From positions 1,812,586-1,876,585 of the forward strand of contig LJIE01000001.1 of NCBI GenBank assembly GCA_001281695.1: a stretch of 64,000 bases of DNA. The letters run 5' to 3'. Shown here piece after piece: positions 1 to 64,000 of the stretch (its first letter is position 1; every line of letters begins with the position of its first letter). The stretch comes from a bacterium 336/3. GTDB lineage: Bacteria > Bacteroidota > Bacteroidia > Cytophagales > Thermonemataceae. Both the position numbers and the translations under genes were made by a program. The notes beneath the pieces were generated by a model, which saw only the letters and a list, made by a program, of their open reading frames with translations, was not told the origin of the DNA and made no database searches.

Positions 1-2552
1 GTTCATATTTTGCAAATGCTGCAAAGAAAATCTACGAAAAATTTGGCGACCTAAATTATGTTGTTCCTGCTGAGGTAGCTCTTGCACAAGCTTATTTGGA
101 AGGAGGCGTATATAGACATGAACGTGGAGGTTCAGGGAATATTTTCCACATGGGAGCTACAGATTCAGGGGATAACAAAACTGCAAAAGGTATCAAAACT
201 GTAGAAGATGGTTTTGATGTATATTATTTGGGTATGGCTAATTTATGGCTTGGAGGTAAGCAGTCTGGAAGTGATATTATCAAGAAGAATGGTATGATTA
301 GACATGACACCAAAGGTGTTTTTGCTTCTAATCCTCATTATGAGGCAATGATACGGTCTCAAGTTGGAGAAATACACAGAAATATAACTCTAAAAGGAAG
401 TGTTGGAAATGGAGGGAAAAATTTTCCTGAAGATGTAAAAAAAGTAGGCTCTATGCTTGCAAAGCTGGGATATCTAAAAAATAATGAAATTGAAAATGTA
501 GAGAAAGTAACACAAGCTGTTTTGAAATTTCAAACGACAGAGCTTGCTCCAGTTACTGAGCAATGGTATAAAAATAGAATCGCCATTATTGAAAAAGCAG
601 GTAAAAAAGCTCCTGCTGCTACCAAACAATCATTAGCAGATATTGAAATTCAAAGAAAACGAATGACAGATGGATTAGTTGGTAAAAGTGGTACAACAAT
701 TAATGTTCTTTTCTTTATGGCTGAATTGGGGGGGCAAATACCAGATATCATGAGTAAACATCTTACTAATACTCCACAAAGCCAAACAACTACAACAACC
801 ACAGCTACTCCAGCAACCACATCATCAGCTATAAAACCCAAAACTACAGCTCAAGCAACATCTACAATACAAAATAAGAGAGGAATTGTACAACCTGGTG
901 AAAACTTGGAAACTCTATCTAATAAATATGGTATAAGTGCTGCTGATTTAAAGACAGCCAATCAGGAATCATTAAAAGAAAAAGGAGGAGTTGAATATTT
1001 TAATGCTGGTGCAGAACTCTCCATGCCAGAAATATTAACAAGCCCTATTGTAAAATCAACTTCAGGTTTTTCAGTAGGAGCGTCAAGCTCAACATATCAA
1101 GAAGAAATGATTAATTTCGTAGATGATGTTGCTCTTATTCAAGAGAAATTATATAGTGTTGGTTTACTTTCAGAAGCTGATTATCAAAAAGAAAAACCTG
1201 TCAAAAAAACACAACCAGAGATAGAAGTTATTCTTCCTCAAGCCCAAGAATCTCATGAAGAAACGCAAGATAATCAAGAAGAACAAACAAACTTATCACC
1301 TACATCTACACCTCAAGAGGCTTTAGAAAATATTACTCAACCATATACACACCAAACTACAGAATTTGAGCGAAAAATGTTGCTTGTTTATGGTAAAGTA
1401 CCTAGTAATCCCAATGATAAGGTTTCTTCAAAGGATATTCCCAATACTATCAAAGCTATTAATATATTTCAGGCAGAAGTAAATAGAAAAGGTGTAGATG
1501 GACGAATAGACCCACAAGGAAGTACCTTGAAAAAACTGATGGCTTCAACCTCTGAAAGTGTAAGTATTGCAAGAAGAGAGTATGCTCTAAGTCAACAAAG
1601 AAAAGCAGAAGAAGCAAAAAGAAGAGAGCAACAAGCTCAACAAAAAAAACAACAAGAGCAAGAAAAACCTAAGCCTAAAGTAGAAGCCAAAAAAACACCA
1701 GTTAGCCCTAGTGTTTGGTCGCAACTTCAAAAACATGGATTGGAAACGTATGATTATTTGTTCGAAAATTTAAGTCCTGCAAGACAATATGAAACACTCA
1801 AAGGTTTACTAACAAGTTACTTTAGTTCAAAACCACAAGCGAAGCCCAAATCGCAAACGAAGCCTGAAACTAAACCCAAACCTAAAGCAGAGACATCCAA
1901 CGCCATAAAACCTAAAAGTGGTACACCTGATTTTTCATTGGCAGGATTGAAAGCTATTATGAGAGAGAAAAATTATGAATTCTATGAGGAAGAAGGAAAG
2001 CTGAACTTGATAGCTGTTCGGATGGATGATAAATTTGACAATCAATTTTCTGATAAATTATTTGCTATTCAAAAAACAAAAAGTGGTTCAGTGTTTTTAG
2101 AAGTACCTTGGACTACATTTGCCTCTGTACATGGGAGTGGAGGTGTGAAAGACCCTCTTGATGGTAAAGAAAATGGAACAGGGGTGGCAGGAGTCGCAAC
2201 TATTGTAGAAGGTCAATATAAAGATGTATATACTTTTTCTTCCAATAAAAGATTTGGACAACACTTAAGACAATCTAAAGATATGCAATATTATAGAGAT
2301 AATGATAAAGATTTAGAATTGGATAGAGGTAAAATTTATACAGGTAATTATGGTACTCATTTACATAAAATGAGTAAGGTAGGTGTAGAAAGAAACGATT
2401 TGGGGACAGGTAAAAGCCCTTGGAGTATGGGATGTAATGGCACTTCTGAACCCCAATTTAGAAAACTTATTCCTCTTTTTGAAGCCCATGGTAAATACAA
2501 ACATGGAAACATCAGCTACACTATTCTTCATCAAAAAGATTTTGTAAAGTAA
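1..2552 (+). CDS. Peptidoglycan-active multidomain protein with LysM (5' end outside window)
   Basis: The reading frame is open from base 3, so the gene begins before the window; the TTG at 96 is not a credible start because homologous-looking sequence (ALAQAYLEGG) continues upstream of it. That first part resembles GH73/SLT-type muramidase folds. Next come two segments resembling peptidoglycan-binding modules (around 420-700 and 1440-1540, the latter with DGRIDPQGSTL), a LysM domain (about 881-1029), a long Gln/Lys/Pro-rich linker, and a C-terminal domain (about 1920-2550). The last domain has HLHK followed by SMGC (Cys codon at 2433), reminiscent of the His...SxGC arrangement of L,D-transpeptidase-like proteins. 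LysM/peptidoglycan proteins often sit beside eCIS genes, which occur 30 kb downstream. Function as a cell-wall enzyme or eCIS-associated wall protein is inferred. Confidence 0.75.
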   Translation, partial: SYFANAAKKIYEKFGDLNYVVPAEVALAQAYLEGGVYRHERGGSGNIFHMGATDSGDNKTAKGIKTVEDGFDVYYLGMANLWLGGKQSGSDIIKKNGMIRHDTKGVFASNPHYEAMIRSQVGEIHRNITLKGSVGNGGKNFPEDVKKVGSMLAKLGYLKNNEIENVEKVTQAVLKFQTTELAPVTEQWYKNRIAIIEKAGKKAPAATKQSLADIEIQRKRMTDGLVGKSGTTINVLFFMAELGGQIPDIMSKHLTNTPQSQTTTTTTATPATTSSAIKPKTTAQATSTIQNKRGIVQPGENLETLSNKYGISAADLKTANQESLKEKGGVEYFNAGAELSMPEILTSPIVKSTSGFSVGASSSTYQEEMINFVDDVALIQEKLYSVGLLSEADYQKEKPVKKTQPEIEVILPQAQESHEETQDNQEEQTNLSPTSTPQEALENITQPYTHQTTEFERKMLLVYGKVPSNPNDKVSSKDIPNTIKAINIFQAEVNRKGVDGRIDPQGSTLKKLMASTSESVSIARREYALSQQRKAEEAKRREQQAQQKKQQEQEKPKPKVEAKKTPVSPSVWSQLQKHGLETYDYLFENLSPARQYETLKGLLTSYFSSKPQAKPKSQTKPETKPKPKAETSNAIKPKSGTPDFSLAGLKAIMREKNYEFYEEEGKLNLIAVRMDDKFDNQFSDKLFAIQKTKSGSVFLEVPWTTFASVHGSGGVKDPLDGKENGTGVAGVATIVEGQYKDVYTFSSNKRFGQHLRQSKDMQYYRDNDKDLELDRGKIYTGNYGTHLHKMSKVGVERNDLGTGKSPWSMGCNGTSEPQFRKLIPLFEAHGKYKHGNISYTILHQKDFVK

Positions 2553-2594
2553 ATGTTGTAGTTTATTATTTTCTAATGAAATCAATATTCTGTT

Positions 2595-3359
2595 TTACGG
2601 AATCAGGATGTGGTTTAAAATTTCTAATATTTCAGATTTTCTTCTCTGAGGTATTTCTATGATTTGGCCATTTTGTAGTGTAACAGAGGCTGTATCTTTT
2701 TTTTGGATAGATTTGATATGTTGTGTATTGATGATATAGGATTTATGTATTCTAAGAAAATAATAAGTTTCATCACAAACAACTTCTTCAATTTCTTTCA
2801 ATGTTTTTGATAAAATTATTTTTTGGTTTTGATTGGTATGAATAATTACATAATTAGAATCTGCTTCAATACTAATAATTCTTTGATAAATAATTTTCTC
2901 ATCTGAGTATTTGTTGAGTACAAGTACTTTTTCATGTTGTTTTGCAGTTGCATTTTTGAGAAGGTCTTCATAGGAAATAGGATTTTTTTTGTAAAAATCC
3001 CTCATAACTAAACATTTATCAATGGCACTTTGTAAATCTGTAAGAGATATAGGTTTTAATAAATAATCGACAGCACTTATTTTAAAGGCTTTGATAGCAT
3101 ATTGATCATAAGCTGTTATGAATATAACAGAACAATTATTACTACCTAAATTTTTAAGTAAATCAAATCCAGAGCCATCAGGCATTTGAATATCCAAAAA
3201 CAATATGTCTGGTTCACATTCATGAACTAGATCTTCTCCATCTTGAATATTATAAGCTGTACCTACAATTTCTAAATAAGGGAAATACTTTTGTAAAAGA
3301 ATACTTAAAACCTGAATGCTACTTTCCTCATCATCTATAATAACTACTTTCATAATCAT
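2595..3359 (-). CDS. LytTR-family response regulator
   Basis: A cytoplasmic DNA-binding response regulator of the LytR/AlgR type. Residues 1-125 are a receiver domain: acidic pocket at D9/D10, phospho-acceptor Asp in LFLDIQMP (D56), and the FITAYDQYA and YLLKP switch and Lys motifs. Residues about 150-250 form the LytTR DNA-binding domain (IEADSNYVIIHT, FLRIHKSYIIN). It starts one base after the stop of the sensor kinase gene, so the pair is co-transcribed and should form a two-component system. A second ATG two codons in (MKVVIIDD) may be the true start. Its targets cannot be read from the sequence. Confidence 0.93.
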   Translation of the reverse strand: MIMKVVIIDDEESSIQVLSILLQKYFPYLEIVGTAYNIQDGEDLVHECEPDILFLDIQMPDGSGFDLLKNLGSNNCSVIFITAYDQYAIKAFKISAVDYLLKPISLTDLQSAIDKCLVMRDFYKKNPISYEDLLKNATAKQHEKVLVLNKYSDEKIIYQRIISIEADSNYVIIHTNQNQKIILSKTLKEIEEVVCDETYYFLRIHKSYIINTQHIKSIQKKDTASVTLQNGQIIEIPQRRKSEILEILNHILIP

Positions 3360-6206
3360 TTAATCAAATTCTGTTAGTAAAGGAAATATAATTCTAACTT
3401 CTACACCATTATTTACATTTTTAATTTCAAAATAATTCATATCATGAGTTTTATCTTGGTGCAATAATAATACTCTTTCTTTTATAATTTGCAAACCTTG
3501 CGATGTGTGTTGGTTTTTATTTTTTTCCTTTGTTATAAAAGGCTTTCCATTGTTGAAAATATCAATAATTAGAAAATTATTTAAAGTTGAAAATCTTACT
3601 TCTATAATTTTCTCTTTATTTTCGCCACTCAAACCATGCCAAATAGCATTTTCCAAGATAGGCTGTAAAATCATGGTAGGAATGATAATCTCTCGAATAT
3701 CAATATTGGAGTCAACTTGAGTTGTAAACTGAATAGGGCTATTTAACCTCTGAGACTCTAATAATATATATATTTTCAATAATTCTAATTCTTCTTGAAT
3801 GGTGACACTCTTTTTACGGCTATTATTTAAAATCATTCGAATAAGCTTGGCAAATTCTGCTAAATAAAAGTGGGCTTCTTCATTTTTGTTTTGTAGAATA
3901 AAAGCTTGAATAGAGTTAATCGCATTAAAAATGAAATGAGGATTCATTTGTGATTGAAGAGCTCTACTCTCCAAATCTGATATTCTTTGTTGTATAGAGC
4001 GTTTTGCAAGTTCTTTAATCTTGATATTTTGGATGATTTTTTGAATGATTAAAAATAGAATAATGAAAAATAATAAAGCTGATAAAACAATGAACCACCA
4101 AGTCTGATAAAACAATGTAGGTATTTTCAAAGATAATACTATTACATTAGATTTAGACAAAGAAGCATAATCAAGAGCATACATCTCTAATTTATAGTTC
4201 CCTGCAGGTAGCTTGATATCCAGTAAATTCTGCTTAGATTTTTGATACTTGATAATATCACCATTATTTGTAGTGATAATGAAATGATAACTAACATTTT
4301 GAGAGGCTTTATAATTATCTTGAATACAACTAATCATAAAATGCTCTTTCTGTGGAATTACGATAGCTTTATTCTTATCAAGAATATGAGAAACAGAAAG
4401 TATATCTAATTGTATATTAAGGTTCAAATTTTGGATATATTTGATTTCAAGGCTTGATACCTCATATTTGCCTGCTATATATAATTTTTTTTTGTCAAAA
4501 ACTCGAATATCTACAATTTCATCAAAAGGTAAGAAATTAGAACTATTCAATATTTGTATTTTTTTGCTTTCAAGATTATACACATACAAACCAAGACGAG
4601 TTCCTATATATAAAAGCCCTTCTGCATAAGCTAAACAATCAATTCTTTGAGGTAAATCAGTTATTTTATGGATAATTTCGCCCTTATTATTCATTAATAT
4701 ACACCCTCTATCATTTGTTCCTACAGCTATGAGATTACTATCAATTTTACAAAGTGTATTAACTCTGAAATTATATCCTAATTGCTTTGGAATGATATCA
4801 TTGCCTGATACTGTTAATGAATATATACCTTTATTTTGTGTTCCAACCCAAAGTTTATTCTGATGAATAGACTCTAAACATAAAGTTTTCTCATTTAATA
4901 ATTGCTCATGAATACTATTATTGTCTTTATCAAATAAAAATACTTTGCCACTACCGAATAATACATATTTATTTTTATCTATTTGTTTGTAGCCTCTCAA
5001 AAAGAAACTTAGAAGAGTTGATTTGTTCTCTTCTAGTAAGAGTCCATGTGAAGTTATGTAAATCTTTTCACGATTATGAAAAATAATATCGTTGATGATG
5101 TTATCTTTACCATCTAACAAAAGCTTTTGAAATACATTATTATTGGATAACAGAATATTATTGGATAATAAAACATTCATTTTATTATCAGATTCGAGGA
5201 GTTTCATAACATTATTATCCCCCTTATAAATAGATTTCAACTCTGGGTTTTTACAAATATATAAACCTTTGTCTAGAGTGGTAAACCAAATATTATCTTC
5301 TTTATCTAAGAGAATTTTGCTGATACTTAGTTTTTCAATAATAGGAATGGGAAGTTTCTGAATAGTATTTTCTTCTAAAATATATACTCCGTTGCTACGA
5401 ACTCCACAATATATTTTTTGTCCAATCTGAGTAATACAGAAAACTTCATGAGGAAAAGTATATTTTTGAATAGGTTTAAAGTTGATAAATTTAATAACTT
5501 CATTGGTGTTACTTAAATACATCAGCGAATCATTGACAATAAGGAGTTTATTATTCTGATTGGGAGATCCTTGGAATAAGTTAAAATATTTATATTCTTT
5601 ATTTTTAGTCTTAAAAACCCAATTATTTTTATTAGTTGGTATGCTTGGTGCTTTAGAATATACAATTAGGTGTTGTTGATTAGGATAAATGAAAGTATGA
5701 ATAGTTCTATCATCATTGTAAATGTTTGGTTCTTTAGATTTTAAAGATTGATTATCAACAAGGTACATGCCTGAATGATTCGTTCTTCTAAATTCTAACT
5801 TATGATTTTCTTTTTCTACAAGAGAAGATATAAACACTTTTTCAGAAAAGTGATTAAAAACTATAGCTGACAAATCACTTTTTTGTATTTTTCCATGCTC
5901 TATAAGCCCTAATGTACCAGAAAGTCCAGTAAACCATATTCGATTTTCGAGTCCTTTGAAAAACTTTAAAATTACATTTTCTTCTAAACCGTTATTAGTA
6001 GTATAATAATCAACATGATTACCCCTGATTTTGAATATACCTATATCAGAGGCAACCCATTTATTGCCAAGATTATCTTCAATAATATCGTAAAGTTCAG
6101 CACTTGGAAAGTGGTGTGGAGTAATAAATTTTTCTATGGAGATATTTTGAGCAAATGCGAATTGGTAGCATAGCAAAAAGCAACCATAAAGTATAAGAGA
6201 CCTCAA
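3360..6206 (-). CDS. Two-component sensor histidine kinase with N-terminal beta-propeller
   Basis: 948 residues. An N-terminal signal peptide ends near FAFAQ. About 600 residues of two-component-regulator-propeller repeats follow (for example LYDIIEDNLGNKWVAS, ISKILLDKEDNIWFTT), then a Y_Y_Y-like domain, one transmembrane helix near residues 690-718, and a LytS-type His_kinase domain. The H-box is MNPHFIFNAINS with phospho-acceptor His757, and the N-box is in LENAIWHGL. The layout implies periplasmic ligand sensing and cytoplasmic phosphorylation of the LytTR regulator encoded immediately downstream. It lacks the fused receiver and AraC domains of Bacteroides hybrid two-component systems. The ligand is unknown. 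Confidence 0.92.
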   Translation of the reverse strand: MRSLILYGCFLLCYQFAFAQNISIEKFITPHHFPSAELYDIIEDNLGNKWVASDIGIFKIRGNHVDYYTTNNGLEENVILKFFKGLENRIWFTGLSGTLGLIEHGKIQKSDLSAIVFNHFSEKVFISSLVEKENHKLEFRRTNHSGMYLVDNQSLKSKEPNIYNDDRTIHTFIYPNQQHLIVYSKAPSIPTNKNNWVFKTKNKEYKYFNLFQGSPNQNNKLLIVNDSLMYLSNTNEVIKFINFKPIQKYTFPHEVFCITQIGQKIYCGVRSNGVYILEENTIQKLPIPIIEKLSISKILLDKEDNIWFTTLDKGLYICKNPELKSIYKGDNNVMKLLESDNKMNVLLSNNILLSNNNVFQKLLLDGKDNIINDIIFHNREKIYITSHGLLLEENKSTLLSFFLRGYKQIDKNKYVLFGSGKVFLFDKDNNSIHEQLLNEKTLCLESIHQNKLWVGTQNKGIYSLTVSGNDIIPKQLGYNFRVNTLCKIDSNLIAVGTNDRGCILMNNKGEIIHKITDLPQRIDCLAYAEGLLYIGTRLGLYVYNLESKKIQILNSSNFLPFDEIVDIRVFDKKKLYIAGKYEVSSLEIKYIQNLNLNIQLDILSVSHILDKNKAIVIPQKEHFMISCIQDNYKASQNVSYHFIITTNNGDIIKYQKSKQNLLDIKLPAGNYKLEMYALDYASLSKSNVIVLSLKIPTLFYQTWWFIVLSALLFFIILFLIIQKIIQNIKIKELAKRSIQQRISDLESRALQSQMNPHFIFNAINSIQAFILQNKNEEAHFYLAEFAKLIRMILNNSRKKSVTIQEELELLKIYILLESQRLNSPIQFTTQVDSNIDIREIIIPTMILQPILENAIWHGLSGENKEKIIEVRFSTLNNFLIIDIFNNGKPFITKEKNKNQHTSQGLQIIKERVLLLHQDKTHDMNYFEIKNVNNGVEVRIIFPLLTEFD

Positions 6207-6426
6207 AATTTATAAAATTTAAAGTAATAGAAATTGCTTTACCTAAATTTATTGTCCAATTAGGAATGTACTATATTCAAAGATAATGAGAATTGATTTA
6301 AAACCAAATTTTAATAAGAAGCTCACTCATAAATTCATAAACTAACCTTCTGCTTCATAGACTCATTTTTACTCTTTGTATTGAGTGTTTATCTTTAGAT
6401 TTAGCCAATAATTAAATTTTATTAAT

Positions 6427-7701
6427 ATGGTTAAGAAAATTTGTATTTTAATATATGTACTGACATCTATAACTTTTGATGGTGTGGGGCAAATCAAAGA
6501 CCCTAAAAGAGTAGTAAAACAAAAAACTACTAAAAGAATTAATCAAAATGTAAACCAAGGAATAGACAAAGGTTTAGATGAAATAGAAGGCCTTTTTAAG
6601 AAGAAACATAAAAAAGAAGAAACAGAAGATAAAAAAGTAGAGATTAAACATAAACAAGATACAACTCTTTCTTCTGTAAAAATTACAGACTTTCAATTTT
6701 ACTCTGATTTTGATTTTATACCTAATGAACAAGTAATAGTCTTTGAAGACTTTGAAAATAACCCAATAGGGCTATTACCTGCCAGTTGGAGTACAAAAGC
6801 AAAAGGATCTGTTATTTCTATGAAAGATTTGCCTTATAAATGGTTTAAGATGCAATCAAGTGGAGATTATGAAAGTAAATATTTACAAGATTTACCAAAA
6901 GAGTTTTCTATTGAAATGGATGCTATTTGTTTAGATAATGTAGGTACAGGTGAAACTGGATTATCTTTTAATTTTATTAAGAATCTCCCACTGACTTTCA
7001 ATAAAACTAAAAATGATTTGACAACTTATGTTACTCTACACCCTGGGAAAAAACAAACAGCTTTTCTTTCTATTGATGAAAACAAAAAAGAATTAAATAA
7101 AAGCTCTAAAGAACAACTAAAATTTATCGAAAACTCAAGTAAAATAAATAAAATATATATTTGGAGGCAAAGAAGCAGACTAAGGATTTATATTGATAAT
7201 GAAAAAATATGGGATGTTTTGGATGCTTTTCAAGAAGGAATTACCTATAAAATGATAATTCAACAAAATTTTGCCTGTGATAATTGTGGAGTTGCAATTA
7301 GTAATATTATTTTCTCCAAAGACAGACCAAATGTTTATAATAAACTAATTCATGAAGGTAAATATACCACTAGAGGTATTCTTTTTGAAACTAATTCAGA
7401 TAAAATAAAGCCAGAGAGTTATGGTGTTTTGAAAGAACTTGCACAAATTATGATAGACAATCCTGATCTAAAAGTGAAAGTTATTGCCCATACTGACTCA
7501 GAAAATGGAACTAATACCAAGACAAATTTAGAACTATCTATAAAACGTGCTCTCATGATAAAAAAGGTATTAGTAGATGAATTCAAGATAAATAATGTGC
7601 GTATTGAGACAGATGGATTAGGGGATTCTAAGCCCTTAGAATCTAATAACACTACAGAAGGAAAAGCAAATAATCGTAGAGTTGAATTTATTAAACTATA
7701 A
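6427..7701 (+). CDS. OmpA-family outer membrane protein
   Basis: The first 22 residues look like a signal peptide ending in GVGQ. A Lys-rich stretch (residues 28-75) follows, then a central region of about 200 residues beginning IVFEDFENNPIGLLP, which resembles concanavalin-like domains found in Bacteroidota OmpA proteins. Residues about 315-424 are an OmpA-like peptidoglycan-binding domain (GILFETNSDKIKPES, VIAHTDS, NRRVEFIKL). It probably tethers the outer membrane to the peptidoglycan. It leads a same-strand run of small genes (TPR protein 12 bases downstream, then a lipoprotein), possibly one operon. Confidence 0.85.
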   Translation: MVKKICILIYVLTSITFDGVGQIKDPKRVVKQKTTKRINQNVNQGIDKGLDEIEGLFKKKHKKEETEDKKVEIKHKQDTTLSSVKITDFQFYSDFDFIPNEQVIVFEDFENNPIGLLPASWSTKAKGSVISMKDLPYKWFKMQSSGDYESKYLQDLPKEFSIEMDAICLDNVGTGETGLSFNFIKNLPLTFNKTKNDLTTYVTLHPGKKQTAFLSIDENKKELNKSSKEQLKFIENSSKINKIYIWRQRSRLRIYIDNEKIWDVLDAFQEGITYKMIIQQNFACDNCGVAISNIIFSKDRPNVYNKLIHEGKYTTRGILFETNSDKIKPESYGVLKELAQIMIDNPDLKVKVIAHTDSENGTNTKTNLELSIKRALMIKKVLVDEFKINNVRIETDGLGDSKPLESNNTTEGKANNRRVEFIKL

Positions 7702-7713
7702 ACAATTATAACA

Positions 7714-8205
7714 ATGGGACTATTTGATTTTTTATTTGGGAAAAAAAATAATAAAGAAAGTGTTTACACACATCTTGATGAAAATAGTTTTCAACAGGGT
7801 TTAAATGTTGAAAAAGCTCAAAAGATGAGAGAAGCTTTTCTTGCTGTCATGACACAAGATGATGAAGATAAGGCGTTTAATGCTGCTTCTGGTCTTATGT
7901 TGAAAGGAGCATTTAATGAGACTATTGAAGCTTATCAAGAGTTAGCACAAAAATACCCTAACCGAAAGGGAGATTGTGAGAGTCAGATAGGTGCTGCTTA
8001 TCATTTTCTGAAAAAGTATGATAAAGCAATAGAATATTATATTTCTGCTGAAAAAAATGGAGCTGACCAAAGTATGATGGATGATAATATTTGGGAGGCT
8101 TGTTTTGCTGCTTATAAAGCAACAGAAGATAAAAAGCATATGAAACAATACATTGAAATTCGTCCTACAGGCAATTATGTAAAAAAAGCAAATAAATTCT
8201 TATGA
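7714..8205 (+). CDS. TPR-like cytoplasmic protein
   Basis: 163 residues without a signal peptide. The middle resembles tetratricopeptide helices (GAFNETIEAYQELAQKYP, then AAYHFLKKYDKAIEYYISAEK). It starts MGLFDFLFGKKNN, a short amphipathic or hydrophobic leader seen in many small Bacteroidota cytosolic proteins. It begins 12 bases after the OmpA-like gene and its stop overlaps the ATG of the next gene by four bases, indicating translational coupling. The specific role is unknown; a scaffold or partner-binding role would fit TPR repeats. Confidence 0.75.
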   Translation: MGLFDFLFGKKNNKESVYTHLDENSFQQGLNVEKAQKMREAFLAVMTQDDEDKAFNAASGLMLKGAFNETIEAYQELAQKYPNRKGDCESQIGAAYHFLKKYDKAIEYYISAEKNGADQSMMDDNIWEACFAAYKATEDKKHMKQYIEIRPTGNYVKKANKFL

Positions 8206-8600
8206 AAAAAATATTATATATATTGATTCTGTCAATTTTAATATCTTGTGATAACAAGGCTGAATATAAAAAAAATGGAATATTGGTAGATGCCAATATT
8301 TCTAGAAAAGAAAAACTACGTAAGAAAAAATACACTCAGTATGCTTTCTATGTAATGTATTTTACAGATCCCAGCAAAGCAAACCCTAAGCCCAAGGATA
8401 CAATAAAAAAAACAAAAAATGTAGATGAAATTTTAGAGAGTATGAGTATCAAAAATATGGAGTTTGGTGAATTTCAAGGAAGGCATTTATATGTAGATAA
8501 AGAAGATTTTGATAAGTACAATGTAGGAGATAAAATTAAAATCTATTACTTAAAAAATGATTGTACACAAATAAAATTAAAAGAAGACGTAGATGAATAA
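8202..8600 (+). CDS. Small lipoprotein
   Basis: 132 residues. The N-terminus ILILSILISC is a lipobox with the lipidated Cys at position 16, so the mature protein should be anchored to a membrane, probably the outer membrane. The mature part is Lys-rich and ends with a segment (YNVGDKIKIYYLKND) resembling the end of small beta-barrel domains. The start overlaps the TPR gene stop (ATGA). I recognise no family. Confidence 0.7.
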   Translation: MKKILYILILSILISCDNKAEYKKNGILVDANISRKEKLRKKKYTQYAFYVMYFTDPSKANPKPKDTIKKTKNVDEILESMSIKNMEFGEFQGRHLYVDKEDFDKYNVGDKIKIYYLKNDCTQIKLKEDVDE

Positions 8601-8637
8601 TAATTAAAATAATTTAACAATTTTAAACCCGAAAAAC

Positions 8638-8922
8638 ATGAAAAAATCTCTTTTTTTAGTCGCTATAGCTATGTTTCTAAATGTAGCAGATGTTTTAGCA
8701 GCAGTAACAATTCGTTATTATAACAAAGACTCTAAAGTTCATACCATGAAAGTTTATATGAATGGACAAACCAAAGAAGTCAAGTTTAGTGGTTCTACAA
8801 CAGCCTCTGTAACTATTCAGGGTAGTGGAAAAAAATGTATTATAGAAACACCTTGTGGCAAAATAGAAGTAAATGATGGAGATAAAGTGGAAATTAAAAA
8901 CGGATGTATCAAAATAAATTAA
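8638..8922 (+). CDS. Small secreted protein
   Basis: 94 residues. A signal peptide (MKKSLFLVAIAMFL to about VLAA) is followed by a short, beta-rich mature domain of about 70 residues (VTIRYYNKDSK, CGKIEVNDGDKVEIKNG) with three cysteines. It may be a small periplasmic or surface protein. No family recognised. A terminator-like hairpin follows 18 bases after the stop. Confidence 0.65.
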   Translation: MKKSLFLVAIAMFLNVADVLAAVTIRYYNKDSKVHTMKVYMNGQTKEVKFSGSTTASVTIQGSGKKCIIETPCGKIEVNDGDKVEIKNGCIKIN

Positions 8923-8939
8923 ATTGTAAATGAACGGAG

Positions 8940-8969
8940 AAGTATTCTAAATGCTTATTTAGGATACTT
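8940..8969 (+). terminator. Rho-independent-type hairpin
   Basis: A 13-bp stem with one G-T pair (8940-8952 with 8957-8969), loop GCTT, followed by a T-rich stretch. It would end the transcript carrying the genes from about 6427 to 8922. Confidence 0.7.
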
Positions 8970-9001
8970 TTATTCTGTAAACACTTAATTTTATACATAT
9001 T

Positions 9002-9274
9002 ATGGAAAATTTTTTAAGTATAGGAGGAATGGCTCTCATGGTAATTAGTGGCTTGGGTATAGTTTATTATGGATTTTTCTGGCTTTTGGCTATCTCTGGA
9101 CAAGCTGGAGCTCAAATGAGTAAAGGAACTCAGTTCGAAAATAAGGATACAGATGTAAACATTGCTCAAAATAAGGTGTTTATGAAAGACTTACAAGGTA
9201 AAATATTCAGGGGCGTTATTGGTTTTGCAGTAGGAGGAGTATTATATCTAATTTATGAGGCTATATACAAGTGA
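9002..9274 (+). CDS. Small two-helix membrane protein
   Basis: 90 residues with hydrophobic segments at about 6-32 and 72-87 and a short polar loop between them. No recognised domain. It starts 33 bases after the terminator hairpin, so it probably has its own promoter or depends on read-through. Membrane location is inferred from hydrophobicity only. Confidence 0.6.
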   Translation: MENFLSIGGMALMVISGLGIVYYGFFWLLAISGQAGAQMSKGTQFENKDTDVNIAQNKVFMKDLQGKIFRGVIGFAVGGVLYLIYEAIYK

Positions 9275-9319
9275 TAGTCTATAGAGTACAACATGAATCT
9301 ATATAGTTAAAATCTTTAT

Positions 9320-9886
9320 ATGAGATTATTTTTTTTTGTTATTTTAGCGATAATGTCAAAATTTGGATATTCTCAAAGCGTGTTTGAGATGAATTTATCC
9401 AAAACTCTAAATGAATCCCATATGGGATTATGGACAAATGGAGACTACAAAATTTATGTTGAATTAAGCGTATTGGAAGCAGATTTTCGAGATGTATATA
9501 AAAGCTATATAAATGTAAGTACAAATCGAAAAAACATGGATACTGTTACAGTAAACCTTTATAAAGCTACTGCTGAAAGATATTTGTTTGTTGCTGAACA
9601 ATTGAAAGTGGCAAAAAATGGATTTGATTTAAGGAATTTAGTTATCTATTTTGGATTAGATAATGAACAACAAAATAAAGGAGATTCATTTATTGTTGAA
9701 AGTTATATCAGACAATTAGTGGAAAGAGGAAACGCTGCTTTATTTTATAAAGGAAATCGTATTTTTACATTAAAAAAAATAATGCAACTTGAAGGTACAG
9801 GAGTAGGCTTCGGATACGAAGTTCGGATTTATTTTGATAATGCAGAGAATTACGCTTTCAAATATTACATACATAATAATTGGTAA
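9320..9886 (+). CDS. Secreted protein of unknown function
   Basis: 188 residues with a signal peptide ending near FGYSQ. The mature part has alternating hydrophobic and charged segments and an aromatic-rich C-terminus (VRIYFDNAENYAFKYYIH). No family recognised. It lies 45 bases after the small membrane protein on the same strand and converges with the LRR gene. Confidence 0.6.
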   Translation: MRLFFFVILAIMSKFGYSQSVFEMNLSKTLNESHMGLWTNGDYKIYVELSVLEADFRDVYKSYINVSTNRKNMDTVTVNLYKATAERYLFVAEQLKVAKNGFDLRNLVIYFGLDNEQQNKGDSFIVESYIRQLVERGNAALFYKGNRIFTLKKIMQLEGTGVGFGYEVRIYFDNAENYAFKYYIHNNW

Positions 9887-9940
9887 TGAGCTTCTTAGTA
9901 AAATTTTATGATTTTTGTAAAAATTAATGTCATACAATTT

Positions 9941-27663: not shown

Positions 27664-30423
27664 ATGAAACAGAAACTTTATTTATCATTTCTAGTAAGCT
27701 TGATGTGCTTATTAAATTTCCAACAAAGCTATGGACAAGCTGGCAATAACGACCCTACTTTTAATGTAGCAGATAATGGTATATCTCTAAATGGGACAAT
27801 CTATGGATTGGCTACACAGTCTGATGGAAAAATATTAGTATTAGGTAATATTATGGATGGTTTGGTTCGCCTCAATGCAAATGGTTCGTTTGATAATACC
27901 TTCAATATTGGAACAGGGTTTGAAGGAGGAAGTGATTTATCTGTGGTTAAAGTGCTTTCAGACGGGAAAATTCTTGTTGGTGGTGAATTCTCAAGTTATA
28001 ATGATACATCTGTGAGTCGAATAGCTAGAATCAATACAGATGGCAGCTTAGACAATACCTTCAATATTGGCACAGGATTTAATGGACCAGTTACTTCTAT
28101 TGCTATACAATCTGATGGAAAAATGGTAGTAGGAGGATATTTTACTAGTTATAATGGTAATGCAGTTAGCCAAATAGTTCGTTTAAATGCTGATGGTACA
28201 CGAGATAACACTTTTGCTACAACAGGTACAGGGTTGAATGATGGTATTCAATTGGAATCTATTTTTATTCAGAGTGATGGAAAAATTATAGTAGGAGGAA
28301 CTTTTACGAGTTATAATGGTAGCTCTGTCAATCGTATAGCTAGACTCAATACAGATGGTAGTTTAGATAATACTTTTAATATTGGGACTGGTTTTAATCA
28401 ATATTCTGCTTGTCTTGCTCTACAATCTGATGGAAAAATATTGGTAGGTGGGGCTTTTACGAGTTATAATGGTAGCTCTGTCAATCGAATAGCCAGACTC
28501 AATACAGATGGCACATTGGATAATACTTTTAATATTGGGACAGGATTCAATAATTTTATTCAGTCTTTGACATTACAATCTGATGGGAAAATACTGGTAG
28601 GTGGAGGCTTTACTAATTATAATGGTACTACAACCAATCGAATTGCCAGACTCAATGCTGATGGTACGTTAGATAATACTTTTAATATTGGGACAGGCTT
28701 TGATGTAAGTGTTTTTGATATTAAAATTCAATCAGATGGAAAAATATTGGCTGGGGGGATTTTTAATCGTTTTAATAATAATCCTGCATCAATTTTGGTT
28801 CGCCTCAATGCAAATGGTTCATGGGATAGCTTACTCAATACAGCTTCAGGAGTAAGCCAAAGTGTAAGACAAGTAAAAGTGCAACCTAGTGGGAAAATAA
28901 TAGTAGCTGGAGGGTTTCGTCTTTTTGGAAATGAAGCTCGAAAGTTCTTAATGCGTTTAAATGCTGATGGTACGCTAGATAATACCTTTAATACTGTTGG
29001 GTCTGGTTTTAATAATTCTTTTTCTAGTTTTATAATACAACCAGACGGAAAGATTATAGGAGTAGGAGGATTTACAGATTATGATGGCACATCTGTGAAT
29101 CGAATAGCACGACTGAATGCTGATGGCACTCTCGATAATACCTTTAATGTAGGAACTGGTTTTAATCAATTTGTTCGTAATATAGCTTTACAACCTGATG
29201 GAAAAATAATATTAACTGGAAATTTTACCGAATACAATGGTACAAGTGTAAATTATATTGCCAGACTCAATACAAATGGTACTTTAGATAATACATTTAA
29301 TATTGGGACTGGTTTTGATAATCAAGCTGAAGCAATAATAATTCAGTCAGATGGAAAAATATTGGTAGGAGGAAGTTTTACCAGCTATAATGGTACTGCC
29401 AGAGAATTGATAGTTCGTTTGAATGTAGATGGCAGCATAGACAATACTTTTAGTGTTGGAACAGGATTCAACAATTCTCCTACAACTTTCGCTCTTCAAA
29501 AAGATGGAAAAATTATAGCAGGAGGGTATTTTACTACCTACAATGGTAGCTCTGTGAATCGAATAGCCAGATTAAATACAAATGGTACACTCGATAACAC
29601 TTTCAACATTGGAACAGGGTTTAATAATGGTGTTAGAGCTATCACTATTCAGTCAGATGGAAAAATACTGGTGGGTGGTGAATATTTTACTACTTATAAT
29701 GGTGTAAATATTAGTCAAGGAATAACATGCTTAAATTCAGATGGTACACGAGATACAAATTTTAATGTCAATGCTTTAGGAGTTACAGGAGGCATAGAAA
29801 CAATAGATTTACAACCAGATGGAAAAATTATAGCAGGAGGATATTTTTATGCTTATAACGGAGTGGCTAGAAATAATTTGGTAAGAATTCTTCCAAGTTG
29901 TCCTAACTCTAATAATGTAGTTTTTTCAGATTTACTAGTTGCTCCTTTGTTACAACCTTATACCCAAACACTCACTCAAAATATGTTGGGTGGTATGCTC
30001 TCTTGGGCTGTAACGGCTGGTACATTGCCTACTGGTCTGATTCTCAATACTTCAACAGGTGTTATTTCTGGTACACCAACTTCTCCTGTAGCTTCAAATT
30101 TTACCATTCAGGTATCTAATGGAGTGTGTAGTGTTACCAAAGAATACAACTTTATTGTTGATCCTATTGCGGGTATAGACTCAAAAAATCAGATTGTAGA
30201 AAAAGTATATCCCAATCCCAGCCAAGATAAAATCCATATTGATTTAAAGCAAAGTAGCAATTATAGTTTCAAATTACTTAACAGCATGGGTAAGGTAGTA
30301 AAAGAGGGCAGAATAGATGGTTCAAATCTCACTTTGGATATTGCCTCATTGCCTCAGGGAGTGTATTTCTTGGAATTATCAAAAGAATTCTCTCATCAAG
30401 TAATTCGAATCTCTAAAATGTAG
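27664..30423 (+). CDS. Delta-60 repeat (beta-propeller) T9SS surface protein, copy 2
   Basis: 919 residues, a close paralogue of 21578-24319. The signal peptide ends QSYGQ. Fourteen delta-60 repeats (QSDGKILVGGxFTSYNGSSVNRIARLN and variants) are followed by an Ig-like segment (GTLPTGLILNTSTGVISGTP) and a nearly identical T9SS sorting domain (IDSKNQIVEKVYPNPSQDKI). The extreme C-terminus differs (HQVIRISKM instead of KIIKQ). The sorting domain is more conserved between the copies than the repeats, fitting selection for export together with divergence of the binding face. The ligand is unknown. Confidence 0.88.
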   Translation: MKQKLYLSFLVSLMCLLNFQQSYGQAGNNDPTFNVADNGISLNGTIYGLATQSDGKILVLGNIMDGLVRLNANGSFDNTFNIGTGFEGGSDLSVVKVLSDGKILVGGEFSSYNDTSVSRIARINTDGSLDNTFNIGTGFNGPVTSIAIQSDGKMVVGGYFTSYNGNAVSQIVRLNADGTRDNTFATTGTGLNDGIQLESIFIQSDGKIIVGGTFTSYNGSSVNRIARLNTDGSLDNTFNIGTGFNQYSACLALQSDGKILVGGAFTSYNGSSVNRIARLNTDGTLDNTFNIGTGFNNFIQSLTLQSDGKILVGGGFTNYNGTTTNRIARLNADGTLDNTFNIGTGFDVSVFDIKIQSDGKILAGGIFNRFNNNPASILVRLNANGSWDSLLNTASGVSQSVRQVKVQPSGKIIVAGGFRLFGNEARKFLMRLNADGTLDNTFNTVGSGFNNSFSSFIIQPDGKIIGVGGFTDYDGTSVNRIARLNADGTLDNTFNVGTGFNQFVRNIALQPDGKIILTGNFTEYNGTSVNYIARLNTNGTLDNTFNIGTGFDNQAEAIIIQSDGKILVGGSFTSYNGTARELIVRLNVDGSIDNTFSVGTGFNNSPTTFALQKDGKIIAGGYFTTYNGSSVNRIARLNTNGTLDNTFNIGTGFNNGVRAITIQSDGKILVGGEYFTTYNGVNISQGITCLNSDGTRDTNFNVNALGVTGGIETIDLQPDGKIIAGGYFYAYNGVARNNLVRILPSCPNSNNVVFSDLLVAPLLQPYTQTLTQNMLGGMLSWAVTAGTLPTGLILNTSTGVISGTPTSPVASNFTIQVSNGVCSVTKEYNFIVDPIAGIDSKNQIVEKVYPNPSQDKIHIDLKQSSNYSFKLLNSMGKVVKEGRIDGSNLTLDIASLPQGVYFLELSKEFSHQVIRISKM

Positions 30424-30445
30424 AAAATTATTAAATCTTAAAATT

Positions 30446-30868
30446 ATGAAAATGAAGGCTTATTTTTTATTTGTTTTAATTGTGTTTTTTAGTGGATGCC
30501 AAAAAGCTAAACAAGAAGATACAAAAATTATATCTCCGAAAGGCAAATGGAGTATATTGAGTATTACTAACAAAGCAGGTGTTACTCCACCAAATATGAG
30601 CGATATGATAGGAGGAGTTGCCGTTTTTACAGATTTGGACTATACATTGAAAAATAAAATGAACGAAGATGTTGAAAAAGGCTTGTGGAGTAATCAGACA
30701 TCTAATGTTTTTTCTATTAAACCACAAACAAATACTGTTTTTAGTAATTCAAGCAGTTCTTATAAATTTAGTATCACTGAGTTGACAGGCTCTACAATTC
30801 AACTTAAAATTAGCCTTAATAAAGCTAATGAACCAGAAAATAACTTATTTATACAGCTAACAAGATGA
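30446..30868 (+). CDS. Lipoprotein, lipocalin-like size, copy 2
   Basis: 140 residues with lipobox VFFSGC (Cys18). The mature domain parallels the lipoprotein at 24350 (SPKGKWSILSITN, IGGVAVFTDLDYTLKN). It lies 22 bases after the second delta-60 gene, and its TGA overlaps the ATG of the next gene, indicating coupling. The preserved order in both cassettes suggests that lipoprotein and propeller protein work together; the nature of that link is inference. Confidence 0.75.
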   Translation: MKMKAYFLFVLIVFFSGCQKAKQEDTKIISPKGKWSILSITNKAGVTPPNMSDMIGGVAVFTDLDYTLKNKMNEDVEKGLWSNQTSNVFSIKPQTNTVFSNSSSSYKFSITELTGSTIQLKISLNKANEPENNLFIQLTR

Positions 30869-32376
30869 TTTTATTCACTTCGCATAAAGACTATTCTATC
30901 CTATTGATCATGTTAGTTTTAGCATTATCAATGGGATATGCTCAAAAAAAGGTACAAGTGAAAATTACAGATGAAAATATCAATACAATTACCGATTGGC
31001 GAGATTTAGGTAGTACAAGAAAAATAGCAGGTAACAGGAATTGGCTTAGAAGTATGATTAAAAAGTTGAATCGCTATGAAAAGTACGATTCAACTTTTTT
31101 AGTAAAACTTGTTGATTCAATAGCATCCTTAAAAATGAATGAATCATTTTACTTTTTAGCGGATTTCTGTTGTCGTTATATAGATTATAATAAAAGAACT
31201 GAACTTTCACGCATGGCATGGATTGTGAACCGATATGGAGGTTCAAGAGCTTTAAATAAATATTATTTAAAAGATTCCATAGATTACAAGAAAGACCCTA
31301 TTACGTTTCATGCGGAGGTTTACTATGCCATTCGAGCCAAATATGATATATATATGAGTTGGTCTTATTATTATAAAACCATCGAAAAACCTGTTGAAAT
31401 ATATATTCCTAAGGATGTTAAAAAAAGGTTAAAATATAAGCCTGACTGTGATAGTATATTTAAAACTGATAATCAAAATATCAATGATATTGATACGCCT
31501 TGGCAGTTTATGTTTTTAAATAATCCTCCTATTACAAAATTAGATACACTTGTATATCAGCTTACAGATGTGAGTACCCTTCAGAATAAAAACAGAGATT
31601 CATTGTATTACAATAACATTGTTCGTCAGATTGTAAAACTCAAAACTCCCGAGTCGTTTTGTCTGGTGTATAACACGCTTTTCCGCCCTATTGTTATAAA
31701 AGATTTGAATCCGTTCAATGGTTTGTGTGGAATGATGAGTTATTATGGAGGCTATCAACTTGTGAATGAATACTATTTTAATAATACTATCAATGCTACA
31801 GATACAACAATAGATAAATATCATTTTTATGGAAAATTATTTCAAAAAATGAGAGTCTTAGAACCTGAATGTTATTATTGTACGCCTCTTTCTCAAGAGC
31901 AGAAGATGATTCAGAAAATGAAGGAGATTGCTTCTAAACATATGGATAGAAAAATTACCAGAATTATTAGAAAAAATAGCAGATTAAAGAAATTTGGTGG
32001 AATCCTTAAATCTCATATTACATTTGATAGCATTCGAAGAAGAGTAGAAAGATTAAAACATGTAAAAGATGTTTTTTATGATTATTGTCAAGAAAAAATA
32101 CTTCTTTACCCTGGTTATATGACTTTAGGAGTGTTGTTTACAGAAAATGGCATAGAAGTAGAAAAAGGTTATATTATTCAGGTTGGGAGAACTCGACATA
32201 CAAGATTACGATTTTTTGGATATAATACATGCATCCCTATTCCAAAACTAAAAAGTACTGATAAACTTTTATTAAGAAAGATTTATTATGCTCCTAATTT
32301 TATCAATAGAAATAAACAAATTTGTGAAGATGCAAAAGAACAACGAAGACAATACAATATTGATGACTCAAAATAA
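30865..32376 (+). CDS. Secreted protein of unknown function
   Basis: 503 residues. After MILFTSHKDYS a hydrophobic signal core ends at SMGYAQ. The mature part is basic, helical and rich in Tyr, Arg and Lys, with a repeated pattern (FCCRYIDYNKRTEL...YGGSRALNKYYLKDSI and FCLVYNTLFRP...YGGYQLVNEYYFNNTI), suggesting two related halves. No family recognised. Translation is coupled to the preceding lipoprotein by a four-base overlap. It takes the third cassette position but is not visibly homologous to 24791. Confidence 0.65.
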   Translation: MILFTSHKDYSILLIMLVLALSMGYAQKKVQVKITDENINTITDWRDLGSTRKIAGNRNWLRSMIKKLNRYEKYDSTFLVKLVDSIASLKMNESFYFLADFCCRYIDYNKRTELSRMAWIVNRYGGSRALNKYYLKDSIDYKKDPITFHAEVYYAIRAKYDIYMSWSYYYKTIEKPVEIYIPKDVKKRLKYKPDCDSIFKTDNQNINDIDTPWQFMFLNNPPITKLDTLVYQLTDVSTLQNKNRDSLYYNNIVRQIVKLKTPESFCLVYNTLFRPIVIKDLNPFNGLCGMMSYYGGYQLVNEYYFNNTINATDTTIDKYHFYGKLFQKMRVLEPECYYCTPLSQEQKMIQKMKEIASKHMDRKITRIIRKNSRLKKFGGILKSHITFDSIRRRVERLKHVKDVFYDYCQEKILLYPGYMTLGVLFTENGIEVEKGYIIQVGRTRHTRLRFFGYNTCIPIPKLKSTDKLLLRKIYYAPNFINRNKQICEDAKEQRRQYNIDDSK

Positions 32377-32424
32377 TAAATGTATAATGATATTATCTAC
32401 AACGAATTTTTCATAATAAAACAT

Positions 32425-33384
32425 ATGGATACAAATCAATTACCTCCAATCAATGAATTAGAATGCTTTTTAGGTAAAAAACTTATATTAGAAAATGGTG
32501 TGATTTCTTCTTCAGATTTGCTAGAGTATCAGGCATTACAAGATGAAAGAAAACAAGAGTTATTAACTGTTTTAGATAAAAACATTCAAACAAAAGCACC
32601 TAGCCTAAATTTAAGTAATGCTCCATCAGGTTCTAAAAGTTTCTATTTATGGCTTACAGGCAAAGAACCAGAATTAGAATGTTTAACAGAATTCTACTGG
32701 CTTGAAGAAATAAAATTGGGAAGTTATTATAAAACTTTTTCAGGAAAAGATAATCTTTTTGAACCACTTGTTCAGATACCACCATTGCCTAAGCAACTGA
32801 AAGTATTAAGCATAGATGGAGGACAAATAAAAAACACCCAAAATCTACTAAATGTACCATCTTTACAAAAATTAAAACTATATATATGCCAAATAGAAGA
32901 TGTATCAGATGTTGGAAAGCTGGACAAACTACAATATTTAGATTTATCATATAATAAATCATTTTTAACAGATTTAAGCCCTTTGGCAAATCTTAAAAAC
33001 TTAAAAAGCTTACAAATAAAATTTTGTGAAATCAAAAATATTGATGCATTGGCAAACTTAACGGAGTTAGAAGAGCTAGATGCTACTTATTGTGGTATAT
33101 CAGATATAAACCCTCTTAAAAATTTGAAAAAGCTACATACATTAAATTTATCCAGAAATAGTATTACAGATATTACTGTTTTGGAAAATTTAGTTTTATT
33201 ACACAAGTTAGATTTAAGTACCAATCAGATTTTAGAAATTGACATATTAGCAAAACTCAATATCAAAGATTTAATAATTAAAGAAAATCCTGTAGGAGAA
33301 GCTATAAACCAAGCTTTAGGAAAAAATAGTAAACGTTTTCCTACAAAAAAAGAAGTAAAAGTATATTTAAATCAAGTTAAATAA
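32425..33384 (+). CDS. SDS22/internalin-type leucine-rich repeat protein
   Basis: 319 residues from the ATG at 32425; the frame is open to an ATG at 32380, but the extra residues (MYNDIIYNEFFIIKH) look non-conserved. Residues about 1-80 are helical. LRRs of 22 residues follow, of the LxxLxxLxLSxNxIxDIxxLxxL class (DISDINPLKNLKKLHTLNL style), distinct from the LPxxIG class at 9.9 and 19 kb. No signal peptide is seen. It is probably a cytosolic protein-binding solenoid. It converges with the AAA+ ATPase gene. Confidence 0.78.
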   Translation: MDTNQLPPINELECFLGKKLILENGVISSSDLLEYQALQDERKQELLTVLDKNIQTKAPSLNLSNAPSGSKSFYLWLTGKEPELECLTEFYWLEEIKLGSYYKTFSGKDNLFEPLVQIPPLPKQLKVLSIDGGQIKNTQNLLNVPSLQKLKLYICQIEDVSDVGKLDKLQYLDLSYNKSFLTDLSPLANLKNLKSLQIKFCEIKNIDALANLTELEELDATYCGISDINPLKNLKKLHTLNLSRNSITDITVLENLVLLHKLDLSTNQILEIDILAKLNIKDLIIKENPVGEAINQALGKNSKRFPTKKEVKVYLNQVK

Positions 33385-33469
33385 GAGAAATTAAGCCTAA
33401 AAACAAGATTCTTTGTTGTTTTCTACCATGTTAGGTGAATTGTAGAGGTATTTTAGAATGATTTTTTTA

Positions 33470-34816
33470 TTAAAGTCTGGTATTAGGCGACCATATTTTA
33501 CCCTCATGCTCTAAATGTGTTTGTAAAAGCCCAGCCACTTCATCATGGTTGAGGTGTTTCATGTTTTTTTCGAGCATCCATATTTTACAATACCTTGCAA
33601 AAGACCTGATGGAAGCTCCTGTATTATCTACTTTGGCTGCAAAATATTCAAAATTGACATTTCCTAATTCAAGATCTTTGAAAGCTTCACACCAAATATC
33701 ATAACGAGTATTAGCATCAGGAATAGGGAAAGGGACTCTGACATTGAACCTTCTGACAAAAGCCTTATCCATATTTGGAAGTTTGTTGGTTGCCATGAAA
33801 ATAATACCTTTGTGGTCTTCTATTCTTTGAAGTAAATAGGCAATTTCCTGATTTCCATAACGATCATTGGCAGAGTTGTTTTCAGTTCTTTTCCCAAAGA
33901 GAGCATCTCCTTCATCAAAGAATAGAATCCAGTCTTTATTTCTAGCAATATCAAATATTTTTCCAATGTTTTTGGATGTTTCTCCCACCCATTTACTGAC
34001 CACTTGTGAGAGGTCAATTCGATAAACAGGTTTTCCAAAATCTTTTCCAAAGAGAGCTACAGAGATACTTTTACCAGTTCCAGGCTCACCATGCAATAGA
34101 AATTTCATTCCTTTGGTAAATTTCTTGAAAGTAGGGTCTTGAACAATAGTATTATAGTTTCTCATCCAAGCAAAGATATCTTGGAGGTAGAAAGTAGTTC
34201 TTTCAGGGAGAATCAAATCGTCCCAGTTTTCTTCGGTGGTATAAAGAGTAGCAGGGAAATCTTCAGAATATTGGTATTGGTAAGAATTGCCAGTTGTGAA
34301 ATATTCAAAATACTCATCTGAAATATGAATGGTTTTCTGATAAAGGTCTTTACTTTGCCCCCTTAGCTCTATGATGTTATTAGCAAGAAAAATATTATCA
34401 GGGTTAAAAAAATTACCCAAAAAAACTCTATCAGCAATATTTTCGCCTGTGGCTAAATACAAAAAAGTTTGTACAGAAGGCATTACAAAAGAGTTTTCTG
34501 CTATGATTCCAAAATTTGCATAATTTTTTTGCGTATAGGGGTTATTTACATGTAAAAGTTCTAACACAGAAGGTCGTAATGCTTTTGCCATACTTAAAAT
34601 GAGTAGCAGGCGAACTGGTGTTTTTAAATTCTCAGGAACATTCTCTAAAAAGGCATTATAATAAGATTTTTGAATTAATTGAGGCGGATTTGGAAATTTT
34701 ATTACTTTATCTTCTGTAATTTCTTTGAAGCGAGCTTGTATAATGGTAATCAACCACTCTAATTCTTTTTCTAAGGCTTGTGTATTTGACGTAAAATTTT
34801 CTGAAGAAAACTGCAT
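33470..34816 (-). CDS. AAA+ ATPase of the contractile-injection-system type
   Basis: 448 residues from the ATG at 34816 (MQFSSENF). The frame is open another 103 codons upstream, but that part has no protein-like character and covers the divergent promoter region. The N-terminal 200 residues are the helical/beta domain usual for this family. The AAA+ core has Walker A GEPGTGKS (243-250), Walker B ILFFDE (297-302), sensor-1 MATN and arginine fingers in FVRRF (355/356). Such ATPases (Afp15/Pvc15-like) are a hallmark of eCIS clusters and act late in particle assembly. It is divergent from the LysM gene at 34940. Confidence 0.88.
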   Translation of the reverse strand: MQFSSENFTSNTQALEKELEWLITIIQARFKEITEDKVIKFPNPPQLIQKSYYNAFLENVPENLKTPVRLLLILSMAKALRPSVLELLHVNNPYTQKNYANFGIIAENSFVMPSVQTFLYLATGENIADRVFLGNFFNPDNIFLANNIIELRGQSKDLYQKTIHISDEYFEYFTTGNSYQYQYSEDFPATLYTTEENWDDLILPERTTFYLQDIFAWMRNYNTIVQDPTFKKFTKGMKFLLHGEPGTGKSISVALFGKDFGKPVYRIDLSQVVSKWVGETSKNIGKIFDIARNKDWILFFDEGDALFGKRTENNSANDRYGNQEIAYLLQRIEDHKGIIFMATNKLPNMDKAFVRRFNVRVPFPIPDANTRYDIWCEAFKDLELGNVNFEYFAAKVDNTGASIRSFARYCKIWMLEKNMKHLNHDEVAGLLQTHLEHEGKIWSPNTRL

Positions 34817-34939
34817 ATTTTTGGTTTCGTAATTCCTTTTTTTTATTTTTGATAGAATAAAGCAAAAAAACATAGTTTTTGTTAGAAAACAAATAAATAT
34901 AAAGACATCTTTATATTGTATCTTTAAAAATATACAACT

Positions 34940-36274
34940 ATGAGTTTCCAGTTTTCCCAAAATAACCAAACTAACTTTACCAATACAACTACTGAAAAAG
35001 ACCCTTATCCTACTTGGATGCCAAAATATATAGTACAAGAGGGTGATGACTTTTGGAAGATTGCAAGGAAAATGTATCCTGACCTCCCTGATGATAAAAT
35101 AGCCATTAAAGTGAAGCGTCTCCAAGAAATCAATAGTGATAAAAAGACACTCAAAGTAGGAGATGCATTGAATAATTTAAGCTTTGTGGAGTGGCAAGAA
35201 AGCATGGGTAAAAGTATTTCTAAGAAAACTGCTTCCGTTTTTGATACAGTTGAAAAAGGAAAAAAAAAGACTTTAGGTTTCTTGGCTGGAAAAGAAGATG
35301 AAACAAAGAACAAGGCTGTAAAGAGTGTGAAAGCTAACCCTCAAGAAACACAAGCTAAAAAAGCAGCTTCAAAAGCAACAACTGATGCTGTGAAGAATAT
35401 GAAACCAGAGGAAGAAGAAGAGAGTTTGTATAATAGATTTGATAATACAATGAGAAACTGGGAATTTGGAAAAAAAATGGATGCTAGTGCAGATGAAATA
35501 AAAAATATATTTGGTGAAAAAGTAGCAGAAGGGAAAGAAGAAAAAGAAAATGGCTGGTTTAATAAACTCGATAATGCAATAAAAAACTCTGAACTTGGAA
35601 AAAAAATAGATGCTAGTACAAAGGCTATAAAAGGAAAAGGTGGTGGTACACAAGAAGAGGGTATTATTGTTGATGATGATGGGGCTAAATTTGATGGGCA
35701 AGATGCCCATTTAGCCAAAGCTAAACACCTTTGGGGGCATGCAGATTGGGGAGCACTAAGTTTGATGCAAATGGCTTTGGGTATTGAATTGCCTGAAACA
35801 CAACTCTCCAGAGGGGATAAATATAGTATATTAGAAAACAAACTGGCAACAATCATTAATACAGGAAAAGATTACCAAAGTGATATTGGAGGAGCAAATG
35901 AAGAAAGTGAAAAAGAAGCATTACAAAATGCTGAATTAGAGAAAAATCTAAAAACTATGTTTAAATTGTATGAGGAACTCAAACCTTTGGGTTATGGTTT
36001 ACAAAATTTGGAATGTTCTTTCCCAAGCGAAGACATCAAAGAGTTTGATAAAGGAGAGAAAGTACAAAACTTTGAACAAGTAAAATCTTTTGCAGAAAAG
36101 AATAATGTTTTTATTTTGGATGTCCAGTTTAGAAACTTGCAAATCCAAGACAAGGGTAATATGATTCCAGCAGGGCATCTTTCTACACCAGTGATGATAA
36201 AAATTTTAAAAGCAATCAAAGCTAAAAAAGGAGCTTTGAATTTAGCAGAGTATAATAAAATAATTAATCAATAA
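34940..36274 (+). CDS. LysM-domain eCIS-associated protein
   Basis: 444 residues, no signal peptide. Residues about 28-80 are a LysM domain (YIVQEGDDFWKIARKMYP, LQEINSDKKTLKVGDAL). A long charged linker follows with two related segments (LYNRFDNTMRNWEFGKKMDASADEIK and FNKLDNAIKNSELGKKIDASTKAIK, shown here as parts). The C-terminal domain is at about 255-444 (HLAKAKHLWGHADW). LysM proteins of this sort accompany CIS tube and baseplate genes and may cap or connect the tube. Divergence from the CIS-type ATPase with 123 bases between supports an eCIS role; the exact structural role is inferred. Confidence 0.78.
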   Translation: MSFQFSQNNQTNFTNTTTEKDPYPTWMPKYIVQEGDDFWKIARKMYPDLPDDKIAIKVKRLQEINSDKKTLKVGDALNNLSFVEWQESMGKSISKKTASVFDTVEKGKKKTLGFLAGKEDETKNKAVKSVKANPQETQAKKAASKATTDAVKNMKPEEEEESLYNRFDNTMRNWEFGKKMDASADEIKNIFGEKVAEGKEEKENGWFNKLDNAIKNSELGKKIDASTKAIKGKGGGTQEEGIIVDDDGAKFDGQDAHLAKAKHLWGHADWGALSLMQMALGIELPETQLSRGDKYSILENKLATIINTGKDYQSDIGGANEESEKEALQNAELEKNLKTMFKLYEELKPLGYGLQNLECSFPSEDIKEFDKGEKVQNFEQVKSFAEKNNVFILDVQFRNLQIQDKGNMIPAGHLSTPVMIKILKAIKAKKGALNLAEYNKIINQ

Positions 36275-36290
36275 AATACAACAAAAATTT

Positions 36291-36845
36291 ATGAAAAATA
36301 GCCTTGCTTTAATAGTTTTGTTATCAATTCTATGGAGTTGTCAAGAAAAGGAAAAAAAACAAAAAGTTCCTTATAAACAAGGTGATATGTACGAATTAAA
36401 TGGTAAAAAATATTTAATAAAGACAGCAGATTATTACCTTGATGGTACGGATAAATTCTTAACACTTGATATAGATACTTTAAACACTAAATATGAAATA
36501 TTTGTAGGATTACATGAAAATGGTAAAAAGAAAAAAATAGCATTGGTAAATCCAAAAGTAGATACTTTGTTGTATCCAAGAAAATACAATGATAAAAAAA
36601 GTCCAGCTTATTATATGTTTATAGGTTATATATTAAAAGAAGAAACATTTCATGAAAATGGCAAAATGAGGTCTTGGGCTATTAGGAGTAATATTATGTC
36701 AGATTCTTTATTTAATTTTATAAGTTATGATGAGAATGGTAAAATTAAAAGAAAAACAAAAAATAGGAAAGTTAATGATGTATGGATAATAGAAGCAGAA
36801 AAAGATGGTAAAACAACCATAGACACCTCTTATTTTTGGAAGTAA
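36291..36845 (+). CDS. Lipoprotein with MORN/YwqK-like repeats
   Basis: 184 residues; the lipobox ends ILWSC (Cys17). The mature part has repeats like FVGLHENGKKK, TFHENGKMRSW and SYDENGKIKRK, typical of MORN-like/YwqK antitoxin-type repeat lipoproteins. The end of this gene is partly duplicated at 37112-37189, showing that it was once part of a tandem array with the following membrane protein gene. It begins 16 bases after the LysM gene. Function unknown. Confidence 0.7.
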   Translation: MKNSLALIVLLSILWSCQEKEKKQKVPYKQGDMYELNGKKYLIKTADYYLDGTDKFLTLDIDTLNTKYEIFVGLHENGKKKKIALVNPKVDTLLYPRKYNDKKSPAYYMFIGYILKEETFHENGKMRSWAIRSNIMSDSLFNFISYDENGKIKRKTKNRKVNDVWIIEAEKDGKTTIDTSYFWK

Positions 36846-36890
36846 AATCTGTATTTATGAGAAATAGTATTATCATTTGATTTTTCATAG

Positions 36891-37021
36891 TTAGCATCTT
36901 ACCAATCATTTTTATTAAAATCTTATTTTTTATATAGAAAAAAAATATATTTATAGTTTTAAACACCCTTAAACTATAAATCTTATGAAATCAATCTTGA
37001 AAATTACCCTGTTTTTTATTT
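36891..37021 (+). repeat. Direct repeat, copy A (131 bp)
   Basis: Runs from TTAGCATCTT through the intergenic region and the first codons of a truncated membrane-protein gene. By eye it differs from copy B (37200-37330) at two positions. Confidence 0.9.
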
Positions 37022-37092
37022 TTCGCCCTTGTTGGTGTTTTAGCATAGCGACACCAACAAAAAATAGTTTGTTATCTTATTTTCGTTGGTGA
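36985..37092 (+). pseudogene. Truncated 5' copy of the membrane protein gene at 37294
   Basis: The first 12 codons (MKSILKITLFFI) match the start of the gene at 37294. The frame then enters the inverted-repeat element and ends at TGA after 35 codons, so no functional protein is expected. It lies 140 bases after the lipoprotein stop, as part of tandem copy A. Confidence 0.75.
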
Positions 37093-37110
37093 AGAACACC
37101 AACGAAGGCG
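37024..37110. repeat. Inverted-repeat (double hairpin) element at duplication junction
   Basis: Outer ends CGCCCTTGTTGGTGTTT and a near-inverse copy ending CCAACGAAGGCG bracket two hairpins. These are GTTGGTGT/ACACCAAC (37031-37038 with 37051-37058) and a perfect 10-bp stem TTCGTTGGTG/CACCAACGAA (37082-37091 with 37097-37106, loop AAGAA). The segment is absent from copy B and is REP/MITE-like in form. Confidence 0.7.
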
Positions 37111-37111
37111 G

Positions 37112-37189
37112 AAAGTTAATGATATGTGGATTTCAGAAGGCGAAAAAGATGGTAAAAAGCGAATAGATACATTTTATTTTTGGAGGTAA
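37112..37189 (+). pseudogene. 3' fragment of a YwqK-like lipoprotein gene
   Basis: Encodes KVNDMWISEGEKDGKKR...YFWR and a stop, clearly matching the last 25 residues of the lipoprotein at 36291 (KVNDVWIIEAEKDGKTT...YFWK). It has no start codon or upstream part. It is the 5' limit of tandem copy B. Confidence 0.8.
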
Positions 37190-37199
37190 GTTATCATAA

Positions 37200-37330
37200 T
37201 TAGCATCTTACCAATCATTTTTATTAAAATCTTATTTTTTATATAGAAAAAAAATATATTTATAGTTTTAAACACGCTTAAACTATAAATCTTATGAAAT
37301 CAATTTTGAAAATTACCCTGTTTTTTATTT
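37200..37330 (+). repeat. Direct repeat, copy B (131 bp)
   Basis: Second copy of 36891-37021. It leads into the intact membrane protein gene, so copy B is the functional junction and copy A the truncated one. Confidence 0.9.
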
Positions 37331-37698
37331 TAGTACATGGCGTATGTACTGTGAGTTATCAGTATATACAAGAAACTTTTTTTGATGGCATAGATATGAA
37401 TGTAAGATATGCCATATTTGTAGCCATTCAGTTTGCCATTATGATAACCCAAAGTATCTATTTTTACAAAAAAGTACCCCAGATACATTGGATAAAACTG
37501 CTTTTTAGTACACTGATAGCCTATTTTATAGGAATGCTGATGAGCCCTTTCTTCTTAGAAATGTTGGGGAGAGATATGAGCAATGCAAATCTACTTGGAG
37601 ATGGTATCAAACTTTTCTTAGGGGTAGGCATCTTTTTCTCTATTCTTTCTGTGGGTATTGCTAACATAACCTCCAAAAATAATTTGTTGGCAAAATAA
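37294..37698 (+). CDS. Small integral membrane protein
   Basis: 134 residues with four predicted membrane segments: about 5-25, 42-60, 68-90 and 104-125. The segment ends in FFSILSVGIANI. No recognised catalytic or transport motif. Its start region is duplicated at 36985. It probably travelled with the YwqK-like lipoprotein as a two-gene unit; function unknown. Confidence 0.65.
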   Translation: MKSILKITLFFILVHGVCTVSYQYIQETFFDGIDMNVRYAIFVAIQFAIMITQSIYFYKKVPQIHWIKLLFSTLIAYFIGMLMSPFFLEMLGRDMSNANLLGDGIKLFLGVGIFFSILSVGIANITSKNNLLAK

Positions 37699-37904
37699 AT
37701 TTATTTCTATATCATAACCAATGAAACTAAGAACCTATTTAGGATTGTTTCCTGCTTCGTTCTTCGTACCCATAATAATGCCTCATGATGTTCACAATGA
37801 GAGTACCCAAAAATAACATAAAAAAAACGGTTACCTTCTTGGCACAATGAGGATATAGTCATATATTTGGGTAGTTGTTAAACCCTAAACCTTAAAAAAA
37901 TCTT

Positions 37905-38723
37905 ATGAAATTACTTAAACTATCTATTGTGGCTTTATCTCTATCTGTAGTTATTGGGTGTAAAAAGAAAGATGAAGATCCTAAACCTCCAACCATCACA
38001 GGATTGAGTGCGACGACAGGCAATGCAAATGCTTCTATCACAATTACGGGAGCTAACTTTAGTACTACTCCAGCAAGCAACACAGTGAAATTTGGAGATG
38101 TACAAGCTGAAGTTACAAATGCAACAGCTACAAGCCTTACTGTAAAAGTACCTAATGGCTCAACAAAAGGAAAAGTAAGTGTAAAAGTTGGTACATTTAC
38201 AGAAGCTACTTTCGCAAACGATTTTACAACAACAAGTTTCATTGATACCCGTGATAACCAAGAATATCCTCAAGTATATGTTGATAATACACTTTGGATG
38301 GGTAAAAACTTAAATTATGATACTCCCTCAGGAGACTTATGTTATGATAATAATGGTAATAATTGTACACAATATGGTAAATTATACACTTTTGATGCAG
38401 CTCAAACAGCTTGTCCTACTGGTTGGAGAATAACTACACCTGCTGATTTTGGAGCTTTGAAAACAAAATTTGGTCCTGATGAAAGAGATAAACTACTTAC
38501 TGGTGGTGTATCTGGTTTAAACTTTCAGTATTCTGGTTCTGCAACCTCTACACCTACTTTTGCAGATTTAGGAGTATGGGGACGTTTCTGGACAAATACC
38601 ACAAATCCTTCTGATAATTCAAGAGGTACTAACTATTTAATTAGAAATGACCAAACTGTTTTGACAGAAGTACCTAATTATAACAAAGGTAATTCTACTT
38701 GTGTTCGTTGTATCAAAAATTAA
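37905..38723 (+). CDS. IPT/TIG and FISUMP-domain lipoprotein
   Basis: 272 residues. The lipobox ends SVVIGC (Cys19). Residues about 28-108 are an IPT/TIG Ig-like domain (PTITGLSATTGNANASITITGANF). Residues about 112-272 are a FISUMP (Fibrobacter succinogenes major paralogous) domain with the usual landmarks: DNQEYPQVYVDNTLWMGKNL, YGKLYTFDAA, CPTGWRITTPADF, CVRCIK. It should be exposed at the outer membrane. FISUMP lipoproteins are common in Bacteroidota and Fibrobacteres, with no firmly established function. It precedes the large T9SS protein by 27 bases, so the two may be co-expressed. Confidence 0.85.
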   Translation: MKLLKLSIVALSLSVVIGCKKKDEDPKPPTITGLSATTGNANASITITGANFSTTPASNTVKFGDVQAEVTNATATSLTVKVPNGSTKGKVSVKVGTFTEATFANDFTTTSFIDTRDNQEYPQVYVDNTLWMGKNLNYDTPSGDLCYDNNGNNCTQYGKLYTFDAAQTACPTGWRITTPADFGALKTKFGPDERDKLLTGGVSGLNFQYSGSATSTPTFADLGVWGRFWTNTTNPSDNSRGTNYLIRNDQTVLTEVPNYNKGNSTCVRCIKN

Positions 38724-38750
38724 ATAAACATAATCTTATAAACTTAATTA

Positions 38751-41700
38751 ATGATGACTATGAAAAAACAGCTTTCAAGTCTTATACAAAAAATACAATG
38801 GATAGTTTGCTTGTATTTGGGAATAAGTATGACTTCTCATGGTCAAACAATAGTTATGAATAGTAGCCCCCTTACAGTATGTAAAGGGGCTACGAATGTT
38901 CCTGTTACTTTTACATTGACTGAAGATATAGTGGATAGGTTTAAGGATTATAACACTACTAATGGAGAACAACTTCTTGTGCTGTCATTGCCTACTGGAA
39001 TAACTTTTAGTGAGCCTACAGCTGAAACTCCTTTAACAGCAACTACAGCAGATGGAATAGTATTTAGAATAGAAAGAGTAAGTGGCAATACTAAATTAAA
39101 TATATGGTATGAGGAAGATGATATAAATACGGCTGGTGAGCAAGATGGTATAGATATAGTAACAATTAATGCAAAGATAGATATTAGTAATGCAATTGCA
39201 GATGGAACATATAATATCATAGTATCACAAGCAGATAATGAAGCCTATCCTAGTATTGTTGATGGTACAACATCAGCAGGAGCAATTAAAATAGACCCAG
39301 CACCAGCACCAGTTACATTCAAATATTATACAGTTAAAGAAAATATAACACCAGCAGTCTTTCAATGCCAGCCTATCTCTGGTTGTATTCCAGGTGGTGG
39401 TGGATGTATTACAAGAGAAGTTGGAGGTATTCCTATATGTGCAGTAAAAGCAATATTACGTTCTGCTATTGTATATGTTGTAGGAGCAAGTTGTAGTCCC
39501 AGTGGACCATTTTGTGATGAATGTGAGGAATGTGTTGAGATAACACCAGCCTCTACATCATACTCATTAGAACCAATAGTATCAGATGTATGTCCAGGGA
39601 CACAAATATATGTAAAAATTGATGTAAATGGACAAACATCTCCTACGGGAGATAATATTCAACGTCAGCTAATTATCAATAATGGAACACCCTTAAATCC
39701 CACAGGTTGCCCTGATGGCTCTAATGGTTGCTTTGCTCTTAATAATTTAGTAAGTACAGATGTGCTTAAAGCTCAACTTACTACTACTACAGGAGCAGGT
39801 TGCACATACACCATTACTCCAACTGTATCCAATCCACCTGTTCAAAATATACCCATTGGTGTCTTAAAGGCAAAAGACTTATCGAATACTGCTGTTACAT
39901 ATAATGTACCTTTGTATGGAGACCCTGCTCTTATTCCTACAGACTCTATCTTAGTATTTGGTAATTTTGAAAGTACAGAGTTCAGATTTAAAGATGGTAC
40001 TACTGACCTTCCAAAAACACAATATAATTTTGGAGGTATGTCAGGGTTTGTTCAAGATGCTTCAAACCCAGCTTGGTTATTAAATCCAGGTGGATTGAAT
40101 TTAGATTTTGTTTATACAGTTGAGTTTAGAGATACGAGATGTTCTTCTCCCTCAAAATACTTCAAATTTAAACTTTTTGATAACTCACCCAAACAGCTGA
40201 TAGGTCTAACTAATGGAGGAGTTTGTAAGGATATTAATAAAGATATTGATATAGGCTGGATAGGACAAGGAGCTGTAGGATATTTGTCCTGCATACGAGA
40301 GGTTAATTCTGCTGAAGGGTTTATAAAAAATGGATTAGACCCAAATTATAAAAATAGAAAAGGTATAAATAGTGGGTTTCAAATAGACTTTACAAAAGTT
40401 AATGCAACATCACGAACTTCTTTTGATGTAGAAATTTCTTACTATGTTTGCTCTGGAGCAAATGTTCCAGACGGCTCATTGACTAATTGTACATCAGGAC
40501 CTGTATCTAATGGAGAGCCTCAACCATGTATTTTAAAAACAAGTAAAGAGCGTATAGTAATCTCTAATCCTGCACCCGAACAAATTACTATATTAGGAGC
40601 AGACCCTATAAAGCCAGTATACTGTGAGGGTTCTCCAAGTATAACATTAGTAGGAACTCCAATAAATGCAGAAGGTGGTTCAAATAAACTATTTTCAATA
40701 GAGACACTAATACCTACTCCAAGTACTCCCAGATTTCTTACTGCTACAACTACTTTAGAGTTTAGAGAGTTTAATACTGGAGAGACTGCAATCAATGCAC
40801 CAAATGTATTAGAGCCAGGTAAAAGCTATAGAATAAATTATACTTATACCAATAAATATGGTTGTGGTCAGAAAGTTACTTATGATATTTCTGTAGAACA
40901 GTTACCTAATCCAATTGATCCAGTAGCAACCCAAACAACACAAATGTTTTGTTTGAACTCAGCTATCCCAAGAATTAAAATTGCTGGTTATGAAACAAAT
41001 ATTGTTAGGTGGTATTCAGCAACAGGATCGTTTTTGTATGAAGATACAGGTGGTGTAAACACAGGATTTAATTCTTTAATTAATAGTGCAATATCTGCTG
41101 ATTATGATTATCAAGTAAGTATTGTGTCTGCAACACCACAAAAATGTGAGAGTAGCAAAACTCCTTTTAGAATATCAGTTGGAGAGCCAATAATGCCTAA
41201 ATTCTCTTTCACAAGAGTTTGTGAAGGGACACAAGTACAATTTACAAATGAAGCAATATTACCTTCTGCTCCTGATAGAAATACTGTAGATAGTCTTATA
41301 TGGGATTTTGGAGACCCCACAAGTTCAACAAATACTAGCAATTTGGAAAATCCAACACATTTATACCAAAATGCAGGTATTTATAAAGTAAGATGTACTA
41401 TTATAACAAAAGCAGGGTGTAATAATTTTATAGAAAAACAAGTAATAGTTCATAAAAAAGCTCAATTAGTTGGAGGTGTTTATAATGAAGATTTTGAAAA
41501 TGTAAATCTTTCAGACCCAACACCTTTTCCTAATACATTAGATTGGACATCATCATCAAATACGGAAAGTTTAAACCAAGATTCAAAAAAATCCTCATGG
41601 AAAATCATATCTGTTAATCGAATGGATGGAACAACAGGACAAGCTTTTGTAACAAGCAATACCAATAATACCTATAATGATTCTGAATATTCTTGGATAG

Positions 41701-43088
41701 AAAGCCCTTGTTTCGATTTGAGTGTACTTAATGCTCCATTGATGAATATAAAGATGCGTTATAATACTGACTTCAAAGCAGATGGAGCATTTGTGATGTA
41801 TACAACTAACAATGGTACAAGCTGGAATTTATTAGGTAATTTGAATCAAGGTTCGGAGTGGTATAATAGTGGTGATATTTTAGGATTTTCATCTATTACA
41901 GGAGTAAATAACTCAAATCGTATAGGTTGGTCTGGAAAAAGCAATGATTTTATAGAAGCAAAATTAAGTTTAAGAGATGTGAAAACAGCCTTAAATTCCT
42001 TACCTGCAAACACACCAGTTCGCTTTCGTATTGTATTTGCTAGTAATGCAGATAACCCAGCAAACAATTCGTTTACAGGGGTAGCCATTGATAGGGTAGT
42101 AATATTGGATAAAAATCATAGAGTCCTTTTAGAACATTTTACCAATACTACATCACCTGCTCATCAAGATGCCGACTGGACAAGTTTTGTAAATAACGGA
42201 CAGGCAAAAACAGACTTGGTTCATGTTCAATATCATACAACTTTCCCTACTGGTGATGCATTAGGACAAGCCTCCAGACCAGAAAGTAATGCAAGAAGCT
42301 TACATTATGCTGTTGGACAACCACCTTATACAGTGGTAGATGGTAGAATGGAAGCAGGGAAACAGTTTTACCCTCGTTGGAATTATAATGTTACTAATTC
42401 AGAAGCATACAATTATTATTTGCAACGTAGTCTTGTGGCATCTACTTTTAGCATCGGAACACCTATATTCTCAGGAGGTACAGGTGGAAATCCTCTACAA
42501 GTAAAAGTAAATATTTCACGTACCAATGCACCATCAGATAAAACCAGTGCAGTCATGGCTCACTTGATGATAGTACAAAATGATGCCAATGGCAATAAAA
42601 ATGTAGTTCGTAAAATGTTGCCAAGTCCAGCAGGTACACGCCTCGAAAGTATGTGGGCATCAGGTTCAAGCTATACTTTAGAAGGTTCTTGGAAACCCAG
42701 TAATGCAGTTGCTGCTAATACTTACAGTGTTGTAGTATTTATTGCAGACGAAAAAACAAAAGAGATATATCAGGCAGATATATTCCCTATCAATCAAAGT
42801 ATAGATGCCAAAACTGTTGAAAAATCTGTAACTATGGATGCGGAAGAGATTAATCTTTATCCTAACCCTACTTCTACAGATGTAACAGTGGTATTGCCCG
42901 AAACACCTACCGGCAAAGTTACATGGAGAATGTTTGATGCTTTGGGTAGAGAAGTAGAGGGTGGTAGTGGCACAACAGATAATGCTCTATTTAGAGTAAC
43001 AACTCAAAATTGTAACAAAGGTATTTATATTATAGAAATAAGTACCTCAGACTGGAAAGTTCGTAAGAGTGTTTCAGTGATTAAATAA
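38751..43088 (+). CDS. Large T9SS-secreted PKD/Omp28-like protein
   Basis: 1445 residues. The signal peptide ends TSHGQ. Several beta-sandwich regions (about 35-810) are followed by a PKD domain at about 815-905 (DSLIWDFGDPTSSTN, YKVRCTI), a jelly-roll or MAM-like segment (about 910-1110; YNEDFENVNLSDPTPFPNTLDW, shown in part), and an Omp28-like segment from about residue 1125 (VLLEHFTNTTSPAHQDADW). A type A T9SS sorting domain closes the protein (INLYPNPTSTDV ... GIYIIEISTS). The Omp28-like part lacks the cysteine pair of thioredoxin-like Omp28 proteins. It is a probable surface adhesin or scaffold; a terminator follows. Confidence 0.82.
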   Translation: MMTMKKQLSSLIQKIQWIVCLYLGISMTSHGQTIVMNSSPLTVCKGATNVPVTFTLTEDIVDRFKDYNTTNGEQLLVLSLPTGITFSEPTAETPLTATTADGIVFRIERVSGNTKLNIWYEEDDINTAGEQDGIDIVTINAKIDISNAIADGTYNIIVSQADNEAYPSIVDGTTSAGAIKIDPAPAPVTFKYYTVKENITPAVFQCQPISGCIPGGGGCITREVGGIPICAVKAILRSAIVYVVGASCSPSGPFCDECEECVEITPASTSYSLEPIVSDVCPGTQIYVKIDVNGQTSPTGDNIQRQLIINNGTPLNPTGCPDGSNGCFALNNLVSTDVLKAQLTTTTGAGCTYTITPTVSNPPVQNIPIGVLKAKDLSNTAVTYNVPLYGDPALIPTDSILVFGNFESTEFRFKDGTTDLPKTQYNFGGMSGFVQDASNPAWLLNPGGLNLDFVYTVEFRDTRCSSPSKYFKFKLFDNSPKQLIGLTNGGVCKDINKDIDIGWIGQGAVGYLSCIREVNSAEGFIKNGLDPNYKNRKGINSGFQIDFTKVNATSRTSFDVEISYYVCSGANVPDGSLTNCTSGPVSNGEPQPCILKTSKERIVISNPAPEQITILGADPIKPVYCEGSPSITLVGTPINAEGGSNKLFSIETLIPTPSTPRFLTATTTLEFREFNTGETAINAPNVLEPGKSYRINYTYTNKYGCGQKVTYDISVEQLPNPIDPVATQTTQMFCLNSAIPRIKIAGYETNIVRWYSATGSFLYEDTGGVNTGFNSLINSAISADYDYQVSIVSATPQKCESSKTPFRISVGEPIMPKFSFTRVCEGTQVQFTNEAILPSAPDRNTVDSLIWDFGDPTSSTNTSNLENPTHLYQNAGIYKVRCTIITKAGCNNFIEKQVIVHKKAQLVGGVYNEDFENVNLSDPTPFPNTLDWTSSSNTESLNQDSKKSSWKIISVNRMDGTTGQAFVTSNTNNTYNDSEYSWIESPCFDLSVLNAPLMNIKMRYNTDFKADGAFVMYTTNNGTSWNLLGNLNQGSEWYNSGDILGFSSITGVNNSNRIGWSGKSNDFIEAKLSLRDVKTALNSLPANTPVRFRIVFASNADNPANNSFTGVAIDRVVILDKNHRVLLEHFTNTTSPAHQDADWTSFVNNGQAKTDLVHVQYHTTFPTGDALGQASRPESNARSLHYAVGQPPYTVVDGRMEAGKQFYPRWNYNVTNSEAYNYYLQRSLVASTFSIGTPIFSGGTGGNPLQVKVNISRTNAPSDKTSAVMAHLMIVQNDANGNKNVVRKMLPSPAGTRLESMWASGSSYTLEGSWKPSNAVAANTYSVVVFIADEKTKEIYQADIFPINQSIDAKTVEKSVTMDAEEINLYPNPTSTDVTVVLPETPTGKVTWRMFDALGREVEGGSGTTDNALFRVTTQNCNKGIYIIEISTSDWKVRKSVSVIK

Positions 43089-43105
43089 AATAATAGTAAT
43101 ATAAA

Positions 43106-43140
43106 CAACAAAAGAGCCTCTTAAAGAGGCTCTTTTGTTG
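43106..43140 (+). terminator. Strong hairpin terminator
   Basis: A perfect 15-bp stem CAACAAAAGAGCCTC (43106-43120) with its complement (43126-43140), loop TTAAA. The right arm contains CTCTTTTG, giving a T-rich end. It isolates the T9SS gene from the tape-measure gene. Confidence 0.9.
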
Positions 43141-43189
43141 TAATAGGGTTATAAGTTTAGAAGAAACTAAATAAGCTATAAGATTTTGT

Positions 43190-43197
43190 TATTTTTG
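43190..43197 (+). promoter_or_regulatory. Candidate -7 element for the tape-measure gene
   Basis: TATTTTTG matches TAnnTTTG and sits between a strong terminator and the GTG start at 43221, where a promoter is expected. No good -33 TTTG lies at the usual distance. Confidence 0.4.
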
Positions 43198-43220
43198 TAT
43201 GAGAAATAAATTATATTCTT

Positions 43221-45986
43221 GTGATAAACTTTGTTGAGAAAATTATTGTAGACGCTTCTTTTGAAATGAGTCAAGAAAAAGGGCAAGCCATACGTCCTTT
43301 TTTTCATGATTTGATACGTTCGGCATTTCCCAAAGCTATTGATGATGTTCTGAGTTCAAAAAAGAAATATCAATACAAAAAATATGACCAAATTCACTTG
43401 GATTTGGGGGTGATTTCCTTAGAAAACTTCCAGAGTAAAATTATAGATGCTCTAAAATCTAAACTCAAAGAGTTTTTTATGGGGCAAGAAGATATAGTCT
43501 TAGAGCCTCATCAGATACTTTTAGAAATACTGACTCAATTCTTAAAAGAAGGAAACATTACAAGTAGTGCCGAAACACTCTGGCGAAATTATCAATATAT
43601 TTTTAAAGAAGATACCCCTTTCTTACAGCCAAAGTCTTTTAGCATCCAACTCATTATAGAAGAGTTGATAACACATCATAGAGAACAATTTTCAGTGTTT
43701 TTTAAACAAAATATTGAAAACAGTACCATTCTTCAGAGGTTTATTTTAAATGTGCCTGAAGGTATTCTTTTAGAATTAGTGGATTCTCAAGTAAAACAGA
43801 TTATTAGGTTTTTTAGAACATTCTATAAAACCAAGAGCCATACCCAAATTATTGAAAATACCCTTAAATTAGTAATTTGGCAGAGTGTTTTAAGAGTATT
43901 GTATCAAGAAAATGCACCCCAAAACTCTCAGCAAATAGCTTTGAGCCTTATCAAAACTATCATACAAAATTTAGGTTTGAAGCAGAAAATACATATACGA
44001 AAAGTTATCTTACAAAAAGAAATCTCTATTAGTCCTCCAACACTTCAAAAAGAGGTTTTAAATATTTTGAAAGAAATATTGGGTGAAGAAATTTTGACAT
44101 ATTACTATTCAAAAAAACACATATCTGTTCAAGAGTTTTTAGAAGAGTTCACCAATTTCTTTACAAATCAAGAGTATATTTTTATTGAACGTTTCTTGCG
44201 TGATATAGTGGATATTAATCAACAAATACCAACACAACCTCAACCACAATCACAACCAATTTTTCAACTAAATATAATTTCTAAAGTAATATTAAGGAGT
44301 GTTTTTCAACAAGATTTTTTTGAAAAAGAAATTACTACTAATCAATCTATTCAAGAATCTTTTGTACAAAATGTACTAAAAACATTCCTTTTAGAAACAA
44401 ATATCGAATATATTTTTGATAATTTGAATTACTTGCAAAAATCTCAAAATAAGATAGTTGCACAAGTTTCAACGGATTTTTATCAAAAAATTTTACAAGA
44501 AGCTAAAAAAGCTAATATAAGTTTAAAAAACAATCTTTTATCTCCTAATCAACAGAAAGCTATTCAGACACTTAGAGAGCTAATGGGTTTAGAGACGCCG
44601 TCTGTAGTGACAGAAAAGATAGCATTAGATATACTCATACAATTATTGAGTATAGGTGCAATATCCCCAAATGAGCTTATTTTACTTGAAAAAGGTGAAG
44701 TAAACCTGCAACAAGCAATTCAAGAAATTTTAGCCAAAAAGAAAACCTTATTACGTGAAAAACTGCTTACCATTACCAACAAACCCACCAATTTAGCACT
44801 CTCACAGTTAAAAATCTATTTGAGTGACGATTTGATAGAGATACTTTTAGAAGGAATTGGGAAATCATTACAAAAAATCTCTAAATCAAGACTCAAAGAG
44901 CTTAAAAAACAATATACAACCCCCCAATATTTATTTGAAGAGATAGAATTCTTACTTGAAAATAAAGTAGTTAGAAAAAATATAGAAGAAAGTCTGCTTT
45001 TTGCCTATCAGAATTATGAAAAAGAGTTGACTCTGTTTATTCAGGAAACCTCTGACGAACATTATAAAGTATTATTGGATTATAAAATAGACTTCATTGA
45101 GCATATTTTACAGGAAGATGTTCGTTTTATTGAACAAAGTGTAGATTTACAAATTTTTTACCTTACATTTTTTATTAGAAACAAAAAAATACCTGAAAAT
45201 ATAGCATCTAAAATACAAAGAGTAGAAGCATTTATTGAAAATATACTGATTCTCTTAGCTGAAAAACATCCTGAAAAACTACAAATGATTTTGAGTAGTT
45301 TTGTTTCCAAAGAACTGACAATGCTTAGAAAAATAGCTCCTAAAATTATCAAGAAGTTTTATCAGAAACTGACCACAGAAGAATTAGTTCAAAAAGCTCT
45401 TGAACAAAGAATAAAAGAGAAAAATACTGCCAATAATACTGCATCTGAAAATCAAGAATCTAAAGAATTGCCTAAAAAGAATAAGGAAATCTATATTGAA
45501 AACCCAGGCTTGATACTTGTACATCCTTTTATCAATACCTTATTTAGACGATTGGGATACTTGAATAAAAAAGAATTTGTAGATAAAGATATACAACACA
45601 GAGCGGTCTATTTGTTACAGTATATTGTAGATGGTAACACTGAGCCCAAAGAAGAACACCAGCTAATTTTAAATAAATTACTTTGTGGCGTTCCTCTCAG
45701 AGAGCCGTTGCTTACAGATATTATTCTTTCTGAAACAGAAAAGGAAACTTGCGAAAGTTTATTGGAAGGAGTTATAGGCAATTGGACAACACTCAAAAAT
45801 ATAAAACCTGCTAATTTTAGAGCATCTTTTATGAAAAGAGAAGCAAAACTAACAGATAAGTTTGATTTTTGGGAGTTAAAAGTAGAGGCAACAGGTGTGG
45901 ATGTTCTTTTAGAAACATTGCCATGGAGTATCAAAATAATAGTCTTTCCATGGATGGAGAAAAGTATCAATGTAGATTGGAGCTAA
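43221..45986 (+). CDS. Contractile injection system tape-measure-type protein
   Basis: 921 residues from a GTG start; the segment VEKIIVDASFEMSQEKGQAI already matches the conserved N-terminal pattern of the CIS tape-measure family, so the later ATG (43266) would cut into it. It is almost entirely helical, rich in Lys, Glu, Ile, Leu and Gln, with a conserved-looking C-terminal section (ENPGLILVHPFINTLFRRLGYL ... ILNKLLCGVPL, shown in parts; then LLEGVIGNWTTLKN). In eCIS this protein sets or guides tube/sheath length. It is flanked by terminators on both sides, so it is a single-gene transcript. Family assignment rests on motif memory, not a search. Confidence 0.85.
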   Translation: MINFVEKIIVDASFEMSQEKGQAIRPFFHDLIRSAFPKAIDDVLSSKKKYQYKKYDQIHLDLGVISLENFQSKIIDALKSKLKEFFMGQEDIVLEPHQILLEILTQFLKEGNITSSAETLWRNYQYIFKEDTPFLQPKSFSIQLIIEELITHHREQFSVFFKQNIENSTILQRFILNVPEGILLELVDSQVKQIIRFFRTFYKTKSHTQIIENTLKLVIWQSVLRVLYQENAPQNSQQIALSLIKTIIQNLGLKQKIHIRKVILQKEISISPPTLQKEVLNILKEILGEEILTYYYSKKHISVQEFLEEFTNFFTNQEYIFIERFLRDIVDINQQIPTQPQPQSQPIFQLNIISKVILRSVFQQDFFEKEITTNQSIQESFVQNVLKTFLLETNIEYIFDNLNYLQKSQNKIVAQVSTDFYQKILQEAKKANISLKNNLLSPNQQKAIQTLRELMGLETPSVVTEKIALDILIQLLSIGAISPNELILLEKGEVNLQQAIQEILAKKKTLLREKLLTITNKPTNLALSQLKIYLSDDLIEILLEGIGKSLQKISKSRLKELKKQYTTPQYLFEEIEFLLENKVVRKNIEESLLFAYQNYEKELTLFIQETSDEHYKVLLDYKIDFIEHILQEDVRFIEQSVDLQIFYLTFFIRNKKIPENIASKIQRVEAFIENILILLAEKHPEKLQMILSSFVSKELTMLRKIAPKIIKKFYQKLTTEELVQKALEQRIKEKNTANNTASENQESKELPKKNKEIYIENPGLILVHPFINTLFRRLGYLNKKEFVDKDIQHRAVYLLQYIVDGNTEPKEEHQLILNKLLCGVPLREPLLTDIILSETEKETCESLLEGVIGNWTTLKNIKPANFRASFMKREAKLTDKFDFWELKVEATGVDVLLETLPWSIKIIVFPWMEKSINVDWS

Positions 45987-45988
45987 AA

Positions 45989-46012
45989 AAAGCCCTGAAT
46001 TTTCAGGGCTTT
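45989..46012. terminator. Bidirectional terminator
   Basis: A 10-bp stem AAAGCCCTGA/TCAGGGCTTT (45989-45998 with 46003-46012), loop ATTT, with A-rich and T-rich flanks. It serves the converging tape-measure and GH18-like genes. Confidence 0.85.
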
Positions 46013-46017
46013 ATACT

Positions 46018-47880
46018 TTAAGGTAAGTCTTGTTCTGATAAAAACTTTCTACTGAGGAATATAAAAATAATAGCTCCAATTAGTAAACCCAGCATCAAAA
46101 ATGCAGCAGCATTGACATGAGTACTTTTGTGATTATTCATAATGACAAGAATCAGAGTTGCTCCCATAATCATAAAGGTAACTACACCACCTTTGAGTAG
46201 TAAATTTGTCATACGTTTCATACGACAACCATAACGATATAATACCCAAAAGCCAGCTAAACTTACGCCAAAAAGCATCCCAAATGATGACAGAGCATAC
46301 ATAGGATTCGAGAAAATAAGTTTAGGGTTAGTAGCCAAACGCAATAAAGAGCTTAAAAATCGTTGCCATCTGCTTGTAGTACTTCCTGCTTTGGCTGTTT
46401 TAGCACTTTCTGGTTGAGCAAATTTGCTTGCCAACAAACTCCAAAGTTGAGTGTGTCCATTATCATAGCCCAAAGCCCAAATACCTACACCACCCAATTT
46501 TTTTTGTAAAATCCAATCGTATTTTAAGCCTAAAGAAACACTATCTTCCATCCAAATTTGTCTTCTATTGCCTTCAGTATCTTTATATACATAAAATGCA
46601 CTTGATGATTCAGCATCTAAATTAGCTCTTGCTCCACTAAATTGGTTTTGAAACTCATGATAAGTAAGATATCTGACAAATCTTTTTGCTAAAGAAGGAG
46701 TTTGAAAATCTTCTGTTACCCACTCAGCACCATAATAGCCAAATGCAATCAATAGTTTCTTAGGGTCAATGCCAGAAGCTAAATATTCAGTAGAAGCTTT
46801 ATCTACATCCAATCCCCACCATTTTCCACCACTTTTAAGAGGGGAGATAGGACCTGCATAGGCTGTATTTTCTCCATAAAAATCGAAAGCACACAAAACA
46901 AATAAATCTACATAACTTCTGATAGGTTGTATTTGATAAGCATTTTCAAGGTCGGCTGCGGGTAAAGAAATACTTAAAATAGCATTTTTATTTTTACTTT
47001 TTAATTCTGCTGAAAGCTCAATCACCAAATCTGCAAAAGAAGACTGACTTTCGTAAGGAACCCCCATTAAATCCAAATGGACCCCATCTGCTTGTTTCTC
47101 TGTTACAAGTGCTACAATACTTTTGATAAAGTTAGTTTTGGATGAACTGCTTGATAAAAATGAATAATTATCTTTTTTTCCATAACATGAAGCACTTAGA
47201 AGTACTTTACTATTATGTTTGTGAGCTTCATCCACAATAGAGCTACTTTGCCAATCATAAATATTTCTATATGCACCTGTAGAAGGGTTTATTTCATAGC
47301 CCATATAGGCTACTGCTGAAAGCAAACTAAAATTATAACTCTTGTAAGCATCACCCATCCAGTGAGGATGCCAACCAAATACTTTGAAATCAGGTTTTAA
47401 AGTATGTTCTTTGCTATAAACTACACTGTTATTGACAGGAGGGAGATTTCTATAAGAAGAAGCTCTACGACTATCAGAATTGACAACCCTTTGTATAAAT
47501 TTAGATGTGTCAATGACCTGCTTAGTCATTTCAATAGAAGCTTTGTTTTGTGGTTTTACAATACTCAGGCCACTGTTAGTGCTTGTTCCATCATAAGAAG
47601 GTTGTTGTTCGGAGCCACTTTGTATAATTTTACCGCTTAAATCATAAAATTCTCCAAAACCTGAACCATCTTTGGGTTTAGCCTTGCCTGTGCTATCAAT
47701 AGGTGTATCTACTTTTTTTACATCCTTTTTTTCCTCAACAACAGGCTTTTTCTTGGATGTATCAGGCTTATTTTGAGTATCTACAAAAGTTTCGAGCTTA
47801 TTTTTTATTTGAGCTGAAACGCTTGTAGATAAAGTATTTAAAATACCTATCAATATTATTATAAATATTAAGCTTTTCAT
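46018..47880 (-). CDS. GH18-like membrane-anchored protein, catalytic Glu replaced
   Basis: 620 residues. The signal peptide ends SVSAQ and a Lys/Pro/Asp-rich linker follows. A GH18 (chitinase-like TIM barrel) domain lies at about 160-480 (VFGWHPHWMGDAYKSYNF, VLLSASCYG, FDFYGENTAYAGPISPL, GVGIWALGYDNGHTQLW). Three C-terminal membrane helices follow (about 525-615). The active-site strand reads DGVHLDLMGVP, where active family members have DGxxxDxEGVP; the Met codon is at 47065-47067. It is therefore likely a non-catalytic glycan-binding barrel facing the periplasm. It lies between the CIS tape-measure and fibre-like genes, suggesting a cell-envelope role for that system (inference). Confidence 0.82.
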   Translation of the reverse strand: MKSLIFIIILIGILNTLSTSVSAQIKNKLETFVDTQNKPDTSKKKPVVEEKKDVKKVDTPIDSTGKAKPKDGSGFGEFYDLSGKIIQSGSEQQPSYDGTSTNSGLSIVKPQNKASIEMTKQVIDTSKFIQRVVNSDSRRASSYRNLPPVNNSVVYSKEHTLKPDFKVFGWHPHWMGDAYKSYNFSLLSAVAYMGYEINPSTGAYRNIYDWQSSSIVDEAHKHNSKVLLSASCYGKKDNYSFLSSSSSKTNFIKSIVALVTEKQADGVHLDLMGVPYESQSSFADLVIELSAELKSKNKNAILSISLPAADLENAYQIQPIRSYVDLFVLCAFDFYGENTAYAGPISPLKSGGKWWGLDVDKASTEYLASGIDPKKLLIAFGYYGAEWVTEDFQTPSLAKRFVRYLTYHEFQNQFSGARANLDAESSSAFYVYKDTEGNRRQIWMEDSVSLGLKYDWILQKKLGGVGIWALGYDNGHTQLWSLLASKFAQPESAKTAKAGSTTSRWQRFLSSLLRLATNPKLIFSNPMYALSSFGMLFGVSLAGFWVLYRYGCRMKRMTNLLLKGGVVTFMIMGATLILVIMNNHKSTHVNAAAFLMLGLLIGAIIFIFLSRKFLSEQDLP

Positions 47881-47897
47881 GTGTATATATGTTTTTA

Positions 47898-48629
47898 TTA
47901 ATCTAAACTATCATCCATAAACTGATCGAGCCAAAGATTTGTAATATTATATTTTACATAATATTCACCGCCATAACTACATCTGGTACGCATTTCTAAT
48001 TGGTAATTGTAGGTTTCTCCACGCCAACGAAGTTCTATTTTATTACAATACGTACCATAATACGCCTGATTTACTTTGATTTTATTATTTGACTTCCCAA
48101 ATGTACTCATTGCCAATGCTTGAATAAGAGCATATTTACCTGTTTTCTTTTTTCCAATACCAGCCATTACTTCAAAGGCATAACAGCCATTTAAATTAGT
48201 AATAACAGGATGCCATTTTCCGTCAGCCAAAACTTTCCCTTGATGAAAAGTACCTACACGGCCTTTAGATGCTATGTTTCCATTAATATCTAATTCATGT
48301 TGAGGTTCTTTCTGTACAATACCAACTTTTCCTGTATTCTTGATAGTAACAATGCTATCACCTACTTGATTATTGATATTGAAGGAAGCATCAGAAGCAT
48401 CAATCTGAAAATGCCAAGCAGGATTCTTATCTTCAATACTTTTATAAAAACTGATTAATTTTTGAGAACTACCAATAGGTGAGAGAACCAAACCATCATC
48501 TAAAGTTTTGGACATTCCATCATCTACTTTATTTATCATAGAGTCAATTAAATCAAGAAAATGTTTTTCTGAAACCAATTGCCCTTTTTTGAAAAATGAT
48601 TTTAATGTATTCCTATTTTGTAAAGACAT
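47898..48629 (-). CDS. Fibre/adhesin-like eCIS-associated protein
   Basis: 243 residues, no signal peptide. It begins with the conserved-looking motif SLQNRNTLKSFFKKGQ...VSEKHFLDLIDSMINK, common to proteins at Bacteroidota contractile-injection loci. A phage-tail-like middle follows (NTGKVGIVQKEPQHELDINGNI) and a C-terminal beta domain of about 110 residues (WHPVITNLNGCYAFEVMAG ... RWRGETYNYQLEMRT). The middle resembles the pre-receptor segment of tail fibres; the C-terminal domain could bind a target. It lies 17 bases upstream of the GH18-like gene on the same strand, probably one operon. Confidence 0.72.
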   Translation of the reverse strand: MSLQNRNTLKSFFKKGQLVSEKHFLDLIDSMINKVDDGMSKTLDDGLVLSPIGSSQKLISFYKSIEDKNPAWHFQIDASDASFNINNQVGDSIVTIKNTGKVGIVQKEPQHELDINGNIASKGRVGTFHQGKVLADGKWHPVITNLNGCYAFEVMAGIGKKKTGKYALIQALAMSTFGKSNNKIKVNQAYYGTYCNKIELRWRGETYNYQLEMRTRCSYGGEYYVKYNITNLWLDQFMDDSLD

Positions 48630-48749
48630 AAGTATTTAGTTCATTTTTATCAAAGTGTTCCCAAAAATAGTAATATTGTAAATAATAAAAAATATAGATT
48701 AATTTATATTTATATCATTTAATGATAATTAAAATAGTATTAAATATTT

Positions 48750-49079
48750 ATGATGATTTTTTTAGAAGTATTAATGACTAATATGTTGTTTATCATTGGT
48801 TTACATGAGTCAACGAAGCCGAGTTTTATATTATATTCTATGAATGAATTTCTAGAAAAAACATTGCCAAGTTGGTTGTACGCTCCATTATTGGGGTGTG
48901 TATATTGTATGTCATCTGTTTGGGGAGTTATATTTTATAGTATATATTTTTTAAAATTAGATAATTTTCAAGAAAATTGGTTCAGGTTTGTAGGGTTTTT
49001 ACCTATTTATATATTGGCTCTCAATGGTCTAGTACATTTGGGTTACGAACTTTTGTGCTTTTTAAGAAATAGGGAATAA
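48750..49079 (+). CDS. Small membrane protein with CxxC motif
   Basis: 109 residues with three hydrophobic segments and a paired cysteine motif GCVYCMSSVWG, like small phage- or plasmid-type membrane proteins of the DUF1360 kind. It opens MMIFLEVLMTNMLF; the second ATG is an alternative start. It is divergent from the fibre-like gene. Function unknown. Confidence 0.6.
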   Translation: MMIFLEVLMTNMLFIIGLHESTKPSFILYSMNEFLEKTLPSWLYAPLLGCVYCMSSVWGVIFYSIYFLKLDNFQENWFRFVGFLPIYILALNGLVHLGYELLCFLRNRE

Positions 49080-49150
49080 AAAAAGAGAAAAGGGAACAAT
49101 TAAATCTAAATAGAGGTTTATATTGCAAAACTATATTAGACACAACATTT

Positions 49151-49354
49151 ATGTACATCATTAAAGTAAAAGGTAAAGCTAAAATCCCTGATTATATTCA
49201 ACTAAGAGACGAGAATTTTGTTTTGATTGCTTATTTCAGAGCTGATAGACCTCTTAAAAATCTAGAAAAATATAATTTAGAAGGTAAAGAAGATGCTTTG
49301 AAAAATGTAATAGAAAATTTACCTTTCGGAAAACTACAGAAATTGGAAATATGA
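49151..49354 (+). CDS. Small protein upstream of ftsE
   Basis: 67 residues, basic, alpha/beta (MYIIKVKGKAKIPDYIQLRD ... LPFGKLQKLEI). No signal peptide and no recognised domain. Its stop overlaps the ftsE ATG by four bases, so it is translationally coupled to ftsE and probably expressed with it. Confidence 0.65.
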   Translation: MYIIKVKGKAKIPDYIQLRDENFVLIAYFRADRPLKNLEKYNLEGKEDALKNVIENLPFGKLQKLEI

Positions 49355-50061
49355 GTTTCTCTACAGAGCCTGTTGTATCCGTAAAAGATACTACTATCTA
49401 TCAAAAACAAAACATTGTCCTTTCAGAAGTATATTTTGAAATCTCAAAAGGTGAGTTTGTATATCTGATTGGTAGAACAGGAAGCGGAAAAAGTTCTTTA
49501 TTAAAAACATTGTATGCAGATTTACCCTTATACAGTGGTGATATAGCTGTAGCTAGCTTTCAGTTATTTAATATTCGGAAGAAAGATGTACCTTTTTTGC
49601 GTAGAAAAATAGGAATTGTATTTCAAGATTTCCAACTCCTGATGGATAGAAGCATCGCTGAAAACTTAGTTTTTACCATGAAGGCTACTGGTTGGTCAGA
49701 CTCTGCCAAAATGAAACAACGCCTTTCGGAAGTGCTTCTGAAAGTGGGTTTGGGAGCAGCAGGCAATAAAATGCCTCACCAACTTTCTGGAGGTGAGCAA
49801 CAAAGAGTAGTAATTGCAAGAGCTCTGATTAATGAGCCTGCGATTTTGTTTGCAGATGAACCCACAGGAAACCTTGACCCACAAGTAGCAGATGAAATTA
49901 TGGAGCTTTTTATCCAAATCAATAGGAGTGGAACAGCCATTCTGATGGCAACCCATAACCATAATTTTTTACAGAAATACCCTGCCCGAATTCTTAAATG
50001 CGAACATGGACATGTATTAGACTCTACTATTCAAGAGTTTGACTATAAAAATATCGACTAA
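49351..50061 (+). CDS. ftsE: Cell-division ABC transporter ATP-binding protein FtsE
   Basis: 236 residues. A complete ABC ATPase: Walker A GRTGSGKS (41-48), Q-loop VFQDFQLL, signature LSGGEQQR, Walker B ILFADEPTGNLD and switch His in MATHNH. The compact length and the signature and D-loop region are typical of FtsE, which with FtsX controls septal peptidoglycan hydrolases at the inner membrane. ftsX is not in the window; separation of the two is usual in this phylum. Another LolD-like exporter ATPase is the main alternative. Confidence 0.85.
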   Translation: MSFSTEPVVSVKDTTIYQKQNIVLSEVYFEISKGEFVYLIGRTGSGKSSLLKTLYADLPLYSGDIAVASFQLFNIRKKDVPFLRRKIGIVFQDFQLLMDRSIAENLVFTMKATGWSDSAKMKQRLSEVLLKVGLGAAGNKMPHQLSGGEQQRVVIARALINEPAILFADEPTGNLDPQVADEIMELFIQINRSGTAILMATHNHNFLQKYPARILKCEHGHVLDSTIQEFDYKNID

Positions 50062-50064
50062 ACA

Positions 50065-50454
50065 ATGAAAAAGTACATATTATTCATGTTTGCGTTTTGT
50101 GCTTTTGAAGGAGTAAAAGCACAAGTTCAGACACTCACAAAACCTTTGTCTAAAAAAACGATTCAATCTTTTCCTGAGACTTTTGTAGTATTGGACACAG
50201 CTACTTATAACCAGTTGTTTCAAAAAATAAAATATAAAACAGATTTGCTAAATGAAATGATTGAAAATCAGAAAGAAATAATAGCAGAGCAGGAAAATAT
50301 TATTAAAAGTCTTAATGAAGAATCTCAACAATCGGCTAAAATTCACAAATTGCATAGTGAATTAATCGAAAACCAAAAAAAACAAATAGAATTAATGCAA
50401 CAAGAAATAGAATCCTTGAAAAAGCAGTTGGCTGAAAAAAGTAAGAAAAAGTAA
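50065..50454 (+). CDS. Secreted coiled-coil protein
   Basis: 129 residues. The signal peptide ends GVKAQ. The mature part is mostly one coiled coil (residues about 60-128, EMIENQKEIIAEQENIIKSL, QKKQIELMQQEIESLKKQL). It starts 3 bases after the ftsE stop, so it is in the same operon. By analogy, periplasmic coiled-coil proteins beside FtsEX can activate murein hydrolases, but this one has no hydrolase domain, so the link is speculative. Confidence 0.68.
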   Translation: MKKYILFMFAFCAFEGVKAQVQTLTKPLSKKTIQSFPETFVVLDTATYNQLFQKIKYKTDLLNEMIENQKEIIAEQENIIKSLNEESQQSAKIHKLHSELIENQKKQIELMQQEIESLKKQLAEKSKKK

Positions 50455-50455
50455 T

Positions 50456-50983
50456 CTAAAACTTCAAAAACTTTTCTATTTGTACGTCAATGAGTTGATT
50501 GTATAAGTCATTGGTGATTTTACCATCTTTCATATTCTTTTCAATCTGAATAAGTTTTACTTTATTGCCCAATACATGAGCATTGAGGAACGAAAAAATG
50601 TCATTCAAATGGCTCAAAGCCAATGCTCCACCTTGTACACCCGAAGAAAGCCCAACCAACGCAATCTTTTTATCTTCAAAACCTTTGGGATAAGGCATAC
50701 CATCAATAAAAGCCTTTAGAACACCAGGGAAAGAGCCATTGTACTCAGGAACAATAAAAATAAGCTTTTCAGTGGCTACAACAGCTTCTCTAATCAGATT
50801 AAATTGTGGATTTTTCCCTGAATTTTTATATAAAGCTGAAATAATAAAATCAGCAGGCAAATCTTGTAAATTAACAATCTGACTGCTTGCTCCTTTTGCT
50901 TGCAAAAGTGCTTGATAATGCTCTGCAATGACTTCTGAAAGAGAGTTATCTCGGTTTGTGCCAACAACAATGGTAATAGACAT
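50456..50983 (-). CDS. NAD(P)H-dependent FMN reductase
   Basis: 175 residues, a cytoplasmic flavodoxin-like enzyme. The phosphate loop GTNRDNSLSE (near residues 8-17) and the flavin-binding FIVPEYNGSFPGVLKAFID and GLSSGVQGG segments are typical of NADPH-dependent FMN/azo/chromate reductases. It would transfer electrons from NAD(P)H to FMN and quinone-type substrates. It converges with the coiled-coil gene with almost no gap. Confidence 0.88.
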   Translation of the reverse strand: MSITIVVGTNRDNSLSEVIAEHYQALLQAKGASSQIVNLQDLPADFIISALYKNSGKNPQFNLIREAVVATEKLIFIVPEYNGSFPGVLKAFIDGMPYPKGFEDKKIALVGLSSGVQGGALALSHLNDIFSFLNAHVLGNKVKLIQIEKNMKDGKITNDLYNQLIDVQIEKFLKF

Positions 50984-51034
50984 TTGTAAATATGTTTTTG
51001 TGAAAATAACTTATTTGGTAGAAAAATGTTCAAA

Positions 51035-52600
51035 TCAAGGTTTTTTGTATAAAATAATTTTGCCTAATTCTGCAATTTTTTTCCATTCTTGAGGTGTTTT
51101 TTGTATATAAACGGGTGGGGGGTAGCCTATTAAATCAAAATATTCTACACTGTACTCGTTGAGCAAAACATACACTTCTTTGGTGGTATTTCTATATTTT
51201 TCGTATTCAGTAAATTCTTTAAACTCAATATTTGTAGGTTTTTGAAACCCATAATACCACAAATATCCTGATGAAAGTTTATCATCTGTAAATATAATAC
51301 TTGGTTTCGAAAGTTGCTTTAAATACGTTTGTACCAGCGTTTTCTCATCACGATAACCAGTTTCAGTAGATTTGAGCATGGTATAAACAGGGTGAGCTAA
51401 TAAAATCAATCCTAAAAAGATATAATATAACTTAAATAACTTTGGAATAAAAAGTGTAATGCTCAAACCTAAAGCTAAAATCATATACAACAAACTATAT
51501 TTGATACCGACACTTGTATAAGCATACACTCCAGACAAAGCCCAAATAAGCGAAATGGTAAGTGTTATTTTCTTATTTTGTAGAGAAATGGCGTAACCTG
51601 ATAAAATGGCAAAAAAAGGCATCAGAAATAAAATATGTCTTGGAAATAAACCAATAGGATTATAAGCCGTAAAATGGGTACTAAAAAACCAAAACATAAG
51701 TGTTGCTCCCAAAACAAGCCATAAAAGAAACTTGATTTCTTTAATTAAAATAGCTTTTGGAAAGCAAAACAAAGCCAATCCACCAGCCATTGTAATCATT
51801 AAACCTGTATTGATAAACATAAAAAATGGCTCATAAGTAATTCGATGAATGGTATGAATGAAAGGCTTATCAAAATAGCTAAAACTGGTTATATAATGGC
51901 TCTCTTGAATGAGCGAAAAACGATAAAACCAATTGCCAGTATAATATTTGTAGATACTGATATAAGCGATTGTAAATAGAATTCCAAAGAAAATGCTGTA
52001 AACCCAAAAAAGAAGATGTTTTTTGCTCTTTAAATCCCAAATGAATACTCCAATGTAAAAAGGAATAAAATAGATAATGAGTTCTTTACATAAAAAAGCC
52101 CAAAAACTAAGAAAAATAAAAAGAAAGGCTTTTTGTATGGAGTTTTGTCGTTCTAAAAATATAGTAACAGAAGCAAATGCAAGGGTAGTAAGCAATACAT
52201 CAGGGTAGAGCTTGTTTGCAAAAAATAATGTATAAAAATCTAACCCTATAAATAAAAGAACCAAAATAATGCTTAAGGAATTATCAAAATTTTTAATGAA
52301 TCTAAACACCAAGAATAAACTCACAAGCGTTGATAAAAGAGGTAAGATAATATTTACAGCATCGGAAATCCCAAAAACATAATACAATAAAGCCAAAGGA
52401 GCTATAATCCCCCAACGGTGAGCAAAAATATCGGGTGTGGCAACTTGGTAAGTTCCATTTTGTAAATGATAAGCATAATAAGCATAAGAATAGTCATCAT
52501 AAAAATAATAACCATCAAAACTAAAGATAGCAAATAAAATAATAAAAACTGATAAAGTTATGTATATGAATGTTTTATGTCTTTGCATGAATAAATACAA
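51035..52600 (-). CDS. Polytopic glycosyltransferase-like membrane protein
   Basis: 521 residues with about 11 membrane segments and a small C-terminal soluble part. The first loop has the acidic pair in YYFYDDYSYAYYAYHL, the position of the catalytic Asp/Glu in GT39/ArnT-type GT-C enzymes, and the layout is that of lipid-linked sugar transferases. The acceptor is unknown. The ATG at 52588 (MQRHKTF) is an alternative start. Confidence 0.78.
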   Translation of the reverse strand: MYLFMQRHKTFIYITLSVFIILFAIFSFDGYYFYDDYSYAYYAYHLQNGTYQVATPDIFAHRWGIIAPLALLYYVFGISDAVNIILPLLSTLVSLFLVFRFIKNFDNSLSIILVLLFIGLDFYTLFFANKLYPDVLLTTLAFASVTIFLERQNSIQKAFLFIFLSFWAFLCKELIIYFIPFYIGVFIWDLKSKKHLLFWVYSIFFGILFTIAYISIYKYYTGNWFYRFSLIQESHYITSFSYFDKPFIHTIHRITYEPFFMFINTGLMITMAGGLALFCFPKAILIKEIKFLLWLVLGATLMFWFFSTHFTAYNPIGLFPRHILFLMPFFAILSGYAISLQNKKITLTISLIWALSGVYAYTSVGIKYSLLYMILALGLSITLFIPKLFKLYYIFLGLILLAHPVYTMLKSTETGYRDEKTLVQTYLKQLSKPSIIFTDDKLSSGYLWYYGFQKPTNIEFKEFTEYEKYRNTTKEVYVLLNEYSVEYFDLIGYPPPVYIQKTPQEWKKIAELGKIILYKKP

Positions 52601-52641
52601 GAAAAATTTTTATAAAAAAACGAAATTTTTTTAGACTTCAC

Positions 52642-52668
52642 GCAACCCTTTTTTAGAAACTTGCATCT
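52642..52668 (+). promoter_or_regulatory. Candidate ECF-sigma promoter (autoregulation)
   Basis: GCAACC at 52642-52647 and GCATCT at 52663-52668, separated by 15 bases, lie 28 bases before the ECF sigma start. The arrangement resembles ECF-type -35 (GCAAC-like) and -10 (GTC/ATC-like) elements, not the TAnnTTTG housekeeping type. Autoregulation is inferred. Confidence 0.5.
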
Positions 52669-52695
52669 TTAAATCAGAAAGTCGATAAATAGTTT

Positions 52696-53256
52696 ATGAG
52701 TAAGAAAATTACAGAAGAAGAAATTGTACTAAGGTGTCAGAAAGCAGACCCATTAGCCCAAAAATACTTATATGAAAAGTATGCTGGGAAATTTTTGGGT
52801 ATTTGTAAACGATACTTTGCCAATTTGCACGAAGCAGAAGATGCAATGGTGATGTCTTTTGTGAAAATATTTGAAAAAGTTATACAATTTAGAAATGAAG
52901 GTAGTTTTGAGGGATGGATGAAAAGATTGGTAGTTAATGAATGTCTAACTCAAATTCGTAAAAAACAAATATTATTTGTAGACGCAGAAACACAATATAA
53001 TTTAACAGATAACATTGAAACAGCAGAAGAAAGACTAAACGCAGAAGATTTGTTAACTTGTGTACAAAGGCTTCCTGATGGATATAGAACAGTTTTTAAC
53101 TTATATGCCATAGAAGGCTACTCGCACCAAGAAATAGCAGATATGTTGGGAATTAGTGAAGGAACTTCCAAATCGCAACTTTCGAGAGCAAGAAACTTAT
53201 TACAAGCTTATGTGAATGAATTATTAGGAACAGATTCAGTATCAATGACCAATTAA
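52696..53256 (+). CDS. ECF-type RNA polymerase sigma factor
   Basis: 186 residues. Sigma70 region 2 (QKYLYEKYAGKFLGICKRY, DAMVMSFVKIFEKV) and region 4 (LPDGYRTVFNLYAIEGYSHQEIADMLGISEGTSKSQLSRAR, shown in parts in the family's usual order) are both complete. It directs RNA polymerase to specific promoters. It is first in a three-gene run with a single-span membrane protein and an outer-membrane beta-barrel, a common Bacteroidota arrangement in which the second gene regulates the sigma factor. Confidence 0.93.
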   Translation: MSKKITEEEIVLRCQKADPLAQKYLYEKYAGKFLGICKRYFANLHEAEDAMVMSFVKIFEKVIQFRNEGSFEGWMKRLVVNECLTQIRKKQILFVDAETQYNLTDNIETAEERLNAEDLLTCVQRLPDGYRTVFNLYAIEGYSHQEIADMLGISEGTSKSQLSRARNLLQAYVNELLGTDSVSMTN

Positions 53257-53267
53257 CTAGCAGAAAA

Positions 53268-54002
53268 ATGGAAAAGAACCCAATAGATAAATTATTTGAA
53301 GATAAATTAACAGATTACACTTCTACACCTTCTGTAAATTTGTGGGATAGGATAGAAAAACAAATTCCCTATGAGCAAAAAGAAGAAAAAAGTTTTCTTA
53401 GAAGATTTTGGTGGTTATGTCTGTTGCTTTTTATACCTATGAGTATAGGAATTTGGTATATGAGTTATGAAAAAAATACTACTCAAAAAAGTGAAAATAT
53501 GGCAACTTATATCAATACACAAAAACTTGTAGATATTGAGAATAATGAAACAAAAAACATCATAAATTCTGGAAAAAAGGAGTCTGAGGAAAAGATAGAA
53601 GAAACTAAAAATAATTTGATTCAAAAAGACCTTCAGAATTCCGAAAATAAAGAATTTTCAATTAATCAGAAAAAAAATGAAAAAAATATACAATCCGAAG
53701 CAACCTCTGAAAAAGAAATTTCATCTACTAATCAGAAAGCTGAAGAGAATGAAGTAAAACAAAATAGTAATGAGAAAACAGAAGAAAAAGTCAAAGAAGA
53801 AACTAAAAAAATAGATACAGCGAAACCTCAACCAGCTAAAAAAGGAGTAAAGGTAATCATCAAACTCTCTGAACCTGAAGAACCCAAAGAAGGCAAAGCT
53901 CGCGATTTTGCTTCTACGAAAACAGGTAAATTTTTGAGAAAATTAAAACAAATCAAAGAAGGGGAGACAGGAATACCTCCAGTCCAAATACCACTCAACT
54001 AA
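53268..54002 (+). CDS. Single-span membrane protein, putative anti-sigma factor
   Basis: 244 residues. The short N-terminal cytoplasmic part (DKLFEDKLTDYTSTPSVNLW) resembles the sequence before the membrane span in putative anti-sigma proteins of this phylum. One transmembrane helix lies at about 44-67 (FWWLCLLLFIPMSIGIWYM), followed by a Lys/Glu/Asn-rich, probably disordered periplasmic stretch and a short basic tail. It lies 11 bases after the ECF sigma gene. Control of the sigma factor is inferred from position and topology, not shown. Confidence 0.7.
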   Translation: MEKNPIDKLFEDKLTDYTSTPSVNLWDRIEKQIPYEQKEEKSFLRRFWWLCLLLFIPMSIGIWYMSYEKNTTQKSENMATYINTQKLVDIENNETKNIINSGKKESEEKIEETKNNLIQKDLQNSENKEFSINQKKNEKNIQSEATSEKEISSTNQKAEENEVKQNSNEKTEEKVKEETKKIDTAKPQPAKKGVKVIIKLSEPEEPKEGKARDFASTKTGKFLRKLKQIKEGETGIPPVQIPLN

Positions 54003-54076
54003 AAAATACAATGTGGGCTTTTGGTAGAATGATGTTCAAAAGCCTTCAAAAATCAACCATTTAAAAATAAAATTTT

Positions 54077-55024
54077 ATGAAAAAGATTTTCTTAATGCTC
54101 GCCATGGTGGGTGTATGCGATAGCTTTGCCCAAGACACCATTCAAATAGATTTGAATGACAAAGCAAAAGTTCTTATAACTGCTCAAGACCGTGAAAGCT
54201 TGAAAAAACTGAAAGATGTAAACTTCAATAAAGTAATTAAAGGAGCTATTAGTAAAATAGACACAACATTTAGTTACAAAGAAGAAAAAGAACGCCGTAC
54301 ACTAATTCTTTTTGGGACAGATTTCGATTCTCCAGACGCAGACGGACTTATAAATATTGGCTTAGAAAACAAAGGTAGTAATAATAAAAAAAGGAAACCA
54401 AGATCAATACAAACAGGTTGGATTGTAGATTTGGGTTTAAATAATTATCTACAAGAAAATGGTAGTTTCCCTGATGCTAATAATCAGCCATATCGTTTAC
54501 AAACAGCTAATTCGGCGTATGTAGGTGTTGGAAAAATGTGGTATTTTAGAATAGGAAATGAAAAAAGTCCAGTATGGGTGCGTACAGGGATTATGGCAGA
54601 CTGGTATAACTTTAGGTTTGTGCCACAAAATTACTTAACTCTGGATAGCACTGGAAGCAATATTACATTTAGTAATTACAACCAAGACTTTGGCAGACGA
54701 CTTACAAAATCTAAATTAGTTGTACCTTATATTCAAATACCTTTGATGTTGAAGTTTTCTGTACCTGTTTCTGATAAAGTAAAATTAAAAGCTGGTATAG
54801 GTGGTTATGTGGCAATTCGTACAGGTGGACGTACAAAACTTAATGTTGGTGAGGAAAAAATTAAAGATAAAGACAGTTATTATTTAAATACTTGGCGATA
54901 TGGTTTGGAAGGGAATATTGGTATCAATGACTTTATTTTATTTGCCAAATATGACTTAAATCCATTGTTTGCAGAAGGCAGAGGTCCCAAATTAAATCCT
55001 ATTAGTTTCGGTATCAGACTATAA
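54077..55024 (+). CDS. Outer-membrane beta-barrel protein
   Basis: 315 residues. The signal peptide ends CDSFAQ. The N-terminal part is soluble (IQIDLNDKAKVLITAQDRE). The C-terminal two thirds are amphipathic strands typical of eight- to ten-stranded barrels (GWIVDLGLNNYL, AYVGVGKMWYFRIG, VPYIQIPLMLKFSVP, NPISFGIRL). It is third in the sigma/anti-sigma run and is followed by a terminator; it may be a target or signal source for that system. Confidence 0.82.
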   Translation: MKKIFLMLAMVGVCDSFAQDTIQIDLNDKAKVLITAQDRESLKKLKDVNFNKVIKGAISKIDTTFSYKEEKERRTLILFGTDFDSPDADGLINIGLENKGSNNKKRKPRSIQTGWIVDLGLNNYLQENGSFPDANNQPYRLQTANSAYVGVGKMWYFRIGNEKSPVWVRTGIMADWYNFRFVPQNYLTLDSTGSNITFSNYNQDFGRRLTKSKLVVPYIQIPLMLKFSVPVSDKVKLKAGIGGYVAIRTGGRTKLNVGEEKIKDKDSYYLNTWRYGLEGNIGINDFILFAKYDLNPLFAEGRGPKLNPISFGIRL

Positions 55025-55028
55025 ATAA

Positions 55029-55048
55029 AAGGGGCTTAAAAGCCCCTT
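55029..55048. terminator. Terminator hairpin
   Basis: AAGGGGCT (55029-55036) pairs with AGCCCCTT (55041-55048) around TAAA. It lies between the converging beta-barrel gene and gcvT and may serve both directions. Confidence 0.8.
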
Positions 55049-55053
55049 CGTTG

Positions 55054-56142
55054 TTATTTTTTATAAAAAGGTAGTTTTACCACTTTGGCAGGTTGTAATT
55101 GTTCACGAACTTTGATGAAAACTGGGGTATCTGCATTACTGTATTCAGTTTTTACATAGCCCAACCCAATACCAATATTGAGCATAGGAGAGATAGTTCC
55201 TGAAGTTACTTCTCCAATTTTCTCACCTGTTTCAGTGCAAATTTCATAATGACTACGAGGAATGCCTTTATCAATCATTTCAAAAGCTACTAATTTTTTT
55301 GCAACACCCTGTTCTTTTTGACGTTGCAAGTTTTCAGAATTGACAAAAGGTTTTGTGAATTTGGTAACCCAACCCAACCCTGCTTCCAAAGGAGAAGTTG
55401 TATCATCAATATCATTTCCATACAAACAATAACCCATTTCCAAACGCAATGTATCTCTTGCCCCTAAGCCAATAGGTTGTATGTCGAATTCTTTACCTGC
55501 TTCAAATATTTTATTCCAAAGATTTTCAGCAGTACTTTTATGAACATATAATTCAAATCCACCTGCTCCAGTATAACCTGTGGCAGAGATGATTACATCA
55601 TCAATGCCTCCAATAGAGCCTTTTGTAAATGAGTAATATGGAATAGAAGCTAAATCAGTGGTCGTAATTTTTTGTAGTGTTTCAACAGCTTTAGGACCTT
55701 GTACAGCAAACAAGCAAATGTCATCAGATATATTTTTCATTTCAACACCTTCAGAATTATGACTTTGAATCCAATTCCAATCTTTTTCGATATTGGAGGC
55801 ATTCACTACAAGCATATATTCGTTATCTGCAATTTTATAAACCAATAAATCATCTACGATACCACCTTTATCGTTGGGTAAGCAGGCATATTGGGCTTTG
55901 CCGTTAGTTAGTTTAGAAGCATCATTACTGATTACTTTCTGAATAAGGTCAAGAGCTTTTTCTCCATAAAGCATAAATTCTCCCATATGCGATACATCAA
56001 AAACTCCCACTCCATTTCGGACTGCAAAATGCTCTGCTTTATCAGAACTATAACGTACAGGCATATTGAAGCCTGCAAAACCTGTCATTTTTGCACCTAA
56101 TTTTTCATGTAAGTGCTCTAAAGGTATTCTTTTTAATTCCAT
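55054..56142 (-). CDS. gcvT: Glycine cleavage system aminomethyltransferase (T protein)
   Basis: 362 residues from the ATG at 56142 ([18 protein letters not shown]); the frame continues 19 codons upstream but those residues are not protein-like. The protein transfers the methylene group from lipoyl-bound aminomethyl to tetrahydrofolate in glycine breakdown. Family motifs are clear: [55 protein letters not shown] and the C-terminal domain TSGTISPML. Length is normal. Other gcv genes are not in the window. Confidence 0.95.
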
Positions 56143-56157
56143 TGCGTTTTTTTTGCT

Positions 56158-56189
56158 CGAATTTAGAAATAAAAAAAAGTTTTCACAAA
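56158..56189 (-). promoter_or_regulatory. gcvT: Candidate promoter of gcvT
   Basis: On the minus strand TTTG (56186-56189) and TAAATTCG (56158-56165) are separated by 20 bases. The latter is one mismatch from TAnnTTTG. The -7 element lies 15 bases upstream of the ATG. Confidence 0.5.
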
Positions 56190-56337
56190 ATAGAATCACT
56201 ATATCAATGATTTTTTTGGGAAATAAACAAAAAATGACTTTGATGAGTTATAAAAATAATACAAAAAATGAGCTAAAAATTTGCAAAAATGAACTAGTTA
56301 TCTTACATTCCGTTAATTATTAATACACTACATTATT

Positions 56338-57696
56338 ATGCAAGGAAACTCAGTTATTGCATTGGTGCCAGAATATTTGAAATATTCCAAGTTTTTAGCC
56401 TTTATGGTTTTAGACTTTGAAGGAAAGTGTATATATATAAATGATACATTTACCAAAAAATATGATTTTTTTAAAGATTATTTGTTGGACGATTTTTTTA
56501 TTAAAAACTTACATGAACAAGATGTTCAAAAATATTATCTGGCAATAAAAGAGTGTAATCAATTTGATGGTGCAGTTCCTCTGAATGTATGTAAATACAA
56601 TGAACAGGATGGATCATATTATTACATAAAAGGTGAAATTGCGACATTGAAAAATGAAGCTACTTCTTTAGGTCTCATATACATTGTCCACGAAATTAGT
56701 CAAGAATTAGATGCAAGTACACATCATAAAAATCTCCATAATATCAATCAATTACTGAATGCAATCCTTGAAAGTCCGAAAGGAATTATAATATTCTCTT
56801 TAGATAATAATTATAACTATTTGTATTTTACTACGATGCATAAAGAAACTATGAAAAGCATTTGGGGTGTAGATATAGAAGTAGGGACAAATATGTTGGA
56901 GTGTATTCATGATTATAAAGATAAAATTAAAGCCAAAAAGAATTTTGATAGAGCTTTGAATGGGGAATATTTTGTAGAAAAAGAAGAGTATGGAGATGAA
57001 AATCTTTTAAGAACCTATTGGGAAGACCGTTATTCACCTATTTTTAATCAAAATAATGAAATAATAGGTTTAACAGTATTTGTGACAGATATTACAGAGC
57101 AAAAAAGAGTTGAACAAGTCATAAAAGAAAGTGAACACAAACTCGATTTACTGGCTAATAATTTCCCTTATGGTTCTATTAGTTTGATAGATACTAACCT
57201 GAATTTTTTATATACAGGAGGAGCTGGGTATAAAGATTATGGCTTAAACCCGAAAGAATTTATAGGAAAATCAATTAAAGATATATTTGAAGCTAATTTA
57301 TATATAAAAATAAAAGATTCTTTGGCTTATATACGTCAAGGGAATAGTTTCTCTTTTGAAGTGAATTATGGCAATCGAATTTATCAGAATATTTTACAAC
57401 CTGTTTACAATAGTAAAAATATAGTAGATAGCTTTGTGCTTGTAGCAACTGATATTACTGAGATTAAGAATAATGAGCTGAAAATTATGTCACAAAACGA
57501 AAAGCTCCGAAAAATTGCATGGCAACAATCACATGAAGTTAGAAAACCTGTAGCTAACATTTTGGGTTTAATTACACTTATAGAGATAGATAAAGAAAAA
57601 ATGTATGATGAAACCTATTTGCAGTATTTAAGATATGCTACAGAAGAATTAGATGAAATTATACATTCTATTGTTAGAGCAACAGACCAAGAATAA
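56338..57696 (+). CDS. PAS-domain protein ending in a HisKA-like box, no ATPase domain
   Basis: 452 residues, cytoplasmic. Three PAS domains (about 1-125, 135-260, 265-380) are followed by a helical segment with the H-box SHEVRKPVANILGL and a four-helix tail. The gene ends there; no HATPase domain follows (none of the N, G1 or G2 boxes is seen), so it cannot phosphorylate itself. It could bind or receive phosphate from another kinase, or be a scaffold in a phosphorelay. It is a paralogue of the next gene, whose last PAS and H-box are very similar. Confidence 0.82.
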   Translation: MQGNSVIALVPEYLKYSKFLAFMVLDFEGKCIYINDTFTKKYDFFKDYLLDDFFIKNLHEQDVQKYYLAIKECNQFDGAVPLNVCKYNEQDGSYYYIKGEIATLKNEATSLGLIYIVHEISQELDASTHHKNLHNINQLLNAILESPKGIIIFSLDNNYNYLYFTTMHKETMKSIWGVDIEVGTNMLECIHDYKDKIKAKKNFDRALNGEYFVEKEEYGDENLLRTYWEDRYSPIFNQNNEIIGLTVFVTDITEQKRVEQVIKESEHKLDLLANNFPYGSISLIDTNLNFLYTGGAGYKDYGLNPKEFIGKSIKDIFEANLYIKIKDSLAYIRQGNSFSFEVNYGNRIYQNILQPVYNSKNIVDSFVLVATDITEIKNNELKIMSQNEKLRKIAWQQSHEVRKPVANILGLITLIEIDKEKMYDETYLQYLRYATEELDEIIHSIVRATDQE

Positions 57697-57784
57697 AGAA
57701 AGCAAAAATAAAATATATAATCCACTTAAAATTATTTACGTATAAAATATTATTTGTACATGGCTTGAAAATGCTTAAGACTTG

Positions 57785-59914
57785 ATGTTATCCTTATTTC
57801 CTAAGTGGCTACTAAATTCCAATGTATATTCATTGAGTGTTATTGATTTAGAAGGTAGGTATGTTTTTGTTAATGAATACTTTAAAAGGAAATTTAATTT
57901 CCTTGACCACGAAATTATTGGTAAATATTTTGATTCAACAGTACACCCTGATGATGTAGAAAAATGCAGGGCAGCCTCTTATAAATGTGTTACAGAACAC
58001 AACACAGTAGTTGAGGTTCAAATTCGCAAACCATACAAAGAAAAAGGTAAATACCTATGGACAAACTGGGAGTTCTCGTTATTGAAAAATGAGGAAAACC
58101 AAATCTTAGGTATTATGTGTGTAGGTTATGATATAACTTCTCTTCTTGATGCCCAAGAAAAAACACAAGAAATCATTCAAACAGATGAGCATATTTTTGA
58201 AACACTTACAGATGGATTCTGTATTTTGAATAAAAAATGGGAATTTATCAAAATTAGTGATAGTGCTCAACAAACTTTTCAAATGCCTAAAGGTAAAATT
58301 TTGGGTAAAAAATTTTGGGATATTTTTCCAAAAAATCCATCATCCAATTATACCAAACAATTACCTCAAGCCATGAAAAAACAGGTAATAGTTCAATTTG
58401 AGGACTATTATGCTCCTTTAAATGTGTGGTTTCGAATTGTAGCTCATCCTTCTCAAAAAGAACTAATTGTATTTTTTAAAGATATTACAGAACAAAAAAA
58501 TGCTCAAGAAAAAACTTCTAATCCACAAGATAAATTAGAAATAGTTCTGAATACAACTTCAGATAGTAATATATTGATAGATAAAAACTATAAAATTATT
58601 GAGTTTAATACAACTGCTCAAAAACTTGTAGAAATTTTATATGATAAAAAAATTGCTAAAGGGCAACACATTAGTGAATATTTGTTACCAAATACAGAAC
58701 AAGACTTTTATGATAATTTTGATAAAGCTTTAAGAGGTGAAATTGTAGAGAAAGAGAGAGAAATGAGTTTTAAAGATAATCTAAAAATATGGTTTCTTGT
58801 AAAATACATGCCTTTTCGAGATACAAAAAATAACTCAACAGGAGTGATTTTTAACGTTATACATATTGATAAGCACAAAAGAATAGAAGAAAAGCTAAAA
58901 CAGTCTGAATATATCTTGAAAGCCATTTATCATAGTTCAAACGAAGCTTCTATCTTTATTAGTAAAGACCTGAAAATCATTTATTATAATTATCTAGCCA
59001 AAGAAACTATAAAAAAACGCTTTCAAAAAGAAATTCAAATAAAAAACTCAATATTAGATTTTATAGAACAAGATTTTCAAGAGGAATTTTTGAATAGTTA
59101 TATGAAAAGCTTGAAAGGAGAGGTGATTGAGATAGAGAAAAGATATGATGAACGAGATTGGTTGATGTCATTGGTACCAGTCTATGATAATGAGCAGGAT
59201 TTGGTGGGGGTATCTTACAATATGAGAGAAATATCAGAAGTAAAAAAAGTGGAAAAAAGACTCTCTGATACTCAAAAAGAACTCAATTACTCTAACCAAT
59301 TACTTAAAACAATACTTGAAAGCCCAAAAGGAAGTATTATTTATGCCTTAGATAAAAAAATGCGATACCTGTTTTTTACCAATAGTCACAAAGAAACAAT
59401 GAAACGCATTTGGGGAAGCGATATTCAATTAGGGGTTAATATGTTGAGTTATATTCATCATAAGAAAAGTAAAAAGCAAACACAAGAATACTTACAAAAA
59501 GCATTAGAAGGAAGCTATTTTACTGAAATAGAAGAATTTGGGGATTATGAATTGCATAGAATGTATTGGGAAAATAAATACTCACCTATTATCAATGAAA
59601 AAAATGAAATAGTAGGAGTTACAGTTTTTGTAATAGATATTACAGAAAGGAGAAATAGTGAGCTGAAAGTTACTCAACAGAATGAAAGACTACAATCTAT
59701 TGCATGGCAACAATCACATGGGGTACGAAAACCAGTTGCCAATATTTTAGGGTTGATAGAACTTTTGAAGGCGGATTTAGATTTTGACACAAGACAAGAA
59801 TATCTGAGTTATTTGAAAGAATCAACACAAGAACTCGACCATATTATTCATGAAATAGTAGAAATAGCAAATCGAGAAGACCTAAAAGTGATGACACGAA
59901 GAGAATATATTTAG
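57785..59914 (+). CDS. Five-PAS protein ending in a HisKA-like box, no ATPase domain
   Basis: 709 residues from the ATG at 57785; a TTG one codon earlier is less likely. Five PAS domains in tandem (borders near 1-120, 130-240, 250-370, 375-490, 500-625) are followed by QSIAWQQSHGVRKPVANILGL, the H-box. The residue after the phospho-acceptor His is Gly, where the paralogue upstream has Glu, the usual residue in HisKA. The ATPase domain is missing as in its neighbour. It lies 88 bases downstream of the paralogue and is followed by a strong terminator. Confidence 0.82.
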   Translation: MLSLFPKWLLNSNVYSLSVIDLEGRYVFVNEYFKRKFNFLDHEIIGKYFDSTVHPDDVEKCRAASYKCVTEHNTVVEVQIRKPYKEKGKYLWTNWEFSLLKNEENQILGIMCVGYDITSLLDAQEKTQEIIQTDEHIFETLTDGFCILNKKWEFIKISDSAQQTFQMPKGKILGKKFWDIFPKNPSSNYTKQLPQAMKKQVIVQFEDYYAPLNVWFRIVAHPSQKELIVFFKDITEQKNAQEKTSNPQDKLEIVLNTTSDSNILIDKNYKIIEFNTTAQKLVEILYDKKIAKGQHISEYLLPNTEQDFYDNFDKALRGEIVEKEREMSFKDNLKIWFLVKYMPFRDTKNNSTGVIFNVIHIDKHKRIEEKLKQSEYILKAIYHSSNEASIFISKDLKIIYYNYLAKETIKKRFQKEIQIKNSILDFIEQDFQEEFLNSYMKSLKGEVIEIEKRYDERDWLMSLVPVYDNEQDLVGVSYNMREISEVKKVEKRLSDTQKELNYSNQLLKTILESPKGSIIYALDKKMRYLFFTNSHKETMKRIWGSDIQLGVNMLSYIHHKKSKKQTQEYLQKALEGSYFTEIEEFGDYELHRMYWENKYSPIINEKNEIVGVTVFVIDITERRNSELKVTQQNERLQSIAWQQSHGVRKPVANILGLIELLKADLDFDTRQEYLSYLKESTQELDHIIHEIVEIANREDLKVMTRREYI

Positions 59915-59926
59915 CCTATATAAAAT

Positions 59927-59953
59927 AAAAAACCTGCTTACAGCAGGTTTTTT
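59927..59953 (+). terminator. Strong terminator after the PAS gene
   Basis: A 12-bp stem AAAAAACCTGCT (59927-59938) with AGCAGGTTTTTT (59942-59953), loop TAC. The T run makes it effective on the plus strand, and the A run may also serve the minus strand. Confidence 0.9.
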
Positions 59954-59969
59954 CAATGCTTTTATAAAA

Positions 59970-60052
59970 AAGCCCAACGCACCGCTCAACCACCTACCCT
60001 TGCTGTATATCTCAACCCTGGGGGGGTTCAGCAGGAGCTGGTCGTGGGCGGG
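59970..60052 (-). ncRNA. ffs: Signal recognition particle RNA (small bacterial type)
   Basis: On the minus strand, CTGAACCCCCCCAGG is followed 12 bases later by AGCAAGGGTA, the two sides of the conserved SRP RNA apical domain that binds Ffh. The outer arms pair (GCCCA near 60047 with TGGGC at about 59971-59975). The 3' end runs into a T tract and the length of about 83 bases fits a small SRP RNA. The segment between the conserved sides reads GTTGAGATATAC, not the common GGAA tetraloop. The ends are estimated. A consensus-like promoter lies directly upstream. Confidence 0.8.
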
Positions 60053-60054
60053 TA

Positions 60055-60085
60055 CAAAGGTAGAAAAAAAAGATAAGGAAGCAAA
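60055..60085 (-). promoter_or_regulatory. ffs: Consensus promoter of the SRP RNA gene
   Basis: Minus strand: TTTG (60082-60085), 19-base spacer, TACCTTTG (60055-60062). This is an exact match to the Bacteroidota promoter TTTG-N19-TAnnTTTG and is placed a few bases before the RNA. Confidence 0.85.
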
Positions 60086-60139
60086 TTTTTGTGACGTTTT
60101 TTTTTAATATTTGTACATTCTAAATCAATAAATAAGTAG

Positions 60140-60811
60140 ATGAAAGAGATTTTACAAATCAAAAGTCTGATAGCCAAAGAGTTTTTATTGGAGTGGAGAC
60201 AGAAGTATGCTATCAACGGGCTTATACTCTATATAACTAGTGCTATTTTTGTTGCCTACTTGAGTTTTAATCTGGAAACGCAAAAATTACAACCCATTAC
60301 TTGGAATACTTTGTTTTGGCTTATATTGCTTTTCTCAGCTTTTAATGCCATTGCAAAAGGATTTATGCAAGAAAAAGCAGGACGACAGTATTATTATTAT
60401 AGCCTTGTAAGTCCTTACTTGATTATTATCTCAAAAATTATCTATAATATAGTTTTAATGTTACTCATTGCACTCATAGGTTTGGGAGGGTATAGTTTGT
60501 TTTTAGGCAATCCTGTTCAAGATTTGCCATTTTTTATTTTAAATCTTGTATTGGGGGCTATTGGATTTGCTTCAACACTTACAATGGTTTCAGCAATTGC
60601 AGCCAAAGCAAATAATAATTCAGTGTTGATGGCTGTTTTGGGCTTTCCTGTTATTTTACCAATGCTGTTGTTACTCATCAAAGTTTCTAAAAATGCAATG
60701 GATGGATTGGATAGAGGCTCCAGCTTAGAAGAAATAGCGACTTTGGGTGCTATCAATTTAATCGTAGTAAGTGTTTCTTATTTATTATTTGGATTTCTCT
60801 GGAGAAGTTAG
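60140..60811 (+). CDS. ccmB: Heme exporter protein CcmB
   Basis: 223 residues with six membrane segments. The N-terminal LIAKEFLLEWRQKYAINGLILY and the membrane stretches (NTLFWLILLFSAFNAIAKGF, YSLVSPYLIIISKIIYN, FPVILPMLLLLIKV) match CcmB. It is the membrane permease subunit of the CcmABCD complex, which delivers heme to CcmE for cytochrome c maturation. No other ccm gene is in the window. It is divergent from the SRP RNA gene. Confidence 0.88.
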   Translation: MKEILQIKSLIAKEFLLEWRQKYAINGLILYITSAIFVAYLSFNLETQKLQPITWNTLFWLILLFSAFNAIAKGFMQEKAGRQYYYYSLVSPYLIIISKIIYNIVLMLLIALIGLGGYSLFLGNPVQDLPFFILNLVLGAIGFASTLTMVSAIAAKANNNSVLMAVLGFPVILPMLLLLIKVSKNAMDGLDRGSSLEEIATLGAINLIVVSVSYLLFGFLWRS

Positions 60812-60838
60812 GCCAAACCATCACGATTTAGCCTAACT
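60806..60838. terminator. Candidate bidirectional hairpin
   Basis: AGTTAGGC (60806-60813) and GCCTAACT (60831-60838) form an 8-bp stem around a 17-base loop at the end of ccmB, between two converging genes. The long loop makes termination only probable. Confidence 0.5.
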
Positions 60839-60844
60839 ATAATT

Positions 60845-61639
60845 TTACCAATAATATCTTTCATTGAGATATTGAGCAATACTTCTTTTTGTATCGTTTC
60901 TCATATATCCATTTTGAGTTGTAATATTGTGAACTTGGTTATCTTTAAATGTTATTAAACGTACTTCTTGACTGTTCATCTTAGTCGTAGCTTCACCAAC
61001 TGTTACATTTAAATGATTTTTAACAATATAAGTAACCACAATTTCGCCACCAATCACTTGATTTTTATCCTCAATTGTACCAATATTTTTTGAATCCTGT
61101 TGAATTTTGTTGCCAGATACGAATACCATAGCTTGTCTATTTCTTTCTATAAAATTGGTATTAGAATTATTATTATTGGGAGTTGTATTATTAGGGTCTA
61201 AGGGAACATACTGACTTGGATTAGAAGTGGTTGATAAAGTAGGAGGATTACTAAATAATGACATAATTTTATCTTCTCCAGCTGAATTGAAGCCATCTTT
61301 TGTAAGTGCTTCATACTCTACCAAAAATATTGCCAAATCTCTTGTAATGTTGAATCTGCCAGGAGCTTTGTATGCTATTTTCCCTGATTGAACAAACTGT
61401 ATTTCATAGTAGTTGTTGTCTTGTCCACTAAGGATTTTCCCATAAACAACTTCTTTGCCTGTAATATCTTTGATAGCAATGATTCTTTGATAAGTCCCAT
61501 TACCACGTAAACTTTTAGCAGTAGCCCATTTGACTCCATCCACAAGGATTTCATCAGTTTTTTTCATATGCTCAACTTTTTTCTGAGCAAAACTAATAGT
61601 GGAAAAACAAAGTGTAAAAAGTAGAATTATTAATTTCAT
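60845..61639 (-). CDS. Secreted protein of unknown function
   Basis: 264 residues. The signal peptide ends TISFAQ. Residues about 25-135 form one beta-rich region (EILVDGVKWATAKSLRGNG). An Asn/Thr/Pro-rich linker (about 140-165) joins it to a second beta-type domain (IVVTYIVKNHLNVTVGEATTK). No family recognised. It is a single gene, with no gene in the 270 bases upstream. Confidence 0.6.
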   Translation of the reverse strand: MKLIILLFTLCFSTISFAQKKVEHMKKTDEILVDGVKWATAKSLRGNGTYQRIIAIKDITGKEVVYGKILSGQDNNYYEIQFVQSGKIAYKAPGRFNITRDLAIFLVEYEALTKDGFNSAGEDKIMSLFSNPPTLSTTSNPSQYVPLDPNNTTPNNNNSNTNFIERNRQAMVFVSGNKIQQDSKNIGTIEDKNQVIGGEIVVTYIVKNHLNVTVGEATTKMNSQEVRLITFKDNQVHNITTQNGYMRNDTKRSIAQYLNERYYW

Positions 61640-61909
61640 AAGATAAATAAGGTTGGTTAAAATTTAACTAATTACAACAATAATGCCAAAGCCTAAGGCT
61701 CGTATCTGTATAATATATTGGTGATTATGCTATTTATGATTTGCCATGTAACAAGTAAAGAAACACATTCTGTATTTGTGTTTGAGATTTTTTTAATATA
61801 AAATACGGTATATGATGTATTAATACAAATTATATTTTATGTTAAACTTTTTTTTCAAAGATATTTACAGTAAATTTAGCGAATTTTACAACATAAAATA
61901 TACCAAATT

Positions 61910-64000
61910 ATGCGAATACTTTTATCTTTCTGTTTTTTGGGATTGGTGTTTGGGGCTTTTGCACAAAAGACCAACAAAATCGCTCAAAACATGGATGTTA
62001 TTAAACCTACTATTCATTTTGTTGAGAACAAAAAACAGTGGTATAAAGATATTCAATATAGAGCTGAAATACCAGCAGGCTTTTTGGATGTACAAAATGG
62101 CTCATTACAGTATTTTTTCTATGATGCACTTGCCATGCATAACAGACATGATCATGATGAAAAACACTCTCATATGCCTTTTGAAGATAAAGGCATACCT
62201 TATCATAGTTTTAAAATCAATTTTGAAGGAGCAAACCCTATACAAGCCAAAGCCTCTGATGTAAATCCAACCAAATACAATTATTATTTAGGAGATGCAA
62301 GTTCTTGGGCTGAAGGAGCAAATTCATATAGCAAAATTACTTTTGAAGAAATTTATCCTAAAACCAATTATTATTTATACAGCAAAGGTAAATCATTAAA
62401 GTATGAGTTTCACTTGGCTGTGGGAGCAGACCCAAGCCTCATAAAAATGAATTACGATTATACCAGTGGTTTACAAATTTTGCCTGATGGAAAATTAGAG
62501 ATTAAAACATCTGTAGGTAATATGTACGAAAAACGCCCTTATAGTTATCAGATTATTAGAGGTAAAATGGTAGAAGTACCTACTGAATTTGCGTTGAATG
62601 GTACACAATTAGGTTTTGTATTTCCTAAAGGCTACAATAAGAGATATCCTTTGATTATAGATCCAGATTTGATATTTTCAACTTATTCAGGAGCGAGTTC
62701 ACCTAATTATGGAAATACAGCTACTTTTGACGCAACAGGAAATTTATATTCAGGTTCTACTTCTTTTGGAACAGGAATCAGAGCAAATTCTCCGACACCT
62801 ACCAATGTAGGAACTTTGGGAGGTAGTACAGATATTCGTTTGTATAAATATAATCCTACAGGAACCACACTCATGTATATCACTTTTGTAGGTGGAAGTG
62901 CTAGCGAAGTACCTCACAGTTTGGTAACAGATGGAGATAAACTCCTTGCTTTCGGTGCAACGGGTTCCAATAATTTTCCTACAACATTTGGTCCAACATT
63001 TCAAGGTGGTACAAGTGCTTCTGTAACAGCTGTTTCGTACTCAAGTGGTACAGATTTATACGTTGTAAAACTCAATGCTGATGGTACGCTTGATCGTTCA
63101 AGGTTATTAGGTGGAGCAGGTAACGAAGCCATCAAGCCATCTCTTGGTTTTGCTTGGACAACAGATAATTATGGAGATGGTAGTAGAGGAGATATTTATG
63201 TAGATAACAATGGAGATATATTTTTAGCTACCAATACTACATCTGCTTCTATTTCAGGTGTCACAGGAACGCTACAAGGTGGACAAGATGCTCTGCTTGT
63301 AAAATTTGATAATAACTTAAATTTATTATTTGGTAGATACTTTGGTGGCAACAATCTTGATTTGGCTCTTTCTGTAAAAACAAATGCTACTGGTGAGATT
63401 TTTATTGGTGGCGGAACAAGGAGTACTAATTTACCTTCTACTACGGGAAGTTTAAATGCAACATCCTTTGGAAATGATGATGGTTTTGTTGCGAAATTTG
63501 ATGCAACAGGAACACTCATTAGAAGTACTTATTTGGGTACAACCAATGCTGATATGGTATTTTTCATTGATTTAGACCCACAAGGAGGTGTGTATTCGTA
63601 CGGACAAAGCAGAAACGGTGCTTATCCTATCTTTCCAACAACTACACCACCATACAGCAATGGCAATAGTGGGCAATTTATTCATAAAATAAACCAAAAT
63701 TTAGCTACTAACGAATGGAGTACAAGAGTAGGAAATAGCAATGGTTCTTATAATCTATCACCAACAGCTTTTCTAGTTGATAATTGTAGAAATATATTTA
63801 TCTCTGGTTATGGTGGATGGTCTTCTATTCCTGCTGTAACAGGCTCACCAGTTACGCCTAATGCTTTTAAAGGTACAACAGATGGTGGAGACTTTTACTT
63901 AGCAGTTTATAAGCCTGATATGACAGGCTTGTTGTATGGAACATTTATTGGAGGTTCTGGAAGTGAACATGTGGATGGAGGGACAAGTCGTTTCTCTAAA
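61910..64000 (+). CDS. SBBP/propeller-type secreted protein (3' end outside window)
   Basis: The frame from the ATG at 61910 (MRILLSFCFLGLVFGAFAQ, a clear signal peptide) is open for 697 codons to the end of the window. It begins with a beta-rich domain like DUF7948 (IHFVENKKQWYKDIQYRAEI ... YPLIIDPDLIFSTYSG), the same type as in the FG-GAP protein at 12054. SBBP-like propeller repeats follow (VVKLNADGTL, LLVKFDNNLNLLFGRYFGG, DGFVAKFDATGTLIRSTYLG). A T9SS sorting domain is expected beyond the edge. ORFs in other frames across this region are overlaps. Confidence 0.85.
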   Translation, partial: MRILLSFCFLGLVFGAFAQKTNKIAQNMDVIKPTIHFVENKKQWYKDIQYRAEIPAGFLDVQNGSLQYFFYDALAMHNRHDHDEKHSHMPFEDKGIPYHSFKINFEGANPIQAKASDVNPTKYNYYLGDASSWAEGANSYSKITFEEIYPKTNYYLYSKGKSLKYEFHLAVGADPSLIKMNYDYTSGLQILPDGKLEIKTSVGNMYEKRPYSYQIIRGKMVEVPTEFALNGTQLGFVFPKGYNKRYPLIIDPDLIFSTYSGASSPNYGNTATFDATGNLYSGSTSFGTGIRANSPTPTNVGTLGGSTDIRLYKYNPTGTTLMYITFVGGSASEVPHSLVTDGDKLLAFGATGSNNFPTTFGPTFQGGTSASVTAVSYSSGTDLYVVKLNADGTLDRSRLLGGAGNEAIKPSLGFAWTTDNYGDGSRGDIYVDNNGDIFLATNTTSASISGVTGTLQGGQDALLVKFDNNLNLLFGRYFGGNNLDLALSVKTNATGEIFIGGGTRSTNLPSTTGSLNATSFGNDDGFVAKFDATGTLIRSTYLGTTNADMVFFIDLDPQGGVYSYGQSRNGAYPIFPTTTPPYSNGNSGQFIHKINQNLATNEWSTRVGNSNGSYNLSPTAFLVDNCRNIFISGYGGWSSIPAVTGSPVTPNAFKGTTDGGDFYLAVYKPDMTGLLYGTFIGGSGSEHVDGGTSRFSK

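What the first reader, a model, noticed from the sequence alone, without database searches (positions are those of the whole stretch)
46018..47880. Membrane-anchored GH18 pseudoenzyme beside eCIS genes
The active-site strand reads DGVHLDLMGVP where catalytic GH18 proteins carry Glu at the Met position. The rest of the barrel is preserved, and three C-terminal helices anchor it. A dead glycan-binding barrel in the periplasm, co-directional with a fibre-like gene, could be a peptidoglycan-contact or docking protein for the contractile particle.
Basis: partly seen in the sequence, partly recalled or inferred. Interest (0 to 1): 0.6.

Follow-up and report, generated by a model that had tools for sequence, protein, structure and literature searches.

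The report
Membrane sugar-barrel tied to injection machines
A membrane-held relative of chitinases, which has lost its key catalytic residue in this bacterium, belongs to a protein family encoded with a spear-like injection machine, and probably helps seat that machine in the cell envelope.

Summary
In detail: window 46018-47880 (-) encodes a signal peptide, a GH18 barrel and three C-terminal helices, with catalytic Glu replaced by Met272 and catalytic Tyr by Phe332. The context claim is stronger than stated, the pseudoenzyme claim narrower. Membrane-type relatives accompany one Bacteroidota contractile injection system (CIS) lineage and in 16 of 41 mapped loci head the CIS genes. All 24 of 148 related genomes with a strong match carry the CIS tape measure. 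Their sheaths group with those of Cardinium, whose CIS is the membrane-anchored T6SSiv, apart from short-tape-measure CIS. Glu is kept in 45 of 50 relatives, so Met is not the family state; yet Glu was lost about four times (Met, Asp/Lys, Ala, Ile), and Asp-Glu-Tyr are all intact in only 24 of 50, against 20 of 20 membrane-free relatives. The last residue is Pro in 47 of 48 complete proteins. The neighbouring fibre begins like Cis13, which anchors Anabaena CIS to a membrane. Best reading: a membrane-side docking or wall-contact subunit whose catalysis is dispensable. Glycan binding and docking are inferred, not shown.

The parts
46018..47880 (-). GH18 membrane protein P0001 (620 aa), the subject of the finding
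47809..47880 (-). signal peptide, about residues 1-24 (cleavage site read by eye)
   Evidence: hydropathy peak at residues 1-25; sequence
46411..47391 (-). GH18 TIM barrel, residues 164-490
47056..47088 (-). active-site strand DGVHLDLMGVP, residues 265-275
47065..47067 (-). Met272 (ATG) at the catalytic Glu position
46885..46887 (-). Phe332 at the catalytic Tyr position
46234..46305 (-). membrane helix 1, residues 526-549
46135..46215 (-). membrane helix 2, residues 556-582
46042..46122 (-). membrane helix 3, residues 587-613
46021..46041 (-). short C-terminal tail ending in the conserved terminal Pro; cytoplasmic side inferred from topology
45989..46012 (-). terminator-like hairpin with T-run after the GH18 gene
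   Evidence: 1 found, 1.2 expected in shuffles: weak alone
47898..48629 (-). Cis13-like short fibre protein P0002 (243 aa), 17 bp upstream on the same strand
48513..48629 (-). P0002 residues 1-39, matching the N-terminus of All3316 (Cis13) of Anabaena tCIS
43221..45986 (+). CIS tape-measure protein (921 aa), convergent with the GH18 gene
   Evidence: PF19268, 2.5e-83

Best explanation
The protein is the membrane-side, envelope-contact subunit of a T6SSiv-like CIS. Its signal peptide puts the GH18 barrel in the periplasm; three C-terminal helices hold it in the inner membrane; its short tail, ending in a near-invariant Pro, faces the cytoplasm, where the CIS baseplate with its Cis13-like fibre (P0002) would dock. 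The barrel would touch a beta-1,4-linked amino-sugar polymer, most simply peptidoglycan, where the tube must leave the cell. Most relatives keep Glu and may also cut the polymer. In the window protein Glu and Tyr are gone, so it could only bind or act as a scaffold. Shown: domain layout, changed catalytic residues, CIS operon membership of relatives, co-occurrence, sheath clade, conserved terminal Pro, Cis13-like start of the fibre. Inferred: topology, glycan ligand, docking partner, role in anchoring or exit.
For: Co-occurrence: 24 of 24 genomes with a strong match (E<1e-40; 18 genera) have CIS_TMP, against 15 of the other 124. At class level 11 of 11 genomes whose match reaches model position 554 or beyond have CIS_TMP, against 38 of 384 others. 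Linkage: a CIS gene within 20 kb in 17 of 22 testable genomes of the 24. In 16 of 41 mapped loci it stands directly before the CIS genes on the same strand; in two named plasmids it lies inside the CIS cluster. Anchored lineage: the 26 sheaths from GH18-bearing genomes or loci and all five sampled sheaths of the Cardinium family lie in one clade, 100/100, with all nine short-tape-measure rows outside; one of the five is Cardinium of Encarsia by a plasmid match of 100%; Cardinium has T6SSiv. P0002 residues 1-39 match All3316 = Cis13 (E 1.3e-4), whose N-terminus binds the baseplate and whose C-terminus anchors the particle. Terminal Pro in 47 of 48 complete proteins, in 0 of 8 membrane-free relatives whose ends are seen. 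Gene and CIS operon look intact, so a barrel without Glu is kept in a live-looking system.
Against: No binding, localisation or interaction was tested. Glu is kept in 45 of 50, which points to catalysis as the usual function. Seven Cardinium-family genomes have P0002 but no GH18 match, and G119, whose sheath is in the same clade, has neither, so the lineage can work without it. In 5 of 22 testable genomes it is not near a CIS gene. One copy (L043) sits beside sheaths of the other type (L088; G018b). The Cis13 match is 39 residues at a modest E-value, and the P0002 model failed (mean pLDDT 37.5). P-values ignore kinship.
Confidence: 0.5

Rival explanations
1. Dedicated peptidoglycan hydrolase: the family opens the wall locally so that the CIS can assemble or fire, as MltE does for a T6SS of E. 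coli. The window protein has lost this job and another hydrolase of the cell does it.
For: Glu kept in 45 of 50. Spore cortex-lytic SleL, a wall enzyme, is among the structural matches (4s3j, 4s3k). Precedent: MltE and TagL (passage of PMC10781749).
Against: Asp270, Glu272 and Tyr332 all intact in only 24 of 50, against 20 of 20 membrane-free relatives. Four Glu losses on the tree, with the terminal Pro kept in the four no-Glu proteins that are complete. No second copy in the window genome.
Confidence: 0.3
2. Release factor: an endolysin-like protein that helps lyse the producer so that particles are set free.
For: Membrane-tethered periplasmic barrel encoded with a phage-tail-like system; released eCIS leave by cell lysis (passage of PMC8894135).
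Against: It accompanies the anchored lineage; none of the seven genomes with only short tape measures and no P0002 has a strong match. Without Glu and Tyr the window protein could hardly lyse cells.
Confidence: 0.1
3. Neutral decay: the window gene is losing function and the Met is an accident with no bearing on the family.
For: Met is found only in the window protein among 50 relatives; its branch (0.55-0.62) is at the long end for its clade; 7 departures at conserved barrel positions.
Against: Frame, helices and terminal Pro intact; CIS genes of near-median length; neighbours' branches reach 0.56; independent Glu losses elsewhere in CIS-bearing genomes.
Confidence: 0.1

Closest known systems
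T6SSiv of Amoebophilus and Cardinium
   Same: Sheath clade; P0002 family next to the gp6-like baseplate gene in the six Cardinium-family genomes mapped (the seventh, G096, was not fetched). Papers seen describe an inner-membrane anchoring complex and a cage site for attachment (passages of PMC12210884 and PMC8894135).
   Different: No GH18 match in the seven Cardinium-family genomes searched. The Amoebophilus genome itself was not compared, and the original T6SSiv paper is not held.
Anabaena thylakoid-anchored CIS (tCIS), fibre Cis13/All3316
   Same: P0002 begins like Cis13, the fibre that joins baseplate to membrane (section 8 of PMC8894136).
   Different: Cis13 carries its own membrane helix; P0002 homologues show none in 29 of 30 by hydropathy, and a separate membrane protein is encoded next door.
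CisA of Streptomyces CIS
   Same: Membrane protein encoded in the CIS cluster with an extracytoplasmic domain, proposed to bring the particle to the membrane (abstract and passages of PMC12237407).
   Different: CisA has one membrane segment, a cytoplasmic N-terminus and a domain like solute-binding proteins; no sequence comparison was made.
TagL and MltE of the E. coli type VI system
   Same: Wall-binding and wall-cutting helpers of an envelope-anchored injection system (passage of PMC10781749).
   Different: Unrelated folds (recalled); here both possible tasks would sit in one GH18 barrel.
Chitinase-like lectins (CHI3L1/YKL-40, Ym1)
   Same: GH18 fold; among the structural matches (1hjv, 5xep, 1vf8); lost catalytic Glu (recalled).
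   Different: Secreted animal proteins with no membrane part and no link to CIS (recalled).
Predicted chitinase-like eCIS toxin EAT3
   Same: A GH-like protein tied to an eCIS locus (passages of PMC8213781).
   Different: A predicted effector of Dickeya zeae; the protein here has a signal peptide and membrane helices. No sequence comparison was made.

Membership tests
GH18 (fold family) | GH18 profile and TIM barrel | tested here: met
   PF00704 1.4e-36; Z 37.6 over 318 residues
GH18 active enzyme | Catalytic Glu ending the DxxDxDxE motif (motif recalled) | tested here: not met
   Met272 in the window protein; Glu in 45 of 50 relatives
GH18 active enzyme | Tyr of the M-x-Y-D motif (recalled) | tested here: not met
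   Phe332; Tyr in 40 of 50 relatives
GH18 active enzyme | Hydrolysis of chitin or peptidoglycan | not testable with these tools
   needs purified protein
Chitinase-like lectin | GH18 barrel without Glu that binds oligosaccharide | tested here: inconclusive
   fold and loss of Glu met; binding not testable here
T6SSiv-like CIS | Sheath in one clade with the Cardinium T6SSiv sheath | tested here: met
   (100/100), identity of one Cardinium genome
T6SSiv-like CIS | Anchored to the inner membrane, in arrays | not testable with these tools
   needs cryo-electron tomography
Released eCIS (short tape measure) | Sheath groups with the short-tape-measure CIS of the same order | tested here: not met
   that those CIS are released is inferred, and Algoriphagus was not in the tree
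Cis13-type fibre (P0002) | Baseplate-binding N-terminus like All3316 | tested here: inconclusive
   39 residues, E 1.3e-4; structure model failed
Cis13-type fibre (P0002) | Own C-terminal membrane helix | tested here: not met
   hydropathy
CisA | Sequence homology to CisA | not tested
   domain make-up differs as read

The most novel reading that the evidence does not exclude
In free-living Bacteroidota the T6SSiv-like CIS is seated in the envelope by a split anchor: a Cis13-like fibre on the baseplate (P0002) and a separate three-helix membrane protein with a periplasmic GH18 barrel, whose terminal-Pro tail is the docking element. The barrel began as a wall enzyme and has repeatedly become a pure wall-binding lectin, so binding rather than cutting is the selected function.
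Probability: 0.35. Interest if true: 0.78.

Novelty: new variant of a known kind. Interest (0 to 1): 0.6.

Why it matters
In the papers seen, the way T6SSiv-type systems are held in the inner membrane is described only as a unique anchoring complex or an attachment site on the cage (passages of PMC12210884 and PMC8894135). A conserved, genetically linked membrane protein with a wall-type glycan barrel is a concrete candidate that one gene deletion could test. Repeated loss of catalysis with the membrane part kept would be an unusually clear natural series from enzyme to scaffold. I found no held paper that describes a GH18 protein as an envelope part of a CIS: the full-text searches returned two papers each, judged here by title and start of abstract only, and one search listed 20 of 234. 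The library lacks most subscription journals.

Tried and rejected
Catalytic Glu at another position: rejected by the residue alignments. Met conserved in orthologues: rejected. Injected effector: set aside, since a signal peptide and three membrane helices do not fit tube cargo. Sequencing slip: unlikely, at least two base changes in one codon plus a second catalytic change. P0002 structure: the model from two sequences failed and was not searched. PHROGs and NCBIfam gave no family for P0002 and only a phage family of unknown function and a match far below its cut-off for P0001. Sigma-70 promoter scan around the two genes: no more than in shuffles. Literature: GH18 with contractile injection found two versions of one Pseudoalteromonas symbiosis study; glycosyl hydrolase with inner membrane found two phage papers.

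Rows dropped before counts: L022, L030 and L040 (same genomes as L001, L002, L003), L020 (the window itself) and L044-L049 (other GH18) from the family counts; L121 from the membrane-free set because it starts after the motif; L007, L008, L017, L018 and L031 from the tree. In one search the G056, G018 and G119 sheaths were left in no group; of 24 strong-match genomes 17 are in its GH18 group, and G008, G065, G103, G104 and G140 have no row.

Full report
What is there. The ORF 46018-47880 (-) encodes 620 aa: a signal peptide, a low-confidence linker, a GH18 barrel (PF00704, 1.4e-36) and three C-terminal helices (526-549, 556-582, 587-613). Ten-residue pLDDT means are 79-97 in the barrel and about 58-74 in the helices. 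The barrel matches GH18 chitinases at Z 37.6, 318 residues, 2.0 A. In the alignment to Cycas chitinase 4mnl (an E119Q mutant) Met272 stands opposite the mutated Glu and Phe332 opposite the Tyr of the M-x-Y-D motif. The codon is ATG where the four relatives looked at have GAA or GAG. The structural matches include Glu mutants solved with bound oligosaccharide (5y2c E2180L, 5wvg E647L), so a GH18 barrel without Glu can hold a glycan; whether this one does is untested.

Immediate surroundings. Upstream on the same strand, 17 bp away, is P0002 (243 aa), so the pair is probably co-transcribed. Downstream are a terminator-like hairpin and the convergent CIS tape measure. The core CIS genes of the window genome lie just before the window (L064): a 947-aa gene with a weak baseplate-assembly match, sheath (527 aa), two tubes, CIS_tube, spike, PAAR, gp25, a gp6-like gene (1256 aa), a Pvc16-like gene and one without a family (families named on representatives of the same clusters). 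The sheath is about 58 kb from the GH18 gene. Gene lengths are near the cluster medians, so the system is not visibly decayed. The window genome gave a single match to this protein.

Orthologues and operon membership. A scan of genome contigs gave 19 loci. Of 148 related genomes 46 matched, 24 of them strongly (E<1e-40). In 16 of the 41 loci mapped (L004-L010, L015, L016, L018, L019, L068, L072-L074, L080) the GH18 gene stands directly before the CIS genes on the same strand: Pvc16-like, sheath, tubes, CIS_tube, spike, PAAR, gp25, gp6-like and, where the stretch reaches that far in the Cytophagales-type loci, the P0002 homologue. Some of the 41 loci are cut by contig ends or share a genome. 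Of the 24 genomes, 22 allow a linkage test: 17 have a CIS gene within 20 kb (G000, G004, G011, G018, G052, G056, G065, G066, G067, G080, G090, G092, G095, G103, G104, G130, G141). In 5 (G008, G037, G084, G128, G133) the fetched 16-20 kb held none, and tape measure and P0002 lie on other contigs. G039 and G140 lie on contigs of about 3 kb. Two named plasmids agree: in Persicobacter psychrovividus pPP2 the GH18 gene overlaps the DUF4255 gene and is followed by the tape measure, with sheath to gp6-like and a protein resembling P0002 by eye on the other strand; in Aureibacter tunicatorum pAT3 it follows two tube genes directly.

Co-occurrence. All 24 strong-match genomes have CIS_TMP; 15 of the other 124 do (Fisher 9e-18, which ignores kinship). 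The 24 fall in 18 genera. Of them 23 have a strong P0002 match and one (G018) a weak one. Strong P0002 without GH18 occurs in 7 genomes, all of family f22. The other 8 CIS_TMP genomes have neither: seven have tape-measure frames of 426-588 aa, and G119 one of 1129 aa. The three other genomes of the window's genus in the survey (G001-G003) matched none of the three queries. At class level (395 genomes) 11 genomes have a match reaching model position 554 or more, and all 11 have CIS_TMP at E<=1e-10, against 38 of 384 others. The class search scored at most three candidates a genome, so misses are possible. Most of the other class-level hits match the barrel only.

Which CIS lineage. In a tree of 47 sheaths one clade (35 rows, 100/100) holds all 26 rows from GH18-bearing genomes or loci, all five f22 rows and four ungrouped rows, among them G119, which has no GH18 and no P0002 match. 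All nine rows labelled short tape measure (seven genomes and the second cluster of G052, a label I gave) lie outside, as do three ungrouped rows of G018 and G056. The f22 genome G122 has a contig whose first 12,000 bases are identical to the plasmid of the Cardinium endosymbiont of Encarsia pergandiella. Passages of PMC12342168 say that all Cardinium sequenced so far have T6SSiv homologues. T6SSiv is attached to the inner membrane, with a site on the baseplate cage taken as the attachment point (passages of PMC8894135). The Amoebophilus sheath itself was not in my tree. One exception to the pattern: L043 (G018) sits beside sheaths of the other type (L088; rows G018b).

Active-site erosion. I counted 50 membrane-type relatives, window included: 48 and two from plasmids. 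Not every one was shown to lie near a CIS (for example L011-L014), two are truncated (L017, L042), and several Saprospirales rows are near-identical. Position 272 is Glu in 45; the others are Met (window), Asp (L041), Ala (L042), Lys (L043) and Ile (Aureibacter, L182). Position 270 is Asp in 33 and Asn in 14. Position 332 is Tyr in 40. All three are intact in 24 (23 of 48, plus L181), against 20 of 20 membrane-free relatives. On the tree the Glu losses need four changes, the same across the 5-95% bootstrap range, two of them forced by well-supported branches. The label is not more clustered than in about a tenth of shuffles, as expected for scattered losses. L182, L042, L041 and L043 are on long branches, so their places are unsure. 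The membrane-free relatives nest among the membrane type in that tree, so neither is a clean clade. In the window's clade of nine rows Tyr is replaced in seven (Phe, Thr, Asn, Gln), so the window protein looks like the end of a local slide.

Constraint. The window protein departs at 7 otherwise conserved barrel positions, several of them in the active-site strands. Its branch (0.62, 0.55) is at the long end of its clade, where neighbours reach 0.56, but the frame, helices and terminal Pro are intact. Pro is the last residue in 47 of 48 complete proteins (45 of 46; both plasmid ones; the exception is L117), and in 0 of 8 membrane-free relatives whose ends are seen, three of which may end at an in-frame stop. 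A near-fixed last residue on the cytoplasmic side suggests a contact made by the tail; this is inference.

The partner. P0002 residues 1-39 match All3316 (7b5h) at 1.3e-4. All3316 is Cis13, whose N-terminus binds the baseplate and whose C-terminal helix anchors the Anabaena CIS in the thylakoid; truncating it frees particles (section 8 of PMC8894136 read; identity from passages). P0002 homologues carry a VGIxxxxPxxxLxVxG motif that I know, from memory, from tail fibres, and show no membrane helix in 29 of 30 by hydropathy (the one exception, L080, probably has an over-extended start). Passages of PMC12210884 propose that Aasi_0556 of T6SSiv is Cis13-like and may help anchoring. That P0002 belongs to the Aasi_0556 family is my inference from its place beside the gp6-like gene. 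So the fibre seems to lack its own membrane part, and a separate membrane protein is encoded beside it.

Mechanism and doubt. I think the GH18 protein is the envelope side of the docking site, binding wall glycan where the tube leaves, with cutting optional. Conservation of Glu in most members says that cutting matters in many species; its repeated loss, including here, says that it cannot be the only function. Cardinium-family genomes and G119 do without the GH18 protein, so it is not universal in the lineage. CisA of Streptomyces (abstract and passages) shows that a cluster-encoded membrane protein can be needed for firing; TagL and MltE are precedents for wall-binding and wall-cutting helpers (passage).

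Novelty. In the library searched I found no description of a GH18 membrane protein as an envelope part of a CIS. A predicted chitinase-like eCIS toxin, EAT3, is in print but appears to be a different thing. I file this as a new variant of a known kind.

Noticed in passing
window 16787-43088: Between the core CIS genes (L064) and the tape measure/GH18/fibre group lies a block with leucine-rich-repeat genes, two DUF5122 propeller proteins with type IX sorting tails (21578-24319, 27664-30423) and an AAA ATPase (33470-35125) of the same cluster as one beside the core genes. Persicobacter pPP2 also has a run of leucine-rich-repeat genes after its tape measure.
   Followed up: no
L088 8990-15061 (G018 contig 225): A GH18 membrane protein with Lys at the catalytic position sits beside two sheath genes that group outside the T6SSiv-like clade.
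   Followed up: partly
L182 11617-13347 (Aureibacter tunicatorum pAT3): Annotated as glycoside hydrolase family 18, yet the catalytic Glu is Ile and the Tyr is Asn; it lies in a plasmid-borne CIS cluster.
   Followed up: yes
L005, L010, L019, N-termini of the GH18 proteins: In these relatives the signal peptide looks like a lipoprotein signal with a Cys (sequence), so they may be held at both ends.
   Followed up: no
window, whole: The pattern TTTG-N17..23-TAnnTTTG (Bacteroidota promoter, recalled) occurs 17 times, 6.9 expected, in none of 100 shuffles as often; none lies just before the fibre/GH18 pair.
   Followed up: no
L112, L113, L115, L116, L118, L120, L122-L133: GH18 relatives without the membrane part, many in long frames, with the three catalytic residues conserved, common in the class.
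   Followed up: partly
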